Shown one piece after another: positions 1 through 64,000 of a DNA stretch of 64,000 bases (the stretch's first letter is position 1; the number at the start of each line of letters is the position of its first letter). A program made the position numbers and the translations under genes. This DNA comes from Pyrinomonadaceae bacterium (GTDB taxonomy: Bacteria > Acidobacteriota > Blastocatellia > Pyrinomonadales > Pyrinomonadaceae): assembly GCA_030841085.1 (NCBI GenBank), contig JAVEDP010000018.1, positions 1-64,000 on the forward strand, given 5' to 3'. The notes below the pieces were generated by a model. That model made no database searches, had not been told where the DNA came from, and saw nothing but the letters and a program-made list of their open reading frames with translations.

Positions 1-2655
1 ACCTATTCAACCGGAGTTACTTATAGTGAGTTTGGCGGGCTGCAACAGGAACAGTTTGGCACGCAGACACCGCTCTATCACAAACTGCATTACAACGTGC
101 GCGGTCAACTTTACGACGTGCGTCTAAGTACCCTCTCGCTTCAGGCAAATGAGTTCGATTGGAATCGTGGGTGTTTGGCATTTTATTACGGCGGCTATGC
201 ATGGGGTCAAAGCGGGCCAGCAAACAATGGCAATCTCACCATGCAGCAGCATTGGGCTCCAGGCGACGAATCTCTCAGCACTTACGCCTACCAGCAGGAC
301 AGCTACAGCTACGATGCTCTCAACCGCATCAGCACGGTCGGCGAGATTCAGGGCGGTCAATGGGGAGCGAGCGGGCAGTACTTCGCTCAAGTCTACGACT
401 ATGATCGCTGGGGCAATCGCACGATCAATCAAACTCAAACATGGGGTGCGGGCGCGCCCAAACCAAACTTTGGTGTGAATACGGCCAACAACCGCCTAAC
501 TGCTCCGGCCGGTTACGCCGTGGACTACGACTACGCCGGTAACCAGACTAACGACACGTACACCGGTCAGGGCCAGCGCACCTTCGATGCAGAAAATCGG
601 ATGAAGCAGGCGTGGGCGAATAATCAATGGCAGACCTATACCTACGATGCGGACGGCCGGCGCATCAAACGCAATGTGAACGGCGTGGAAACGTGGCAAG
701 TTTACGGCATGGATGGGGAGTTGCTGGCTGAGTATGCGTCGGGCGCTGCGCCTTTCCTGCCCACTACTGAATACGGTTATCGCGGCGGCGAATTATTGGT
801 CACGATTACCAACGGCGACCCGCAGCGTTTGACGCGCTTCGTGACGAATCTTTACTACGGCGCCTTGCAGCGCGATCCGACTTCGCAGGAACTGACGGAT
901 AAGGTTAACCAACTGGCAGCAGCAGGGGCCACAAGTCAAGCACAGTTGTTGACAGTCGCTAACCAGATCGCGCGATCCTTGTTCACCGCTACCAACTATG
1001 AAACCAATTCACCGGCGCGTTCTGATTTGCAATACACGGCGGATCTTTACTATGCGTATTTACAGCGCGGGCCGGACGATGGTGGATTGGGTTTCTGGGC
1101 GGGACAGGCAGCAGGTGGAGTGACGAACAGGACCAACGTCTGCAATGCGTTTGAAGGAAGCGGTGAGTTCCAGACTCTCGTTGCAAATCTCTACGGCACG
1201 GCCGCATCGGACAACGAGCGCACCGACCACTTTGTGAACAACTTCTATCGCGGGGCTTATGGCCGTGATGCGACGTCGACTGAAATTCAGCAACAGCGTG
1301 ATGCGTTGAATGCAGCGGCGGCGCAGAGTCAGGCGGCAGTGCAATCGCAGGCTGAGACATTCGGCCGCAGTCTGTTTGCCGGACAGGTTAATGACAGTTC
1401 AATTTCCGACTCGCAGTTTGTGACGAATCTTTACGAAGCCTTCCTGCAACGCGGACCGGACGCCGGCGGATTGGGCTGGTGGTCGGGCCAGGCAACTGTC
1501 GGCACCGGACGTCAAAATGTTTTGGGCGCCTTCGCTACCAGCTCCGCGTTTCGAGATCTTTCCGGCACCCTCTATCGCGAGGCGAACTGGCTGGTCAGCG
1601 ATCACCTCGGCACGCCGCGGATGATTGCCGACAAGAGTGGTTCGCTCGCCAGCATGAAGCGCCACGACTACTTACCCTTCGGTGAGGAACTGTTCTCCGG
1701 CATCGGTGGTCGCACCACCACGCAAGGTTACACCGCCGACAGCGTCCGCCAGAAGTTCACCCTAAAAGAACGGGACAACGAAACCGGCCTCGACTGGTTT
1801 GGGCCAGGAAGATATTACTCAAGCACCCAAGGACGTTTCACCAGTGTTGATCCAGGCGGTGCGGGCGCACAGGCAGTAAACCCGCAATCGTTAAATCGTT
1901 ACACCTACACTCTGAATCGTCCCACGATTGCAATTGATCCGGACGGGCTTTCTACAATCGTGGTGACTGTGACTGTGCCGGCCGGCGGCGGCAATCCGAC
2001 CGCGAGCATTATATTCTCTGGCAAAATAGGGGAGAACGGTGCTGATGCTGCGGTGGGATATGATGGGCTGGCCGCCGGACAGGGAAGAGATCGCATGGCC
2101 ACGTATAACGATACTCCCTACGGAATTTACAGTTTCGACGGAACGCAAGGCGGAACGGCCGAATCCAGATTGGGTAGGGGATTTGGCACCGGCAAGATCA
2201 TCATCACGGGTGAGGCGGGAGAGATAATTGATAGCGGGCGTACTCTGATCAGATTGCATGGTGGTGGAACTCCTTTAGGTGATCACGCTTATGATCTCGA
2301 CCAGAATCTTATTGCAACTCAAGGTTGCGTCAGAATGCACAATGGAGATGTCAATAGGTTAATCGGCAATATAGGCACCGCTGGTACAAACCAAGATCCG
2401 TTAGACAGGGTGTTCATTGGAACAGCCACGACGCTGACCACGACGGCTAACCAGACTGATCGAAATGGTAATTACGTAAACCCTGATCTTCGTTTGGCAA
2501 TGGGCATGTATAGCAACGAGCAACAACGCCAAGGTCTCATAACAGCGGATGCCAATCGTAGAGCGGAAGTTCAACGTCAACGAGAAGAGCAACAGCGGCA
2601 GCGGCAAGAGCGACAGAGGCAACGTCAGCAGCGACGCCATCCAGAGAATCAGTAA
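1..2655 (+). CDS. RHS-repeat protein with tandem DUF4214 and L,D-transpeptidase-like C-terminal toxin (5' partial)
   Basis: The frame is open from base 1, so the true start lies upstream; the GTG at 97 is only the first in-frame start codon. Order: YD/RHS repeats (to about 800), three or more DUF4214 units (about 830-1560, pattern FVTNLYxxxLQRxPDxxGL), the second half of the RHS-associated core (about 1590-1935: DHLGTPRM, HDYLPFGEE, RYYSSTQGRF, IDPDG), then a distinct tip. The tip resembles YkuD/Tlde1-type L,D-transpeptidases: a conserved His at 2257-2259 in RLHGGG and the nucleophile motif TQGCVRM with Cys at 2326-2328. It ends in a Gln/Arg-rich tail. L,D-transpeptidases act on periplasmic peptidoglycan, so an envelope toxin is inferred. 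It is the only cassette here still joined to upstream RHS repeats. Genes for candidate immunity proteins follow directly. Confidence 0.88.
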   Translation, partial: TYSTGVTYSEFGGLQQEQFGTQTPLYHKLHYNVRGQLYDVRLSTLSLQANEFDWNRGCLAFYYGGYAWGQSGPANNGNLTMQQHWAPGDESLSTYAYQQDSYSYDALNRISTVGEIQGGQWGASGQYFAQVYDYDRWGNRTINQTQTWGAGAPKPNFGVNTANNRLTAPAGYAVDYDYAGNQTNDTYTGQGQRTFDAENRMKQAWANNQWQTYTYDADGRRIKRNVNGVETWQVYGMDGELLAEYASGAAPFLPTTEYGYRGGELLVTITNGDPQRLTRFVTNLYYGALQRDPTSQELTDKVNQLAAAGATSQAQLLTVANQIARSLFTATNYETNSPARSDLQYTADLYYAYLQRGPDDGGLGFWAGQAAGGVTNRTNVCNAFEGSGEFQTLVANLYGTAASDNERTDHFVNNFYRGAYGRDATSTEIQQQRDALNAAAAQSQAAVQSQAETFGRSLFAGQVNDSSISDSQFVTNLYEAFLQRGPDAGGLGWWSGQATVGTGRQNVLGAFATSSAFRDLSGTLYREANWLVSDHLGTPRMIADKSGSLASMKRHDYLPFGEELFSGIGGRTTTQGYTADSVRQKFTLKERDNETGLDWFGPGRYYSSTQGRFTSVDPGGAGAQAVNPQSLNRYTYTLNRPTIAIDPDGLSTIVVTVTVPAGGGNPTASIIFSGKIGENGADAAVGYDGLAAGQGRDRMATYNDTPYGIYSFDGTQGGTAESRLGRGFGTGKIIITGEAGEIIDSGRTLIRLHGGGTPLGDHAYDLDQNLIATQGCVRMHNGDVNRLIGNIGTAGTNQDPLDRVFIGTATTLTTTANQTDRNGNYVNPDLRLAMGMYSNEQQRQGLITADANRRAEVQRQREEQQRQRQERQRQRQQRRHPENQ

Positions 2656-2677
2656 TCGTAGACTAAGGGGGCCAGTA

Positions 2678-3379
2678 ATGCTTTCCACACGTAGATACTC
2701 TCTTGTTGGCTTAACTTTGTTAGCGAGCATAGTTGCCGTGAATGCTCGAACTCGGTCGTTGAATCACGATCAGATCACCATGCCATCTGACAGCGAGATC
2801 ATACAGCTGGTCGAGGATTGTGCGACCGGTGAAGGCAATCCGGCGACTCTGGAGAAGCTAAGGGCCATGCCGAGAGGTAAAGTCTATGTCGCCCTGAAAA
2901 GGATACGGAATGGACTTCGCCCGGACGACGCCTTGCGGGTGAAGGTAGCATTCGTGTCATGCCTTCTAGGGTTCGAATACAGCTCCAACGTTCAAATCGT
3001 GTCTTCGTCCCTTATCAAGAACCCGAGGTACAAGAACTTCTATGCGGATGACGCAGCCTCGCTGATCTCGGGTCTTCTAGCCGCAAAGAAAGATTATTCA
3101 CTGTTCAAGGTCCTGTTCGCCAGCATTGACTGGGCTGACGGCGCGTTGGCTGAAGAGCTCTCCGCTACGTTGACAACCCAAGCGCAACAAGAGACGGCGA
3201 GATTCTTGTCGAGTCTGAGACCAGAGCCACAAAGACGACGCCGGAAAATCTATCGGCTATTCCATTTGGGTTCGATGCCAAGTAAAGATCTAGAAGCGTT
3301 GCGACAACATCTCTCATCAGTACCTAAGAACTCACGGTTGTGGGCGACTGCGAGGGAGATGTTGAAAGCAATCGCGTAA
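2678..3379 (+). CDS. Exported candidate immunity protein for the L,D-transpeptidase-like tip
   Basis: 233 residues. An upstream in-frame ATG exists inside the RHS gene, but I chose the ATG at 2678. It is preceded by AAGGGG (2665-2670) and gives a clean signal peptide (basic start, hydrophobic SLVGLTLLASIVAV, Ala-rich end), 22 bp after the toxin stop. The mature part is helical with no family I recognise. It resembles the product at 3577-4107: both share a DGAL-E-L patch, a later RP patch and GSMP/GSGMP before the last third. An exported immunity protein fits a toxin that would act on peptidoglycan. The immunity role is inferred from position, duplication and export. Confidence 0.7.
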   Translation: MLSTRRYSLVGLTLLASIVAVNARTRSLNHDQITMPSDSEIIQLVEDCATGEGNPATLEKLRAMPRGKVYVALKRIRNGLRPDDALRVKVAFVSCLLGFEYSSNVQIVSSSLIKNPRYKNFYADDAASLISGLLAAKKDYSLFKVLFASIDWADGALAEELSATLTTQAQQETARFLSSLRPEPQRRRRKIYRLFHLGSMPSKDLEALRQHLSSVPKNSRLWATAREMLKAIA

Positions 3380-3468
3380 CTTACTTCCCGGTAGTTTTGA
3401 TGAAAGTCTTGACGTTCTTCAACAGAATGGTTCATTGATGAGGTGAGCAGAGCTTCGGTCTCTTGGAG

Positions 3469-3550
3469 TCAACGTCAACGAGAGGAGCAACAGCGGCAGC
3501 AGCAGGAGCGACAGAGGCAACGTGAGCAACGACGACATCCAGCGAATTAA
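3469..3550 (+). repeat. Orphan copy of the 3' end of the RHS/L,D-transpeptidase gene
   Basis: About 80 bp nearly identical to 2571-2652, coding in the same sense for the Gln/Arg-rich tail and ending in a stop just before the second exported immunity gene. It shows that the segment 'toxin tail plus immunity gene' was duplicated, or that a second toxin was lost leaving only its last codons. Confidence 0.85.
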
Positions 3551-3576
3551 TAACTTGAGGGCGGAAAGGTAATCCA

Positions 3577-4107
3577 GTGAAGGGACATAGAGTGATCCTC
3601 GCAAATATTCTTCTGATGACGCTTGTTTTCTCTCTAGCGCAGTCTCAGAAAATGAGTTCGAGTCAATCTCTGAATCGGAAAAAAGCGCTTGCCATGCTGA
3701 AGGGCTGTAGTCGAAGCTTGTCTTCCGAAGGATGTAATGAAGATACAGCGGGGTATTTGATTGGTTTGTATAAACGCGGAAACAAAGGATTGCTTTCCGC
3801 TTTGCTTGACGCGGGCCTTGTCAGTGATGGTGCATTGTCAGAGTCGCTCGGGAGCTTCTATGGCGAGTTGTTGTGGAAAGAACCAGATGAACTCTTAAAG
3901 GCTCTCGTTTCCCGACCGAAGAAGGAGCAGCATAAGCTCGCGTCGTTAGCCGCCGCGATGGATGGCTCGGGTATGCCGAAAGAAATGTTGCGTGACGTGA
4001 AATCTAAACTGAGTAAAATCGGGGGCCAAAAACACAGCCGGCTTTCACCTGTGGCTAGGTTATGCTTGTCGGAGCTAAATAGACTTAGAGCAATCGAATC
4101 TCATTAG
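3577..4107 (+). CDS. Second exported candidate immunity protein, paralogue of 2678-3379
   Basis: 176 residues from a GTG at 3577 with GGAAAGG about 8 bases upstream (3562-3568). The N-terminus is a signal peptide (VILANILLMTLVFSLAQSQ). The mature part is short and helical and shares patches with the preceding immunity protein (SDGALSESL, RP, GSGMPKEMLRD). It sits directly behind an orphan copy of the toxin tail, so it behaves as a duplicated and diverged immunity gene. Such extra copies usually protect against toxin variants carried by relatives; that role is inferred. Confidence 0.65.
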   Translation: MKGHRVILANILLMTLVFSLAQSQKMSSSQSLNRKKALAMLKGCSRSLSSEGCNEDTAGYLIGLYKRGNKGLLSALLDAGLVSDGALSESLGSFYGELLWKEPDELLKALVSRPKKEQHKLASLAAAMDGSGMPKEMLRDVKSKLSKIGGQKHSRLSPVARLCLSELNRLRAIESH

Positions 4108-4213
4108 CGTCCAGCGTGGTGAGCGATGAAGGGTTCAAGGAGTGCAGTGATCTTCTGTTGCTGAGTCCGCGGGAGGCGAGAGGCCTCTTCGAATAGCTGA
4201 CGCATCTTGCCGG

Positions 4214-4553
4214 TTGGGCTGGCTGGTTGCGGATCATCTCGGCACGCCGCGAATGATTGCGAACAAGAGTGGTTCACTCTCCAGCATGAGCGCCATGACT
4301 ACTTACCTTTCGGTGAAGAACTCTCCGCAGGCACCGGGGGCCGGACCACCACGCAAGGCTACACCGGCGACAATGTGCGGCAGAAATTCACCGACAAAGA
4401 GCGCGATAATGAAACTGGATTGGATTATTCTAGAGCCCGGTACTACTCTTCATCGCAAGGCCGCTTTACATCAGCCGACCCCCTCCTGTCGAGCGGCCGA
4501 CCGGCGGTTTTCAGAGTTGGAACCGTTACACCTATGTTCTAAACGATCCGTTG
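4214..4553 (+). pseudogene. Displaced RHS-core fragment with two frameshifts (cassette 2)
   Basis: A short copy of the RHS core. WLVADHLGTPRM is read in one frame; loss of one A after SSM (around 4289, compared with other copies) moves HDYLPFGEE into the next frame. A second shift near 4505-4512 moves the NRYTYVLNDP stretch into the frame of the toxin tip that follows. Comparison with the copy at 1590-1935 makes both shifts clear. It has no DUF4214 part, unlike the other copies, and no obvious start signal. Confidence 0.8.
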
Positions 4554-5312
4554 GCACTGGTCGATCCTGATGGATTGGACTGGGGGGTTACGGAATGGGA
4601 TAACAAGAAAGGACATCACACCAAATATCACTGGTTCAACGGAGAGATCGGCGACTACGGCGGTCGTAGTTATTCGGCTGTTGACTTCGGTGCTAAGGGG
4701 TCATTGGATGTTCCCACTGACAATGGTCAGATTGTAAGGATCTCAAATGTCGGTATCGTACGCCAAGTAATATATTCTGGACCTCAGGGTGACGGCGGAC
4801 CTTTGGCGCAAGGAAGCCCGTTGAATATGAACGCCGGGTTGGTTGATGGTTCGATTCCTTTCGGAAGGGAGCTTAGAGAAGCAATATTTGGAAACATGGG
4901 CGTTGATACGAGCGCCCCGGAATATCAAAACGCCTCTGCGATCAGCGCGGGAATGGTCATTGGCGCCACGCTCCTCGATGGCGCGGGAGAAGTCAAGATA
5001 GCAGGCTGTTTGGTAGAGAGCACTGGGCCCACTAGGATCTACGCAGCCGGAACACTAATGCGGATGGCCGAGGACAGTGGGCCAATGCATAACTTTCCCG
5101 AGTCTTTCAACGCGGACATATTCAAAGGAACTCGAACCGTAACACGAGACTTCTTCAACGTAGACCGGCAAAGCCTAAGTAACGATGGAGTAATGTACCG
5201 AGCGAGTGGGCATATTAACGGAAAAGCCGGCACGTTTGAGATTGGCGTAAGACCATCTCTGTCTGGAAGGACGGAGGTTATTACTCACCGCGTTTTTCGG
5301 CCAGGACCATGA
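4551..5312 (+). CDS. Orphan polymorphic toxin tip, unknown activity (cassette 2)
   Basis: 253 residues, entered from the end of the RHS core (LALVDPDG) and diverging after it. The middle is Gly/Ala-rich and may act as a pre-toxin linker; the last 90 residues (MHNFPESF near 5086-5109, then SGHINGKAGTFEIGVRPS and VITHRVFRP) look like a compact globular toxin domain whose family I cannot name with confidence. Its TGA stop overlaps the ATG of the next gene (ATGA at 5309-5312), the typical coupling of toxin and immunity. The TTG at 4551 is only a nominal start, because the reading frame was once fused to the upstream RHS core. Confidence 0.7.
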   Translation: MALVDPDGLDWGVTEWDNKKGHHTKYHWFNGEIGDYGGRSYSAVDFGAKGSLDVPTDNGQIVRISNVGIVRQVIYSGPQGDGGPLAQGSPLNMNAGLVDGSIPFGRELREAIFGNMGVDTSAPEYQNASAISAGMVIGATLLDGAGEVKIAGCLVESTGPTRIYAAGTLMRMAEDSGPMHNFPESFNADIFKGTRTVTRDFFNVDRQSLSNDGVMYRASGHINGKAGTFEIGVRPSLSGRTEVITHRVFRPGP

Positions 5313-5887
5313 GTGACAAGAACTTGGAACTAGACGAGACGTTTTTCCATGATTTCGAGTGCCGGCTCCTAAAGGAGCTTCCTGGCCTCATGCATCAGAA
5401 CTATTACTATCCTCATCAGATCAAAACCGGGCGAGATGGTCTGCTCGTGCGAGTATCTCCGCATTCTGGTCAGTCGTGGATAGGCACGTTCGCGTTCGGA
5501 GATTTATCTCCGAAAGGAAAGAACGGTCTTTACTCATGGCCCGATGCCGACATGTTGTGCGTTGTATCTCAAGGTCAAGGTTATGTTGTCAACGTTCGCG
5601 AACCAGTAAATTACGAAATGCTATCAGTCCACCCTATTCTTGAGGTAATACCGGCAAGGCAAAAGAACATTGTTGTTTTTGCGAATAATACTGAACTAAT
5701 CGCCTATGGTAATTCAGGACCAGCATGGGTAACCGAACGGCTTTCGTGGGATGGGATCAGAGTTACTAAGGTAAGTCATGACACGATCGAAGGAGAGGTT
5801 TGGGATCCTCGAATCGAGTCCAATGTTGGGTTCAAAGTGGATTTGGCAACTGGTTTGCATGAAGGCGGCGTTTTCCAAGAAATCTAA
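5309..5887 (+). CDS. Candidate cytoplasmic immunity protein (cassette 2)
   Basis: 192 residues, no signal peptide or membrane segment. It overlaps the toxin stop by ATGA, so translation is probably coupled. The protein is rich in aromatic residues and beta-forming stretches, including WIGTFAFGDLSPKGKNGLYSW, and has the look of a single-domain binding protein. I do not recognise the family. Lack of a signal peptide suggests the partner toxin acts in the cytoplasm, which fits a nuclease or NAD-type target better than a wall target; that is inference only. Confidence 0.75.
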   Translation: MSDKNLELDETFFHDFECRLLKELPGLMHQNYYYPHQIKTGRDGLLVRVSPHSGQSWIGTFAFGDLSPKGKNGLYSWPDADMLCVVSQGQGYVVNVREPVNYEMLSVHPILEVIPARQKNIVVFANNTELIAYGNSGPAWVTERLSWDGIRVTKVSHDTIEGEVWDPRIESNVGFKVDLATGLHEGGVFQEI

Positions 5888-5892
5888 GATGA

Positions 5893-6984
5893 CGCAGGCG
5901 ATCTCACACTCAGTGTCAGTCAAGGGCTAACTACGAAATTTCGCCTTACCGTTCTGACCTGCAATACACGGCGGATCTTTACTATGCTTATCTACAGCGC
6001 GGGCCGGACGACGGTGGACTAGCCTTCTGGGCCGGCCAGGCGGCGGGTGGAGTAACGAACAGAACCAACGTCTGCAATGCGTTTGAAGCAAGCGGCGAGT
6101 TTCAAACTCTCGTTGCGAATCTTTACGGCACGGCTGCTTCGGACAACGAACGCACCGAGCACTTCGTCAACAACTTCTATCGCGGCGCTTACGGTGTCGA
6201 TGCCACCTCAACGCAAATCCAACAGCAACGCGACGCGTTGAATGCCGCGGCAGCGCAGAGTCAGGTTGCCGTACAGGCGCAGGCTGAAACTTTTGGCCGC
6301 AGTCTGTTTACTAGCCAGGTCAATGACGGCAGTCTAAGCAACACGCAGTTTGTGACGAACCTGTACGAAGCGTTTCTGCAACGCGGGCCGGACGCCGGCG
6401 GACTGGGTTGGTGGTCGGGCCAGGCAACGGTCGGCACCGGACGTCAGAATGTTTTGGGAGCGTTTGCCGGCTGCCCCGCGTTCAGAGATCTTTCCGGCAC
6501 GCTCTATCGCGAAGCCAACTGGCTGGTCAGCGATCACCTCGGCACGCCCAGAATGATCGCGAACAAGAGTGGCTCGCTCTCGAGCATGAAGCGGCACGAC
6601 TATCTGCCATTCGGTGAAGAGTTGGGTGCTAACATTGGCGGACGCACCACCACGCAAGGCTACGCCGGCGACAGCGTAAGACAGAAATTCACCCGCAAAG
6701 AACGGGACAATGAAACCGGGCTGGATTACTTCCTGGCTCGATACTACTCATCTAATCAGGGACGCTTTACTTCCCCGGATGAGTTCAGCGGTGGACCAGA
6801 CGAGCTGTATACGTTTGCTGAGGATGCTTCGGATAATCCGACTTTCTATGGTGACATGGGGCAGCCGCAATCACTGAACAAATACCAATATGCGTACAAC
6901 AATCCTCTGAGATTACTGTCCACAATGTATAGAAGAAGTTGTGGAGGAAGTTGCCGAATCGCCCGCAGGCCAGCAAGTTATTAA
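5893..6984 (+). CDS. Displaced DUF4214/RHS-core fragment (cassette 3)
   Basis: Open from 5893. Homology to the full gene starts at 5953 (SDLQYTADLYYAY) and includes two or more DUF4214 units and the RHS core. The first reasonable start codon in frame is TTG at 6238, so the 5' part is probably not translated where it lies. At the core end (NPLR, about 6910) the expected codons for YxDPDG are missing and the frame is lost; it runs to a stop at 6984 through unrelated residues. The original frame continues as the toxin at 6941-7447. Confidence 0.75.
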   Translation, partial: RRRSHTQCQSRANYEISPYRSDLQYTADLYYAYLQRGPDDGGLAFWAGQAAGGVTNRTNVCNAFEASGEFQTLVANLYGTAASDNERTEHFVNNFYRGAYGVDATSTQIQQQRDALNAAAAQSQVAVQAQAETFGRSLFTSQVNDGSLSNTQFVTNLYEAFLQRGPDAGGLGWWSGQATVGTGRQNVLGAFAGCPAFRDLSGTLYREANWLVSDHLGTPRMIANKSGSLSSMKRHDYLPFGEELGANIGGRTTTQGYAGDSVRQKFTRKERDNETGLDYFLARYYSSNQGRFTSPDEFSGGPDELYTFAEDASDNPTFYGDMGQPQSLNKYQYAYNNPLRLLSTMYRRSCGGSCRIARRPASY

Positions 6985-7447
6985 TGCCGGTGGGGCCGCC
7001 ATTACTTCTGTCATTATTGCTGCTAGCGGCGCGGTACCGAAACTGGCGGAAGCTGGAGGACACCTTCTGGAAAAAATCGGGGGACAGGAAACCGTCGCCT
7101 GTAACGAGTGCAATCAGTGGACGTACCAGAGCAAATGGAGTAAGGCTGAGGGAGGCGCAAAAGGTGCTCAAGCTACTGACGAAAAAACGAAGGGTTCAGG
7201 CGACGCGGTTAAGAAAGGCCAAGAGGACACCCGCCAGAAGCCTCAGGATCAACCCAACCGGAAGGCGGCAAAAGAAGCATTTAATCGAGAGGCGGGAAGT
7301 AATTCTCGTAAGCCCATTAGAGATAGAAACACAGGAAAACTAAAAGGTGTGGGCGCCGGAAAAGCGTCATATCGCCCTAAGGGTCGAGACAGATATAGTG
7401 TGACGCCAAAGAGCGGAAAGGCAAAAGATACTCTACATTTTCCATGA
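6941..7447 (+). CDS. Toxin tip with basic C-terminal domain (cassette 3)
   Basis: 168 residues from a nominal GTG; the frame was once joined to the RHS core at NPLR. The start (CPQC just upstream, then EEVVEEVAESPAGQQ) resembles the linker often seen after RHS cores. A CNEC pair at about 7101-7112 could bind metal. The last 65 residues are Lys/Arg-rich and end in SGKAKDTLHFP, suggesting a nucleic-acid-acting toxin, although I cannot name a family. The TGA stop overlaps the next ATG (ATGA, 7444-7447). Confidence 0.65.
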   Translation: MEEVAESPAGQQVINAGGAAITSVIIAASGAVPKLAEAGGHLLEKIGGQETVACNECNQWTYQSKWSKAEGGAKGAQATDEKTKGSGDAVKKGQEDTRQKPQDQPNRKAAKEAFNREAGSNSRKPIRDRNTGKLKGVGAGKASYRPKGRDRYSVTPKSGKAKDTLHFP

Positions 7448-7965
7448 TCAAAAAGCTTCAAAAAGAAGATGCCGTTGAGGTCTTACGAAGAATCTATAAG
7501 GATTCCTCCACGAAGACTCTTATCATCGATGACGGTAGTTCATCAGGTTGGCAGGAAACAGATCGCTTTCCGAAAATGGGGGAGTGCGAACTGCTGATCA
7601 AGGATATACAGATACCTGAGAACCTTCACGCCTTTCTTACCGAAGTGCGCGAATACTATTCGACGCAAAAAGAAGCGAGGTTCCTGTTTTTGGAGGAAGA
7701 ATATGTAAAAGCTCGGGAGACCATCGAGGTGGAGTGTGACGAGGCCTCCCTTGATGAGATATTGAAGTTTGTAGATGACGCTCCTAACTTTGACGCTGTA
7801 TTGGTCGATGCTTCATTTAGTTGGGTATTGAAACTTCATCACGAATCATTTGGTTATTTTACAGGGAGTAATCAAATCTGTAACGCGCTGAAGAGTAATC
7901 AGACTCTATCTCGATTGCTGCAAAATCCAGTTATAGCAGATGGCGCCGTTGACGGCGTCCCATGA
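7444..7965 (+). CDS. Candidate cytoplasmic immunity protein (cassette 3)
   Basis: 173 residues, acidic overall (many Asp/Glu), no signal peptide. The ATG overlaps the toxin stop (ATGA). An acidic partner is sensible for the basic toxin domain encoded just upstream. No known motif is visible, and the immunity role rests on gene order and charge. A further small gene follows after 27 bp. Confidence 0.75.
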   Translation: MIKKLQKEDAVEVLRRIYKDSSTKTLIIDDGSSSGWQETDRFPKMGECELLIKDIQIPENLHAFLTEVREYYSTQKEARFLFLEEEYVKARETIEVECDEASLDEILKFVDDAPNFDAVLVDASFSWVLKLHHESFGYFTGSNQICNALKSNQTLSRLLQNPVIADGAVDGVP

Positions 7966-7992
7966 GTACCTGATTACAAAACCGGATGCAAA

Positions 7993-8319
7993 ATGGCTAA
8001 GAAACATCTGCTGAAAAAAGAGTTGTGGATTGGTTTCGCGAAGGTGGAACAACCGGATCGTAAGGGCGTTTTAGGGTATACCGATGGAGCATATACAAAC
8101 GCGATCGGGTTTGCCAACAGTCGAGCTGGTTTTCGGGCGAGCGTGAAGAAGGAGCTGGAGGAATTAGGATTGAAACTTACTCGACTTGAAAATGCAGAGA
8201 CCCTCCTGGCTCGTCTATCGAAGTATTCCATTGATAGAGAACTAAGAAAACTGGCAAAGGAGATAGCCAATAACCAACGCGTAGGCTTTGGGACTTTTCA
8301 CGCGTTTGACATCAATTAA
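7993..8319 (+). CDS. Small protein downstream of the cassette 3 immunity gene, unknown
   Basis: 108 residues, basic start (AKKHLLKKELWIGFAKVE), no signal peptide. It lies 27 bp after the immunity gene in the same direction. The central part has two helices rich in Leu/Lys/Glu. It could be a second immunity protein left from an exchanged cassette or an accessory gene. I do not recognise it. The next RHS-core fragment begins only a few bases after its stop. Confidence 0.6.
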   Translation: MAKKHLLKKELWIGFAKVEQPDRKGVLGYTDGAYTNAIGFANSRAGFRASVKKELEELGLKLTRLENAETLLARLSKYSIDRELRKLAKEIANNQRVGFGTFHAFDIN

Positions 8320-8342
8320 CTTCCTAACGCACCGAGGACTTT

Positions 8343-9476
8343 GTGAACAATTTCTATCGCGGGGCTTATGTCCGCGACGCGACGTCGACGGAAATCCAGC
8401 AACAACGTGATGCGTTGAATGCAGCGGCGGCGCAGAGTCAGGCGGCGGTCCAATCGCAGGCTGAGACTTTTGGGCGAAGTCTGTTTGCCGGACAGGTGAA
8501 CGACAGCTCAATTTCCGACACGCAGTTTGTGACGAATCTTTACGAAGCCTTCCTGCAACGCGGACCGGACGCAGGCGGACTGGGTTGGTGGTCGGGCCAG
8601 GCAACGGTCGGCACCGGACGTCAGAATGTTTTGGGAGCGTTCGCCGGCTGCCCCGCGTTTAGAGATCTTTCCGGCACCCTCTATCGCGAGGCCAACTGGT
8701 TGGTCAGCGATCACCTCGGCACACCGCGGATGATTGCGAACAAGAGCGGCTCACTCGCGAGCATGAAGCGCCACGACTATCTTCCCTTCGGTGAAGAACT
8801 CGTTTCGGGTACGGGTGGCCGAACAATCCCGCAAGGCTACAACGGCGACAGCGTGCGGCAGAAGTTCACCGCAAAAGAACACGACACTGAAACTGGACTG
8901 GATTACTTCCTGGCCAGGTACTACTCCTCGACGCAAGGCAGGTTCACTTCCCCTGATGAGTTTACCGGTGGACCAGACGAACTCTACTACTTCGTGGATG
9001 ATGCAGCGGCGAATCCAACTTTCTATGCTGACCTGAGAAAACCCCAGTCGCTGAATAAGTATCAATATGCTTTCAACAATCCGTTGCGCTACGTAGATCC
9101 CGATGGACACGATGCTGACAGTGATCCTGATCCCGATCCTCCGCAAGGGCAAGGGAGGAGCACGACTGGGACTGGTGGTTTGCCTGTTCCGTTAGGTCCC
9201 GGTATAACTCCCCAGGAAGCCCAACAAACAATCGACGCTTTGCAGCGGTTGAACAGAGCAATCGATGACGCGCTCTATCCCATTTCGCAGCTAATAGGAA
9301 CTGCAGCGGCGGGAGCAATAGATCCGATCATTACGACACCAACAATGCCGACGCCGTTGCCGACAACGGGTACTCTACCGCGGTCACCCGCACAGCCAAT
9401 GCCGCCTCCACCGCCAATAGAAGCGGAGCATAAAAAGGGAAAAGGGAGAGTACGCGCGAAAAGCACGAAAGGGTAA
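8343..9476 (+). CDS. Displaced DUF4214/RHS-core with proline-tailed toxin tip (cassette 4, frameshifted)
   Basis: Homology to the full gene begins right after a stop at 8325-8327 (RTEDFVNNFY); the GTG at 8343 is nominal. DUF4214, RHS core and YVDPDGHD are intact, followed by a low-complexity linker. The frame ends at 9476 in KGKGRVRAKSTKG, but the same DNA shifted within the A/G-rich tract near 9434-9450 reads KRESTREKHERVRPG and then a long Pro/Lys tail to 9619. That matches the layout of the tip at 13505-13894, so a small indel has broken this toxin. A Sel1-repeat gene follows. Confidence 0.8.
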   Translation: MNNFYRGAYVRDATSTEIQQQRDALNAAAAQSQAAVQSQAETFGRSLFAGQVNDSSISDTQFVTNLYEAFLQRGPDAGGLGWWSGQATVGTGRQNVLGAFAGCPAFRDLSGTLYREANWLVSDHLGTPRMIANKSGSLASMKRHDYLPFGEELVSGTGGRTIPQGYNGDSVRQKFTAKEHDTETGLDYFLARYYSSTQGRFTSPDEFTGGPDELYYFVDDAAANPTFYADLRKPQSLNKYQYAFNNPLRYVDPDGHDADSDPDPDPPQGQGRSTTGTGGLPVPLGPGITPQEAQQTIDALQRLNRAIDDALYPISQLIGTAAAGAIDPIITTPTMPTPLPTTGTLPRSPAQPMPPPPPIEAEHKKGKGRVRAKSTKG

Positions 9477-9619
9477 GGCCGGGGCAAAAACAACCGCCTA
9501 ACTATAGACCTTTTAGGAGGCCGCCTCCGAAGCCGAAACCAGAGCCTAAGCCGCCCAAGCCTATTCCAAAACCGAAGCCTGAAATAGGACCAGATGGGCT
9601 GCCTGTACGGCCCACTTGA
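9434..9619 (+). pseudogene. Out-of-frame end of the cassette 4 toxin
   Basis: This frame has no start of its own. It encodes KREST-REKHERVRPGQKQ followed by a Pro/Lys/Arg-rich tail and a TGA at 9617-9619. It is the natural end of the toxin at 8343-9476, separated from it by an indel in the poly-A/G tract. The K-H-x-R core and proline tail recur in cassette 6. Confidence 0.65.
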
Positions 9620-9671
9620 AGCAAGAGCGCAATACAATATTCACCCATGAGATGAGAGCGAGAGCGCAAGT

Positions 9672-10259
9672 ATGATGATACAAGACGATCCATCAGAAAT
9701 CGGACAGCAGTTCTTCTATGGCATTGGAAGGAAGAAGAGTTACCGAAAGGCGTTTCCGCACCTGCTCAAAGCTGCGAGACTTAATGATCCGCACTGTCAG
9801 AATCTCGTGGGTTATTCCTATCATCTTGGGCTGGGTGTAGAAAAGAACATGCGCTCGGCCCTGTCTTGGTATGAACAGGCTGCAAGCAACGAAGATAAGG
9901 AGGCCTTAGGGAATCTCGCACTTCTCTATGAGAAGGGAGAAGGTGTGAAGCCCAATCTGCGAAAAGCATTCTCTTTATACAAGAGAGCCGCCGAGCTTGG
10001 CGATGCCTGGGCTCAATGCAACCTGGGAGTCGCGTACCTTGAGGGCTTGGGCACGAAGCAAAACTTCGAAGAAGGAATTAAGTGGCTAAAGAGAGCAGCG
10101 AGCAAAGGAGATGCTAAAGCGCAATACAATCTTGGCATTGCCTACCGGGATGGTCAAGGTGTGCTGCAAAATAGACGGAATGCTCGAATCTGGTTAGGGA
10201 AAGCAGCGAAGCAAGGCCATAAGAAAGCAGCTCAATATTTGAAGTCGCTTACGAAGTGA
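9672..10259 (+). CDS. Sel1-repeat protein, candidate immunity (cassette 4)
   Basis: 195 residues built of about five Sel1-like repeats (pattern AxxxLGxxYxxGxGVxxNxxxAxxWxxKAAxxGxxxA). No signal peptide. Sel1 repeats form a TPR-like solenoid for protein binding, and Sel1 proteins are known as partners of some secreted effectors. It lies about 50 bp behind a broken proline-tailed toxin; a second Sel1 gene sits behind the related toxin of cassette 6. That repeated pairing is the argument for an immunity role. ATG at 9672 chosen; 9675 is an equal alternative. Confidence 0.85.
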   Translation: MMIQDDPSEIGQQFFYGIGRKKSYRKAFPHLLKAARLNDPHCQNLVGYSYHLGLGVEKNMRSALSWYEQAASNEDKEALGNLALLYEKGEGVKPNLRKAFSLYKRAAELGDAWAQCNLGVAYLEGLGTKQNFEEGIKWLKRAASKGDAKAQYNLGIAYRDGQGVLQNRRNARIWLGKAAKQGHKKAAQYLKSLTK

Positions 10260-10413
10260 TGTTTCAGTTTTGCCGTGAGCGCCACAACCGATGAAAGGTT
10301 CGGTGATGACCCGATCTTTTATTGCGAGTTGCACGGGAGAAACTGAAAAAGCTTCTTTGAGCTTGCGCATTCGTTAAACCAATGATGAAACCAATTCACC
10401 AGCGCGTTCTGAT

Positions 10414-12090
10414 TTGCAATACACGGCGGATCTTTACTATGCGTATTTACAGCGCGGTCCAGACGATGGTGGACTAGGCTTCTGGGCGGGCCAGGCGGCG
10501 GGCGGAGTAACGAACAGGACCAACGTCTGCAATGCGTTTGAAGGGAGCGGAGAGTTCCAGACTCTCGTTGCAAATCTCTACGGCACGGCCGCGTCGGACA
10601 ACGAGCGCACCGAGCACTTTGTGAACAACTTCTATCGCGGCGCTTATGGCCGTGACGCAACCTCAACGGAAATCCAGCAGCAGCGTGATGCGTTGAATGC
10701 AGCGGCGGCGCAGAGCCAGGCTGCAGTGCAGACGCAGGCCGAGACATTTGGCCGCTCGCTTTTCGCTGGCCAGGTTAACGATGGTTCCATTTCCGATACG
10801 CAGTTTGTCACCAACCTATACGAAGCATTTCTGCAACGCGGACCGGACGCAGGCGGACTCGGTTGGTGGTCTGGTCAGGCGACTGTCGGCACCGGACGTC
10901 AGAATGTTTTGGGAGCGTTTGCCGGCTGCCCCGCGTTCCGAGATCTTTCCGGAACTCTCTATCGCGAAGCCAACTGGTTGGTCAGCGATCATCTCGGCAC
11001 GCCGCGGATGATTGCCAACAAGAGCGGTTCGCTCGCGAGCACGAAGCGCCACGACTACTTGCCATTCGGTGAAGAACTACTGGCCTATACTGGCGGCCGC
11101 ACCACCACGCAAGGCTACAACGCCGACAGCGTGCGTCAGAAGTTCACCTCGAAAGAACGCGATAACGAAACTGGCCTCGATTACTTCGGAGCCAGGTATT
11201 ATGGTAGCGCACAGGGCCGTTTCACATCCGTTGACCCTGCACTCACATCTGCCGACGTGGTAACGCCTCAGAGTTGGAACCGTTATGCCTCCAGCTTCAA
11301 TAACCCAGTGCGATATATCGATCCAACCGGGGCATGGAATTGGTCGGCCACCATGGGAAGCAACTCGACCGACGAGCAACTCAGGAAAAATGCCGGCAAG
11401 GATAAGAACGCACTCAAGGCGGCTAACAAAATCATAGATCAGAGAAATCTCTTCCGAAATGGTCTCAACGCAGCAAGGGAGTCAGGGACAAGTTCTGATG
11501 AGCCGGATTCAGTTGCTCGGGCAGTGAATGCGTACGGGTCCGAGGGGGATAGTAATGGCGTAAGCGTAACTTTTGGCACAGTGGCCGACGGTACAGCGGC
11601 TCAAGCGGGGCCTTCTGCGAATGGATCATTAGCCTTCGACACAAACGGCGTCGCCACCGCACAGGTATTGGTAACGATCAGCAGTTCTGTTACGAACTCA
11701 AACGACTTGGCTCAGGCTATTGGTCACGAAGGTTGGCATACGGCAGATCGTCAGAGTTTTGCAGCATACCTAACGCGTCAGATTCAAGCAGCTGGCGGCC
11801 TAGCAAACTTCATCGGTACACCTCTCGAGTCACAAGCCTTCAACTCACCTTATAATCGAACAGTCCAGACAACAGAGCTCAATGCCTATATTGTTTCTGG
11901 GCTGATCGCACAAGGCCGCGATGCGCTAAGCAAAAACTTCCCAAACTCAAGTTTCAATGGACACGAAGTTTGGAATAACAGTTGGAGTAGAGCTGAGCGT
12001 CCAGGATTGCGGGCCGTAGGAGCATTCGAGCACGTAACAACATCACCCACTTACTCTAGTAAATTGAACGACAGACAATTTCAACCCTGA
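10414..12090 (+). CDS. Displaced DUF4214/RHS-core with HExxH zincin toxin tip (cassette 5)
   Basis: Homology to the full gene begins at about 10387 just after a stop at 10375-10377; TTG at 10414 is nominal. Three DUF4214-type units and a complete RHS core lead to YIDPTG, then a tip of about 250 residues. The tip carries HEGWH (11725-11739), a zinc peptidase HExxH signature, and a later TTELNAY whose Glu is a plausible third ligand, as in gluzincins. Ser/Asn/Gln-rich surroundings suit an exported enzyme. The gene reads without frameshifts from the block start to the stop, so this tip looks intact. An exported TonB_C-like protein follows after 14 bp. Confidence 0.82.
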   Translation: MQYTADLYYAYLQRGPDDGGLGFWAGQAAGGVTNRTNVCNAFEGSGEFQTLVANLYGTAASDNERTEHFVNNFYRGAYGRDATSTEIQQQRDALNAAAAQSQAAVQTQAETFGRSLFAGQVNDGSISDTQFVTNLYEAFLQRGPDAGGLGWWSGQATVGTGRQNVLGAFAGCPAFRDLSGTLYREANWLVSDHLGTPRMIANKSGSLASTKRHDYLPFGEELLAYTGGRTTTQGYNADSVRQKFTSKERDNETGLDYFGARYYGSAQGRFTSVDPALTSADVVTPQSWNRYASSFNNPVRYIDPTGAWNWSATMGSNSTDEQLRKNAGKDKNALKAANKIIDQRNLFRNGLNAARESGTSSDEPDSVARAVNAYGSEGDSNGVSVTFGTVADGTAAQAGPSANGSLAFDTNGVATAQVLVTISSSVTNSNDLAQAIGHEGWHTADRQSFAAYLTRQIQAAGGLANFIGTPLESQAFNSPYNRTVQTTELNAYIVSGLIAQGRDALSKNFPNSSFNGHEVWNNSWSRAERPGLRAVGAFEHVTTSPTYSSKLNDRQFQP

Positions 12091-12104
12091 GGTAACTTAG
12101 AAAA

Positions 12105-12545
12105 ATGCAGTATTATTTGAAAGGATCACTCCTGCTTTTGCTTGGGCTCGTTTTTGTCACTCCTGTCGAGGCACAGCGCAGTCAAACTGAAAGCGTTCAA
12201 CCCACGGTTATTCTGGCAGTGGCGCCGAACTACCTTCCGACGGCGCTTCACTCTCATGCGACCGGCGAAGTCACAATCACGGCGAGGATATCGGCAGACG
12301 GTTCCGTTCTTTCAACTGAGGGCGTTTCCGGTAATCCGGTCTTAGTCGCCGGCAGCAGGCAGATCGCCCGGCGCTGGAAGTTCGCAGCGGCCGTCAACAA
12401 GGATGCAATCAGAACGGCTTGCCTAACTTTTGTCTACCGACTCGTACCCAGAGACGCACCGGCGGATGAACTTCTGCCAATTTTCAAGCCGCCTTACCGC
12501 GTCGAGATCGCCCATGTCTTACCAGACGAGACGCCTCTACCCTGA
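12105..12545 (+). CDS. Exported TonB C-terminal-like domain protein, candidate immunity (cassette 5)
   Basis: 146 residues. A signal peptide (GSLLLLLGLVFVTPVEA) is followed by a domain like the TonB C-terminus: GEVTITARISADGSV, then GNPVLVAGSRQIARRWKF. There is no N-terminal TonB membrane anchor of normal form and no proline-rich spacer, so it is not a working energy transducer. Being exported and directly behind a zincin tip, it may bind and block that peptidase in the periplasm. The role is inferred; a stray TonB_C protein is the alternative. Confidence 0.75.
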   Translation: MQYYLKGSLLLLLGLVFVTPVEAQRSQTESVQPTVILAVAPNYLPTALHSHATGEVTITARISADGSVLSTEGVSGNPVLVAGSRQIARRWKFAAAVNKDAIRTACLTFVYRLVPRDAPADELLPIFKPPYRVEIAHVLPDETPLP

Positions 12546-12573
12546 AGGCGCATCCTTGCGACTGAGCCCAGAG

Positions 12574-12800
12574 AGCGGTGAATTTCAGACGCTGGTGGCG
12601 AATCTCTACGGCACGGCCGCATCAGACAACGAGCGCACCGAGCACTTTGTGAACAACTTCTATCGCGGCGCTTATGGCCGCGACGCAACCTCAACGGAAA
12701 TCCAGCAGTAGCGTGATGCGTTGAATGCAGCGGCGGCGCAGAGCCAGGCGGCAGTGCAGACGCAGGCTGAGACATTCGGCCGCAGTCTGTTTGGCGGCAG
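12574..12800 (+). pseudogene. Broken DUF4214 fragment (cassette 6, 5' part)
   Basis: Continuation of the homology block with two lesions seen by comparison with other copies: CAG has become TAG at 12709-12711 in the IQQQRD stretch, and one base is lost in the SLFAGQ codons near 12795, shifting the frame. Downstream the block continues as 12801-13508. The lesions mean this displaced cassette is not translated from its own upstream part. Confidence 0.8.
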
Positions 12801-13508
12801 GTGAACGACAGCTCAATTTCCGACACGCAGTTTGTGACGAATCTTTACGAAGCCTTCCTGCAACGCGGTCCGGACGCAGGAGGACTCGGCTGGTGGTCGG
12901 GCCAGGCAACGGTCGGCACCGGACGTCAGAATGTTTTGGGAGCGTTCGCCGGCTGTACTGCGTTTCGAGATCTTTCCGGCACACTCTATCGCGAAGCAAA
13001 CTGGTTGGTCAGCGATCATCTCGGCACGCCCAGAATGATCGCGAACAAGAGCGGCTCACTCGCGAGCATGAAGCGCCACGACTATCTTCCCTTCGGTGAA
13101 GAACTCGTTTCGGGTACGGGTGGCCGAACAATCCCGCAAGGCTACAACGGCGACAGCGTCCGCCAGAAGTTCACCTCCAAAGAACGGGACATTGAAACCG
13201 GCCTTGATTACTTCCTTGCTCGCTATTACTCATCGACCCAGGGACGGTTCACAAGTCCAGATGAGTTCACCGGCGGTCCGGATGAGCTTTACTACTTTGT
13301 TGATGACGCATCAGCGAATCCGACCTTCTACGCTGACTTGAGAAACCCGCAGTCACTGAACAAGTATCAATACAGTTACAATAATCCGCTGCGATATATT
13401 GATCCCGAGGGACATGATCCGGACGAGACTCTATACCAAGAACCCCAAGGGCAAACCGCAAAACCGGCACCGGTTTTACCTTATGTTTTCAGCCGACGGA
13501 TCCGGTGA
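12801..13508 (+). CDS. Displaced DUF4214/RHS-core fragment (cassette 6)
   Basis: 235 residues from a nominal GTG after the frameshift; starts NDSSISDTQFVTNLYEAFLQ, then the last DUF4214 unit and the full RHS core to YIDPEGHDPDE. Residues after 13430 are low in complexity and the frame stops at 13508, while the neighbouring frame carries on as the toxin end at 13505-13894, so another indel lies between about 13430 and 13490. Confidence 0.75.
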   Translation: MNDSSISDTQFVTNLYEAFLQRGPDAGGLGWWSGQATVGTGRQNVLGAFAGCTAFRDLSGTLYREANWLVSDHLGTPRMIANKSGSLASMKRHDYLPFGEELVSGTGGRTIPQGYNGDSVRQKFTSKERDIETGLDYFLARYYSSTQGRFTSPDEFTGGPDELYYFVDDASANPTFYADLRNPQSLNKYQYSYNNPLRYIDPEGHDPDETLYQEPQGQTAKPAPVLPYVFSRRIR

Positions 13509-13894
13509 CAACGAAGGAAAGGCTTGACGGTAGTGAGGCGCAATATAAGTGCGACCTAGGAGACTGTAGCGGTGTTGATAAGATGATTCCGCCGGTGATG
13601 ATTCCAGCCCCGGTTGCACCCCTACCGGTCCAGCCAGTGGCGCCGCAATCACCACCATCGCCGATTTCCGGACATCGGAAAAAAGGAACAACCAATCCCG
13701 CTAACCTACCCAAGCATCAGAGGGGAACCGAAAGAAAGAAGAGAGATCAGGGAGGTGAAAAAGCAGACCCCAGAAGAACTGGCATGCCTTTCCATAAGAA
13801 GAGACCTAAAGATTGGCCGGGAGGACCTTGGCCGCCGAAGCCACCTAAACCCCCAGAACCACCGAAGCCTAAAAAAACAAAGGAGCCTCTTTAA
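13505..13894 (+). CDS. Proline-tailed toxin tip (cassette 6)
   Basis: 129 residues from a nominal GTG. Pro-rich linker, then HRKKGTTNPANLPKHQRGTERK with RDQGGEK, then a Pro/Lys tail (PKPPKPPEPPKPKK). The motif H-x-K-K-G...K-H-x-R is shared with the out-of-frame end of cassette 4. The domain is small and very basic, so a nucleic-acid target is possible. A Sel1-repeat gene begins 11 bp after the stop. Its upstream frame was once joined to the RHS core. Confidence 0.65.
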   Translation: MTTKERLDGSEAQYKCDLGDCSGVDKMIPPVMIPAPVAPLPVQPVAPQSPPSPISGHRKKGTTNPANLPKHQRGTERKKRDQGGEKADPRRTGMPFHKKRPKDWPGGPWPPKPPKPPEPPKPKKTKEPL

Positions 13895-13905
13895 GAGAAT
13901 CTGAC

Positions 13906-14559
13906 ATGGTAGGACTAAAAGCAAATCGCATTGATCGATTAAGGAAGCGCGCGGAGGGCAGGGACCCCCGGGCAATGTATGCACTTGCTTATCACTTAGC
14001 CACTTTGTCCGACGCCGAAGCATACAGAGCAGAATCTGTTGAGTTACTCAAGTCCGCTGCTGCAAAAGGAGATGAGCGTGCGCAATATGCTCTAGGCACT
14101 TGGTACATATATGGCGTCGGCGTCAAAAAGAACTACAAAACCGCTTGCTCCTACCTTCTGAGTTCTGCCAAGCAGGGCTACGCGCCGGCTCAAAGTTACT
14201 TAGCGGTTGCATTGGAGAACGGTAAGGGCGTAAAGGCCAACAAGGAACAGGCGGCTAAGTGGTACCGAAAGGCTGCGGAGCAAGGTGATCGAGATGCACA
14301 GAGAGAACTGGCTTACAATTATTTTCACGGCATCGGGCTCAAACCTAACGTCAAAGCAGCCCTCTTTTGGGCGCGCAAAGCGGCCAAAAAAGGAGACGCT
14401 GAATCACAGTATTCACTTGGTGCGTGTTACGAACGAGGATTGGGCGTGAAGCAAAATCAGCGACTCGCTGTTTTGTGGTATCAAAAAGCTGTTGAGCAAG
14501 GCCACAAAGATGCGCGCGCCGCGCTGAAAGAACTAAATAAGCGAAAACGTCTAAAGTGA
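13906..14559 (+). CDS. Sel1-repeat protein, candidate immunity (cassette 6)
   Basis: 217 residues with about five to six Sel1-like repeats (for example YALGTWYIYGVGVKKN and YSLGACYERGLGVKQN). No signal peptide. It begins 11 bp after the proline-tailed toxin. The same toxin type and the same partner type occur at 8343-10259, though the two Sel1 proteins differ a good deal, as expected for immunity proteins that track different toxin variants. Confidence 0.85.
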   Translation: MVGLKANRIDRLRKRAEGRDPRAMYALAYHLATLSDAEAYRAESVELLKSAAAKGDERAQYALGTWYIYGVGVKKNYKTACSYLLSSAKQGYAPAQSYLAVALENGKGVKANKEQAAKWYRKAAEQGDRDAQRELAYNYFHGIGLKPNVKAALFWARKAAKKGDAESQYSLGACYERGLGVKQNQRLAVLWYQKAVEQGHKDARAALKELNKRKRLK

Positions 14560-14566
14560 TTACCTC

Positions 14567-16063
14567 ATGCAGTGGAGGAGCAGTGTTTGGCTTCGTCCTT
14601 TAAGATCATTCCTTCAGGATCCAACTAGCTATGTTATTACGCCGTCGCTTCGAGTCTCTGCTTTTCTCTTTAGCTGCTGTTCTTTGACAACTTGGGCTCT
14701 CGTTGCAAATCTCTACGGCACGGCCGCATCGGACAACGAGCGTACCGAGCACTTTGTGAACAATTTCTATCGCGGCGCTTATGGCCGCGACGCAACCTCG
14801 ACAGAAATCCAGCAGCAGCGTGATGCGTTGAATGCAGCGGCGGCGCAGAGTCAGGCGGCGGTCCAATCGCAAGCTGACACATTCGGCCGCAGTCTGTTTG
14901 CCGGACAGGTCAACGACAGCTCAATTTCCGACACGCAGTTTGTTACGAACCTTTACGAAGCATTTCTACAGCGCGGACCGGACGCAGGCGGACTCGGCTG
15001 GTGGTCGGGCCAGGCAACGGTCGGCACCGGACGTCAGAATGTTTTGGGCGCGTTTGCCGGCTGTCCCGCGTTCAGAGATCTTTCCGGCACGCTCTATCGC
15101 GAAGCGAATTGGCTGGTCAGCGATCAGCTCGGCACGCCAAGAATGATCGCGAACAAGAGCGGCTCGCTCGCCAGCATGAAGCGCCACGACTATCTTCCCT
15201 TCGGTGAAGAGTTGGGTGCGAACATCGGCGGTCGCACTCCCACGCAAGGCTATGCGGGCGACAGTGTGCGTCAGAAGTTCACCAGCAAAGAGCGAGATAA
15301 CGAAACCGGGCTCGATTACTTCCTTGCGAGATACTACTCATCAACGCAGGGAAGGTTCACCAGTCCAGACGAGTTCACTGGCGGCCCAGAGAATATCTAC
15401 ACCTTAGGCAAGGGAGACTCAGAGAAACAGGCTCTTCCATATGCGGAAATAACGAATCCTCAGTCCCTAAATAAATACCAGTACTGCTTCAATAACCCTC
15501 TACGATATATCGACCTGGATGGCCATGACGGACTCTTGATTACCAATAAAGATACGGGTCAAACCACGCTTGTGATCCCGGTCCACTTCACAGGGACAGG
15601 AGCAACTCCGGAACTGATTGCCGCAATCGTTAAGCGTGACAACGAACTTGACACTGGTGGTTCGGGAGTGAAAATTGAGGTAGTAGCCACCGACAAACCA
15701 ATAAATGGCGTGCTGAATAATTTAGATCTGAGCCCTGGCTTAGATAAAAACTATCCTCCTGCTGGCGAAGGAGTGAATGGGCCAGGAGGAAACCGAGGTC
15801 ATATAAATAGCGCCACGGGAAGTGCGGATGGCGCTGCCGCTCATGATGTCTTGCATCTTGCCGGCATTAAAGATCAGTACAAAGAAGGACGTCGAGATGC
15901 GAATGGCCAGCGAACCAGCACTCCAAAAAAGGGATACGATAATTCAAACATCATGACTTCTCGCGGCGGAACCAAGCTAAAGCCAGAGCAAATCAGGGAG
16001 GCGCAAAATAACAGGTCCACGAAAAAGTGCACAACAGAAAATGGGAAAACCGCATGCAAATAA
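14567..16063 (+). CDS. Displaced DUF4214/RHS-core with metzincin-like toxin tip (cassette 7)
   Basis: 498 residues. The first 45 codons are unrelated to the block, with homology starting at VANLYGTAAS (about 14697). This cassette therefore has an ATG (14567) upstream of the block and could be expressed by itself. After YIDLDGHDG comes a tip with HDVLHLAGIKD (15842-15874): the H-x-x-x-H-x-x-G-x-x-D pattern of metzincins with Asp in place of the usual Glu. SNIMTS (Met codon 15953-15955) fits the Met-turn. An Asp general base would be unusual; activity is uncertain. The stop overlaps the next gene by 10 bp. Confidence 0.8.
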   Translation: MQWRSSVWLRPLRSFLQDPTSYVITPSLRVSAFLFSCCSLTTWALVANLYGTAASDNERTEHFVNNFYRGAYGRDATSTEIQQQRDALNAAAAQSQAAVQSQADTFGRSLFAGQVNDSSISDTQFVTNLYEAFLQRGPDAGGLGWWSGQATVGTGRQNVLGAFAGCPAFRDLSGTLYREANWLVSDQLGTPRMIANKSGSLASMKRHDYLPFGEELGANIGGRTPTQGYAGDSVRQKFTSKERDNETGLDYFLARYYSSTQGRFTSPDEFTGGPENIYTLGKGDSEKQALPYAEITNPQSLNKYQYCFNNPLRYIDLDGHDGLLITNKDTGQTTLVIPVHFTGTGATPELIAAIVKRDNELDTGGSGVKIEVVATDKPINGVLNNLDLSPGLDKNYPPAGEGVNGPGGNRGHINSATGSADGAAAHDVLHLAGIKDQYKEGRRDANGQRTSTPKKGYDNSNIMTSRGGTKLKPEQIREAQNNRSTKKCTTENGKTACK

Positions 16064-16473
16064 ATTTAATAGTGTCAGTAATGATTGGCGTCTCTTTCCT
16101 TGCCATCTTTCAAAAAGAAGCAGCGCCGATTAGCCCAACAAAAATCCCCGTTGAAGTGTGGTGCGGAGGCGATGATATGTTAACTCGAGGAGTATGTTAC
16201 GCCCTTGAGGATGCGTTCGCGTCATCCGCCGATTTCGCCCTGAGTGACGGACACCCACCAGGAATATTGGTGGTGACGATCCCAACCAACGTTGACTGGA
16301 AAGAGAAAGGGAAACGAACTCGAGTATTTTACACGGTGGAGTTCACAACGGCTGACGATAAAATGCTTCGTACTCGTAAAGGAAAATGCTGGAACGATGA
16401 TTTCGCAAGATGCGTGAATCAAATTGTCAAACAGGCAAGGATTGAAGCCCGCAAGTTACATACTGAACATTGA
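16054..16473 (+). CDS. Exported candidate immunity protein for the metzincin-like tip
   Basis: 139 residues. ATG at 16054 lies inside the last codons of the toxin (10 bp overlap). A further in-frame ATG at 16027 would lengthen the product but spoil the signal peptide (INLIVSVMIGVSFLAIF). The mature part has four Cys residues (WCGGDD, GVCYA, GKCW, ARCV) that could form disulphides, in line with export. No known family. Gene order and the duplicate copy at 16703 support an immunity role against an envelope-acting peptidase. Confidence 0.75.
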   Translation: MQINLIVSVMIGVSFLAIFQKEAAPISPTKIPVEVWCGGDDMLTRGVCYALEDAFASSADFALSDGHPPGILVVTIPTNVDWKEKGKRTRVFYTVEFTTADDKMLRTRKGKCWNDDFARCVNQIVKQARIEARKLHTEH

Positions 16474-16555
16474 TTTTTCTCAGGCCTTTGGAAAGAAAGC
16501 GGAGGGGTGGATGCCAAACACCCAAAGCCGAAGGGTTAGAACGAAGCGAGATAAG

Positions 16556-16712
16556 AATGATCAACGAACCAGCACCCCAACAAAACGATAATTCAAACAT
16601 CATGACTTCTCGCGGGGGCACCACGCTGAAACCGGAGCAGCTTAAGGAGGCACAAAAGAATAAATCTACCAAGAAAGGCACAACAGAGAATGGGAAAACG
16701 GTATGCAAATAA
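16556..16712 (+). repeat. Orphan copy of the 3' end of the metzincin-like toxin gene
   Basis: Repeats about 15901-16063, coding for DNSNIMTSRGG through the final GKTVCK and stop. As in the intact cassette, the last 10 bases overlap the following immunity gene. The catalytic HDxxH part is absent, so this is only a tail left by duplication or by loss of a second toxin. Confidence 0.85.
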
Positions 16713-17143
16713 ATTTTCTAATGCCAGTGATGATTGTCGTCTCTTTCCTCGCGATATATCAAAAGGAAGCGGCACCGCTTAAACCAATAAGGACGCCCGT
16801 TGAAGTATGGTGCGGGGGCGACGATATGTTGACTCGAGGAGTGTGTTACGCCACTGAGAACGCGTTTGAGTCGGCCGCTGATTTCGTGCCGAGTTACGGG
16901 AAAAAGGCAGGCACGTTTGTTGTGACGATCCCGACCCACGTTAAATGGAAAGAGAGGGGCGACCGAACGAAAGTATCTTACACTGTGGAATTCACATCGA
17001 TTGACGATAATAGGGTTGGTAGCCATAAAGGATCATGCTGGGACGATGATCCTGTTCCCGATCGGATTTTTCGGAGTCGTCCTTTTTTGCACGCGCAGTC
17101 CATCTCAGGCCTATTCACGACGCAACAAACAGGTGGCCAATAA
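16703..17143 (+). CDS. Second exported immunity-like protein, altered C-terminus
   Basis: 146 residues, closely similar to the product of 16054-16473 over the signal peptide and the first 110 residues (VEVWCGGDDMLTRGVCYA in both). After GSCWDDD the two part company: the fourth Cys and the helical end of the first protein are replaced by unrelated residues, so the 3' end was probably lost by rearrangement. It may still bind or may be decaying. Confidence 0.65.
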   Translation: MQINFLMPVMIVVSFLAIYQKEAAPLKPIRTPVEVWCGGDDMLTRGVCYATENAFESAADFVPSYGKKAGTFVVTIPTHVKWKERGDRTKVSYTVEFTSIDDNRVGSHKGSCWDDDPVPDRIFRSRPFLHAQSISGLFTTQQTGGQ

Positions 17144-17442
17144 AATACACCAACCTTTGAATAAAAACATTACCACCCTGGATGAACAAATCTCTAGGCG
17201 CTCGACGGACAAACACGCGCTCCTCTCAAAGTGACTTTTGAGGCAAACGGAACGGTTTTGAGGCAGACACGGTTTTCAAGGCAAAGCCTCGTAGCGCTGA
17301 CACAAACGACGTTTATCGGACCTTTCTGCAACTGACCACGTACCGCCATTTTCGCCCAATTTAGGCTCGCTTTGCCGCCCGTTGCTGGCGTGCTAGCATG
17401 CGATGCAGCGCTGAATTCCTGCTGATTTTGTTGACTCAACCT
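17144..17442 (+). other. Gene-free boundary between the toxin array and housekeeping genes
   Basis: About 300 bp with no convincing gene. It has a loose direct repeat around 17235-17290 (TTTTGAGGCAAACGG, TTTTGAGGCAGACAC, TTTTCAAGGCAAAGC). An in-frame ATG at 17398 upstream of the M16 gene is unlikely to be its start. Confidence 0.5.
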
Positions 17443-18711
17443 ATGATTGACGACGTTCGTTCTACCAAACTTTCCAACGGCATCAAGATCCTGACCGAGC
17501 ATATGCCCGGCCTCAGATCCGTGACCGCCGGCATTTGGGTGCGCCGTGGCTCGCGCCATGAAGCGCCGGAGTTGAACGGCATCTGTCATTTCATCGAACA
17601 CGCTGTTTTCAAAGGAACCAAAGGCCGCTCGGCGCGCGACATCGCCGTCGAATCAGATCGTCTCGGGGGGCATCTCGATGCGTTTACTACGCATGAGATG
17701 ACCGGATTCGCGCTAAAGGTTGCGGACACCAGTTTGCCGCAGGCTTTTGACTTGGTCGCGGACCTGCTGGCGCATCCGCGTTTCGACCAAACCGATCTCG
17801 ATCGCGAACAAAAAGTGATCCTCGAAGAAATGAAGATGGTCGAGGACACGCCTGATGAATTGCTGGGCGAACTTTTCAATGCCGCCTATTTCCCAAACCA
17901 TCCGCTGGGACGGCCAATCGAAGGCACGCGCGAAACAATCTCTTCATTCAATCATGAGGCGATATCGTCCTACCATGCCAGTGACTTTTCGCCGTCGAAT
18001 CTGGTAGTGGCGGCGGCCGGAAACGTTGAGCATGACCAGTTGGTCGAACTGGTTAACAAATCTTTTCCTAATTCTAATGGCGCTTCGGCGGTGTTGGTTG
18101 AAGAAGCTCCAGTGCCGGCGACACCCATCCTGATTGAACAGAAGAAAGAACTCGAGCAGGCGCATTTGATAATCGCTGCGCCGTGGCCTGATGCAAAAAG
18201 CAGCGATCGGTACGCCGCCAGTTTGCTGGCGTCGGTTATTGGTGGCGGCACTTCCAGCCGGCTGTGGCAGAAGATTCGCGAAGAACGCGGTCTGGCCTAT
18301 TCAGTCGGCGCCGGTGGCAATACCTTTTCCGATGTCGGCGTGTTCACGATTTATGCCGGGACTTCCCCGGAACATCTCGATGAAGTTTTGGACTTGTCTC
18401 TTGAAGAGCTGCGCAGGGTTGTAGAAGAAAGCGTTTCTGCCGACGAGCTAGAACTGGTGAAAGACCAGTCGCTGTCGCTGCTGCTACTGGGTTTGGAATC
18501 CTCAAGCGCCCGTGCCGGCGGCCTGGCCCGACAGGAAATTATCCACGGGCGCCGTATTTCCCCGGAAGAAGTGATCAATAAAATCGAAGCGGTGACTCCT
18601 GACGATCTGCAGCGCGTCGCGCGAACTTTCTTTAAGAGTGAGTCGCTGTCGCTGGGCGCGCTGGGAAACCTGAACGGCTTTAGCGTCGATCGCTCGCGAC
18701 TGAAGATTTGA
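17443..18711 (+). CDS. M16-family zinc peptidase (pitrilysin-like)
   Basis: 422 residues from ATG 17443, where homology to the family begins (VRSTKLSNGIKILTEHMPG). The inverted zinc motif HxxEH is HFIEH at residues 49-53, with the downstream ligand Glu in the REQKVILEEMKM segment. The second half has the R/Y pair region typical of the inactive half (SSRLWQKIREERGLAYSVG). Single-chain size of about 420 suggests a homodimer or two-subunit type like bacterial processing-peptidase homologues. No signal peptide. A longer start at 17398 would add 15 residues not usual in the family. Confidence 0.93.
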   Translation: MIDDVRSTKLSNGIKILTEHMPGLRSVTAGIWVRRGSRHEAPELNGICHFIEHAVFKGTKGRSARDIAVESDRLGGHLDAFTTHEMTGFALKVADTSLPQAFDLVADLLAHPRFDQTDLDREQKVILEEMKMVEDTPDELLGELFNAAYFPNHPLGRPIEGTRETISSFNHEAISSYHASDFSPSNLVVAAAGNVEHDQLVELVNKSFPNSNGASAVLVEEAPVPATPILIEQKKELEQAHLIIAAPWPDAKSSDRYAASLLASVIGGGTSSRLWQKIREERGLAYSVGAGGNTFSDVGVFTIYAGTSPEHLDEVLDLSLEELRRVVEESVSADELELVKDQSLSLLLLGLESSSARAGGLARQEIIHGRRISPEEVINKIEAVTPDDLQRVARTFFKSESLSLGALGNLNGFSVDRSRLKI

Positions 18712-18798
18712 TGTAAAGCAAACTGTTAGTTTGCGTTGGTTGGTAATCCTTCCAGCTGAGCGGTAACGAACCACCGCAAACTAACAGTTTGCTTTACA
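18712..18798. repeat. 24-bp repeat as inverted pair after the M16 gene
   Basis: TGTAAAGCAAACTGTTAGTTTGCG at 18712-18735 (described here by its ends TGTAAAGC and GTTTGCG) recurs inverted at 18775-18798, giving perfect 24-bp arms with a 39-bp loop. Two further direct copies lie at 26631-26683. The transcript can fold into a long hairpin that may end or stabilise the M16 message. Confidence 0.85.
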
Positions 18799-18884
18799 AA
18801 CCACGGTAGCCGTTTCCTTCATTAAATGATAAAGTTTTCCTTCTACCTTTTGTTGGTTGTCAGTCCTGTTTTTACATCCTTAAC

Positions 18885-19709
18885 ATGAAACTTACCGTTC
18901 TTGGCAGCGGCTCAACGGGCAATGCGGTTCTGATCGTTGCCGGCGATACGCGTGTTCTCGTCGATGCCGGATTGAGCGCAAAAGAAATTGCGCGCCGCCT
19001 GGCGCTGGTCGGCGAAGATGTGCAGAAGCTCGACGCCGTGGTGGTCACTCACGAACACGGCGATCACGTCGGTGGATTGCGCGTCCTGCTGCGAACAGTT
19101 GATTGCCCGGTCTACATCTCCGCCCAGACTCATGACGCCTATGTCGGCGAACGCTTTAACCTCAACAACGACGAACGGCAGAAGCGTACAAAGGCGCTGA
19201 GCGATCGCGTCGAGCCGATCGAGTCGAGCAAAGACTTTCGCATCGGGGAAATCGATTTTCATCCGTTCACCGTTCCCCACGATGCGGTCGACAACTTTGG
19301 CTTCACTGCCACTCATCAGGGCGTGAAGATCGCGACGCTGATGGATTTTGGCCATATCACCACGCTTGTCAGCGAGCGCCTGCGCGGCTGCGCGGCGGTT
19401 GTTATTGAGTCGAATCACAGCCGCGACATGCTGAAGGCCTGCGACGTTTATCCCTGGGAACTGAAGCAGCGCATACTGTCCCGGCTGGGCCATCTTTCAA
19501 ACGAAGACGTCGCCGAATGGATCCAGAATGGGTTTGACGGCGTGGCCAAATTCATTGTCCTGGCCCATCTGTCGCAACGCGCCAACAATCCTTATCTGGC
19601 AAAGATTTCGGCCGAAGTCGCCTTGCAGGAACGCTTCCCGCTGTTTCATAAGGACACCGAGATCAGTCTTTCTTTTCCCAAGGAGCCTACGCCCTGGATC
19701 GAGGTTTGA
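18885..19709 (+). CDS. yycJ: YycJ/WalJ-type metallo-beta-lactamase-fold hydrolase
   Basis: 274 residues. Starts MKLTVLGSGSTGN, the usual opening of this family, and has the metal motif THEHGDH (His56, His58, Asp60, His61), a later NHSRDML and the C-terminal LAHLSQRANNP typical of YycJ. Family members are cytoplasmic MBL-fold enzymes; some are single-strand 5' exonucleases linked to DNA repair. Its stop is next to the start region of the lipoprotein gene 19739. Confidence 0.88.
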   Translation: MKLTVLGSGSTGNAVLIVAGDTRVLVDAGLSAKEIARRLALVGEDVQKLDAVVVTHEHGDHVGGLRVLLRTVDCPVYISAQTHDAYVGERFNLNNDERQKRTKALSDRVEPIESSKDFRIGEIDFHPFTVPHDAVDNFGFTATHQGVKIATLMDFGHITTLVSERLRGCAAVVIESNHSRDMLKACDVYPWELKQRILSRLGHLSNEDVAEWIQNGFDGVAKFIVLAHLSQRANNPYLAKISAEVALQERFPLFHKDTEISLSFPKEPTPWIEV

Positions 19710-19738
19710 TTGAAGGATTGCAGGATGAAGGCGGAAGG

Positions 19739-20209
19739 ATGAAAGCCGCTGTTTCCGCGCGTCAGAACCTTTGCGTTAAGGGTTTCCTATATTCGTTCAT
19801 CGTCGTCGTTTCTCTTTTGAGTTTTGCTTGCGGCTTGCAAACTGAGCGCCGCGGCGTGCCTGCGGATGTTGAAGCAGCTATTGGCACTATTAGCGATGAT
19901 CTTGCGGCGGAGCGTTACGAGAAACTTTATGAAGAAGCTTCAGATCTCTGGCGGCAGGATGCGACCCTCGAACAATCTGTTGCGACGTTAAAAACGTTAA
20001 GAAGCAAACTGGGCCCGATGGAGAACCGAATGCTGCAATCCGCTACCGAACAACAGAATTCTGGTGGTCCATTGAAAGGGCGAGCTTACATTGTCAACTA
20101 TCGGACAAAATTCCAGAATGGTGAGGGCATGGAAACCTTCACCCTCGTCGAGCGCGATGGCCATTGGCTGCTGGCGCGCTATCTTGTCAATTCGACGGCA
20201 CTGAAGTGA
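19739..20209 (+). CDS. DUF4019-like lipoprotein
   Basis: 156 residues from ATG 19739. A TTG at 19706 overlaps the yycJ stop and would add 11 residues; the choice is uncertain. The N-terminus is a lipoprotein signal with lipobox LSFAC. The remaining part matches the DUF4019 layout: a helical AAERYEKLYEEASDLWRQ segment, the LGPMENRMLQSA turn and a C-terminal strand set (VNYRTKFQNG, ETFTLVERDGHWLLARY). Function is unknown; it would sit on the periplasmic side of a membrane. Confidence 0.75.
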   Translation: MKAAVSARQNLCVKGFLYSFIVVVSLLSFACGLQTERRGVPADVEAAIGTISDDLAAERYEKLYEEASDLWRQDATLEQSVATLKTLRSKLGPMENRMLQSATEQQNSGGPLKGRAYIVNYRTKFQNGEGMETFTLVERDGHWLLARYLVNSTALK

Positions 20210-20212
20210 GTT

Positions 20213-20281
20213 TCAAGTTTCAGGTTCCAAGTTTCAATTGGCGAACTTGAAACATGAAACATGAAACTTGGAACTTGAAAC
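20213..20281. repeat. Word-like inverted repeat (TTTCAAGTTT type)
   Basis: Short variants of GTTTCAAGTTCC run one way and their complement (GGAACTTGAAAC, ATGAAACATGAAAC) the other way, giving a hairpin between the lipoprotein and purB. The same word family recurs at 52932-53000 and 53275-53290. Confidence 0.7.
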
Positions 20282-20290
20282 TAACTAAAG

Positions 20291-21589
20291 ATGATCGATC
20301 GCTACACACTACCGGAAATGGGCGCGCTCTGGAGCGACCAGAACAAATTCCAAAAGTGGCTCGAGGTGGAGATCGCTGTCTGCGAAGTGCACGCCGAGAT
20401 GGGAACCATTCCGCGTGACGCGGTCCAACAAATCAAAGCGCGCGCAAAGTTTTCCGTTGAGCGCATAAACGAAATTGAGAAAACAACTAACCACGACGTC
20501 ATTGCCTTCACCACGAATCTCGCCGAAAACATCGGCGCAGCCGCGCGCTTTGTTCACTATGGCCTGACTTCTTCCGACGTGGTCGACACCGCCAACGCCC
20601 TGCTCCTTAGAGACGCTTCCGACATTCTGCTCAAGAAAATCGAGTCTTTTCTCGAAGTGCTCAAGCGGCGCGCGTTTGAATTCAAAAAGACGCCGCAGAT
20701 TGGCCGCACGCACGGCATTCACGCCGAACCCACTTCGTTTGGACTGACCTTCGCACTTTGGTACGACGAGATGCGCCGCAATCGCGAACGTTTGCGGCGC
20801 GCGCGTGAAATCGCAGCGTTCGGAAAAATCAGCGGCGCGGTCGGCGCTTTCGCATTGCTCGATCCGCAGGTTGAGGAGAAAGTTTGCGCGCGGCTGGGAC
20901 TCAAACCCGCTCCTGTCTCGACGCAGATCATTCAGCGCGATCGTTACGCTGAATATCTGACGACGCTCGGGATCATTGCTTCTTCGCTCGACAAGTTCGC
21001 GCTCAATGTTCGTCACTGGCAGCGCACTGAGGTACGCGAGGCGCAGGAAAAATTTACTGTCGGGCAAAAAGGCTCGAGCGCGATGCCGCACAAGCGCAAT
21101 CCGATTATTTCTGAACGTATCTGCGGCATGGCGCGCATCGTCCGCGCCAACTCCATCGTTGGCTTGGAAAATGTTGCCCTATGGCACGAGCGCGACATCT
21201 CGCATTCATCGGCCGAACGTGTGGTGCTGCCGGATTCAAGCATTGCGCTCGACTACATGCTGCACAAAGCCACCTCGCTAATCGCCGGCCTGATCGTGCA
21301 TTCGGAGCGGATGCTCGAAAATATTCAGGCAACGCGCGGGCTCGTATTCAGCGGACAACTGTTGCTGGCGCTGACGCAAAAAGGCGTCGCGCGCGAGACC
21401 GCTTATGAGTGGGTGCAACGAAATGCAATGAAGGTTTGGGACGAGAACAAAAACTTTCGCGAGCTGTTGAGCAGCGATGCGGATATCTCGGGCCAACTTT
21501 CGGCAGGCGAGATTGAGGGAGTATTCAACCTCGATACTTATCTAAGAAACATCGACACGATCTTTGAAAGAGTTTTCGGAGAAAGCTAA
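20291..21589 (+). CDS. purB: Adenylosuccinate lyase
   Basis: 432 residues. Catalyses two fumarate-releasing steps of purine synthesis: SAICAR to AICAR and adenylosuccinate to AMP. The fumarase/aspartase superfamily signature GSSAMPHKRNP is present (flexible loop with catalytic Ser), as are TSSDVVDTA and the RTHGIHAEPT motif with a catalytic His. Length and order match the short bacterial PurB class. Start ATG follows a repeat region; purS, purQ and purL lie downstream but are separated by other genes. Confidence 0.96.
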   Translation: MIDRYTLPEMGALWSDQNKFQKWLEVEIAVCEVHAEMGTIPRDAVQQIKARAKFSVERINEIEKTTNHDVIAFTTNLAENIGAAARFVHYGLTSSDVVDTANALLLRDASDILLKKIESFLEVLKRRAFEFKKTPQIGRTHGIHAEPTSFGLTFALWYDEMRRNRERLRRAREIAAFGKISGAVGAFALLDPQVEEKVCARLGLKPAPVSTQIIQRDRYAEYLTTLGIIASSLDKFALNVRHWQRTEVREAQEKFTVGQKGSSAMPHKRNPIISERICGMARIVRANSIVGLENVALWHERDISHSSAERVVLPDSSIALDYMLHKATSLIAGLIVHSERMLENIQATRGLVFSGQLLLALTQKGVARETAYEWVQRNAMKVWDENKNFRELLSSDADISGQLSAGEIEGVFNLDTYLRNIDTIFERVFGES

Positions 21590-21675
21590 CGGAGAGTTGT
21601 ATCCGGATGCAGCTTTTGCGGTCTGAACCTCTGTTGTTCTGCTTGCCTGCAAAACCTAGCTGCGTAGCTACGGCT

Positions 21676-21889
21676 ATGCCGCCTGATGTGCGGCGGCGGC
21701 TTTGCCCCGCCGTTAGATTCGGTATGAAGATCGGGCTATGCCCTTGTTTCGGGTTTATCCCCTACAAGTTCAGAGTTTAGTCGAAGAAGCGTTTCAAGCT
21801 TGTCACGCTGTTCGAAATAAAGGGCATAGCCCAAGATCTAAAAGGATCGCTACGGCGGGACGAAGCCACCGCCGCACATCAGGCGGCAT
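21676..21889. repeat. Long imperfect inverted repeat downstream of purB
   Basis: The arm 21676-21745 (ATGCCGCCTGATGTGCGGC ... GGGCTATGCCCTT) is matched in reverse by 21820-21889 (AAGGGCATAGCCC ... GCACATCAGGCGGCAT). Arms are about 70 bp with a 75-bp spacer. The 400-bp gap 21590-21989 holds no gene. Just past the repeat (21951-21985) is a CACAGAGA-type word repeat like that at 55761-55851. Confidence 0.85.
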
Positions 21890-21989
21890 GGCCTAAATGC
21901 CAGTTATGAGTTTAAGGTGAGGGCCATTTTTATTGCTACTGCCCACCGCAGAGACACGGAGAACACAAAGGGCGCACAGAGAATGGCTC

Positions 21990-22484
21990 TTACTTCTCGA
22001 CGATCTTTTCGGCAATGTTGCCGATGATTGGCAATTTAAATTTCTGGCCCTGGTACGCTTTAACGGCAGCGAAGATCAGCCCAGCTAAAAACACCAGCGC
22101 CAGCAACCAGAAGATCAACCAAATGAGACCGACGAGCAGACTAGCGAGCCCCCCGATGCCGCCACTGCCTGTTGCCGTGGCCGCCGCAGCTCCGCCGATC
22201 GTAAATACCAGCGTCAGAATCGTGGCTATGATCGCCAGCACCATCATGATGACGGAATTCGCGATGCCAAAGAGAATCGACTGCATCGCATGAAAGCGCA
22301 CGAACTTATTGTCTTTCTCGATGAAATAAAAGATCAGCCCCACGATCCAAATGTACGAGATGGCCGCTGCTACTTTTGGATCCAAACCCGTACCGCCGGT
22401 TTGCGAAGCGCCGGGCGACGGCGAAGAAGGTGGCGTGCCGGGAGCGCTGCCATAGTTCTGTTGTCCAGGGGGTGGGTTTTGCAT
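21990..22484 (-). CDS. DUF4870-like small membrane protein
   Basis: 164 residues. Pro/Gly/Gln-rich cytoplasmic start, then GLDPKVAAAISYIWIVGLIFYFIEK and NKFVRFHAMQS, the hallmark of the DUF4870 (Tic20-like) family. About three to four membrane helices follow, with a Gly/Ala/Thr-rich loop. Function unknown. It is divergent from purS, sharing a 138-bp spacer that must hold both promoters. Confidence 0.88.
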   Translation of the reverse strand: MQNPPPGQQNYGSAPGTPPSSPSPGASQTGGTGLDPKVAAAISYIWIVGLIFYFIEKDNKFVRFHAMQSILFGIANSVIMMVLAIIATILTLVFTIGGAAAATATGSGGIGGLASLLVGLIWLIFWLLALVFLAGLIFAAVKAYQGQKFKLPIIGNIAEKIVEK

Positions 22485-22622
22485 GTCGAGTTCTCCTGAT
22501 TGAAATATTTAGGTTGAATTAGGTTGCGCGAAATATATGCTATCCACTACACATGAAGCAATGTTATGTCTTAGTATGACTGGGAAATTCGCGACACAGC
22601 CGATATACAGTCTTTAGGCAAC

Positions 22623-22865
22623 ATGAAAGCCAAAGTTTACGTCAGCCTGAAACCGGGCATCCTGGATCCGCAGGGCAAGGCGATTCAGCATTCAGTCGAA
22701 CTGCTGGGCTTTGGCGGCATCGCTGATATTCGCCAGGGTAAATATTTCGAGATCGCGCTTGACGATGCAGACGAGCAGCAGGCGCGCGAGTCAGTCGCAC
22801 GTATAGCGCGCGAAGTTCTTTCCAACCCGATCATCGAAGACTATCGCGTGGAGATTGAAGGGTGA
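22623..22865 (+). CDS. purS: Phosphoribosylformylglycinamidine synthase subunit PurS
   Basis: 80 residues, the normal PurS length, opening with [19 protein letters not shown]. PurS bridges PurQ and PurL in the three-part FGAM synthase (step 4 of purine synthesis). Its TGA overlaps the purQ GTG (GTGA, 22862-22865), so the two are translationally coupled. Confidence 0.96.
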
Positions 22866-23560
22866 AATTCGGCATCATAGTTTTTCCCGGCTCCAATTGT
22901 GATCACGACGCGTACCACGTGATCTCGAAACAAGTGGGCCAACCCGTTGACTTCATCTGGCACCGCGACACAAACCTGAGTTCCTACGACGCAGTAATTA
23001 TTCCCGGCGGCTTCTCCTATGGCGACTATCTGCGCGCCGGAGCGTTGGCACGCTTCTCGCCGGTAATGGAGTCGGTAAAGAAATTTGCGGCGTCGGGAAG
23101 ATTTGTACTCGGTATTTGCAATGGTTTTCAGATTCTTTGCGAAGCCGGTCTATTGCCTGGCGCGTTGATCCGCAACCGCGATCTGCATTTCATATGTGAA
23201 CATATCTATGTGCGCGTCGAAACTTCCGATACGCCGTACACCAATGAGTTGCAAACCGGATCCGTGCGGCGCATTCCCATCGCTCATGCGGAAGGAAACT
23301 ATGTCTGTGACGATGAAACTCTGGAAGCGCTGCGCCGTGACGATCGCATCGTGTTTCGTTATTGCGACGCGGACGGAAATGTGACCGCGGCTGCAAATCC
23401 AAACGGCTCGCGCGAGAACATTGCCGGCATCTGTAATGACACGCGCAACGTGCTGGGCTTGATGCCGCATCCGGAACGCGCCTGCGAAGATTTGCTCGGC
23501 TCGAGTGATGGTCGTGATATTTTTCGTTCGCTGGCAGCCACCCTGGCGCTGGCAGCTTAG
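22862..23560 (+). CDS. purQ: Phosphoribosylformylglycinamidine synthase glutaminase PurQ
   Basis: 232 residues. Class I glutamine amidotransferase that feeds ammonia to PurL. The nucleophile Cys86 is in LGICNGFQ, and the catalytic His/Glu pair is in LMPHPERA near residue 210. GTG start overlaps purS. purL itself lies about 3.9 kb further on, after the redox genes. Confidence 0.96.
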
Positions 23561-23570
23561 TGACACAGAA

Positions 23571-23618
23571 TTTAGTCTGTGGCTGCTGAGGTGACACAGA
23601 CTAAAGTCTATGCCACTC
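23571..23618. repeat. Hairpin repeat after purQ
   Basis: GACACAGAATTTAGTCTGTGGC and the following GACACAGACTAAAGTCTATGCC contain self-complementary CACAGACT/AGTCTGTG words in near tandem. The transcript can form a hairpin between purQ and the next gene. Confidence 0.6.
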
Positions 23619-23643
23619 ATTAAAACGTATGGAGAAATTCAAA

Positions 23644-24111
23644 ATGAGAAAACATCCCGCCTGGCTGGCCGCCGGTCTTTTACTTTTTGCCGTGCTTGCC
23701 TGCAATCTCGGCAAAAACAACAACGCCAACAACGGCAATAACAACGCAAATAGCAACAGCGAAACCGGCTCAGGTTCGGCCATCAAGGATATGTACATGG
23801 CCAAGGACGACGGCAGCGGTAAGCCGGGCGATCACACCAACACTTTTGAGCCGGGCGATCATACTATTCACTGCGTGGCCACCTTGAAAGAGTCCAAGGC
23901 AGGAACTGAGATGAAGTTTTCCTGGTGGATCGTCGATGCCGACGGCACACAGAACAAGAAGATTAAAGACATTGACTACACCACCCAGACACTGGAAAAC
24001 GTGATTCACGGTCATCTAACTCTGCCGCAGGATTGGCCCAAGGGAAAATACAAAGTCCAGATTTACGTCAACGGCAATCTCGATAAGACAGTGAATTATA
24101 CGGTCGAGTGA
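23644..24111 (+). CDS. Small lipoprotein of unknown function
   Basis: 155 residues from ATG 23644, preferred over ATG 23629 because GGAG at 23631-23634 is well placed for it. Lipobox LFAVLAC gives a lipoprotein; an Asn-rich linker (NNNANNGNNNAN) follows. The mature domain is about 105 residues with alternating strands (HTIHCVATLKES, MKFSWWIVDADG, KYKVQIYVNG) and ends VNYTVE, an immunoglobulin-like look. No known function. Confidence 0.8.
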   Translation: MRKHPAWLAAGLLLFAVLACNLGKNNNANNGNNNANSNSETGSGSAIKDMYMAKDDGSGKPGDHTNTFEPGDHTIHCVATLKESKAGTEMKFSWWIVDADGTQNKKIKDIDYTTQTLENVIHGHLTLPQDWPKGKYKVQIYVNGNLDKTVNYTVE

Positions 24112-24132
24112 TTGTCCAAACAGAAAGTGGAA

Positions 24133-24200
24133 AGTGCTGAGTACTGAGTGCTGAGTTAAGGAGATTCTCGCTCAGTACTCAGCACTCAGTACTCATCACT
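24133..24200. repeat. Word-like inverted repeat (AGTACTGAGTGCTGAGT type)
   Basis: AGTGCTGAGTACTGAGTGC at 24133 on is matched in reverse by CTCAGTACTCAGCACTCAG at 24171-24200. The same words recur at 27387-27415 and 54484-54562. Confidence 0.85.
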
Positions 24201-24222
24201 TTTCTTTCTAAGGGAAGCAAAA

Positions 24223-24948
24223 ATGAAACGCGCCCTTCCTTTTTTGATTATCGGAACTGTGCTTGTCATCGCGGTGGTGGCGGCGTTGTATTTGAAGCGC
24301 TCGGCGAGCACTGCAGTCGCGCCCCCGCCTGCATCGCCTGCGTCGCCGGCAATACCCGCGGCAGGCAATGGAGCAAATGGACCAACCACCGGCAACGAAA
24401 CTGCTGCGACTGCTGAGGTGGGCGCCACTCCGCCGCACACGCATGGACCAGCAGATGCGCCGGTTACGCTCGAAGAGTTTGGCGACTTTGAGTGTCCGCC
24501 GTGTGGCCTGCTGCATCCTGTCCTGCAAACGATGGAAAAGGAATTCAGCGGTCGCATTCGCCTAATCTTCCGCGAATTTCCGCTTGTGCCCACGCACGTG
24601 CATGCGCTCGCCGCGGCGCGCTCGGCCGAGGCGGCGGGGTTACAGGGAAAGTTTTGGGAGATGCACGATTTGCTTTACGAAAATCAAAAGACCTGGCATG
24701 ACGCTTTCGATGCGCGTCCGATTTTTGAAGAATACGCAACCAGGATCGGTTTGAACATTGAGAAGTTTAGAGCCGATAGCTCGGGTGAGATCGTGGCGCA
24801 GCGTATTTTTCTAGACGGCAAACGCGGCCACGCGATGGGCGTCAGCGGAACACCAACAGTTTTCATGAACGGTCGCGAAGTGCCTTTTGAATCGCTCGCG
24901 CCCGACAAGCTGCGCGCGCTGATCCAAGCCCAGTTAAATGCGAAGTAA
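24223..24948 (+). CDS. DsbA-like thiol-disulphide oxidoreductase, membrane-anchored
   Basis: 241 residues. N-terminal membrane anchor (FLIIGTVLVIAVVAALYL), Ala/Pro linker to about residue 70, then a DsbA-type thioredoxin domain with the active site CPPC (Cys91, Cys94) in DFECPPCGLLHP. The cis-Pro region is GVSGTPTVFMNG. It should form or exchange disulphides in the periplasm. The VKOR homologue 130 bp downstream is the natural partner to reoxidise it. Confidence 0.92.
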   Translation: MKRALPFLIIGTVLVIAVVAALYLKRSASTAVAPPPASPASPAIPAAGNGANGPTTGNETAATAEVGATPPHTHGPADAPVTLEEFGDFECPPCGLLHPVLQTMEKEFSGRIRLIFREFPLVPTHVHALAAARSAEAAGLQGKFWEMHDLLYENQKTWHDAFDARPIFEEYATRIGLNIEKFRADSSGEIVAQRIFLDGKRGHAMGVSGTPTVFMNGREVPFESLAPDKLRALIQAQLNAK

Positions 24949-25079
24949 TTAGATTCGGTACCAAGTGATCGCCTGGTAGCGAGGGCTGCCGGCGCAGTGA
25001 CCGCCTGCGGTAGCGGCTGGGTTTTTCATTAGCGATCATATTGCTCAATCATCACGATCCGTACGCCTAATCAATCCTC

Positions 25080-25532
25080 GTGACCAACCCGCCCGATACT
25101 TCTCAACCAATTCAGTCGCGACGACGCACACTGCTGTACGCTTTAGCGGCGCTGGTTTCGCTCATCGGCCTTGCCGACGCCATCTATCTCACCATCGAGC
25201 ATCTGTCAGGGCGCAGCGTGCGCTGCACGATTGTTAGCGGTTGTTCGGAAGTATTGAGCAGTGAGTATGCGACGGTTCGCGGAATACCGCTCGCAATGAT
25301 TGGCGCCGCGGCTTACTTCGCAGTTTTCAGCCTCGCGGTCCTCGCGGCGTACAGTTACAGATGGGCCGCCAAATCGTTGACGGTGATTGTTGGGTTAATG
25401 TTCATCACCACACTCTGGCTGATTTACCTACAAGCGTTTGTCATCAAACACTTCTGCCAGTTTTGCCTCTTGTCGGCGTTCGTCACATTTATCCTGACTG
25501 TGCTGATTGTAATCTCACTTCGTAGAAATTAG
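25080..25532 (+). CDS. Vitamin K epoxide reductase (VKOR) family protein
   Basis: 150 residues, GTG start. Four membrane helices. Cys49 and Cys55 lie in the first outer loop (RCTIVSGCSEVLSS) and the CQFC active site (Cys126, Cys129) is in the last part. VKOR takes electrons from DsbA-like proteins and passes them to quinone, replacing DsbB in many non-enteric bacteria. Here it follows the DsbA-like gene; no thioredoxin domain is fused to it. Confidence 0.93.
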   Translation: MTNPPDTSQPIQSRRRTLLYALAALVSLIGLADAIYLTIEHLSGRSVRCTIVSGCSEVLSSEYATVRGIPLAMIGAAAYFAVFSLAVLAAYSYRWAAKSLTVIVGLMFITTLWLIYLQAFVIKHFCQFCLLSAFVTFILTVLIVISLRRN

Positions 25533-25742
25533 CCCCGCTTACAAAAGATTACGGAAAGAATTGAAAGTCTCGCGCGCCGCGGTGCGACCGCCAGCCGACA
25601 ACTCTTCGAAGATAGCATTCATGGGCATTCATGGGCACCCACTTCCTGAGATCCAAACTGATCCAATACTTGGTGCTGATGCAGTTTGATTTGAGGCGAC
25701 TGCGTGTCGTGAGGTCATTACCGTCTGCGGTAGCGCATGGGT

Positions 25743-25851
25743 CGGAGCTATCCGCAGATTTCGCAGATTACACAGATTGGGTAAAACACATTGCAATTGC
25801 TTGATTGAAACTTTTGGTTTTCGGAATCGGCGTAATCTGCGGATAGCTCCG
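25743..25851. repeat. Inverted repeat in the VKOR-redoxin gap
   Basis: Perfect 18-bp arms CGGAGCTATCCGCAGATT (25743-25760) and its complement (25834-25851), with a further CGCAGATT copy at 25762-25769. The gap 25533-26014 otherwise shows a short tandem duplication CATTCATGGG (25618-25637) and no gene. Confidence 0.85.
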
Positions 25852-26014
25852 AGCCCTGCGCTAGGCGGTCTGTACTAATCTCATTGCCACTCGAGGCCTT
25901 TCATTCAAACTGCATCACTACTCGAGGGGCTCCCTCTCTTGCAATGCCTCATTCGTGGCTGTAATCTTTCGCTTCCGTTTCCCCTTTCAATCATTCCGAC
26001 AGGAGTTGCCGATC

Positions 26015-26620
26015 ATGAAGAAACTATTTGCTTTCTCTCTCAGCCTCGCCACTGTATTCGTAATGGCTACTGCGTTCAGCGCGCGTGCGGTGCGCCCGGA
26101 TCTTCCAATGCCGCCGCCCATCGGCGCGACGATCGATGAGTTCACATTGCCGGATACGAATGGCAAGGACCATGCTTTGGCTTCGCTCAAAGGCAAGAAC
26201 GGCACGGTACTAATCTTCATCGCGGTGCAGTGCCCGATTTCGAACGCTTATAACGAACGGATGGAAAAGCTGGCGCAGGATTACAAAGCGCGCGGCATCA
26301 ATGTGGTCGGCATCAATTCAAATGTGACCGAGCCGGCAGACTCGGTGAAGGCGCACGCGGCTTCCCATAACCTGACGTTCGTGATCCTGAAAGACAATGG
26401 CAACAAGATTGCCGACGCGCTCGGCGCGACGCACACGCCGGAAGCGTATTTCCTGGATGCGAGCAACAAGCTGCTCTATCACGGCCGCATCGACAACAAC
26501 AAAGATTTGGCGCAAGTAAATACCAGTGACCTGCGCCTGGCTCTGGATGCGGCGCTGGCCGGCAAGCCAATCGAAAAGACCACCGCCATGGCGTTCGGTT
26601 GCAGCATCAGACGTGCATAA
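26015..26620 (+). CDS. Exported redoxin/AhpC-TSA family protein
   Basis: 201 residues. ATG 26015 follows AGGAG (25999-26003) and starts a signal peptide (KKLFAFSLSLATVFVMATAFSARA); an earlier in-frame ATG at 25955 would bury it. The redoxin domain has a single-Cys site VQCPIS (Cys73), and a second Cys lies in the last residues (AFGCSI), the pattern of a periplasmic thiol protein whose second Cys is at the C-terminal end. It belongs to the local redox group. Confidence 0.85.
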   Translation: MKKLFAFSLSLATVFVMATAFSARAVRPDLPMPPPIGATIDEFTLPDTNGKDHALASLKGKNGTVLIFIAVQCPISNAYNERMEKLAQDYKARGINVVGINSNVTEPADSVKAHAASHNLTFVILKDNGNKIADALGATHTPEAYFLDASNKLLYHGRIDNNKDLAQVNTSDLRLALDAALAGKPIEKTTAMAFGCSIRRA

Positions 26621-26630
26621 ACGGAACCTC

Positions 26631-26683
26631 GTAAAGCAAACTGTTAGTTTGCGCGCATTTGTAAAGCAAACTGTTAGTTTGCG
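26631..26683. repeat. Direct pair of the 23/24-bp GTAAAGC...GTTTGCG repeat
   Basis: Copies at 26631-26653 and 26660-26683 in the same direction, identical to the unit flanking the M16 gene at 18712-18798. Both lie in the gap between the redoxin and the TlpA-like gene. Confidence 0.9.
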
Positions 26684-26708
26684 TTCGTTCCTAATAAGGC
26701 TTGGTGGT

Positions 26709-27254
26709 TTGCGAATTCAACTAGTCTTACTACTAGCGGCAACCTTCTGCATTCTGCTTTCGAGCAATGCGGCTTTTGCGCAACGGCGAAAAAGCCCAAC
26801 GACGAAGTCGCTGCCCGCAGTGGTTGCAGTCGATGCTGCGGATCTGCAAGCTCTACTCACGCGCGGCGATGCAAAGTCGGCCAAACCACTGCTGGTTAAC
26901 TATTGGGCCACCTGGTGCGAACCATGCCGCGATGAATTTCCCGACTTGGTAAAGATTGATGCGGCCTATCGTTCGAAAGGTCTGGATTTCATCGCAGTAA
27001 CTTTGGACGATTTGGCGGATATCAAGACGGGTGTACCCAAATTTCTGCGCGAGATGCATGCCCAGATGCCGGTCTACCTGTTGAACCTTTCCGATCCCGA
27101 GCCGGCTATCAAGCTGGTCGATCCAAACTGGGGCGGCTCGTTGCCGGCAACTTTTCTTTACAACGCAAAAGGCGAAGTCGTTTACAAAAGTCTCGGGCGC
27201 ATCAAGGTCGATGAACTGCGCGCAGCGATTGAAAAAGTGATGAGTCATGAGTGA
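26709..27254 (+). CDS. TlpA-like exported thioredoxin
   Basis: 181 residues from TTG 26709, preceded by AAGG. Reading frames that start further upstream run through the repeat pair and are not credible. Signal peptide (LVLLLAATFCILLSSNAAFA), then a thioredoxin fold with WCEPC (Cys70, Cys73) in NYWATWCEPCRDEFP and cis-Pro in SLPATFLY. TlpA/ResA-type reductases keep periplasmic thiols reduced, for example in cytochrome c assembly. Last of the four thiol-redox genes here. Confidence 0.85.
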   Translation: MRIQLVLLLAATFCILLSSNAAFAQRRKSPTTKSLPAVVAVDAADLQALLTRGDAKSAKPLLVNYWATWCEPCRDEFPDLVKIDAAYRSKGLDFIAVTLDDLADIKTGVPKFLREMHAQMPVYLLNLSDPEPAIKLVDPNWGGSLPATFLYNAKGEVVYKSLGRIKVDELRAAIEKVMSHE

Positions 27255-27268
27255 TAAGTACTGAGTTT

Positions 27269-27415
27269 GCGTCAAGAAGTTGAGAGTCCAAGCTTTAGCT
27301 TGCTTCTTACCAGCGCAAGAGCAACCTGAAGGTTGGACTCTGACTGCTTGACGCTCATGCATCAGTCACTGCTCATCACAATCACTCGGCACGCAGCACT
27401 CAGTACTCAGCACTT
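27269..27415. repeat. Inverted repeat and AGTACTGAG words upstream of purL
   Basis: GCGTCAAG...GAGTCCAAGCTTTAGC (from 27269) is matched in reverse by ...AACCTGAAGGTTGGACTC...CTTGACGC (to 27354). Then CAGCACTCAGTACTCAGCAC (27396-27415) ends four bases before the purL ATG, so the purL leader and its ribosome site lie within repeat DNA. Confidence 0.75.
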
Positions 27416-27418
27416 CTT

Positions 27419-29722
27419 ATGCAAGAACAACTAACGCCCGAAGTTATCTCTGCGCATAATCTCACGACCGAAGAGTTTGATCGCATCAAGTCGCTGCTGG
27501 ACCGCGAGCCGACGTTTGTCGAGCTGGGCATCTTTTCAGTGATGTGGTCGGAACATTGTTCCTACAAGTCTTCGCGAGTTCATTTGAAGCGGTTGCCAAC
27601 CACCGGCGACCGCATCGTCGTGCCGCCCGGTGAGAATGCCGGCGTGGTTGATGTTGGCGACGACTGGTGCGTGGCTTTTAAGATCGAATCCCACAACCAC
27701 CCTTCATTCATCGAACCGTTTCAGGGCGCGGCCACCGGCGTCGGCGGTATTCTGCGCGACGTGTTTACCATGGGCGCGCGGCCGATTGCCGCGATGAACA
27801 GTTTGCGTTTCGGGTCGTTGGACCATCCACAGCATGGGCGACGGAATCGATCGCTTTTGGCCGGAGTCGTCGGCGGTATTGCGCATTATGGAAATGCTTT
27901 TGGGGTTGCCACGGTCGGCGGCGAAGTTGCATTCGATGATGCCTACTCGCTCAACCCGTTGGTGAATGCGTTCGCGCTCGGAATACTGAAACGGAATCAA
28001 ATCTTTTTTGGCAAGGCCAGCGGCGTCGGCAATCCGATTCTTTACGTCGGCGCCAAGACCGGACGCGACGGCATTCACGGCGCAACCATGGCCTCGGCAG
28101 AGTTTGATGAAGAGGCACTCGAAAAACGGCCGACGGTCCAGGTAGGCGATCCGTTTCTGGAAAAACTTTTGCTCGAAGCATGTCTCGAGGCGATGCGCAG
28201 CGGCGCCGTCGCCGGCATTCAGGACATGGGCGCCGCGGGCTTGACGTCGTCGTCGTGCGAAATGGCATCGCGCGCCGGCACGGGCGTCGAGATCGATCTG
28301 ACTTTGGTGCCGCAGCGAGAAGGGGGCATGACGGCTTACGAGATGATGCTTTCCGAATCGCAAGAGCGGATGGTCATCGTCGCCCACTCCGGACGCGAAC
28401 GCGAAGTGATCGATATCTTTCGCAAGTGGGACCTTGATGCTGTCGTCATCGGGCGCGTACGCGAAGGCCATAACATGCGCGTCCTGCATCACGGTGAGAC
28501 GGTGGCCGACATTCCTGTTGCCGCGTTAACCGATGAAGCCCCGCTGTATGAAAGGCCGATGGCCCAGCCAAGTCCAAAGTCCAAAGTCCAAAGTCCGAAG
28601 TCCGAAGATCAAAAGAACCAAGGCCAAAGACCTGAGACCAAAGGCCAAGATAACAACGAAGCGCTTCTAAAACTTCTCGCATCGCCAAACCTTGCTTCCA
28701 AACAATTCGTCTACCGCCAATACGATCACATGGTCCGCACCAACACGGCGGTGCTGCCGGGCGCGGACGCCGCCGTGGTGCGAATAAAAGAAACGCGACG
28801 CGCGCTGGCGGTGACGCTTGATGGTAACGGCCGTTACTGCGCCGCGAATCCACGCGAAGGCGCAAAGCTGATTGTTGCGGAAGCGGCGCGCAACGTCGTT
28901 TGTGTCGGGGCGCGGCCGCTTGCCATAACGAATTGTCTAAACTTCGCCTCGCCGGAACGCCCGGAAGTGATGTGGTCTTTTTCGGAAGTTATTGACGGTA
29001 TGGCCGAAGCCTGTCGCGTATTCAACACGCCGGTCGTTTCCGGTAACGTTTCGTTCTATAACGAAACCGAAGGCCGGGGCATTCTGCCGACACCCGTGAT
29101 TGGCATGATTGGTTTGATCGAGGACGTGCGCCTGGTGGTCCAACCGGGCTTCAGGCAGCCGCGCGATCTAATCGCGTTGTTAGGCACAACTGCCGACGAT
29201 CTTTCCATTAGCGAATACACGGCAGTGATCGATGGCGTCTCGACATCGGAAATGATTGCCAACGGCGCGGTGCCGGCAATTGATTTGCAGCTTGAACGTG
29301 CAGTGCAGAATGCCTGTCTCGCAGCGGCTGAGTCAGGTTTACTGCGTTCGGCTCACGACTGTTCGGACGGAGGTCTGGCAGTGGCGCTGGCGGAATGTTG
29401 TTTCTCTTCACTGAACCGGCCCGCACTGGGCGCGAATATTTCTTTGACGGATGTGCTTCCCGTTACTCCCACACTCTTTAGCGAAACACCCTCGCGCATC
29501 ATCATAAGTTTCGCTGATTCCGCGCGCCCCGAGATTGAAAACATCGCGCAACGCGAAAACTGTCCACTCACACTGATCGGTGAAGTGGGTGGTGACAACC
29601 TGCAAATAAAAGTCGGTAACGAGAAAACGATCTCCGCCAACCTGGCGGAACTGGAAAACGCGTGGCGTAATTCTCTTCCGAAAAAGCTCGAGGCCGAAGT
29701 AATGGCCGCAGGGCGCGAGTGA
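27419..29722 (+). CDS. purL: Phosphoribosylformylglycinamidine synthase subunit PurL
   Basis: 767 residues, the small (PurSQL) type. Uses FGAR, ATP and ammonia to make FGAM. Typical patches: [44 protein letters not shown] and the second-half [10 protein letters not shown]. It is about 25-30 residues longer than usual because of a hydrophilic insert ([12 protein letters not shown]...ETKGQ, bases 28568-28652) between the two halves, made of in-frame repeat DNA. No clear Shine-Dalgarno precedes the ATG. Confidence 0.95.
28568..28652 (+). repeat. Word-like AGTCCAAAGTCC repeat inserted in frame in purL
   Basis: AGTCCAAAGTCCAAAGTCC and variants (AGTCCGAAGTCCGAAG, CCAAAGACC, CCAAAGGCC) form a low-complexity stretch inside the PurL linker. 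The same words, in both directions, fill the gene-free stretch 39050-39182. The insertion keeps the frame and contains no stop. Confidence 0.85.
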
Positions 29723-29841
29723 ATTGGCCTTCCGTTTTGAGACCGAAAGTACGAGCGAGGTAAATTGCGAGGGGCGACGCGGCGTGACTGGCTTATGCAG
29801 TCGCGCCACGCCGTTCGCCTATTGCTTCGAAACTTAACCTG

Positions 29842-31668
29842 TTAATGAACCTGGTGAACTCGTTCGATCGGGAATATTCGTAAGCAGCTTGAATTTACCA
29901 GTGCGTCAAGATCCACAGCTCGCCTCTGCAAATCGTTGAACAAGCGCGTCGGCGAACCGTCAGCGGGATCAACAACGCTGATGCCCGTTAAAAATCCCGA
30001 GAGTGTGACTGCGGCACCAAACCCTGCGGGCTTGACGTGGGTGAAACTGGTTTGGGTTTCTCCTGAGTGACAGGCCTCGCATGTTCCGAGCGAGAACAGG
30101 TGGCGCGCTTGCCGGTTAGCGATGGTTGGACTTGCCCCGTTATTCCAAAAATCACCAAAGTTCGTTGGCGCTGCGCCGCCCAGGAAGTGGGTTCCTGCTG
30201 GGAAGTCAAGCGGAACCACGTATGTTCCCGCAAGGATCGCTGGAGTAAAAGTATTGACGTAGTTAACCAACGTGGGAGTGTGGTTAAGTGACACATCGGG
30301 CATCTGCTTGACCGTTACGGGTTTCAAAAATCCTGATACTTGAAATTCCCGCAACTCCCAGGGCGACGATAAGGCGATTTCGTTAGTCCGCAGTTGGTTG
30401 AGTGCGCTGCCGTTAGGTTTAGCCGGATCAGAGTTAGCTTTGACGAACTGCTCAGTGATGGCTTCCAACGCGGTATTGTAAGCGGGCGACCCGAGCGGGT
30501 TCAGATCGAGATCCTTCCATTGCTTGGCCCAGTTACGCAGATCGACACAACCCTTCTTCTTGATTCCATACTCGAAGATGACCACGAATTGTAACGCTTG
30601 GCAATTTGCGTCCATCACGCCGAAAACAAAGCGCGCTTCGCCGGCGCTGCCGCCGCCATAGACCAAATTCTGCCGCAGGTCTACGCGATTGACGATTGCC
30701 AACAAACGAAAGGGCGCTTTTGACAAATCGAGTGTAGTTCCACCGCTTGCCGTTAACCATGGGGTGATGACCTGGTTCTGAATCTGATTCCGTTGGGCTA
30801 CGGTCCAACCGTTGATGTTTTGCGGGCTGAGCCAGGTTTGTAACCAGTTCATTGTAAAATCTGAGGCTGAGATTCCAGTCATTGGCGTGTTCGCCATCTC
30901 TTGCATCACGTATCCAAAGCTCCATTTGCCCATCGACGAACTGCCTGCGCCGGTGCAAGTGGTACGCGTGCGGGTGGGATCCTGAACTACCGTCGGAGCT
31001 CTGATCATCAGAGAGCGATCGATGTCGACAGCCGAGGAAAGTCCAAACGGCCTCAGGTCAATAAGGTCAAACCTTTTAGTCCTCTCCAGAACGGCCGAAA
31101 TGCGTTCTTCGCTGACCTTCGCGCGTTGAACAAAAATCGGAATCGTTCCGTCCTTTGCGCGCGACAGCCGATCCTGATCCGCTTTCTGAAACGCGGCGAT
31201 GTCGAGCTTGGTAATTGCTGAGTAAGTGCCGTCCTGAGCGTGTTCGTCGCCATTCTTGCCGTCATCATGTAAGGTTAATGGTCCGTCCTCGACATCGATT
31301 GTGAGTTGCGGCGGAAGGTTCTGATCCTTGGCAAACTGAACTAGAACTATTACGTTCCCTTCGGCGGTGGGGTTTGGTAATGGACGCGCGAAAATACTGT
31401 CCACCTTGGGTGGATCCTCGCGTAGGTCGCGGCCAGGAACCTGATTGCCTGAGTCTGAAATCGGGGTAGGCGTGGGTGATCCGCCGCCATTATTATTCTT
31501 ATTGCAGGCGCGATTACAACCTGAAATTGCCAGGCAACAAGCCAACAGAATCAGTCCTCGCCAACGAACGGCTCGCTGGGACGTAGCGGTTTGCGCGGGA
31601 ACTACGTTCGCAGTTGGTTGACCGCTGAAGAAAGAAATACTATTCAATACTTTGAATCTGGTTTTCAT
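29842..31668 (-). CDS. Large lipoprotein with a CxxCH haem-binding motif
   Basis: 608 residues. Perfect GGAGG lies upstream of ATG (31674-31678 on the opposite strand). The N-terminus is long, with hydrophobic ILLACCLAISGC as lipobox and a Pro/Thr linker. A beta domain near residues 95-165 (LTLHDDGKNGDEHAQDGTYSA) looks like a choice-of-anchor/Ig-type module. Near the C-terminus LGTCEACHSGE is a single haem c motif. It is an outer-surface or periplasmic lipoprotein with possible electron-transfer or sensing role; no named family. Confidence 0.8.
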   Translation of the reverse strand: MKTRFKVLNSISFFSGQPTANVVPAQTATSQRAVRWRGLILLACCLAISGCNRACNKNNNGGGSPTPTPISDSGNQVPGRDLREDPPKVDSIFARPLPNPTAEGNVIVLVQFAKDQNLPPQLTIDVEDGPLTLHDDGKNGDEHAQDGTYSAITKLDIAAFQKADQDRLSRAKDGTIPIFVQRAKVSEERISAVLERTKRFDLIDLRPFGLSSAVDIDRSLMIRAPTVVQDPTRTRTTCTGAGSSSMGKWSFGYVMQEMANTPMTGISASDFTMNWLQTWLSPQNINGWTVAQRNQIQNQVITPWLTASGGTTLDLSKAPFRLLAIVNRVDLRQNLVYGGGSAGEARFVFGVMDANCQALQFVVIFEYGIKKKGCVDLRNWAKQWKDLDLNPLGSPAYNTALEAITEQFVKANSDPAKPNGSALNQLRTNEIALSSPWELREFQVSGFLKPVTVKQMPDVSLNHTPTLVNYVNTFTPAILAGTYVVPLDFPAGTHFLGGAAPTNFGDFWNNGASPTIANRQARHLFSLGTCEACHSGETQTSFTHVKPAGFGAAVTLSGFLTGISVVDPADGSPTRLFNDLQRRAVDLDALVNSSCLRIFPIERVHQVH

Positions 31669-31686
31669 AGAAGCCTCCGGTGAAGG

Positions 31687-31884
31687 TTAGGCTCTTTGTT
31701 CAATCATAGGATTGATTGAGCGAAGAGGGTTCATCACTCCGCTCGCTATTGTCTGTGCCTGCCTGAGAGGCATTAGAGAGCAAGTGAAGGTGAAGATCGC
31801 TGAGGCAGCGAGAATACCGATCAGCAAAATGTGGACGGCCAAGGTTACCACAGTGCTGATACCAAAGGAAAAATTTCGCTGCAA
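31687..31884 (-). CDS. Possible small membrane peptide
   Basis: 65 residues with one hydrophobic helix (VVTLAVHILLIGILAASAIF), 18 bp upstream of the CxxCH lipoprotein gene in the same direction. Nothing else supports it, and a reading frame on the opposite strand covers the same bases. Kept as tentative. Confidence 0.35.
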   Translation of the reverse strand: MQRNFSFGISTVVTLAVHILLIGILAASAIFTFTCSLMPLRQAQTIASGVMNPLRSINPMIEQRA

Positions 31885-31942
31885 ATCAGTACCTGATTAA
31901 CAGATTGGCCCCGGCGATCATGGGAATTGAACCTCTCAAATC

Positions 31943-32794
31943 ATGCACCAGGTAATCTATCTCAACAAAGTAATGCTGGAAGCGACGAAGGCGCGCGTGG
32001 CGCCCGTGTCTTCGGCAATGCTTTATGGTCGCGGCGTGTTTACCACCGTCGCGATCTACAACGCCAAACCGTTTCTATGGTCCGAGCATTGGCGTCGACT
32101 CAAGGACCACGCTGAGCGTCTGAACATCGACTGTGCCGGCGCGAACGAGCGCAATGTTGGTGAAGCTGTTCGAAAGCTTGTTGCTGTCAATCAGGTGAAG
32201 GATGGCCGCGCGCGCGTCATTTTGCTGGCGCGCAGTGGTCGCGATGTGTGGCGAGCCCAAAAGGAAAGCGCGCGCAAAACCGACTTGCTGATCATGACCA
32301 GCGAGGCCCAGAAGATTTCGCGCGCGGGTTTGTCGCTGGCGGTTTCGCCTTATCGTTGCAACACCTTCTCGCCGCTGGCCGGCATTAAGAGTTTGAACTA
32401 TCTCGATCAGGTGCTCGCCTGGGAAGAAGCTCAAGCGCGCGAGTTTGACGAAGCTGTGAGGCTGAACGAACGCGGCGAAATTGTTTCCGCAACCATGGCT
32501 AATATTTTCTGGGTGCGAGAAGGAACGATTCACACGCCCGCTTTGAGCACGGGCGCACTCGCCGGAGTAACGCGCGAAGCGGTTATCGAATTGGCCGCGA
32601 AACAATTCATTCCCGTAATTGAAGGCGTTTACGACTTGGCTGATCTAACTGAAGCGGAGGAAATATTTTTGACGTCCGCGAGTTACGGCGTGGCGCCCGT
32701 AACCACTTTCGACTTTCGGCGGTATGTGGTTGCGACCGCAAACATCTACTCCCGGCTTGCCGATGCCTTCAAAAACCTCACTTCCCCAGCGTAA
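31943..32794 (+). CDS. Class IV aminotransferase (BCAT / aminodeoxychorismate lyase type)
   Basis: 283 residues. PLP fold type IV enzyme: catalytic Lys149 in GIKSLNYLDQVLA, the conserved Glu in VSATMANIFWV and the phosphate-binding TREAVIEL and EIFLTSASYGV segments. Start MHQVIYLNKVMLEATKARV is typical. Sequence alone does not separate branched-chain aminotransferase from PabC lyase; the short 283-residue length and isolated setting fit either. The TTG/ATG choice is clear because the family start aligns with ATG 31943. Confidence 0.88.
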   Translation: MHQVIYLNKVMLEATKARVAPVSSAMLYGRGVFTTVAIYNAKPFLWSEHWRRLKDHAERLNIDCAGANERNVGEAVRKLVAVNQVKDGRARVILLARSGRDVWRAQKESARKTDLLIMTSEAQKISRAGLSLAVSPYRCNTFSPLAGIKSLNYLDQVLAWEEAQAREFDEAVRLNERGEIVSATMANIFWVREGTIHTPALSTGALAGVTREAVIELAAKQFIPVIEGVYDLADLTEAEEIFLTSASYGVAPVTTFDFRRYVVATANIYSRLADAFKNLTSPA

Positions 32795-32837
32795 TCTGAA
32801 GGGCAGTGCGCCGAATCCGGCAAGGGTGAATTGATGC

Positions 32838-35231
32838 CTACCTTGAAGCGTCATATTCCTTGAAATAGTCTCTTATAGTCTCATGGTAAAAACTGTAGGC
32901 ATGTCCAATCTTCCGCAGGAGACCGAGATTGGCCGCATCGTCGAGCGCGGCTGCGTACTCGAGCACCGGCGCTTTTCCCCGGTTCCATAAGATGAGGCGA
33001 AGCACTAAACGATAGACGAGGTCCAGACCCCCGTACGAGAAGCCGAACAGTAGCCCCAACAGCATCCCAAAGAATAGTGCTTCTTTGAATGCCCCTTTGG
33101 GGCAAATAAATCTGGCCGAGTATCCCCAGATCAACGCCACGGCCGGCACGCCCACCGACAGCCAAAGGAGAATCGTAGTTCTCAAGGAAGTCTTTAGTCC
33201 CTGATAAGGTGTTCTCGATTCCACTATGCTGACTTTCTTCAAGCCCCTGACTACCAAGCCACTCAGGGCACCCAACAGGCATGACAGCCCCAGAACCTTT
33301 GGACCATCAGGTAAGCCCCATACTCCCCAGCCAACGAGAGCCGCAACCACGCCAACATAGGCCATCAGGGATAGACCACCTTCCAACGCCGAGTTGATGA
33401 TAGTGGTCGGCGCATAGCTGTCTCGACCCTCCTTCGATCTAAACCATCCGTAAATCAGGCCGCCAACGAAGGCCGGGAGCGAACATATATGTACGAGATA
33501 TTGTTTGGACGGGAACGGAACGGAATTCTCTACCAACGCAAACGTCAGAAAGACCAGCCCGCCGAGATACCCGCCAACCAGACCCCAATGAAGACCCTTG
33601 GGTATGTCCGCGCCCGCCCACACCAGCTTATGGCCGGTAGTGATGTCAGAGGTGAAACTGCTTTCTCTCTCGCGGTTCCAATAAGTGAGGGCAAAAGCAA
33701 CTGCAAATGCGGTTGCGGCGTGCAGCGAGGTCCGCATAACGAAGCCACTCTTCCAGGCACTGAAGAGGAAAACAACAAAGCACGCCATGAAATTTGTCAC
33801 GAGCAAGCTGAGGGGCCAGGCACTTGGCAGTCGCTCGTTCGCGCTGGCATGAAACCCTTTCGTTAGACGGCTGTAATCCAGGAGACCGATGGTGAGTCCA
33901 CCTAGTATGACTGTGATCAAGAACCACCGGCCCAATCCTGTATGAACTTCTATGAACCGAAAATTGCACCCGTCGCTGCCGACCAACTGGCCCATCATTT
34001 CACTGAGATACATGATCGAGATGCCCAGTGCCATGACTATGAATGCGCCAAGTATTCGTGAGACGGACACATATACAAATCGCTGCAAGCCGACATCCAA
34101 CCAGCTTGGTTGTAAATCTTCGATGGCAAACATCGGCTGGGAAAGGTATTGCGATCTCTTCGCCAGCCACGACAACCATCCCGGCAGGCGAGAACTCGCA
34201 TAAGGCGGATTCATGCTGCCAGCAGAGTCAAGTTGACGCTCAATGTATTTGCTACGCAGGCGGTCTCGACACTCGTCAACACCGACCCAGGTTTTGGCTT
34301 CTTCCAACACCTCGTCGGGCGTGACTGAGATGATTCGCAACATTAACGGCGAGCTTGCAATCTCAGCCAGGTAATCAGCGGTAACATTCTTCCCCAGACT
34401 TCTTAAGGTGCTCTTCGCATAATCTGGATTCAGTTTTTTCAAGCGAATCGCGGTGCCTAGATTCAGCTTTGCTGCTTGAGGGGCCTCCTGGGCCACAATA
34501 GCCGTTCCCTGGCTGCCGGCAGTCCTGATAAAATTATTCAGTTGCGTTAAATATTCTTCGCTATCTTGCTCGTTGCTGAGATCGTCAAACAGAAAAAGTA
34601 GCCGCTTACCCAAAATCCAGGCTCGCGCTACGTCTTCACCGACGTCGTAACTATGGTGTAATTCCTTCGCCAACCAACTCTCGAAATCCTTGCCCTTCCA
34701 AGTGGCCAAACTCAAGACAACGGGAAGTGGCGCGGCGGGAATCTCCTCAGCTTGCGACACCATTTCCCGCGCCAACTGCAATAGCGAAACTGTCTTCCCG
34801 GAACCCGCCGCCCCCGTAATAAGCAAAAAGCGCCCGGCATCTTCAAACGCGCGAATGATCGCGGGTTTTCCGAGTGCCAGGCAATTAGGCAAACGTCCCG
34901 GCCGAGCCGGACCGTTTACCGCTTTGGGCTCAAACGAAAAACCGACAGCGAACAATGAGCCTTGTGGCAGGCCTTTTTCAAAGTTTAGAAGATCCGCTAT
35001 CCAGGCGTGCCTTACCCTTTTCAAGAATGCCAGTTCTATTTCGCGGACTGTTTTCGAAGGCTCGTAGTTAAAAAGGGCGAGGAAGATGCAAATGCCGATG
35101 AGGAAAAACGTCGCGATGTGAATGCGACTGCCTTCATTCGAACGCAAGACGTTTCCGAAGATGGTTCCAAGGCCACCAAGTACGAATCCTGATACGACCA
35201 CGTACAGGACATAGCGAGTTTTGTCTTCCAT
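32838..35231 (-). CDS. Membrane-bound NACHT-type STAND NTPase
   Basis: 797 residues. Two N-terminal membrane helices (residues about 8-55), then a NACHT-like ATPase: Walker A GAAGSGKT (140-147), Walker B LLFLFDDL (211-218), and a helical part with SSPLMLRIIS. From about residue 390 a series of eight to ten hydrophobic helices follows, then YHETIRDYF at the end, a helical stretch often seen at the end of NACHT ATPase regions. Family members with this TM layout occur in several phyla and are candidates for signalling or phage defence. No partner gene is visible; it is flanked by unrelated genes. Confidence 0.82.
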   Translation of the reverse strand: MEDKTRYVLYVVVSGFVLGGLGTIFGNVLRSNEGSRIHIATFFLIGICIFLALFNYEPSKTVREIELAFLKRVRHAWIADLLNFEKGLPQGSLFAVGFSFEPKAVNGPARPGRLPNCLALGKPAIIRAFEDAGRFLLITGAAGSGKTVSLLQLAREMVSQAEEIPAAPLPVVLSLATWKGKDFESWLAKELHHSYDVGEDVARAWILGKRLLFLFDDLSNEQDSEEYLTQLNNFIRTAGSQGTAIVAQEAPQAAKLNLGTAIRLKKLNPDYAKSTLRSLGKNVTADYLAEIASSPLMLRIISVTPDEVLEEAKTWVGVDECRDRLRSKYIERQLDSAGSMNPPYASSRLPGWLSWLAKRSQYLSQPMFAIEDLQPSWLDVGLQRFVYVSVSRILGAFIVMALGISIMYLSEMMGQLVGSDGCNFRFIEVHTGLGRWFLITVILGGLTIGLLDYSRLTKGFHASANERLPSAWPLSLLVTNFMACFVVFLFSAWKSGFVMRTSLHAATAFAVAFALTYWNRERESSFTSDITTGHKLVWAGADIPKGLHWGLVGGYLGGLVFLTFALVENSVPFPSKQYLVHICSLPAFVGGLIYGWFRSKEGRDSYAPTTIINSALEGGLSLMAYVGVVAALVGWGVWGLPDGPKVLGLSCLLGALSGLVVRGLKKVSIVESRTPYQGLKTSLRTTILLWLSVGVPAVALIWGYSARFICPKGAFKEALFFGMLLGLLFGFSYGGLDLVYRLVLRLILWNRGKAPVLEYAAALDDAANLGLLRKIGHAYSFYHETIRDYFKEYDASR

Positions 35232-35623
35232 GGAGAGAGGCTTGGAGCCAAGCCGACTTAAATTTTGTCGAGCCTTAAGCTGTTAAGCGAGCCAACCGAG
35301 AAGTGCGAACGCAGCATAGGGGAAAGCTAGACTTTCCGTCAAATTTTGTTGAAAACAGGCTGGTGGGTTTGTTTCAACGATGTCCGACAAACTTCAGTTT
35401 TTCATTCGACTTCGACAAGCTAAAGCTCTTTGGATATCAAACTGACCGGACGGCTTTATATTGACAGTGCCTGCTGAGTGCAACTACGCTAGGCGCGATT
35501 TTAGACATCCCTACCCTCGCTAGCCAGGCAGGAAGATTCACTGGTTCGACTTACTCAATCCAGCGTCATGCGGAACCGGACCAATTATGAACTATACGCA
35601 CTACTGAATAAGGAGCATGCGTT
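35232..35623. other. Gene-free region between divergent NACHT and radical SAM genes
   Basis: 392 bp with lower GC than the flanks and no gene. It must hold both promoters. TTGACA at 35461-35466 followed about 18 bases later by TACGCT is a weak candidate for the rightward gene. A possible ribosome site AAGGAG is at 35609-35614 before ATG 35624. Confidence 0.45.
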
Positions 35624-37186
35624 ATGAGTAAGGTGATCTTGGTAAACCCGGCAAACGCCACCGTCGGGTGCAGCGTAATTACTCCTCGCTGGCTCTATGT
35701 CATCGCCGGCGCCACCCCCATTGAGTTTGCGGGTGACCCCGTCATAATCGACGAACCAATTTTGAGGTTCGATGCCAACAAGGTAGGTCCGGGCGATATT
35801 GTCGGCGTCGGCATCCACACGGCGAATTGCCGTCCGGGCTATCGAGTGGTGCGTGAGGCGAAGAAACGCGGCGCCACCGTAATCGTCGGCGGCGTTCATG
35901 CGACGATTTTTCCCGAAGAGCCGCTCGAGATGGGAGCTGATGCGGTGGTTAAGGGAAATGCCGATCTCATCTGGAAAGACATGCTGGAAGATGCGCATCT
36001 GGACCGCTTGAAAAAAGTTTACGACGGCGGACGCGTGCCGGGTGAACTAATGGCGAAAGCTCGTTGGGATCTGCTCGATCCGAAGAAGTATCTGATGGGC
36101 TGCATCCAGACGGTAGCAGGCTGTCCGGAGAATTGCAGTTTCTGTTCTGTTTGGGTGACTGACGGCCGCACTCCTCGCCTGCACCTGAACGAACAAATCA
36201 TCGACGAGGCCAATGAACTTCACGATATGGGTTTTCGCTACGTCTTCTTCTCAGACGACAACTTCACGCCGGCGACGCTTGCCCGTATCGCCCGGGAAAC
36301 AAACCTACCGACGAGAAAAAACCTTGAGAAACTTCGCGAGGATCGTCTCAACCTTTTCGAAGAGTATGATCGCCTCGGCCCGCCTACGCTTTATGGTTTC
36401 ACCCAGATGACCGCCGAGTGTAATAGCGACGACGAATATCTGGATGCGATGTACAGCAAGATGCGTCTGCGCGGCGCCTTGATTGGAGTGGAATCGTTTA
36501 CTGAAGAGGGACTGAAAAACGTAAACAAGACGTGGAACCCGGTGGGAGAGAAGATGGCGGAGGCGATTCAAAAGATTCAGAGCCGCGGGATCATGGTGCT
36601 GGCTTCGATCATCGGTGGCCTGGAGAGCGACACGGTTTCGACCCTACAGACAATGCGTCGCTTCGCAAGCCTATCCGGAACGGCCTTCGCGCAATTCCCG
36701 CTCTACAGCGTCTATCCTGGCACCAAGGACTATCACGAAATGATTCGTGACTGGAAGAACCGCGACAATCCTGATTACAAGCCGAAACACGCGGTGCAAA
36801 TCGTGGGCGAGAAATACTGGCTGGACTACGATCATACCGAGGTCGCTGTGAAGCATCCATCCATTGCCGGCGCAGACCTGTTGAAGGAGTCGCAGGAAAG
36901 CTCGAGAAATTTCTACAGCCTCAAGGAAATTCTCGCGCGCACGCGCAGTGGGCCGATGAGTAGCTTGCCGTTGGCCGCGAAAATCTTTTATGCCGTCGCC
37001 TGCCGGGTCTTTGCCTCGCTTTATCCTGGCGGGATTGCGGCCGACAACGTTCGCAAGAGCAGGCTGGGCATAATTCCGCGGCTCAGCATGCGCGCCGCTA
37101 TGCGCGTTGCAAGACGAGATTATGACTGGGGAATCCGACCGCAGCCGCGCGAAGTGATCGAGGAAATTATTGATATGGCCGCCTGA
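35624..37186 (+). CDS. B12-binding-domain radical SAM protein (copy 1)
   Basis: 520 residues. N-terminal Rossmann-like cobalamin-binding domain (VGVGIHTANCRPGY, GGVHATIFPEE) lacking the DxHxxG base-on motif, then a radical SAM core with CPENCSFC (CxxxCxxC, about residues 169-176), and a long C-terminal helical part. ATG with AAGGAG ten bases upstream. Reaction unknown; this class includes methylases and ring-forming enzymes. A paralogue follows at 37473, roughly two-thirds identical by eye, so the pair arose by tandem duplication. Confidence 0.88.
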   Translation: MSKVILVNPANATVGCSVITPRWLYVIAGATPIEFAGDPVIIDEPILRFDANKVGPGDIVGVGIHTANCRPGYRVVREAKKRGATVIVGGVHATIFPEEPLEMGADAVVKGNADLIWKDMLEDAHLDRLKKVYDGGRVPGELMAKARWDLLDPKKYLMGCIQTVAGCPENCSFCSVWVTDGRTPRLHLNEQIIDEANELHDMGFRYVFFSDDNFTPATLARIARETNLPTRKNLEKLREDRLNLFEEYDRLGPPTLYGFTQMTAECNSDDEYLDAMYSKMRLRGALIGVESFTEEGLKNVNKTWNPVGEKMAEAIQKIQSRGIMVLASIIGGLESDTVSTLQTMRRFASLSGTAFAQFPLYSVYPGTKDYHEMIRDWKNRDNPDYKPKHAVQIVGEKYWLDYDHTEVAVKHPSIAGADLLKESQESSRNFYSLKEILARTRSGPMSSLPLAAKIFYAVACRVFASLYPGGIAADNVRKSRLGIIPRLSMRAAMRVARRDYDWGIRPQPREVIEEIIDMAA

Positions 37187-37231
37187 AGCGGCGGCCTCGA
37201 TTGTGTTTTGCAGATGGTTTTTCTCGGATTT

Positions 37232-37406
37232 CGCCCCAGCGGGGCGAGATGTTTATAGCCTTACGTCACGCTATCAGTCTGGCGCTCCGTGGGAGCGCAA
37301 CAACTCTGGGCTCATTAGCGGACTTGAAACCGAGTCTCGCTCCTCACGGAGCGAAGAATATTTGAGGGATGGTTTGTTCCTATAAACATGTCGCTCCTAC
37401 AGAGCG
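37232..37406. repeat. Composite palindromic element between the radical SAM paralogues
   Basis: Ends: CGCCCCAGCGGGGCG (37232-37246) with ATGTTTATAG (37249-37258), and CTATAAACAT (37380-37389) with CGCTCCTACAGAGCG (37392-37406). Two more small hairpins of CGCTCC/GGAGCG type lie inside (37291-37306, 37339-37354). The design of a small palindrome plus ATGTTTATAG at both ends facing each other suggests a defined mobile or structured repeat. Confidence 0.85.
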
Positions 37407-37472
37407 AAGAGCGGGTTTCACGTTGCACTTGAAACTGGAACCCAACTCGCAACTCAAAAAGGAGAGCGCGTT

Positions 37473-39038
37473 ATGGCCAAGGTCTTCATAGTAAACCCCG
37501 CAAACGCAAGCATCGGCTTTGCTGTCATCATACCCCGCTGGCTCTATGTGATTGCGGGTGCAACTCCCACGGAATTGGTTGGTGACCCGATCGTTATCGA
37601 CGAACCTGTATCGCCGTTCAGGCCTGAAGCTGTAAGCCCCGGCGATATCGTGGGCGTAGGAATTAACACGGGGAATTGCCGGCCGGGTTACCGCGTCATC
37701 CGTGCAGCGAAGAAACGCGGAGCAACCGTGATCGTGGGCGGCATTCATGCCACCCTCTTCCCGGAAGAGGTGTTGCAAATGGGAGCCGACGCGGTCGTCA
37801 AAGGCGGCGGCGATCTAATTTGGAGCAAAATCGTCGAGGATGCTTTGCAGGGCAAGCTGCAACGCATGTATGACGGAGGACGAGTGCCGGGCGAGTTGAT
37901 GGCGAGAGCTCGTTGGGACTTGCTCGACGCCGGCAAATACCTGATGGGCTCTATTCAAACCGTTGCGGGCTGTCCTGAGAATTGCAGCTTTTGCTCGGTC
38001 TGGGTGACCGACGGCCGCACCCCGCGCATGCACTTGAACGATCAGATCATCGATGAGGCCAATGAGCTTCATGCGATGGGTCTCCGTTACGTTTTTTTTG
38101 CTGATGACAATTTCACGCCCGCTACGCTGGCCCGTATCGCCCGAGAAAAGAATCCGCAGACTCAAGCTCTGCTCGCAAATGTTCGGGAAACCAGGATGAA
38201 ACTCTTTGAAGAGTATGACCGGCGCGTGCCCAAGTCGCTTTATGCGTTTACACAAATGACAGCGGAGAGTGTGACTGACGAGGAATACCTGAACGCCATG
38301 TACGAAAAGATGCGCATTCGGGGAGCGTTAATAGGTGTGGAATCGTTTACCGCCGAAGGCCTGAAGGAGACCAACAAAACCTGGAATCCGGTGGGCCAAC
38401 ATATGGTTGAGGCGATTCAAACCATTCAGAGCCACGGCATCATGGTGCTCGCTTCAATTATTAACGGGCTCGAAAGCGATACGATTTCTACGTTGCGCAC
38501 GATGCGTGAATTCGCGCTCGCTTCGGGCACAGCTTTCGCCCAGTTTCCAATCTTTAGCATTTATCCGGGAACCAAGGACTACCATGAGATGAGGCGCGAC
38601 TGGCAAAACCGCGATAACGCTGACTACGTGCCGAAACACAACGTGCAAATGCTGCGCGACAAGTTTTGGCTCGAGGTGGATACCACCGACGTCGATATCA
38701 AACATCCAACTCTTTCGGCCGCCGAACTGAAGAGAGAAGCGGGTGAAAGTTGGACCGCTTTTTATCGCCTGAAAAACATAATCAAGCGTACGCGCCACGG
38801 TGCAATAGGCACAATGTCGCTGGAGGGCAAGGTGGCGTACGCCGTCGCATGTTTGACCTTCAGCGCGCTTTTTCCCAAGGGCGTTTCCGCCGACAACGTT
38901 CGCGAAAAGAAATTGGGGTTTTTCTCCAGACTCTCTATCAGGGCAGCCATCGCGCTATCGAGAGGAACCCGCGACTGGTTTGGGATACGCCCCCAACTTG
39001 AAGCGCAGCCGGTTGTGGAAACAAGACGAGCTGCATAA
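37473..39038 (+). CDS. B12-binding-domain radical SAM protein (copy 2)
   Basis: 521 residues, same layout as copy 1: VNPANAS start, cobalamin-type domain with VGVGINTGNCRPGY, radical SAM motif CPENCSFC, and the same C-terminal helices (VSADNVREKKLGFFSRLS). Preceded by AAGGAG (37459-37464). Conservation is strongest around the radical SAM core and in MHLNDQIIDEANELH, weaker at the C-terminus, suggesting retained chemistry with a different substrate or partner. Confidence 0.88.
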   Translation: MAKVFIVNPANASIGFAVIIPRWLYVIAGATPTELVGDPIVIDEPVSPFRPEAVSPGDIVGVGINTGNCRPGYRVIRAAKKRGATVIVGGIHATLFPEEVLQMGADAVVKGGGDLIWSKIVEDALQGKLQRMYDGGRVPGELMARARWDLLDAGKYLMGSIQTVAGCPENCSFCSVWVTDGRTPRMHLNDQIIDEANELHAMGLRYVFFADDNFTPATLARIAREKNPQTQALLANVRETRMKLFEEYDRRVPKSLYAFTQMTAESVTDEEYLNAMYEKMRIRGALIGVESFTAEGLKETNKTWNPVGQHMVEAIQTIQSHGIMVLASIINGLESDTISTLRTMREFALASGTAFAQFPIFSIYPGTKDYHEMRRDWQNRDNADYVPKHNVQMLRDKFWLEVDTTDVDIKHPTLSAAELKREAGESWTAFYRLKNIIKRTRHGAIGTMSLEGKVAYAVACLTFSALFPKGVSADNVREKKLGFFSRLSIRAAIALSRGTRDWFGIRPQLEAQPVVETRRAA

Positions 39039-39049
39039 GAAACTCGAGC

Positions 39050-39182
39050 TTTGTACTTTGGTCGTTGGTCTTTGGTCGTTGGTCTTTGGTCTTGGGACTT
39101 TGGTCTTTAAAAAGCAAGATTCAAGCACAAAGTTCAAATCTCAAATTACAAAGCACAAAAAATCAAAGACCAAAGTCCAAAG
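39050..39182. repeat. Word-like repeat (TTTGGTCGTTGGTC / CCAAAGTCC) after radical SAM copy 2
   Basis: TGGTCGTTGGTCTTTGGTC words run to about 39110 and then complement-type words CAAAGACCAAAGTCCAAAG to 39182. The same words occur inside purL (28568-28652). It fills the gap between the convergent radical SAM and kinase genes. Confidence 0.8.
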
Positions 39183-39183
39183 T

Positions 39184-42100
39184 TTAAAATCCCGGAGCGA
39201 GCATTTTTACCAGCGCTTCGGGGTTTTGGATTTTTTGCCCCGTCATCCAGGCGTCAGCCTCGACGATCAACTGTTGTCCGCGCTCGCCGCCAAGTTTCTC
39301 TCCCAGCCGTCGTCGAGCTGCTGCCGCATAAAGACGCATCTCCGCGCGCTCAAACATCTGCACCGCTTCTGAAAGCAGCCTGGTTGCTTCGTCGTCGTCG
39401 GTCCTTTGCTGTGCTACCGCCGCTCGCAGTAAGGTCGCATACGGTTTCGACCACGACATGTTTACTTTTTCCATCCGGCCCGCCATCTTTTCAACCAGCC
39501 GCAGCTTGCTGTCATCGGGACGGACCGCGCAGGCAGCAACAGTCGCTCGCGCCCGTAGTTGCATAGCCTCTAAAGCCACTCCGGGCGTTCTAAATAACTG
39601 AGAATTCTCAAGCGCCTGCCATTGCCCTTCCACGTGCTTGCAGGCAACTTCGAGATCTCCGGTATAGATCTCAATTTGCACGAGCGCGTGCAGTGAGAGG
39701 TAGTGCTGCAAATGAAAGCCTTCCTGTGGCCAGGATTTAAGCGCCTCTACCACTTCTGCTCGAGCTTTGTCCGGCTGGTCCGCTGCCAGCCAAATCACAT
39801 TCAAACGCGTGCGCAGGTCGATGGCAGCAAAAAGATTTCCCTGTTCCAGCGCGGCTGAAAGCAGGGAGGGCACTTGTCGCGAGACTTCCGCAAGCTCGCC
39901 CAGGAGTATCAGCGCGCTTAGCCTATAGCGATTCGCGATCGCCTGCTCCCAGGTCGTACCGGTACATCTTTCGCGCCAGATTTCCGCTGCTTTGTTGCAG
40001 AGTTCGTAGGCATTACGCCAGCTTCCGGCAAGGTTGGCAATCATGCCGCGAGCGAAAATCGAGAGGCCAATGATGTACGGGTCGTCCAATCTCTGCGCGA
40101 TCTCATGCGCTTTTTTCGCAATCCGTTCTGAACGCTCGCCCACGCCGCCGCGCGCCGCCGCAAAGATCGCCTCAAACGCCAGGGCCCGTGACACGCGAAA
40201 AGGCTCACCGGCGCGTAGAGCAAGCAACAGATGCCGGCTTTGGAAGTCGGCGCCGCGGATTAGATCAGCCGAACCCAAACCAGCCGCAACAGCCCAACAA
40301 GTGTCCAGGCGTATTAGATCGGATTCAAGAATCTGACTTTCCTCGCGCTCCTTGAACTTCAGTCCTCGCAACCGAATTTGCAGACGTCTCAATAGTAAAG
40401 AAATCAGGGCGCGCCTTGGAGTCGCCGGATAAGACAATCCCACTGCCGCGAGCACCGAGCGGATTAACTCCAGACCCTCGTTGATATGACCGCCCATCAA
40501 TAATTGCTCCGCCGCCCGTCGTTTGAATTCCAGACTGTGACGTGCCGAAGTTAGTTGCGCCACCTCCAGGTAGGCCTGCGCCGCTTGGGCAGGACGGCCG
40601 GCATTCACGAGCGCTTCGGCCAATCCCCTTTTGAGATCGACCAATTCCGCGTCGCGGGCCGGCGCGAGTTCAAGCGCGCGTTGATAAAACGCGGCGGCGC
40701 GATCAAACGCGAGTGCGCTTGCTGCTTTGCGTGCGGCAACGGCAGCATGCATGGCGGCGCGGACGCGTTCGCCGGCGCCGAGATAGTGCTCAAACAACGC
40801 TTCCGGATCGTCAATGCCGCGCACTTCGATGCCTTGGGCCAGGCGTTTGTGAATCTGCGTGACTTTAGCTGGCGATAACTGCGAAGCCAGCGTTTCGCGA
40901 ATGCGATCGTGATACAACTCGAGCGTGTGCCCGTTACCGGCACGAATAAACTGAGCCGCTCTTAATGAACCAATCAGTTGCAGTTCATCGCCGGAAAGTT
41001 CCGCTGCTTGATAGACGACCTCAGGATTGATAGGCCGGCCGGCGACCGCGAGCGCATCAACAAACGCGCGCGCATCTTTTGGCAAATGACTAAGGCGCGC
41101 ATCGAGCATCATCGCCAGAGTGATGCCGGTCGTTGCCGTTTGATCGCTGGTCAAGGCATAGCGCGCAAGCTGTTCGAGCAGGAACGGATTGCCGCGTGCT
41201 TCGCTCACCATGGCATCGGCAAACTGGGCCAGCGCTACCGCCTTTGGACCAAGCAGGTGGTCCAACATCTCGTAAGACTCCGACTTGGACAGCGCGCCAA
41301 CATAAACTTCGCGACAATTGTCAGTGCCGGTTTTTTCCAACAAGGTCTTCAAAAATGGTTTTGCTTCCAGGTCTTCGGTGCGAAAGCTCGACAGCAACAT
41401 AAGCGGCGGTGAGTCAGGCGGGCGCAGTAAATCTTCAAGCAGCGTCGTGCTGTCCGCGTCGGACCATTGCAAGTCGTCGATATAAAGGACCAGCGGCTGG
41501 CGATCGGAAATTCGTCCCAGCAATTCGCGCAAAGCTGCAAACGCTTTACGTCGCAACGTGAACGGATCGGGCATCTCATGTTCGCGTTGCGGCGCATTGA
41601 AAACCGCATCGACTTGCAACATCACGGGAAACAGCCTTGCAAGTGCCAGGACTTCGCGCGGCATCAGGGCCTCGGCTTTAACATCGGACAGGGAGAGCAA
41701 ATATTTAGTTAAGCTGTCCACCACCCCATCGAGCGCTTTGTAAGGCACTGACTCGCGCTCGTAACAGCGTCCTTCCAATATCACAACCTCTGGTTCGTGC
41801 GTGCGCAGCTCGTCGAGAAAATGCCGCGCGAGTGCGGTTTTGCCCATGCCGGAGCTGCCATGCAAATAAACCGTAACTGTGTGATCGCGGCGCGTGAAAG
41901 CAAAGGCTTCGTTGAGCTGTCGAAATTGGCGGGCACGCCCAACGAACGCGGCTGCCTGCGCTGTTGACGAGGCCGGCGCGGACATAATTGGGCGTTGCAA
42001 TGGACCAGCCTTGTCATGCCCCAGTATGCGCAAAACTTCGCGACCCTCGGGCCGCTCGTCGGGCTTGCGTCGCAATAACCGCACGCACAGATCGTTCAAG

Positions 42101-42996
42101 TCCGCAGGAACGGTGCTGACAATTTCACGAGGCGCGGGCGGATCGAAGTTTTGTTTATTCATCATCACTTCGAAAAATTTCCCTGAAAACGGCAGACGTC
42201 CGGTCAGCGCCTGATACAACATGACGCCGATGCTGTACCAGTCGCTGGCGCGCGAAATGGGCAGTTGCGCGCCCTGTTCCGGCGACATGTAATCGGGAGT
42301 CCCTGCGAGCGTCACGCTGTCGTGCAGTTCTTTGCCTTCTACCTGGGCCACCAAACCAAAATCAAGAATGACGACCCGGCCCTCGTTCGTGACCAGCACG
42401 TTCGAAGGCTTAATGTCGCGATGAAGTTTTCCCATTTCATGAAGACCATGGAGACCTTCGGCAAGTTGGCGCATCGCGACCATTAATCGGCGCAGATCGA
42501 GTTTGGACTTTTCCAACAACGAATCGCCGCGCCGCTCGCGTGAGTCTTCATCGGGATCGGTAGCGCCGATCGTATCCATCTGGCGCGTCTCTGCTTCGTA
42601 ATCCGCAAGTAATTCCGGAGGCGAACCCTCCTGCGTACCTTTGAGCAAAGTGGGTGTCTTTGAAGATTGTCTGCGCCGGGATTGATAACCGGGCCGAACG
42701 TATTCGAGAAAATTGACACCCTTGACCAGCTCCATGGTGAAGAACCAGTACTGCCCCTCCACCATGAACTCGTAAAGTGCTACCAGGTTGGGATGCGAGA
42801 CGTCCGCGAGTGAGCGAAACTCATTCTTGAAACGCGAGATGTGCGAAGCCTCGGCCCGCGTGAGCGTCTTTAACGCAACCAGTTTGTCAGTCTGGCGATC
42901 GTGGGCTTCATAGACCACGCCCATGCCGCCGGAGCCGAGACGGCGGCGAATGTGAAAACGTTCGGTGCCAAGAAAATCGTGCGAGCTTTGACTCAT
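39184..42996 (-). CDS. Ser/Thr protein kinase fused to AAA-type ATPase and TPR-like repeats (PknK-like)
   Basis: 1270 residues. Kinase domain first: P-loop GSGGMG (21-26), Lys43 in ALKTL, HRDIKPSN (193-200), DFG (212-214), APE-like SPE. A charged insert of about 60 residues (105-165) lies before helix E. Next an AAA/STAND ATPase: Walker A GSSGMGKT (380-387) and Walker B LVLYIDDLQW (502-511). The last 600 residues are helical repeats of TPR type. This order is that of PknK-like regulators, which couple phosphorylation to ATP-driven switching. No DNA-binding domain is seen at the end. Cytoplasmic. Confidence 0.92.
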   Translation of the reverse strand: MSQSSHDFLGTERFHIRRRLGSGGMGVVYEAHDRQTDKLVALKTLTRAEASHISRFKNEFRSLADVSHPNLVALYEFMVEGQYWFFTMELVKGVNFLEYVRPGYQSRRRQSSKTPTLLKGTQEGSPPELLADYEAETRQMDTIGATDPDEDSRERRGDSLLEKSKLDLRRLMVAMRQLAEGLHGLHEMGKLHRDIKPSNVLVTNEGRVVILDFGLVAQVEGKELHDSVTLAGTPDYMSPEQGAQLPISRASDWYSIGVMLYQALTGRLPFSGKFFEVMMNKQNFDPPAPREIVSTVPADLNDLCVRLLRRKPDERPEGREVLRILGHDKAGPLQRPIMSAPASSTAQAAAFVGRARQFRQLNEAFAFTRRDHTVTVYLHGSSGMGKTALARHFLDELRTHEPEVVILEGRCYERESVPYKALDGVVDSLTKYLLSLSDVKAEALMPREVLALARLFPVMLQVDAVFNAPQREHEMPDPFTLRRKAFAALRELLGRISDRQPLVLYIDDLQWSDADSTTLLEDLLRPPDSPPLMLLSSFRTEDLEAKPFLKTLLEKTGTDNCREVYVGALSKSESYEMLDHLLGPKAVALAQFADAMVSEARGNPFLLEQLARYALTSDQTATTGITLAMMLDARLSHLPKDARAFVDALAVAGRPINPEVVYQAAELSGDELQLIGSLRAAQFIRAGNGHTLELYHDRIRETLASQLSPAKVTQIHKRLAQGIEVRGIDDPEALFEHYLGAGERVRAAMHAAVAARKAASALAFDRAAAFYQRALELAPARDAELVDLKRGLAEALVNAGRPAQAAQAYLEVAQLTSARHSLEFKRRAAEQLLMGGHINEGLELIRSVLAAVGLSYPATPRRALISLLLRRLQIRLRGLKFKEREESQILESDLIRLDTCWAVAAGLGSADLIRGADFQSRHLLLALRAGEPFRVSRALAFEAIFAAARGGVGERSERIAKKAHEIAQRLDDPYIIGLSIFARGMIANLAGSWRNAYELCNKAAEIWRERCTGTTWEQAIANRYRLSALILLGELAEVSRQVPSLLSAALEQGNLFAAIDLRTRLNVIWLAADQPDKARAEVVEALKSWPQEGFHLQHYLSLHALVQIEIYTGDLEVACKHVEGQWQALENSQLFRTPGVALEAMQLRARATVAACAVRPDDSKLRLVEKMAGRMEKVNMSWSKPYATLLRAAVAQQRTDDDEATRLLSEAVQMFERAEMRLYAAAARRRLGEKLGGERGQQLIVEADAWMTGQKIQNPEALVKMLAPGF

Positions 42997-43093
42997 TTAC
43001 TCTGAAGCGAAAAACGCGAGCAGGTAAGTTAGTATAGATTAGTCTAAGCCATAATAAGGCATTCATGAGAAGAATTCCGACAGCCGTTTTTCT

Positions 43094-43174
43094 GACAGGA
43101 TTTACAGAATGAACAGGATTAAAGAAACGATCAAACCAATCCTTTCAAATCTTGTTCATCGTGTAAATCCTGTC
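43094..43174. repeat. Inverted repeat GACAGGATTTACA type
   Basis: GACAGGATTTACAGAATGAACAGGATT (ends given) at 43094-43120 is complementary to 43148-43174, with a 27-bp loop and few mismatches. It lies between the divergent kinase gene and the UPF0016 gene and ends about 25 bp before the latter's ATG. Confidence 0.85.
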
Positions 43175-43199
43175 TAAATGATCCTAAGGAGACATCGAT

Positions 43200-43472
43200 A
43201 TGGACTGGCGCGTCTTTCTGACAACGTTTGGCGTTATCTTTCTCGCGGAAATGGGCGACAAGACGCAACTGGCGGCGATGACCATGGCCGCGCAAACAAA
43301 AAGACCGTTGGCCGTTTTCATCGCCGCTGCACTGGCGCTGACTGCGGTCTCGGCGATTGGCGTGGTCGTCGGCAGTGTGGTCGGAGATTACATTCCGCTG
43401 ATCTGGGTCAAGCGCGTGGCGGCGGTGGCGTTTATTGTTATTGGTGTGCTGATGCTGGCGAACAAGTTTTAG
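43200..43472 (+). CDS. UPF0016/Gdt1-family metal transporter (single-domain form)
   Basis: 90 residues with three membrane helices and one copy of the family motif ExGDKT (AEMGDKTQLAAM). The family exports Mn2+ or Ca2+; larger members have two such halves, while short bacterial forms work as dimers. Ribosome site AAGGAG at 43185-43190, ten bases before ATG 43200. The next gene is also a metal transporter candidate. Confidence 0.9.
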   Translation: MDWRVFLTTFGVIFLAEMGDKTQLAAMTMAAQTKRPLAVFIAAALALTAVSAIGVVVGSVVGDYIPLIWVKRVAAVAFIVIGVLMLANKF

Positions 43473-43511
43473 CGAGCAGTAGCTTGGTCATGTTGTCAGA
43501 GTGCGTCGACA

Positions 43512-43680
43512 AATACAGAACCGGGAGCGGTAGCGACTGGGTCGGTCCTTCAATTTAGTGGCATGTCATGTTTAGCGACTCCGTCTTCATTGACCGACAA
43601 CGCTTTCTTTTTTTTTACCCCGTTGTCGGCGCCACTAAAGTTGTGGCCGACCCGGTCGCTACCGCTCCCGGTTCTGTATT
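43512..43680. repeat. Large inverted repeat between the two metal transporter genes
   Basis: The outer arms 43512-43545 (AATACAGAACCGGGAGCGG...) and 43647-43680 are complementary over 34 bp with about one mismatch. Inside, TTTAGTGGC/GCCACTAAA and CCGACAACG/CGTTGTCGG extend the pairing around a T-rich centre, so the whole 170 bp folds on itself. Confidence 0.85.
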
Positions 43681-43750
43681 CGTTGACCCACCATGATTCA
43701 CGAATTAGAGTCTCTCAGTTTCCCTTATCCTTGAGCGCAGGAGACAGTTA

Positions 43751-44458
43751 ATGCCGCAGACCCCACACATCGAGCGCCACTTCACCGCCAGTGAAGTTGT
43801 GCGCGACATCGTCATAGGTATGTCTGACGGATTGACGGTGCCGTTTGCGCTCGCCGCCGGACTAACGGGCGGTCTCGCCGGAACTGCGAACCCAACCGGC
43901 ATCATCGTGACCGCCGGTCTTGCAGAGATTGCTGCGGGCTCAATAGCGATGGGGCTGGGCGGCTACCTCGCAGCGAAGAGCGATGCGGAACACTATGCCA
44001 AGGAACGCGAACGCGAGAAGCGCGAAGTCGCCGAGATACCGCACGAAGAAATGAAAGAGGTTGCCGAGGTGTTTGAAGAGTACGGGCTAACCAGAGAACA
44101 AACTCGGCCGCTGGTCGAAGCCTTGCGCAAGCAGCCGCAAAAATGGATCGACTTCATGATGCGCTTTGAGCTCGGTCTGGAAAAGCCTGATCCGAAGCGC
44201 GCACTGACTAGCGCTTTAACTATTGGCGGTGCTTATGCCGTCGGCGGATTCGTACCGCTGTCGCCTTACATCGCCTTGAGGAGCGCTTCGACAGCGTTGT
44301 TGTTTTCGATTGCAGTGACGCTGTTGGCGCTTTTGGTTTTCGGTTTTATCAAGGGCCGTTTCACCGGGATGCGGCCGGTGAGAAGTTCTTTGCAGACTGC
44401 GTTCATCGGCAGCGTGGCCGCCGGCGCGGCGTTCTTGATTGCCAAAGCGATCACATAG
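43751..44458 (+). CDS. VIT1/CCC1-family iron/manganese transporter
   Basis: 235 residues. Start HFTASEVVRDIVIGMSDGLTVPFALAAGL is the family signature, with five membrane helices and a cytoplasmic acidic helical loop (EREREKREVAEIPHEEMKEVAE), the metal-binding region of VIT1. Moves Fe2+/Mn2+ out of the cytoplasm. Together with the UPF0016 gene it forms a small metal homeostasis pair. Confidence 0.93.
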   Translation: MPQTPHIERHFTASEVVRDIVIGMSDGLTVPFALAAGLTGGLAGTANPTGIIVTAGLAEIAAGSIAMGLGGYLAAKSDAEHYAKEREREKREVAEIPHEEMKEVAEVFEEYGLTREQTRPLVEALRKQPQKWIDFMMRFELGLEKPDPKRALTSALTIGGAYAVGGFVPLSPYIALRSASTALLFSIAVTLLALLVFGFIKGRFTGMRPVRSSLQTAFIGSVAAGAAFLIAKAIT

Positions 44459-44530
44459 ACTTTCACGCAAAAGAACGCGGCGAGATGAACTCTGAACAAA
44501 AGTCGGGGCAGCAACCCGTAGTTAAAAATG

Positions 44531-44740
44531 CTGGTTCAGTTTCAATTTTTGCCTGCTCCAGGGCCGAAGGACCGGTAGTTAGTAGCCCCGTCCATCAGGG
44601 CGGGGTAGATGTACGGTTACTTGCCTGAGCGCCGAAGGTGCGCCAGTGTTCGCCGGCCCTTCGGGCCTCGCGTCAATCCAGAAATCAGGTCCCCGCCCTC
44701 ACGGGACGGGGCTACTGACTGCTGGTCCTTCGGACCTATA
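44531..44740. repeat. Structured palindromic element, copy 1
   Basis: Begins CTGGTTCAGTTTCAATT, then nested inverted repeats: outer GGNCCGAAGGACC (44561-44573) / GGTCCTTCGGACC (44724-44736), next TAGCCCCGTCC...GGGCGGGGTA / CCCCGCCCTC...GGGGCTA, and central hairpins GCGCCGAAGGTGCGC and GGCCCTTCGGGCC. Copy 2 is at 49366-49560. The gap 44459-44849 holds no gene; a minus-strand reading frame here arises only from the palindromes. Confidence 0.9.
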
Positions 44741-44849
44741 AGTTCAAATTGAATTAGGTACCGCAGATAACGGGGACTTCCAGCCAGACGCCTAATGGTG
44801 CGATAATTCAGCTCCACATAAATCGTTTGCAATCGAGACGTCTCTAACC

Positions 44850-47561
44850 ATGAGCACAGCAACAGAAGAAGCCGCCGAACTTTCAGGCCAAACAACTCAT
44901 AAGTGGGTCTATCTTTTCGAAGAGGGCAGCGGCGACGACAAGTCACTGCTCGGTGGCAAAGGCGCGGGCTTGTGCGAGATGACGCACGCCGGCTTGCCGG
45001 TGCCGCCGGGATTGGTTGTAACCACCGAAGCCTGCAACGCCTTTTTTGAAAACGACAAAAACTTTCCGGCACAGATGTGGGAACAAGTGCAGGAAGGTCT
45101 GCAAAGAATAGAAGAAAAAGTCGGAAAGAAATTCGGCGACCCGCAAAATCCGTTACTGGTTTCGGTTCGATCGGGCGCCGCGTTCTCGATGCCCGGAATG
45201 ATGGACACGGTTCTCAATCTCGGGCTGAACGAACAAACGGTCCAGGGTTTGGCCGCACAAACCGGCGACCTGCGTTTTGCGCTTGATGCCTACCGGCGCT
45301 TCGCTTCTCTGTTTGGCGAAATCGTTATGGGCGTGGCCCATGAAAAGTTTGAGCGCGTAATGGATCGTTATAAGGCGCAAACGACCGGCGGCCGTGATAC
45401 CGATCTAAAACCCAAGCATCTGCGCGACATCATCGCTGCAGAAAAACAAATCATCCTCGCCGAGCAGCATGCCATTCCCGAAGACCCTTATGAACAATTA
45501 CGCGTCGCGATCGCTGCGGTCTTCAATTCCTGGATGGGTCGCCGCGCCATAGATTATCGTCGCATCAATCGTATTCCGGATTCCCTTGGCACTGCAGTAA
45601 ATGTGCAGGCGATGGTGTTTGGCAACATGGGCCAGGACAGCGGCACCGGCGTCGCCTTCACACGTAATCCGTCAACCGGCAAGAAGGAACTCTACGGCGA
45701 GTATTTGTTGAATGCGCAGGGAGAAGACGTGGTCGCCGGCATTCGCACACCCAATCCCATCAGCCAACTGAAAAAAGAGCTGCCGAAAGTTTACGACGAG
45801 TTTGCCGCCATCACCGGCCTGCTGGAAAAGCATTATCACGACATGCAGGACTGTGAATTTACGATTGAGCGCGGCAAGCTTTGGATGCTGCAAACGCGAA
45901 CCGGCAAACGCAGCGGCGCAGCGGCAGTGCGCGTCGCCGTAGAGATGGTCGGCGAAAAGTTGATCGATCGTGCCACCGCTGTCCAGCGTGTTTCGCCCGA
46001 ACAACTCGATCAGTTACTGCATCCGACAGTCGATCCGAAAACCAAGGCGACGGTGCTGGCTACCGGATTGCCCGCGAGTCCAGGCGCCGCGCAGGGCCAG
46101 GTTGTTTTCAGTCCCGACGAAGCCGAAGAGTTGGCGCGCGAGAACGCGAAAGTAATTCTGGTGCGTCAGGAAACGAGCCCCGACGATTTTCACGGCATGG
46201 TTGCGGCGCAGGCGATCGTCACCGCGCGCGGCGGCATGACCAGCCACGCGGCGGTCGTGGCGCGCGGCATGGGCAAGCCGTGCGTGAGCGGCGCGAATTC
46301 ACTCGACATCGATTACAGCCAACAACAATTTTCTGTTAATGGAACGGTGGTTACCAAGGGCGAATGGATTACTGTCGATGGTTCAACCGGCCGAGTGTTT
46401 TTGGGCCAGGTGCCGACCATGCAACCAACGCTTGGTCCTGAGTTTCATGAGTTGATGAGTTGGGCCGATAAGTTTCGTCGCTTGCGTGTGCGCGCGAACG
46501 CTGACACGCCGCGCGATGCAAAAGTCGCGCGACAGTTTGGCGCCGAAGGCATCGGGCTCTGTCGTACTGAACATATGTTCTTTGGCGACCAGCGATTGGC
46601 AGCGATGCGCGAAATGATTTTGGCGGAAGGCGTCGGCGCGCGTGAGAAGGCGCTGGAAAAATTATTGCCGCTGCAACGCGGCGATTTTGTCGGCATCTTT
46701 CGCGAGATGGTTGGTCTGCCGGTAACCATTCGCCTGCTCGATCCGCCGCTGCATGAGTTTCTTCCCAATGCCGAGGAATTGCTTAGCGAGCTCAGCGAAT
46801 TAAAGATGGCCGTGCGTTTGGCCACCACGCTGGGCGATATGGACAACTTGCTTGACGAGATTGATGAGAAGCGCCGACTGCTGAAGCAAGTCAACCGCAT
46901 TCGCGAGGCTAACCCGATGCTGGGATTTCGCGGCTGCCGCCTCGGCCTGGTGTTTCCCGAAGTGACTCGCATGCAGTGTCGCGCGATTTTCGAGGCCGCC
47001 TGTCTGGCGCAGGGCGAGAAGAAGAAGACTGAGCTGGAAATTATGGTGCCGCTGGTCTCGCTCAGCGAAGAGTTGCATCAACAACGCGAAGTGATCGACG
47101 AAGTGGCGCGCCAGGTGATGGGCGAATACGGAATGACGATTGAATATCGCGTCGGCACGATGATCGAACTGCCGCGCGCCGCCTTAATGGCGCACGACAT
47201 TGCTGCGCACGCCGACTTCTTTTCGTTTGGCACAAACGATCTGACGCAGACGACTTTTGGTTTGAGCCGCGACGACTCGGCCCGCTTCCTGCCGAATTAC
47301 GTCGAGCGCAAAATTCTGCCCGAGGATCCGTTTCAAGTGCTGGATCGCGACGGCGTGGGCCAACTGGTCCGTTTAGGAACTGAGCGTGGGCGAAGTGTTA
47401 AGCCGGACCTGAAGGTTGGGATTTGCGGCGAGCACGGCGGCGATCCGAGCTCAATCGCGTTTTGTAATGAGATTGGTCTCGACTACGTGAGCTGCTCACC
47501 GTTCCGCGTTCCGGTGGCGCGGCTGGCCGCGGCCCAGGCGTCGCTGGCGGCAAAAGAGTAG
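44850..47561 (+). CDS. ppdK: Pyruvate, phosphate dikinase
   Basis: 903 residues. Interconverts pyruvate, ATP and Pi with PEP, AMP and PPi. N-terminal ATP-grasp domain (LLGGKGAGLCEM, VRSGAAFSMPGMMDTVLNLGLN), central swivelling domain with catalytic His466 in GGMTSHAAVVARGMGKPCV, C-terminal PEP/pyruvate barrel with SFGTNDLTQTTFGLSRDD. Length fits the family. Stands alone between repeat elements. Confidence 0.97.
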   Translation: MSTATEEAAELSGQTTHKWVYLFEEGSGDDKSLLGGKGAGLCEMTHAGLPVPPGLVVTTEACNAFFENDKNFPAQMWEQVQEGLQRIEEKVGKKFGDPQNPLLVSVRSGAAFSMPGMMDTVLNLGLNEQTVQGLAAQTGDLRFALDAYRRFASLFGEIVMGVAHEKFERVMDRYKAQTTGGRDTDLKPKHLRDIIAAEKQIILAEQHAIPEDPYEQLRVAIAAVFNSWMGRRAIDYRRINRIPDSLGTAVNVQAMVFGNMGQDSGTGVAFTRNPSTGKKELYGEYLLNAQGEDVVAGIRTPNPISQLKKELPKVYDEFAAITGLLEKHYHDMQDCEFTIERGKLWMLQTRTGKRSGAAAVRVAVEMVGEKLIDRATAVQRVSPEQLDQLLHPTVDPKTKATVLATGLPASPGAAQGQVVFSPDEAEELARENAKVILVRQETSPDDFHGMVAAQAIVTARGGMTSHAAVVARGMGKPCVSGANSLDIDYSQQQFSVNGTVVTKGEWITVDGSTGRVFLGQVPTMQPTLGPEFHELMSWADKFRRLRVRANADTPRDAKVARQFGAEGIGLCRTEHMFFGDQRLAAMREMILAEGVGAREKALEKLLPLQRGDFVGIFREMVGLPVTIRLLDPPLHEFLPNAEELLSELSELKMAVRLATTLGDMDNLLDEIDEKRRLLKQVNRIREANPMLGFRGCRLGLVFPEVTRMQCRAIFEAACLAQGEKKKTELEIMVPLVSLSEELHQQREVIDEVARQVMGEYGMTIEYRVGTMIELPRAALMAHDIAAHADFFSFGTNDLTQTTFGLSRDDSARFLPNYVERKILPEDPFQVLDRDGVGQLVRLGTERGRSVKPDLKVGICGEHGGDPSSIAFCNEIGLDYVSCSPFRVPVARLAAAQASLAAKE

Positions 47562-47577
47562 GACAGGCATTCCTGCC

Positions 47578-47765
47578 TGTCCCTGAACTGAGATTTGAAA
47601 TCATTTGAAATCTGAAATCTGAAATCCGGAATTCGAAATCTGGAATCTGGAATCTGGAAGTTGAAATCTAGAGTCTGGAGTCTGGAATCTGAAACCTGTG
47701 ATTTGAAATCTGGAATCTGCAATCTGAAATCCGGAATTTGAAACCCACGAGACAGACAGGAATGT
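47578..47765. repeat. Word-like repeat (GAAATCTGGAATCTG type)
   Basis: About 190 bp made of variants of GAAATCTGAAATC, GGAATCTGGAATC and GAGTCTGGAGTC, with flanking complementary ends GACAGGCATTCCTGCCTGTC (47562-47581) and GACAGACAGGAATGTCTGTC (47752-47771). No gene. It lies between ppdK and the peroxiredoxin gene. Confidence 0.85.
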
Positions 47766-47789
47766 CTGTCCTACTAAGAAGGAGTCATC

Positions 47790-48326
47790 ATGAAAAAATA
47801 TCTTTTTCTTTTCGCACTGTTACTGGTCACCGCAATCGCGGTTAAGCCAATCAGTTTGCCGGTTGACGTACCGGGCGCCGGCACCACCGCGCCGACTTTC
47901 AAACTCGTAACCAACGAAGGCAAAACAGCGGAGCTGACAAAGTTTCGCGGCAAGTGGGTAGTGCTCTATTTCTACCCGAAAGATTTCACCAGCGGCTGCA
48001 CGCTCGAAGCGCACAACTTCCAACGCGACCTCGCGAAATATAAGGCGATGGGTGCGGTAATCCTGGGCGTGAGTGTGGACACCGCCGAATCGCACAAGAG
48101 TTTCTGCGCCAAGGAAGGCTTGAACTTCAAACTGCTTGCCGACACGGACGCGAGCGTTTCCGAAAAGTACGGATCGGTAATGGAGTACAACGGCATGAAG
48201 CTTTCGGCGCGCAACACCTTCATCATCGATCCCAAGGGAAAGATCGCCAAAGTATTCGTCAAGGTTAGTCCAGCCGGCCATAGCGATGAGGTCCTGGCGG
48301 CGCTGGCCCAGCTCAAGAAATCGTAG
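47790..48326 (+). CDS. Peroxiredoxin of BCP/PrxQ type, probably exported
   Basis: 178 residues with GAAGGAG upstream of ATG. An N-terminal hydrophobic stretch (KYLFLFALLLVTAIAV) suggests export, unusual for BCP. Peroxidatic Cys70 is in YFYPKDFTSGCTLEAHNF; a possible resolving Cys lies near residue 107 (SHKSFCAKEG). C-terminal part fits the family. Reduces peroxides using thioredoxin-type donors, perhaps the periplasmic thiol proteins encoded at 24-27 kb. Confidence 0.9.
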   Translation: MKKYLFLFALLLVTAIAVKPISLPVDVPGAGTTAPTFKLVTNEGKTAELTKFRGKWVVLYFYPKDFTSGCTLEAHNFQRDLAKYKAMGAVILGVSVDTAESHKSFCAKEGLNFKLLADTDASVSEKYGSVMEYNGMKLSARNTFIIDPKGKIAKVFVKVSPAGHSDEVLAALAQLKKS

Positions 48327-48407
48327 TCTTCTGCCGCCGGTGATGACGTTAGACTTATTCAGGAGTTCGTTTCGCTCATGCGCGCAATGCTGCTATCCAT
48401 CCATTCA

Positions 48408-48503
48408 GCCTGCGGAGCAGGCGGCAGCGTAAAGCCTGGGGTGGAGCGAAGCGGAACCCCAGGAAGCCAGTGAATAAAGACAATAAAGCCCGTGGAAACG
48501 GGC
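48408..48503. repeat. REP-like palindromes beside a REP-associated transposase remnant
   Basis: Three small hairpins in a row: GCCTGCGGAGCAGGC (48408-48422), CCTGGGG...CCCCAGG (48435-48463) and GCCCGTGGAAACGGGC (48488-48503). They start 17 bp from the 3' end of the transposase-like gene, the usual position of REP elements relative to RAYT genes. Confidence 0.75.
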
Positions 48504-48519
48504 GACAGCCTGCCTCTGA

Positions 48520-48921
48520 CTACAGATATCGTTCGTCATATTCCACACCATTCGCTTTCAAGAAATGGATGAACTCATCGCGAAAGGACGCCCGTTGATG
48601 ATGTTCTTTCTGTCCTGCAATGTAGCGGCCCACTTCTTCAACATTCGATTGACTTACTGTAAACGCGCCGTAACCACGTTGCCATGAAAAGTCTTTCAGG
48701 GCGGGAAACACGTCGTGCATCCATCCACTCGCATTGGCTTTGAGATCGCGCAGAACATCGGAGAGTGCCGTGTCGGGTCGAAGCTTGGCGAGTAAATGTA
48801 CGTGATCTTCTGTGCCGTTGAGTTCCAATGAGATGCCGCCGACTCCACGAATTGTGCCTCCAATATAATCGTAAAGGCGCGACTGATAGTCGGCAGTAAT
48901 AAATGGTCTGCGGTCCAGCGT
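48520..48921 (-). pseudogene. REP-associated (Y1, IS200-like) transposase, 5'-truncated
   Basis: Reads from directly after the arsC stop: RRPFITADYQSRLYDYIGG, then LNGTEDHVHLLAKLRPD (the HUH metal motif HVH), WQRGYGAFTVSQSNVE with the catalytic Tyr region, and YIAGQKEHH. About 15-20 N-terminal residues and the natural start are missing; the next in-frame start is an internal TTG. RAYT proteins nick single-stranded REP DNA. The gene joins arsC exactly at its stop codon, so insertion or deletion has removed the 5' end. Confidence 0.82.
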
Positions 48922-49338
48922 TCACCTTTCCGCAACCCAAGCGCGCAGGCGAGCGCGAATGTCGTGGCGCGCGTCGCGAAACGCTTGAAGTTGCGCTTCG
49001 TCATCGCCCCAGGCAGCTACCGGATCAGGAATGCTCCAGTGAATGCGTTTCGTTTTTGCGGGGAAGACCGGGCAGACTTCGTTCGCGTGATCGCAAACCG
49101 TGATGGCGTAATCGATCTCCTGATCTACAAATTCCTCAACCGACTTTGAGTGTTGCGCCGAAATATCGATGCCCACTTCGCGCATCGCTTCAATTGCCAG
49201 CGGTCGCACGTAACTAGGATAAATGCCGGCGCTCAGGACTTCGAAACGATCGCCGGCATCATGACGCAGCAATCCTTCCGCCATCTGGCTGCGCGCGGCG
49301 TTGCCGGTGCAAATGATCAGGACGCGTGGTTTACTCAT
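48922..49338 (-). CDS. arsC: Arsenate reductase, thioredoxin-coupled (LMW-PTPase fold)
   Basis: 138 residues. CTGNAARS P-loop (Cys10, Arg16), Cys82 and Cys89 in ITVCDHANEVCPVFP form the relay used by thioredoxin-linked ArsC, and SIPDPVAAWG carries the general acid Asp. Reduces arsenate to arsenite in the cytoplasm. No ArsB/Acr3 or ArsR gene is in this window, so the cell must export arsenite by another locus. Confidence 0.93.
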   Translation of the reverse strand: MSKPRVLIICTGNAARSQMAEGLLRHDAGDRFEVLSAGIYPSYVRPLAIEAMREVGIDISAQHSKSVEEFVDQEIDYAITVCDHANEVCPVFPAKTKRIHWSIPDPVAAWGDDEAQLQAFRDARHDIRARLRAWVAER

Positions 49339-49365
49339 CTAGCAACTCTCCAAAAAATAAGGGTA

Positions 49366-49560
49366 CTGGTTCAGTTTAATTCTAGGTCCGAAGGACCGAT
49401 AGTGAGTAGCCCCGTCCGTGAGGGCGGGGTAGACGACCGTTGTTTCTGAGCGCTGAAGGTGCGACACGATTTGTATCGGCCCTTCGGGCCTTGGGGCCAT
49501 CGAGAGGTACAGCCCCCGCCCTCACGGACGGGGCTACTAACTGCTGGTCCTTCGGACCTA
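49366..49560. repeat. Structured palindromic element, copy 2
   Basis: Same plan as 44531-44740: CTGGTTCAGTTTAATT, GGTCCGAAGGACC (49385-49397), TAGCCCCGTCCGTGAGGGC, central GCGCTGAAGGTGCG and GGCCCTTCGGGCC, then CCCCGCCCTCACGGACGG and GGTCCTTCGGACC. Small substitutions keep the pairing. The rest of the gap to 49763 shows no gene. Confidence 0.9.
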
Positions 49561-49763
49561 ATACAGGAGGATGAGTGAAGCTGAAACAATTCCAACATTC
49601 GAGAAACAGTTCAGTTGTTAAGCGTTCCTGTGCTATTTTGTCGCTTTCCAACCTGGCAGAAATAAACCAAAGCATTTCAGAAATGGTTCAGTTGCATTTT
49701 TCTAAAGCTGACTCAATCTTAAACCAGTAACGTGTCTGGTGACACGCTCTAAAAGGAACCCAA

Positions 49764-52700
49764 ATGACCAACATTCGAATTGCCAATACCACACCTCGGC
49801 TAGTCGCGCTCGCGCTATTCTTCGTGCTTTGCGCTTCATTCGCGCCGGCGCAGGAAAAGAGCAACAAGCTGGACGAGACCTTTCTGAAGAACCTGCAGTT
49901 TCGTTCCATTGGCCCGGCCATCATGGGTGGGCGCATCGACGACATTGCTGTCGTTGAAAGCAATCCGAGTGTTTACTACGTCGGCGCGGCAACCGGCGGC
50001 GTTTGGAAAACAGTTAACAACGGCACCACCTTCGAACCGATTTTTGATACGCAACCAAACACTTCGATCGGCGACATCGCGATCGCGCCTTCTGATCCAA
50101 ACATCATTTGGGTTGGCACGGGTGAAGCAAATAACCGGCAAAGCTCATCCTGGGGCGACGGTGTCTATCGATCGCTGGACGGTGGCAAGACCTGGACGAA
50201 CATGGGCCTGCGCGACACTAAACACATTGGTCGCGTCGTAATCGATTCACGCGATCCGAACATTGTGTATGTTGCCGCGCTGGGCCATTTGTGGGGGCCA
50301 AACAAAGAACGCGGCGTTTTCAAAACTACTGACGGCGGCAAGACCTGGTCGAATGTTTTATTCGTCAACGAGGACACGGGCATTACCGATTTGGCAATGG
50401 ATCCGCAGAGCCCGATGACGCTTTACGCTGCCGCCTATCAACGCCGGCGCACGCCCTGGGGCTTTAATGGCGGCGGACCTGGCAGTGCTGTTTATCGGAC
50501 GATTGACGGCGGCGCTAACTGGACCAAGCTGACGAAAGGTTTGCCGGAAGGCACCACCGGCCGCATCGGATTGGATGTATATCGCGGTAATCCGAACACG
50601 GTTTATGCACTTGTCGAGAATGCGAAGGGCGGCGTCTTTCGTTCAGATGATCGCGGCGACAACTGGCGCAAATTGAGCGACGTCGATTCACGGCCAATGT
50701 ATTACAGCCAGATTCGCATCGATCCCAACAACGAGCAGCGTCTCTGGCAGCTGGCCGCAAACATGTACAACTCGGATGACGGCGGCAAAACGTGGGTGTC
50801 AAATATCGTGCAGCGCATTCATGGTGACTTTCACGCGCTGTGGATCGATCCTGCGAATTCGAATCACGTGCTGGCGGGTTCCGATGGCGGCTTGCACGCT
50901 TCTTACGATCGCGGGCGGACCTGGGACTTTATCAACACGATTCCGCTCGGCCAGTTTTACGAAGTCTCAATGGACAATCAAAAACCGTTCTGGGTTTACG
51001 GCGGTTTGCAGGACAACGGCAGTTGGTCGGGACCAAGCGGCACGTTGAATCAGGAAGGCATCACCAACGACGATTGGTATCGCACCGGCGGCGGCGATGG
51101 TTTTTATTCGGTCGTCGACCCAACCGATCCCAGCACCGTCTATGTCGAATCACAAAATGGATCGATGTCACGTCTGGAAATGAAAACCGGCGAGCGTAAA
51201 TCGATCAAGCCCGAATCGCGGCCCGGCGAAAAGCGTTATCGCTTCGATTGGAATTCGCCCATCGTCATCTCTCCATTTAACAATCGCACCATCTACTTCG
51301 AGGGCAACCGAGTTTTCAAATCTACGGACCGCGGCAATACCTGGACCTGGAGCGACGATCTGACAAAGGACCAGGACCGCGAGAAGCTGCCAATCATGGG
51401 CGCGCTGCCCGACAAAAACATGCTGTCGCGGCACGATGGCCAGGAAACTTTTGGACAGATCGTTACGTTTGCGGAATCGCCGATTAAGGAAGGCTTGCTT
51501 TACGCCGGCACCGACGACGGCAATCTGCAAATCTCGCGCGATGGCAATCGCACCTGGAAAAACATCACCGCGAACATTCCGGGCGTTCCCAAAAATACCT
51601 ATATCAGCCGCATCGTTCCTTCGCGTTACTCTGAAGGCACCGCTTACCTGACGTTGGATGGCCATCGCGCCGACGATTACAGCACATACGTTTTTGTAAC
51701 GAACGACTTTGGCGAATCCTGGAAATCAATTAAGTCGAACCTGCCCGCCGGTGTTACTGCGCGCGTGATTCGCGAGCATCCACGCAACCAGAACCTATTA
51801 TTTTTAGGCACTGAGTTTGGCGCTTATGTTTCATTTGATCGCGGCGCGCGTTGGACGCGTTTGCAGGGAAACCTTCCGATGGTGCGCGTTGATGACATTC
51901 AGATTCATCCGCGCGATAACGCGATGGTGCTGGCGACGCATGGACGATCGATTTGGGTGCTGGACGATCTCAGCCCACTCGAGCGCGCCGCCGACAGCAT
52001 TCTCGCTTCCGACATTCATCTGTTCGACGTGGCGCCGGCCACTCACTTCCGTCTTTACAACCGGAAAGGCAACATCGGGCACAAGTGGTTTACGGCGCCC
52101 AATCCGCCGTACGGCGCGGTCATTAATTACTACCTGAAAGACAAGCCGAAAGACGACGTGAAGATTACGATCACGAACAGCGCCGGCACAGTCGTGCGCG
52201 ATTTGAAAGGACCAAAGGAAGCGGGCCTGAGCCGCGTCGTTTGGGATCTGCGATTGAATTCGCCGGCGCCCCCGCCGGAAGGCGCGGGTGAAGGCGGTGG
52301 CGGTGGTGGTGGATTTTTTGGCCAGTCGCGTGGTCCACGTGTGCAACCCGGGAGCTACACGATCAAGATTGTGGCGGGCGACAAGACAGCGAGCGGAAAT
52401 GTGACGGTTCAGGAAGACCCGCGCATACAAATTGTCGAGGCCGACCGTGGCAAGCTGGCTGACGCAATCGCGCGCGTTTACGCACTACAAAAGTCAGCGG
52501 ACTCCGCGCGCAAGACTATGCGCAGCCTGAACACGCAAATCACCGCGCTGCAAACTTCCTTGAAAGACAATCCGGAAGTTTCGAAACAAACTAACGATTC
52601 GATACAGAAGCTGGCGGACCAGTTGAGTCAGATTCAAAAGAAACTTATCGCCGCGCCAGACACAGGCGGTGCCGGCCCAGCGCTTCCCGACGAGCCGCGC

Positions 52701-52928
52701 CCTCTGCTGAGTCAGATCAATGGTGTAGCCGGCGGGCTTGAAAGTTACACCGGCGCCCCGACCGCCGACGAGCTGGTGCGCATCGACGATCTGGCTAAGC
52801 AATTAAACGATTTGATTGCGGAACTGAATAAATTCGTGGAGACAGACGTGGCGAATTTGAACAAACAACTGCGCGAAGGCGGATTGCAATTCCTGAATCC
52901 CGGCAAGCGCCTCGAGCCACCGCAGTAA
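49764..52928 (+). CDS. Exported BNR/WD40-YVTN-like repeat protein (sortilin-type propeller)
   Basis: 1054 residues. Signal peptide (LVALALFFVLCASFAPAQ), then many Asp-box repeats, for example SLDGGKTWTNMG, TTDGGKTWSNV, TIDGGANWTKL, SDDRGDNWRKL, STDRGNTWTW and TNDFGESWKSI. These build one or two beta-propellers as in VPS10/sialidase-like proteins. After residue about 720 comes a different C-terminal region with a Gly-rich loop (GAGEGGGGGGG) and a coiled-coil-like helix. Usually annotated as glycosyl hydrolase, but no catalytic residues can be assigned. AGGA lies nine bases before ATG. Confidence 0.9.
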   Translation: MTNIRIANTTPRLVALALFFVLCASFAPAQEKSNKLDETFLKNLQFRSIGPAIMGGRIDDIAVVESNPSVYYVGAATGGVWKTVNNGTTFEPIFDTQPNTSIGDIAIAPSDPNIIWVGTGEANNRQSSSWGDGVYRSLDGGKTWTNMGLRDTKHIGRVVIDSRDPNIVYVAALGHLWGPNKERGVFKTTDGGKTWSNVLFVNEDTGITDLAMDPQSPMTLYAAAYQRRRTPWGFNGGGPGSAVYRTIDGGANWTKLTKGLPEGTTGRIGLDVYRGNPNTVYALVENAKGGVFRSDDRGDNWRKLSDVDSRPMYYSQIRIDPNNEQRLWQLAANMYNSDDGGKTWVSNIVQRIHGDFHALWIDPANSNHVLAGSDGGLHASYDRGRTWDFINTIPLGQFYEVSMDNQKPFWVYGGLQDNGSWSGPSGTLNQEGITNDDWYRTGGGDGFYSVVDPTDPSTVYVESQNGSMSRLEMKTGERKSIKPESRPGEKRYRFDWNSPIVISPFNNRTIYFEGNRVFKSTDRGNTWTWSDDLTKDQDREKLPIMGALPDKNMLSRHDGQETFGQIVTFAESPIKEGLLYAGTDDGNLQISRDGNRTWKNITANIPGVPKNTYISRIVPSRYSEGTAYLTLDGHRADDYSTYVFVTNDFGESWKSIKSNLPAGVTARVIREHPRNQNLLFLGTEFGAYVSFDRGARWTRLQGNLPMVRVDDIQIHPRDNAMVLATHGRSIWVLDDLSPLERAADSILASDIHLFDVAPATHFRLYNRKGNIGHKWFTAPNPPYGAVINYYLKDKPKDDVKITITNSAGTVVRDLKGPKEAGLSRVVWDLRLNSPAPPPEGAGEGGGGGGGFFGQSRGPRVQPGSYTIKIVAGDKTASGNVTVQEDPRIQIVEADRGKLADAIARVYALQKSADSARKTMRSLNTQITALQTSLKDNPEVSKQTNDSIQKLADQLSQIQKKLIAAPDTGGAGPALPDEPRPLLSQINGVAGGLESYTGAPTADELVRIDDLAKQLNDLIAELNKFVETDVANLNKQLREGGLQFLNPGKRLEPPQ

Positions 52929-53256
52929 AGGAGTTTCAAGTTTCAAGTTTCAAGTCAGCGCTGTAAGAATAGTTTCAAGCTACAGGTTCCAAGTAACGCT
53001 GTGCTTTGCAAAGAGTAGTTCTCACAGTCCGCATTAGCGGACGAATGAGATTAGCCCAGCAGTTCACTGCTGGGATCAGGAGTGAAAGGACAAAGTCCGT
53101 GAAGCGGACGAGTGACTCGATAACCAGATACCTACGCATTTCAGCCGTCCGTTTCACGGACTTCGACTCATGTTCGCGTCACTCCCAACGATAAATCGCT
53201 GGGCTATTATCGATCGTCCGCTAGCGGACGGGCCGAGTTACTTTTTGTGCGAAGTC
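52929..53256. repeat. Repeat-rich gap with several small palindromes
   Basis: TTTCAAGTTTCAAGTTTC words (52932-52955) are followed by paired CGTCCGC..GCGGACG motifs (53030-53043, 53094-53110, 53214-53230), CCCAGCAGTTCACTGCTGGG (53056-53075) and CCCAACGATAAATCGCTGGG (53187-53206). No gene. At 53262-53290 the word repeat enters the 3' end of the next gene. Confidence 0.75.
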
Positions 53257-53751
53257 CTAACGCTGTGGGCTTGGCACTTGGAACTTGAACTTTTCTTCGC
53301 CCCGGCCTTCCGGCGTACTTTGTCCATGGTCCTTTTTCGGCTTCTCGTATTTTGCGAAGTCGCTTAATACGCCGCCCTCACTAGCCACACGGTCAACGGC
53401 GGTATCGTCAACCAAATACGTTCCGCCAGTGCCGCTCCCAGGGTCATATTCATAACCGACAAGTCCCGACGCGTCATCTTGTCTGTAATACTTCAGGCCG
53501 CGCCAACCCCTGTCCTGCGGATCCGATACGTAGTTCCAGGAGATGTCGTATTCTTTGGCTTGCGGGCACCTGTGAATTTCCTCCGACAACCTTCGAACGG
53601 CAGCGCGCGCACCGCTTTCCAAAGAATCAAACTTGTCGAGAGACACGAATACTCTATCAGAACAAAAGAGTCTGTGTGGGCCGCACGAAATCATCGCCAA
53701 GCACCCAAGAAACAAAATGGTGAGGTTCAATTGTCGTTGAGAAGTATTCAT
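53257..53751 (-). CDS. Small lipoprotein of unknown function
   Basis: 164 residues from ATG 53749-53751 (minus strand); a longer frame to 54009 exists but lacks protein character. Lipobox AMISC follows a hydrophobic ILFLGCLA. The mature part has two Cys (LFCSDR, HRCPQ) and aromatic-rich WNYVSDPQDRGWRGLKYY. The last 12 residues (KFKFQVPSPQR) come from the word repeat at 53262-53290, so the original stop has been lost to repeat insertion. Confidence 0.65.
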   Translation of the reverse strand: MNTSQRQLNLTILFLGCLAMISCGPHRLFCSDRVFVSLDKFDSLESGARAAVRRLSEEIHRCPQAKEYDISWNYVSDPQDRGWRGLKYYRQDDASGLVGYEYDPGSGTGGTYLVDDTAVDRVASEGGVLSDFAKYEKPKKDHGQSTPEGRGEEKFKFQVPSPQR

Positions 53752-54007
53752 ATTGGTGCATACGTCGGAGGTGTAAATTAATCGGAATATGCGATCCGGC
53801 TCGCGAGTGGAGAGAATAAGAGACTGCGACTGCCTGTGTCCATACAGGCGTTCTGGCATCATCTCGATCACCCCTAACCCAGGTGAGTTTTTGGACACAA
53901 GGTGCGTATCCAAGCATTCCAACCAGTCCATCAACATGTGCAACGGAAGCCTAGACCTAATCCGATAGCTCCTTAACAATTGGATACCGGCGGTATAGAC
54001 TCGGCCC

Positions 54008-54289
54008 ATGAAAGGTCGGCACTTGGTATTGGGGTTGGTCGCTGGGTCGCTTGTTGGTTTAGCTATCCGAAAGTGGATTAGAGGTAGGCGGATGATAATG
54101 GGATTTGGTAATCAGGACGAATGGGTGCGCTTCAATAGAGATTTCCCTGTGTTTGTGGAAAGCTATGAAGCTTTGGAAACGCTGCGCGACAAGATATTTA
54201 CACGAGGTGGCGTTGGAAATCAGGCGGACCGGGTAATTTTCGGTTTAGGAAGAATTTGCTTTGAGGACTTTCAGCAAGCAATAAGATAA
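54008..54289 (+). CDS. Small protein with N-terminal membrane segment, unknown
   Basis: 93 residues. Short hydrophobic start (LVLGLVAGSLVGLAI) followed by a basic patch (RKWIRGRR) and a soluble part rich in Phe (NRDFPVFVESYEAL). Lower GC than its neighbours. No family recognised, no clear operon. It ends just before the tRNA gene on the other strand. Confidence 0.5.
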   Translation: MKGRHLVLGLVAGSLVGLAIRKWIRGRRMIMGFGNQDEWVRFNRDFPVFVESYEALETLRDKIFTRGGVGNQADRVIFGLGRICFEDFQQAIR

Positions 54290-54347
54290 TCTTAATATCC
54301 GTAGAGCGTTGCTGGGAGAAAATTCGAACTTGGAGCTTTGGTAGGAG

Positions 54348-54424
54348 TGGTGCACCCGGCATGATTCGAACATGCGACCCCCTGATTCGTAGTCAGGTAC
54401 TCTATCCAGCTGAGCTACGGGTGC
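54348..54424 (-). tRNA. tRNA-Arg (anticodon ACG)
   Basis: Full cloverleaf on the minus strand: acceptor GCACCCG/CGGGTGC, D arm AGCTCAGCTGGATAGAG, anticodon arm CCTGA-CTACGAA-TCAGG with anticodon ACG (wobble A to I expected), T arm GCATG-TTCGAAT-CATGC. The 3' A73 and CCA are encoded. Confidence 0.97.
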
Positions 54425-54565
54425 CCTTTTTGGTAAATAGTAAATGGTAAATGGTGAATAGTAAAACGAAGCGCGGAGCGCGAAGTATTGAGTGCTGAGT
54501 CCTGAGTTCCGAGTGCGGAATACAGCGCGGTTCGCTCGGAACTCAGCACTCAGTACTCGGAACTA
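54425..54565. repeat. Word-like repeats beside the tRNA
   Basis: GGTAAATAGTAAATGGTAAATGG (54431-54460) is followed by an inverted pair made of AGTGCTGAGTCCTGAGT and ACTCAGCACTCAGTACTC (54487-54562). The second type is the AGTACTGAG family seen at 24133 and 27396. Confidence 0.8.
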
Positions 54566-54572
54566 TTTCTAT

Positions 54573-55607
54573 TCAACGGGCAAAATATCCGGGCTTGGTG
54601 CGCGCAGTCAGCTCCGGGTGCGCTACTTCAACACGTATCTCGTGCCACTTGCCGTCGCGCGTTCGTTCTTTCAGGGGCTTGTAACCGACGGTGTAGAGCG
54701 TGCGTAGATTCGCTGCCACCTCAACATACAATCTCGCCATCTGATCCAGCCGCTGAATCTCGTTGAGCCGGCCGCCGGTGCGGTCCGCCAAGTTTTGCAG
54801 ACGCGCGCGCGCGGCCGAATAGATTCCCGTGATCACCGGATCGGGCAAAGGCAAACGTTTGGGATCGCCGGAAGGTAAGGCGAGTGGATAAACAGTTACG
54901 CCTTGGCGATCGGCCGCGTTCAAAACCGAATTCAGCGCCGCACTCGCTTTCGGATCGATTGAAGCAACTGCTTCCGCGTCTGTCTGCGCACGCGAGGCCG
55001 AAGCACGATCCGCATTGCGCATCGACGTGTCCAGTCCATCAGTCAAAACCACAATTGCTTTGCGCCGCTTCTGTTCTTTTGCCAACTCGCGCAGCGAATA
55101 GGAGAGCGCTTCGTACAAGTGCGTTTCGCCGGCGCCCTCGGCAAGGACTTGAATCGCGTACGCAGATTTCCTGCGGTCGGTGGTGAACCCCGAAAGATTT
55201 TTTATCTTCGCATTGAATTGAATAACGGCGACGCGATCTTCCGGCCCTAACGCGTCAAGAAAACGGCTGGCTGCCTGTCTCAGTTGCGGGCGAAAACTGG
55301 TTGTCGAACCTGACATGTCCAGCAGCAGCACCAAACTGAACGGCGTGTCGGTCGGTTCAAAGTTAAGAATCGGCTGTCTTACTCCGTCTTCAAAAACCGC
55401 AAAGTCGTTTCGTGAAAGTGACGTGACTGCATAGCCGCGCGCGTCAACGACGCCGATGTTCAACTGCACCAGCGAAACGTCGGTGGTGACTACATCGTCA
55501 GGACCCTGGGCGCGGGCTTGGCCCACGAAAGACATCAAGAGAAGCAATGCCAGAAGAATTGCTGAAGAGCCTTGATTTTTTGATCTGAGAAATCGCGATG
55601 TGTTCAT
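54573..55607 (-). CDS. VWFA-related acidobacterial-type exported protein
   Basis: 344 residues from ATG 55605-55607, where a signal peptide starts (SAILLALLLLMSFVGQARA); a longer frame to 55847 runs through repeat DNA and was not used. The N-terminal beta domain (VQLNIGVVDARGYAVTSLSRNDFAVFEDG) leads into a VWA domain with the MIDAS motif DMSGSTTS. This two-part layout is typical of a large acidobacterial family of unknown function, thought to bind proteins at the envelope. A second member lies at 61397-62470. Confidence 0.9.
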   Translation of the reverse strand: MNTSRFLRSKNQGSSAILLALLLLMSFVGQARAQGPDDVVTTDVSLVQLNIGVVDARGYAVTSLSRNDFAVFEDGVRQPILNFEPTDTPFSLVLLLDMSGSTTSFRPQLRQAASRFLDALGPEDRVAVIQFNAKIKNLSGFTTDRRKSAYAIQVLAEGAGETHLYEALSYSLRELAKEQKRRKAIVVLTDGLDTSMRNADRASASRAQTDAEAVASIDPKASAALNSVLNAADRQGVTVYPLALPSGDPKRLPLPDPVITGIYSAARARLQNLADRTGGRLNEIQRLDQMARLYVEVAANLRTLYTVGYKPLKERTRDGKWHEIRVEVAHPELTARTKPGYFAR

Positions 55608-55760
55608 AAGTTTGCCGTTTGCAGATGAGCGAAGAGTATGCCCGTGCAACTCGTGCTTTTGCAATTCCACACTTCCGCAGGAAGTTCGGACGCCAGAAAG
55701 AGAAGACACGTTGCTTGGCAGCCGCCATAACCAGGGGAAAAGTGGCCGACTGTAACGCGA

Positions 55761-55851
55761 CTCTGTGCGTCCTCTGTGTTCTTTGTGTCTTTGTGGTGAA
55801 TTAAATACGCAAGGCCACCACGGAGGCACAGAGTACAGAGGACGCACAGAG
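55761..55851. repeat. CTCTGTG/CACAGAG inverted repeat
   Basis: CTCTGTGCGTCCTCTGTG... (55761-55798) pairs with ...CACAGAGTACAGAGGACGC (55815-55851); loop about 16 bp. A fragment of the same type lies at 21951-21985. The gap 55608-55981 holds no gene. Confidence 0.85.
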
Positions 55852-55981
55852 AAAACTGAAGCCTGCGCAAAAGAAAACAGCTATCACTATTACGAACGCC
55901 CGGCATATAATTGCGGCGCTCAATTAAGTAATCACCCGCCGCTCAAACAAATTTTCAAAACTCCGACGCGGAGACTGCGCC

Positions 55982-56434
55982 GTGTACACGCCCAACTTCT
56001 GCTGCGAGTGTGGCAACAAACTGATTCGTTTGCGCTGGCACTTCTGGACCAGCCGCCGGTTTTGCGGCGGCTGTGCCAGGCGTTTCAAACGAGAGCGATT
56101 CGTGCCGCTGCTGTTTTTCTCGTTGGCGTTCATGACGTCAGGCTATCTGTTGGGACGCGCGCGCCAGGCGCCGGCGCCGCCGCTGATTATCGAAAGACGA
56201 TCCGATTCGCCGCTCAACAATTCCAGCCAACAGCAACTCAATTCCACACCGGGAACGCTGGCAACCGTCGCCTCGAATACTGTCGAAGCAGACGTCTACA
56301 TCTGCGGCGCGCGCACTAAAAAAGGAACGCCCTGCTCGCGGCGCGTCCATGGACCGGTGCGTTGCTGGCAACACAAAGGCATGCCCGCGATGCTGCCGCA
56401 GGAGAAGTTGATAATAAAGAACTTAGCTCCATAA
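55982..56434 (+). CDS. Zinc-ribbon membrane protein with C-terminal CxxxTKxGxPC module
   Basis: 150 residues, GTG start. Two CxxC pairs (CCECGNKL and FCGGC) make an N-terminal zinc ribbon; one membrane helix follows (FVPLLFFSLAFMTSGYLL), then a Ser/Gln/Asn-rich linker. The last 50 residues ([21 protein letters not shown] then CWQH) are a compact Cys/His module of the DUF5763-like type found in bacteria and phages. The C-terminal 75 residues are repeated almost exactly at 59749-59982. Confidence 0.75.
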   Translation: MYTPNFCCECGNKLIRLRWHFWTSRRFCGGCARRFKRERFVPLLFFSLAFMTSGYLLGRARQAPAPPLIIERRSDSPLNNSSQQQLNSTPGTLATVASNTVEADVYICGARTKKGTPCSRRVHGPVRCWQHKGMPAMLPQEKLIIKNLAP

Positions 56435-56779
56435 ACCTTGGCTTCAATGCGCCGAATGTGTGCCAACTTCGACCAGTTGATCCGTGGGTAGCCCTGTTAG
56501 ATCGACCCCTCTCTGCGAGACTCTTTGCGTTTCACAGATAACCGTCGCAACAACGCGACCAAGCGCGATCACATTATCCTATTCCATTCCAAAGCAGCTT
56601 GTAATTCATTAAGTGAAGATCATATCCTGCTATATCCTGGAAGCATGCTCACGCTAATCTGGCAATCGTGGTTGTTTGCCGCTTCGGGCCCCGGATTTTC
56701 CACACTGATCCCTTAGCAATGTGTCCAGCTACCACCGGAGTGCAGCGAACGAAAATGTTCTTCGACTTCATTCTGAGCG

Positions 56780-56992
56780 ATGAAAAGACTCTTCAAGAAA
56801 AACCGTCGGTGGCTACTAATCGGAGCCGTTCACTTATGGTGGCTGGTCTTGAGCGGAAGATTCTTGTGGAATTATTGGACCAACGGTGCAATTGGCGGAG
56901 CTGATGGTTCAGGGCACGTCGCCGCGCTTCATTTGTACGCAACACAGGGGGCCTTCGATGTCGCTGAGACCAAGCCACCCAAATACAAATAG
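56780..56992 (+). pseudogene. N-terminal remnant of a membrane glycosyltransferase-like gene
   Basis: The first 55 codons read RLFKKNRRWLLIGAVHLWWLVLSG then NGAIGGADGSGHVAALHLYATQ, which looks like the start of a polytopic membrane transferase (the DGSGH motif follows helix 1). After 56947 the similarity ends and the frame stops at 56992. The region 56435-57320 appears to be a patchwork of gene remnants. Confidence 0.45.
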
Positions 56993-57110
56993 GCCAGACG
57001 AAATTGAGCGCGCCGAGTCCGGACAACAACACCCGGGCGTCGAGCGGACGTCCGATGGAGTAGGCGTACCAATGAATGAGTGGGACCAGCCAAATAGCGG
57101 TAGCTGTCCA
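56945..57110 (-). pseudogene. Remnant of a membrane protein on the minus strand
   Basis: The minus strand reads ATAIWLVPLIHWYAYSIG and LSGLGALNFVWPICIWVAW, two hydrophobic helices joined by a short charged loop, with a stop directly upstream and no start codon before the first helix. It abuts the plus-strand transferase remnant tail to tail, which suggests a rearrangement joined two broken genes. Confidence 0.4.
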
Positions 57111-57227
57111 GCACCATCAGGCTGCGGCAGCTGGGGCTGTCATGTGGACGGAACAAACCACAACGTTTGCACGCTTTATAACATCGGTGGAGGGAGCGTT
57201 TGTTCGGGCACACGCACGTGTTCCTAG
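57075..57227 (+). CDS. Possible Cys-rich peptide
   Basis: 50 residues from ATG 57075 (an ATG at 56958 gives 89). Six Cys in the last 40 residues (SCPAPSGCGSWGCHVDG, NVCTLYN, SVCSGTRTCS), no signal peptide. It overlaps the minus-strand membrane remnant in its first third, so it may be chance. Support comes from the genes after it: an exported helical protein and a thioredoxin-like protein that could handle disulphides. Confidence 0.35.
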   Translation, partial: NEWDQPNSGSCPAPSGCGSWGCHVDGTNHNVCTLYNIGGGSVCSGTRTCS

Positions 57228-57320
57228 AGCTCTTTCCGTGGAGTAATAGCCGTTGGACCCCGGCGGTCTTCTGCCGGGGCCAATGCCCTTGCTGGGGGCA
57301 TCAGCAAGAAAGTATTGCGC

Positions 57321-59018
57321 ATGCGTTTCATCTGTCTTTGTTTCCTGATCATAGCAATGCAGCCCTCGGCTGGTTTTGCGCAACAAGCAACTGTCGCTTC
57401 GACGGGCAGCGCTTCTTACGATCTTTGGCTGGTCCGTTCGCAGACGATTACGGAAGATCTGATAAAGGACGCAACCGTCCTGACTTCATCCGAGCGCGCC
57501 CTGCTATGGGCCAGGCTGGCTCAAACCTGGTGGCAGGACGATCCTGAGAAAGCCCGCTCGTGGATGTTGAAATCGACAGAGGTCGTGGAAGCTGTTCCCA
57601 ACCGCGAGAACCCGGAAGAACGAAACGAACGTGTAACCACAGCGCGCGCTCTTTTGAACATTGTCACGCCCCTCGATCCAAAGTTAACCAAGCGGCTGCT
57701 GGCAGTCCTCAACCAGGCGAGTGAGCAGGCGACGGAAGCCGACCGTACTGCCAATGCCGACGGAATAATCGCCGCAGCCATTTCTTTGGTGGACAAAGAG
57801 CCGCAACGCGCTGCCGAGCTGGGGGCTTTAGCGCTGCGGGTTGGCCGTCCAACTAAAATCGTGTGGCTAATCTCAAAACTGCTTTCCAAAGATTTTAAGC
57901 TGGGCAAAGCTCTGTTCTCCCAAACGATTGAGGCCGCCCGGCAATCCCTGGATCCGGAGTTGATAAATTCACTTACACAGTCGGTATTTCCTGAATCAGT
58001 GCAGCCTGGTGCTCCGCAGCCGGAGTTGCCGGATAGTTTAAGAATAGAATTGTTGAACCTGGACGTTTTCTATCTCCAGGCCAATCCAATCAACGCAGAG
58101 AATAAGAGCTCCGTTTGCGTGAGCGTGCTCTCTTTCATCGCTCCGGTCCTCCCCTATTTCGACCGGCTCCTGCCCCAGCAAGCCAATATCGCGCGGCAAG
58201 CGATTAACCGATGTCAATCGACCAGTCCGCTGCAAAGCCAACGCGTCGACGACGCGCTACGCGATCAGCCGCTCAACACGGTTGACGAACTGCTGAAGGC
58301 CGCAGCCGATGCCGACGATTTTAAGGTCGGGACGGTCTACTTGTTCCGCGCGGCGTCGCTGGCAAAGGAACAGAACGAGATTGATCGGGCACTAAAGATT
58401 CTCGATAGCATGAGCACTGAAGCACGGGATTTCATGGGCGGCTCATGGGAAGACTATCGCTGGGACTGGGCCGCGCTTTCCGGGCTGCGCCATTTCAAAA
58501 GCGGCGACGTTTACGGAATGTACCTCGTCATGAATGCGGTGCCCGCCGACTTGCAGCCTTTCGCCAAGCTACGATTTGTCAGTCAGTTGCCAGACATAAC
58601 GAATAAAGACACTGATCCCACCCTTGAATTTCTCAACGATGCGCGCAAAGGATTGGGTCGCCCTTCCATCCGCGATGCTCAGAAAATTGGTTGGTACTTT
58701 ACCCTGTTGCGATTGGCCGTAAAATTCCAGCCCGCTGACGCGACTGACGTTCTCAAGGAGGTGGTTACGGCGCTGAACCACGCCGGCGAGGCAGAAAACC
58801 AAAAGAGCGCAGATCGCTTTAGCGTCGACAGATTAGGAATCTCAGCAGGCCTCTCTGCGTCTCTGGTTGAGTTAAACGAGTTCGCTGTCAAAGAAGCTGT
58901 TTCATCAATCTCCTCAGTTGAAACGCGCGCACTGGTCCGACTGGGATTGCTGGGCGTATTTCTGGAACGAATGAGAAGTTCGAAAGAAACCAAGCCCAAC
59001 AAAAGACGCTCAACCTAA
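57321..59018 (+). CDS. Exported helical-repeat protein, unknown
   Basis: 565 residues from ATG 57321 (TTG 57315 is an alternative). Signal peptide (FICLCFLIIAMQPSAGFA). The remainder is almost all helix in pairs of about 35 residues, for example SERALLWARLAQTWWQDDPEKA and QRAAELGALALRVG, suggesting a TPR-like solenoid. No catalytic motif. The membrane-bound thioredoxin-like gene follows 11 bp later with a perfect AAGGAGG between them, so the two are an operon. Function unknown. Confidence 0.82.
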   Translation: MRFICLCFLIIAMQPSAGFAQQATVASTGSASYDLWLVRSQTITEDLIKDATVLTSSERALLWARLAQTWWQDDPEKARSWMLKSTEVVEAVPNRENPEERNERVTTARALLNIVTPLDPKLTKRLLAVLNQASEQATEADRTANADGIIAAAISLVDKEPQRAAELGALALRVGRPTKIVWLISKLLSKDFKLGKALFSQTIEAARQSLDPELINSLTQSVFPESVQPGAPQPELPDSLRIELLNLDVFYLQANPINAENKSSVCVSVLSFIAPVLPYFDRLLPQQANIARQAINRCQSTSPLQSQRVDDALRDQPLNTVDELLKAAADADDFKVGTVYLFRAASLAKEQNEIDRALKILDSMSTEARDFMGGSWEDYRWDWAALSGLRHFKSGDVYGMYLVMNAVPADLQPFAKLRFVSQLPDITNKDTDPTLEFLNDARKGLGRPSIRDAQKIGWYFTLLRLAVKFQPADATDVLKEVVTALNHAGEAENQKSADRFSVDRLGISAGLSASLVELNEFAVKEAVSSISSVETRALVRLGLLGVFLERMRSSKETKPNKRRST

Positions 59019-59029
59019 GGAGGAACAGA

Positions 59030-59713
59030 ATGCTGGCCGGAAAAACTCCTTACTATGTCTTTACAATGGGTGTCGTTGTTGGAGCCATGGTCGCATTGTC
59101 GCTGGCAGGGTTAATTACCAAAGCCTTCTTTGTGCGGAAGGAGGCCCCGATCAACAAACCCTACCTGACCGAAGGCTTCGATTTTGCTCCGCTTCGGTCT
59201 TCAGAAAATGAATGGCGCGGACCCGAAATCGGCGAGAAGATTGATTTGACCCGTTTGAAGAAGAAGGATGGAACAAATCTCGCGAGTGTAGTTGGTCAGC
59301 GTCCTATCGCCATCGTTTTAGTTAATTCAACTTGCAGCATGTGCAAAACCTCCAGCGATGAGATGCGCTATCTGCGACAAACACTCGCGAACGTAAACAT
59401 CGACTACTACGTAGTCTCCTTTGCTCCCCCTCCTCAAAATATGGACTTTTTTAAGTACGGTGATTCGCTCGGCGTCGGCGCGCCAAGCTTCTTGTGGGAT
59501 GCCTCGACGGGTGCGCCGCCCCCTTCAGTATTTAAGATGACGGTCCCTTCCCATCTGCTAGTCAATAGCGATGGTGCTGTCATCTGCGCCTGGCCGGGAG
59601 GCAATGAAATTAAGGCGATTCGCGATCGGATGGCCCAACAGATCGTTGCCGATACGCTGGTCGCCGCAAATACAGCGAGCGTACTTACTTCCAAAGCTGG
59701 CGCAAATCACTGA
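59030..59713 (+). CDS. Membrane-anchored thioredoxin-like protein
   Basis: 227 residues. One N-terminal helix ([21 protein letters not shown]) anchors a periplasmic thioredoxin-like domain with CSMC (Cys102, Cys105) in [20 protein letters not shown]; cis-Pro is in [16 protein letters not shown] lies eight bases before ATG. As the partner of an exported helical protein, and perhaps of a Cys-rich peptide, it may act on disulphides of a specific client. Confidence 0.85.
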
Positions 59714-59748
59714 GAGGGCAGCTGTTCTATCCAAAGCGCGGCATACTG

Positions 59749-59982
59749 ATGCGCGTGCCGCTCAACAATTCCAGCCAACAGCAACTCACTTCAACGCCGG
59801 GAACGCCGGCAACTTCCGCCTCGAATACTGTCGAAGCAGACGTCTACATCTGCGGCGCGCGCACTAAAAAAGGAACCCCCTGCTCACGCCGAGTTCATGG
59901 ACCGGTGCGTTGCTGGCAACACAAAGGCATGCCCGCGATGCTGCCGCAGGAGAAGCTGCTAATCAAAGACTTAGTTCCTTGA
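59749..59982 (+). CDS. Duplicate CxxxTKxGxPC module (partial copy of 55982-56434)
   Basis: 77 residues repeating the linker and C-terminal Cys/His module of the earlier gene ([45 protein letters not shown]) with few changes, but without the zinc ribbon and membrane helix. DNA identity is high over about 230 bp (56207-56434 and 59755-59982). It could be a cut-down soluble version or a fragment. Confidence 0.6.
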
Positions 59983-60013
59983 GATCGAGAAGGCGCTAGC
60001 GATACACGGAGAC

Positions 60014-61375
60014 TCACTTAATTTTCCGGGCTTGCATTTCGTGCCCGTTCAAGTTGATGAGTGCATGGGTTATCTTTCCGCTACCATCGCCGATAAACAT
60101 GATCTGAGCGTCCAGCCGTTTGGTGAAGAACTCTTTTTCAGATTCGGGAAACAACTCAATCTTTGAGTATCCGGTTGCCTGGGCTACTAAGCCAGTCTCT
60201 TCTTTCCTTACGGTGACGATTAAATTACGGGTAAGCTCATATTCTCCTATATACGCATCGTAGGTTTTTGGATCAAGCTTGATTGCTCGGCGTTGTGGTA
60301 AGCGGCTTATAGGGATGCCTAATGAGACTGCCGCTAAGTTTTGGGCAATCCGATCAGTAGACGAAGTATCAAGATTACTCATGACTATGACGGTGAGTCT
60401 TTCATCGGGGAAGCGCTCGATGGAGTTCATATAACCCTCAATACGCCCCCCGTGACTAATGCAGAGTCGCGTAAACTGCTGATCGATATACCAACCATAG
60501 CCATAGGTCTTTTTGAAAGGTGTGAACATCATCGTGAGGGACTTTTTGGAGACGAGCTTCTCCGTATAAAGGGCCTGGTCCCACAAATACAAATCTTCTA
60601 CCGTGGAATACAGCCCCCCAGCCGCGAACGGTACCGACATATCCACGAAGGGAGCGGTGACCAGTGTATCTCCATGTAACGTGTAACCGGCGGCGCGACG
60701 TTTAAGGATGAGTCCGTTGTAATCGTAGCCGGTGTCCACCATTTTTAGTGGCGTAAAAATGTTCTCTTGCAGGAAATCTCCATAAGCCTTGCCTGAGACC
60801 TTTTCAATAATGTGTCCTAACAAGACATAGCCTGAGTTGCAATAGTCGAATTTTGTGCCGGGGGCAAAGCCAAGCGAGCCGTTCCGCAGACGATCCATGT
60901 CTCGCGTCACCGGGGAATAGGCTCTTTCATCATCCGTAAGATTTACGGTGTACGTATAGTCGGGCAGACCAGAGGTGTGTGTTAACAGGTGATGGATGGT
61001 AATAGGCTGCCAGGCTACCGGGCACCGCGGCAAATACTTGCAGATTGGATCTTGCACATTGAGAGCCTTACGCTCCTGCAATATAAGGATTGCCATCGCC
61101 GTGAACTGCTTAGTGAGCGACCCGATACGAAACTTTGTTCGCGGGGTATTAGGTATGTCGTCTTCCCTGTTCGCTATCCCATATCCTTTGCTCAGGAGAA
61201 CTTTGCCATCTCGAGCGATAAGAACAGCGCCACTGAAGCGGCCCTCCTTAACTTCGTTGTTTGTGTACTCGTCAAATTTGACAGCGAGCTCCTGTGCCGG
61301 ACTATTGCTAATGCACAGAAGTTGAATGGCGCATAAAACAGCTATCCGCATGAATTGATTGATCGGTCTTTTCAT
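60014..61375 (-). CDS. Serine hydrolase of beta-lactamase/PBP4-like family
   Basis: 453 residues. Signal peptide (IAVLCAIQLLCISNSPAQ). Catalytic motifs in order: SLTK (Ser86, Lys89), YCN (Tyr178-Asn180), and HGG in CISHGGRIEGY near residue 315. A C-terminal lipocalin-like domain (DAYIGEYEL to the end) completes the layout of class C-like exported esterases and D-aminopeptidases. Real substrate cannot be told; antibiotic resistance should not be assumed. Confidence 0.92.
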   Translation of the reverse strand: MKRPINQFMRIAVLCAIQLLCISNSPAQELAVKFDEYTNNEVKEGRFSGAVLIARDGKVLLSKGYGIANREDDIPNTPRTKFRIGSLTKQFTAMAILILQERKALNVQDPICKYLPRCPVAWQPITIHHLLTHTSGLPDYTYTVNLTDDERAYSPVTRDMDRLRNGSLGFAPGTKFDYCNSGYVLLGHIIEKVSGKAYGDFLQENIFTPLKMVDTGYDYNGLILKRRAAGYTLHGDTLVTAPFVDMSVPFAAGGLYSTVEDLYLWDQALYTEKLVSKKSLTMMFTPFKKTYGYGWYIDQQFTRLCISHGGRIEGYMNSIERFPDERLTVIVMSNLDTSSTDRIAQNLAAVSLGIPISRLPQRRAIKLDPKTYDAYIGEYELTRNLIVTVRKEETGLVAQATGYSKIELFPESEKEFFTKRLDAQIMFIGDGSGKITHALINLNGHEMQARKIK

Positions 61376-61396
61376 ATCGAGTTAAAGCCCCCCGGA

Positions 61397-62470
61397 TTAG
61401 TTTTCTGTCTTTGGTGTCCGGTAACCCTGGCGCGCAACCACTTTGAGTTTACGTTCTTTTCCCCGCGCGTCACGTGCCGTCACATTTACTTTCAACCGGT
61501 GCAACCGGCCGTCATCCGACTCTCCTTCAGCAAGCGTGAAGCCCAGCCTATAACGAGACGACAAGTCGCCCATCAGCTGCTTAAGCGCGGCGCCGTAATC
61601 CTCCGGCTTACTCACGCGTAGTTCTTCGCCACCGGTTTGTTGGACCAGATAGCGCGGGACTCCATATAGACCCAGGTTCAATACATCGCTTGCAGGCTTG
61701 AGCATTGGATAGGACAAGAGGAAGTATTTATCTGTCCCGGTGATTAATGTATTGAAAGTGACGTTCTTTTGTAGAAGCTTTGGCGCCATCTCATCACGCT
61801 CAAGGGTGGTAAGTTGATAGATAGAATCCGTTACCATGACAACTGCTACTTGTGAGTTCGGTCTTTCGGAAACAACTGTAAGCAGCGCCTCTTCGAGCGT
61901 TGGATGGGCCCTGCCTGATGTGCCGGTGGTAATTCGCGGCGCATTGAAGCTTGGTAACCCGGCTAAAGCCGTAGCGATTTGTGAGCGGTCGCGAGTGAAA
62001 GTGACGAGCGTTTGAGGTGGCAGAATTCCGCCCCACCACGAGAACATGACAGCTACTTCATCCTCCGGCTGCAAACTTTCCAACGCCGTAGTCATCGATT
62101 TCAGAATCGCCGGACTCTGCAAGGAGTTTCTGGCGCGCTCATCTATCGGGGCTAGCAAGAGCAGCAGAGCCAACGGTCGATCGGTTCGCTCAGCGCTGGA
62201 GCTGAAATAGGTAATTTGGCGGAGGCGGCCATCATCGAAAATTTTGAAGTCGTCAATTTTCAGGCCCGTGACCGGAGCATTCGTTCGCCTGTCTTTTATC
62301 AACACATCAATCGGAACAACACGGGTGCGAATACGAACTGTATCCGCTGGTCGATCTTGTGCCTGAGAGTTGAAGATGCAGGCCGACACCGCGAGGGTGA
62401 GCAACAGTAGAACGAGTTTACTTCTGGTTCGGGTAAGGCGTAATTGACTTGGCACAGATGAATCTCTCAT
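61397..62470 (-). CDS. VWFA-related acidobacterial-type exported protein (second copy)
   Basis: 357 residues. Signal peptide or lipoprotein-type start (SKLVLLLLTLAVSAC), then TRVVPIDVLIKDRRTNAPVTGLKIDDFKIFDDG, the beta domain of this family. The MIDAS position reads LLLLAPIDERARNS, without the DxSxS of the copy at 54573-55607, so metal binding is probably lost. C-terminal YRLGFTL and KLKVVARQGYR are typical. Lies 21 bp downstream-side of the hydrolase gene in the same direction. Confidence 0.85.
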   Translation of the reverse strand: MRDSSVPSQLRLTRTRSKLVLLLLTLAVSACIFNSQAQDRPADTVRIRTRVVPIDVLIKDRRTNAPVTGLKIDDFKIFDDGRLRQITYFSSSAERTDRPLALLLLLAPIDERARNSLQSPAILKSMTTALESLQPEDEVAVMFSWWGGILPPQTLVTFTRDRSQIATALAGLPSFNAPRITTGTSGRAHPTLEEALLTVVSERPNSQVAVVMVTDSIYQLTTLERDEMAPKLLQKNVTFNTLITGTDKYFLLSYPMLKPASDVLNLGLYGVPRYLVQQTGGEELRVSKPEDYGAALKQLMGDLSSRYRLGFTLAEGESDDGRLHRLKVNVTARDARGKERKLKVVARQGYRTPKTEN

Positions 62471-62596
62471 GACCCAGAGTTAAGAGGACGCTGTAGGCAT
62501 CCAAAGACCGGGATGCCTACAGCGTCACAACCGCCGGCAAGAATCAGAAAAGAAGTGTTTTTCAAACGCCGACGGTAGTCTGAAAGACAATTCAGG

Positions 62597-63502
62597 TTAT
62601 GGGTAGCAAATACCTTGACCGGAATTGTTGCCAGAGAATCGCGCGCAGCAACCCGCTGCGTAGACTCCCGCTGCCATAGCACAAATCAGGCTGTTACGAA
62701 TGTTTGGTTGCGGCGAGACACATTGGCGGCCAACAAATGCAGCAGTTCTGCTAAAGCAGCGCCAAAATCTCGAGAACCATCTGAACACAGCCCCCACCGG
62801 CGCCGTCGTCGCGGAAGCATAGGAAGCCTTCACAAACATACTGCCCGTCGAAGAGCCGGCTTCCTGGTTTTTAGACATAAGCATGACTTGGCAAGGACCA
62901 CCGTCTCGAGGACACTCCGTCGGGTCACCGCCGTCAGGCGGATAATAGACTTCATTTGTTACATCCCACACGGAAGGATCATTCGTCGCTCCAAAGTCCC
63001 ACATCTCCCCGTTGTATACTCGGTTTTCCCCGGTATAGTAATCTGTGACAGAGATGGTGCCGTCCCAGGTGTTTTCGGGTCCATCGTAGGTGATAAAGGT
63101 CGCTTCTCCGGTACCATCGCTAAGCGTATCCTCCGGTGCGAAGGAAGTGCGCAGCATCTTCGGCACGCTGAGTTGAGCAGTCTGTGTCCGCTTCGGTGCC
63201 GAGAAAACAAGCACCGCGCTCAAGTCCCAGGCGACCTGTTTACCTGCTTTTTCCTTATCCTTCATTGCCCGATCCAGGGCTTTGTTGGTGGCTCGAAGCC
63301 GATTGACGCGCCGCTTCACGGCGTCGCCCTTGTAGGCTCCCGGGAATAGCCGGTCACCTAACTCTTTTTGCTGCCCGCCTGCAGGTTGCACCGGGTCAAC
63401 GTTGCCGGCGGCAACCGTCGAGACGGATGCCATCGGAAGAATCGCACTGAGCATAATCGCAACGAGTAAAAGACTCGCCAGATAACGAACATGGTTTTTC
63501 AT
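62597..63502 (-). CDS. Exported protein with Cys-rich C-terminus, unknown
   Basis: 301 residues, AGGAG before ATG. Signal peptide (YLASLLLVAIMLSAILPMASVSTVAA). A helical segment (AVKRRVNRLRATNKALDRAMKDKEKA) and a beta-rich part (ATFITYDGPENTWDGTISVTDYYTG) follow. The last 75 residues hold seven Cys, with CC in AAGCCARF and a final GICYP. The change of style after ATTAPVGAV could mark a frameshift, but no better frame was found. First gene of a possible three-gene minus-strand set with the VWA protein and hydrolase. Confidence 0.72.
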   Translation of the reverse strand: MKNHVRYLASLLLVAIMLSAILPMASVSTVAAGNVDPVQPAGGQQKELGDRLFPGAYKGDAVKRRVNRLRATNKALDRAMKDKEKAGKQVAWDLSAVLVFSAPKRTQTAQLSVPKMLRTSFAPEDTLSDGTGEATFITYDGPENTWDGTISVTDYYTGENRVYNGEMWDFGATNDPSVWDVTNEVYYPPDGGDPTECPRDGGPCQVMLMSKNQEAGSSTGSMFVKASYASATTAPVGAVFRWFSRFWRCFSRTAAFVGRQCVSPQPNIRNSLICAMAAGVYAAGCCARFSGNNSGQGICYP

Positions 63503-63770
63503 TCAAAATCTCCTGTTTGTAAGGTTAGAAGGTTAAGTGGAAGACAAACGCGACAATGGTTCCGCAGACAAGCCTGCCAGCCACACGTTCATCGTGAAGT
63601 AATCCTTAGATCGGCTTGCTGCCGATATGTTTAGGTTTAAGCAGAGGCTGGACGCATAATGGAAATGACTCTTCGAACTGCTTCTTGAGTCATTGCCGGT
63701 TGTGCGTTAAGATGAGTGCTAGTTAGGCCAATGCATCTCTAATGCACAAGTGCGACAGGGTTGTATTGCA
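63503..63770. other. Gene-free region upstream of the exported Cys-rich protein
   Basis: About 270 bp with no gene visible; it should hold the promoter of the minus-strand gene 62597-63502. No repeat family seen here matches those elsewhere. The stretch 63811-64000 likewise shows no convincing gene. Confidence 0.4.
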
Positions 63771-63810
63771 AAAAGCTCCAGCGCTACTTGCCGGTAGCGC
63801 TGGAGCTTTT
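63771..63810. terminator. Bidirectional rho-independent terminator
   Basis: AAAAGCTCCAGCGCTAC (63771-63787) and its exact complement (63794-63810) form a 17-bp stem with a 6-base loop, with A-run on one side and T-run on the other, so it can work in both directions. Confidence 0.9.
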
Positions 63811-64000
63811 ATTAGCTAAGCTCTGAATAAACATTTAAGCCACGAAAACCTCGCCCGAATTCTGCCAGGTTCCACATAGACAGAGTCTTAGACTTGCTTT
63901 GCGGCACACAACGAAACTCCGTGCGAGAAAATTGCATTACACCATCCTTTGCTCGATTAACTGCTTTGTGACAAATGCTCAATTTGCGAGAGAGACTGAG

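Follow-up and report, generated by a model that had tools for sequence, protein, structure and literature searches.

An RHS-borne zincin-like tip and an exported TonB_C-domain partner as a putative toxin-immunity module in Acidobacteriota

Within the 64,000-nucleotide stretch of DNA analysed here (the window), a reading frame ending in a zincin-like RHS tip is followed directly by a gene for a predicted exported protein with a TonB C-terminal (TonB_C) domain. Comparison across genomes supports the pairing of this tip with an exported TonB_C partner. On the strength of this comparative genomics, the two genes probably form a polymorphic-toxin module, in which an RHS zinc metallopeptidase tip is followed by its exported TonB_C immunity protein. 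TonB is known for powering nutrient uptake and transmitting energy to outer-membrane transporters. What appears to be new is an RHS toxin-immunity module whose putative immunity protein uses a domain with no known role of that kind.

The RHS cassette and its zincin-like tip

The features of the locus, in window coordinates, are as follows.

10414..12090, + strand: RHS cassette ORF, 558 aa (ORF list), with part of the DUF4214 region, the RHS-associated core and the toxin tip
11095..11331, + strand: RHS-associated core, the end of the shell that precedes the variable tip (TIGR03696, own-genome profile search, 62.5 bits)
11326..12090, + strand (11326-12087 as the tip proper): zincin-like toxin tip, about 254 residues, delimited by homologues; no Pfam family matches
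11725..11739, + strand: HEGWH, candidate zinc-binding/catalytic motif; H, E, G and the second H invariant in 15/15 aligned tips
11875..11877, + strand: Glu of TTELNAY, candidate third zinc ligand, invariant in 15/15 aligned tips
12105..12545, + strand: exported TonB_C-domain protein, putative immunity protein, 146 aa (ORF list; PF03544; paralogue behind a second own-genome tip, on contig C17)
12105..12173, + strand: predicted Sec signal peptide, 23 residues (hydropathy; cleavage site VEA/Q by eye)
12222..12440, + strand: TonB_C domain (PF03544 placed in own-genome search, 27.5 bits)
12441..12542, + strand: C-terminal extension, 34 residues, with a [FL]xxPxx[VI][EK][VI] stretch (an additional beta strand in a low-confidence model)

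The window from about 1 to 17 kb is an array of RHS cassettes, with DUF4214/RHS core pieces, differing tips and small genes behind them. The frames at 10414-12090 (558 aa) and 12105-12545 (146 aa), which together make up the span given correctly by the original prediction, lie 14 nt apart. The first of them matches DUF4214 (E 5e-25) and, at 59 bits against a cut-off of 32.5, TIGR03696. Several other tips follow similar cores in the same array, and the small gene directly downstream of the tip differs among loci, which is the organization of an RHS module. Judged by its sequence, the frame at 10414-12090 is an N-terminally truncated, displaced, orphan-like cassette and not a full RHS protein; the truncation is read from the 558-aa frame beginning within the DUF4214/RHS segment.

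Other parts of the array have features of their own. The tip at 97-2655 carries a YkuD-like L,D-transpeptidase motif, GCVRMHN, at 20.3 bits, just below the Pfam cut-off of 23.4. The cassette tip at 6238-7447 seemingly spans two frames (6238-6984 and 6941-7447), which could be caused by a broken copy or a sequencing error. Sel1-repeat-like genes, recognized by eye, follow two tips (9672-10259 and 13906-14559). Another tip, at 14567-17143, has HDVLHLAGIKD and SNIMTS and is metzincin-like with a Met-turn; its end and the next exported gene are apparently duplicated in tandem (16027-16473 and 16703-17143).

The window tip has no match to a Pfam family. An HExxH by itself is not diagnostic, occurring in 3 of the 75 stop-to-stop frames of at least 150 aa in the window, so that the motif evidence lies in its conservation. 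In an alignment of 15 tips, which left out L022, L023, L024 and L025 as fragments or divergent, seven positions are invariant, and five of these are the H, E, G and second H of the motif and the downstream Glu. The HEGWH and downstream Glu of the original prediction thus stand as an HExxH with a conserved candidate third ligand, the pattern of a zincin by sequence. The same five residues are kept in all eight members of a second tip set, two of whose sequences are common to the first. Over the 32 tip loci, HEGxH is present in 28, HEATH in one (L022) and HIGTH in one (L025), and two have no H-x-G-x-H (L024, which is cut short, and L084). The spacing from the H to the Glu ranges from 20 to 50 residues among tips and is 50 residues in the window tip.

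Profile and structure searches gave weaker signals. Pfam matches to the 15 tips involved 17 families, each in one member except eCIS_core (two members, best E 0.034); metallopeptidase names among the weak matches were Peptidase_M26_C (0.0046), DUF6782 (0.049) and SprT-like (0.13), and one tip matched Intimin_C at E 6.1e-6. A PDB sequence search with the tip gave no match up to E 1, and PADLOC gave only three single-member matches (best E 0.014). The AlphaFold model of the tip has a mean pLDDT of 69.6 and is good only for about residues 1-170. By VIA-align, zincins top the list for this model, led by 1g12 (Z 6.4, rmsd 3.5, 92 aligned), 1ge6 (5.8) and 3e11 (5.1), all below Z 8, followed by MMPs, snapalysin and others at Z about 4; a Z of 6.4 may reflect just a common arrangement. 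Since Foldseek with the same model, of low confidence beyond residue 170, found nothing below E 1, the zincin reading draws mainly on the motif.

Tip matches were found in 14 of 396 genomes of the phylum, the window's own included, and in 16 of 162 genomes of the class, where some of the matches are merely looser non-RHS proteins. A scan of a GTDB-based collection gave seven tip loci, in MAGs labelled Acidobacteria, Sulfopaludibacter, Bryobacteraceae or Bryobacterales. This distribution, together with the sequence common to L088 and to G219 of the own family, would place the window in Acidobacteriota.

The tip could also be a degenerate or non-toxic HExxH protein, such as a peptidase that processes or releases the RHS shell under regulation by the partner. 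Most PVC-metallopeptidase domains of polymorphic toxins are releasing peptidases, according to the part of the polymorphic-toxin survey available to us (PMC3482391), and two of the 15 tips have the weak eCIS_core match given above. The extreme C-terminal variable position after the RHS core and the well-kept motif nevertheless make this identity very unlikely.

The exported TonB_C partner

The gene behind the tip had been predicted to encode a signal peptide and a TonB C-terminal-like domain; the domain was recovered by profile, and a probable signal peptide by eye. Hydropathy is maximal (2.29) at residue 7, with nothing above 1.07 beyond residue 35, and the hydrophobic N-terminus ends in VEA/Q, Sec-like by eye. 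We read this N-terminus, by eye, as a cleavable signal peptide; uncleaved anchoring may occur. The TonB_C domain scores 26.2 bits in Pfam, just above the cut-off of 24.6, and 18.3 with NCBIfam TIGR01352, below the cut-off of 27.1. The Pfam scores of partners elsewhere are 40.5 (the C17 paralogue), 40.2 (G051), 43.0 (G257) and 23.1 (G243b, just below cut-off). A profile of seven partners finds solved structures of TonB C-terminal domains (CTDs) in the PDB (6fip) at E 2.9e-9. The model of the partner is poor (pLDDT 58.9); ranked by E-value, it finds TonB CTDs at E 0.5-0.84 and probability 0.20-0.57, behind unrelated proteins, and its C-terminal stretch is modelled as an extra strand, E110-119. 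A scan of viral contigs with the partner protein found no relative, and a phage or virus origin was set aside on this result.

In this protein the TonB_C domain begins at residue 40 of 146 and has no Pro-rich stretch ahead of it, unlike the anchor and Pro-rich spacer of TonB. The window's own genome has three ExbD genes, two of which adjoin canonical TonB on contig C31 and one of which is on C9; none is near the RHS-linked TonB_C genes. With the ExbD genes elsewhere, a TonB system with ExbB/ExbD was rejected for the RHS-linked genes of the own genome, where the search was for ExbD. The original prediction had described the protein as lacking energy-transducer features, in agreement with these results, and had named conservation of the gene away from RHS loci with a partner ExbB/ExbD as evidence against an immunity role. 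The first part of this does occur, as TonB_C genes are found away from RHS loci, but ExbD near the RHS-linked genes was not found in the own genome.

Of the 11 TonB_C domains that the own genome encodes, eight belong to frames 271-593 aa long and the remaining three to short frames. Two of the short frames follow zincin tips (in the window and on C17), and the third is an orphan on C41. The distance from the domain to the C-terminus is 0-10 aa in the eight other own-genome proteins and in four short ones of other genomes; the three short own-genome proteins have about 30 or more residues after the domain, with an FxPPYxxE[IV] stretch. The broader form of this stretch, [FL]xxPxx[VI][EK][VI], is present in eight of nine RHS-linked TonB_C proteins, L094 departing from it, and also in some stand-alone relatives (L124, L125, L126).

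Pairing of tip and partner across genomes

Of the 32 tip loci, 10 have a TonB_C domain behind the tip; eight have it by itself and two have it joined to an OB-like exported domain. The eight are the window, C17 of the own genome, G051, two in G243, G450, G468:C7 and G257, of which the TonB_C proteins of G450 and G468:C7 were assigned by 56% and 46% identity to a G243 protein. The other two are MAG loci: L094 has the OB-like and TonB_C domains in one open frame (Pfam TonB_C 29.9 bits), and L093 has both in a broken frame, with the TonB_C part judged by eye. Apart from these MAG fusions and the own genome, the pairing is found at six loci in five genomes. At nine of the ten loci, the mechanically listed frames of tip and partner either overlap, by no more than about 41 nt, or are separated by 14 nt at most. 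The count of 32 leaves out repeat rows (L008-L010, L030, L031, L064-L069, L072, L080-L082, L085 and L086), L088, which has the same sequence as L017 of G219, and five proteins not of RHS type that match the motif in a looser form, HEG[KQ]H (L076, L077, L078, L079 and L087).

In the 12 tip-bearing genomes, TonB_C adjoins 8 of the 18 RHS-core rows with this tip and none of the 135 others among the matches listed (Fisher 7.1e-9), a comparison in which the 153 core rows were listed down to about E 2.5e-4, some cores are split in two, so that 135 counts rows and not genes, the rows are not independent, and adjacency was read from coordinates by eye. The genomes were picked for the tip and not for TonB_C, and the first tip profile was built from two tips with TonB_C partners. 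Within the own genome, TonB_C adjoins two of three cores with this tip and none of 16 others (p 0.018). The 190 TonB_C rows of the 12 genomes were listed to E 2.4e-7 and the subfamily profile lists all 88 at E 1e-8, thresholds at which weaker TonB_C matches beside other RHS tips could escape listing. Because the ten TonB_C proteins are themselves rows of the subfamily profile, the gap in score that sets them apart from the others is in part built in.

The abundance of TonB_C domains, with 190 rows in 12 genomes, and the stand-alone occurrence of related short ones would fit a general envelope gene that ended up behind tips through chance or hitch-hiking, with no function tied to the tip. The core-row comparison, which led us to reject a chance neighbourhood, speaks against this, as do the overlapping reading frames, the presence of the pairing in three of the phylum's families (f1, f3, f15) and the correlated distances of tips and partners described next. 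We regard such a bystander gene as most unlikely.

Across nine tip-partner pairs, the distances between tips correlate with those between partners (r 0.86, Mantel 1.5e-4). When near copies were thinned, r was 0.88 (6 of 5040 permutations) or 0.87 (9 of 5040), and when near copies and the divergent L094 were left out, r was 0.70 (9 of 720 permutations). Leaving out G257 as well gave a weak correlation (n=5, r 0.66, 6 of 120 permutations, p 0.05). Part of the correlation may come from the species tree. The two own-genome pairs are 36% and 32% identical to each other, about as distant as from G051 of another family. A tree of 27 proteins did not bring the RHS-linked TonB_C proteins together in a single clade (2 changes, a number as small being reached in 35 of 500 shuffles).

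The next gene varies among the 32 tip loci: besides the eight with TonB_C and the two with TonB_C and an OB-like domain, there are five of an OB-like class, ten of an NNS type (the partner in G211 among them), one of a CxC type, and six that fit no class or have no clear next gene (G372, G085, G113, G258, G209 and L090). Membership of the OB-like, NNS and CxC classes was decided by eye on the basis of common motifs, and Pfam gave just weak chance matches for those tested. At 22 of the 32 loci there is thus no TonB_C, and at 16 of these 22 another exported protein occupies the same place (five OB-like, ten NNS, one CxC). This swapping of exported partners is what would be expected of interchangeable immunity genes.

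At L016 (G141, reverse strand 2277-2837) and at L100 (G450, reverse strand 5345-5815), exported proteins whose mature N-terminus is predicted to be CxC (CLC, CSC) lie directly behind metallopeptidase-like RHS tips. In Pfam, L016 has no family and L100 matches one at chance level; by eye, the two proteins resemble TIMP/NTR inhibitors. At L025 (G258, reverse strand 847-2001), an OB-like exported domain and, after it, a degenerate zincin domain with HIGTH instead of HEGxH make up one protein.

Copies of the TonB_C gene also occur away from this tip. Within RHS arrays, they are found at L095 (7168-7632), L130 and L133, the RHS parts of the latter two being judged by eye. The first (G468:C9:7168) lies 2.6 kb past a core with a different tip, three genes away, and was not counted as adjoining; the segment at L095 5361-7632, in which a different HExx-type RHS tip is followed by a stack of three genes and then by the TonB_C gene, is a poly-immunity-like stretch. 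The third short gene of the own genome (C41:126458-126880) is one of a run of small genes between which lie repeats of about 113 nt; the repeats have attC-like cores, found in 12 and 11 copies in 12 kb. This region (C41:120000-130200, L012:1-10200) is an array of small, often exported genes with attC-like repeats, in which the orphan TonB_C gene is one cassette. Since no integron integrase scored above cut-off in the own genome and the repeats as single DNA strands folded no better than shuffles (z -0.76 to 0.89, four strands), it is the repeated core sequences that argue for a cassette-like array. A copy in the same genus (G480, L124) is flanked by palindromic stretches that are similar by eye.

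Elsewhere in the class, short exported TonB_C proteins, some with the C-terminal stretch, are also found away from RHS loci. The more distant relatives are found by themselves at unrelated sites, so the TonB_C subfamily is wider than RHS immunity. Two short exported TonB_C genes, at L129 (G486, 1483-2229) and L134 (G291, reverse strand 1501-2486), lie amid molybdenum-hydroxylase-like genes, which by eye encode subunits of the xanthine or CO dehydrogenase type.

The CTD of TonB is a module that binds other proteins, and position by itself cannot separate an antidote from an accessory. The TonB_C protein could accordingly be an exported accessory linked to the RHS tip, such as a chaperone, a recruiter to the envelope, or an adaptor for target finding or entry, and the 22 tip loci without TonB_C would be in keeping with this. 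The other exported proteins in place at 16 of those 22 are the pattern of interchangeable antidotes, and the toxin-free copies in RHS arrays and in the attC-like array fit antidotes better than helpers. An accessory role is on these grounds unlikely. We favour an antidote over a transducer or helper because the protein lacks a linker and a recognised anchor, ExbD lies elsewhere in the own genome, the exported partners swap, TonB_C is fused at L094, and copies exist without the toxin. Partner swapping, fusion and toxin-free copies together make up the usual picture of immunity genes.

Proposed mechanism and comparison with known systems

The tip would be a zinc metallopeptidase, with HEGxH and a conserved Glu 20-50 residues on, that acts in the cell envelope of a neighbouring cell. 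The immunity protein would be a TonB CTD that lacks TonB's membrane anchor and linker and ends in a short extension; in the periplasm of the producer it would bind the tip and block the active-site cleft. TonB CTDs pair by beta-strand with their partners, and the blocking may perhaps be of this kind. The conservation of the motif, the domain, the recurrent pairing, the swapping of partners and the domain fusion are observed; that the tip is an active protease, and that the partner is exported, binds it and protects, are predictions of this scheme, as is the place where the toxin would act. Because the window copy has no N-terminal RHS shell, its toxin would first need to recombine with a complete RHS gene in order to be delivered, whereas its immunity gene could confer protection by itself.

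With moderate confidence, we propose more broadly that a TonB CTD freed from energy transduction serves as a periplasmic inhibitor of metallopeptidases in RHS immunity. It would be one of several exchangeable exported types (TonB_C, OB-like, NNS and CxC/TIMP-like) that accompany one zincin toxin family in Acidobacteriota, fused in places and also present as a lone attC-like cassette.

If this is true, a domain for transmitting energy also serves as a toxin antidote, and the annotation of some short exported TonB_C genes of acidobacteria would have to be revised. Seemingly unrelated exported partners of one peptidase family would also become available for comparing inhibitor mechanisms. RHS zincin tips would likewise gain candidate immunity proteins; in the portion available to us of the table in the 2012 survey by Zhang et al. 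(PMC3482391), the apparent immunity column for Tox-MPTase1-5 reads "-". The original prediction had held a TonB_C immunity fold to be new, and no precedent was found in the open-access literature searched, which includes the available portions of PMC3482391, PMC11089894, PMC5361080, PMC6899460 and PMC11148199. Within those portions, "TonB" and "TolA" have 0 occurrences in the polymorphic-toxin survey PMC3482391, and "TonB" is absent from PMC11148199.

Among known systems, VgrG2b and PA0261 of the Pseudomonas aeruginosa H2-T6SS are a close parallel in description, as far as the accessible text of PMC6899460 goes. VgrG2b is a zinc-peptidase effector that acts in the periplasm and is neutralised by an exported partner, apparently through complex formation. 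Both systems have an HExxH tip, here a candidate zinc peptidase, and a downstream gene for an exported partner, here a predicted one, and PA0261 is needed in the periplasm. The carrier there is VgrG, whereas here it is a DUF4214-RHS shell, the likeness is one of description, and the same text mentions no TonB_C domain for that pair.

Tox-MPTase1-5 and other RHS-borne metallopeptidase tips are likewise zincin-like tips behind RHS repeats (PMC3482391, available part), but no such family name is among the 17 Pfam families touching the 15 tips. The tandem modules and orphan immunity genes recall the displaced T6SS immunity arrays of Vibrio cholerae, as described in the accessible part of PMC5361080, which states that there is no evidence so far for integrase-aided insertion of effector-immunity genes. 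The arrays here differ in having RHS tips, and one orphan is in an attC-like cassette array.

The putative immunity protein itself resembles the TonB C-terminal domain (PF03544; the CTDs of E. coli and Pseudomonas) through the profile match to 6fip at 2.9e-9. It differs from TonB in being without a Pro-rich linker or recognised anchor, in having no ExbD nearby, and in carrying an extra C-terminal extension.
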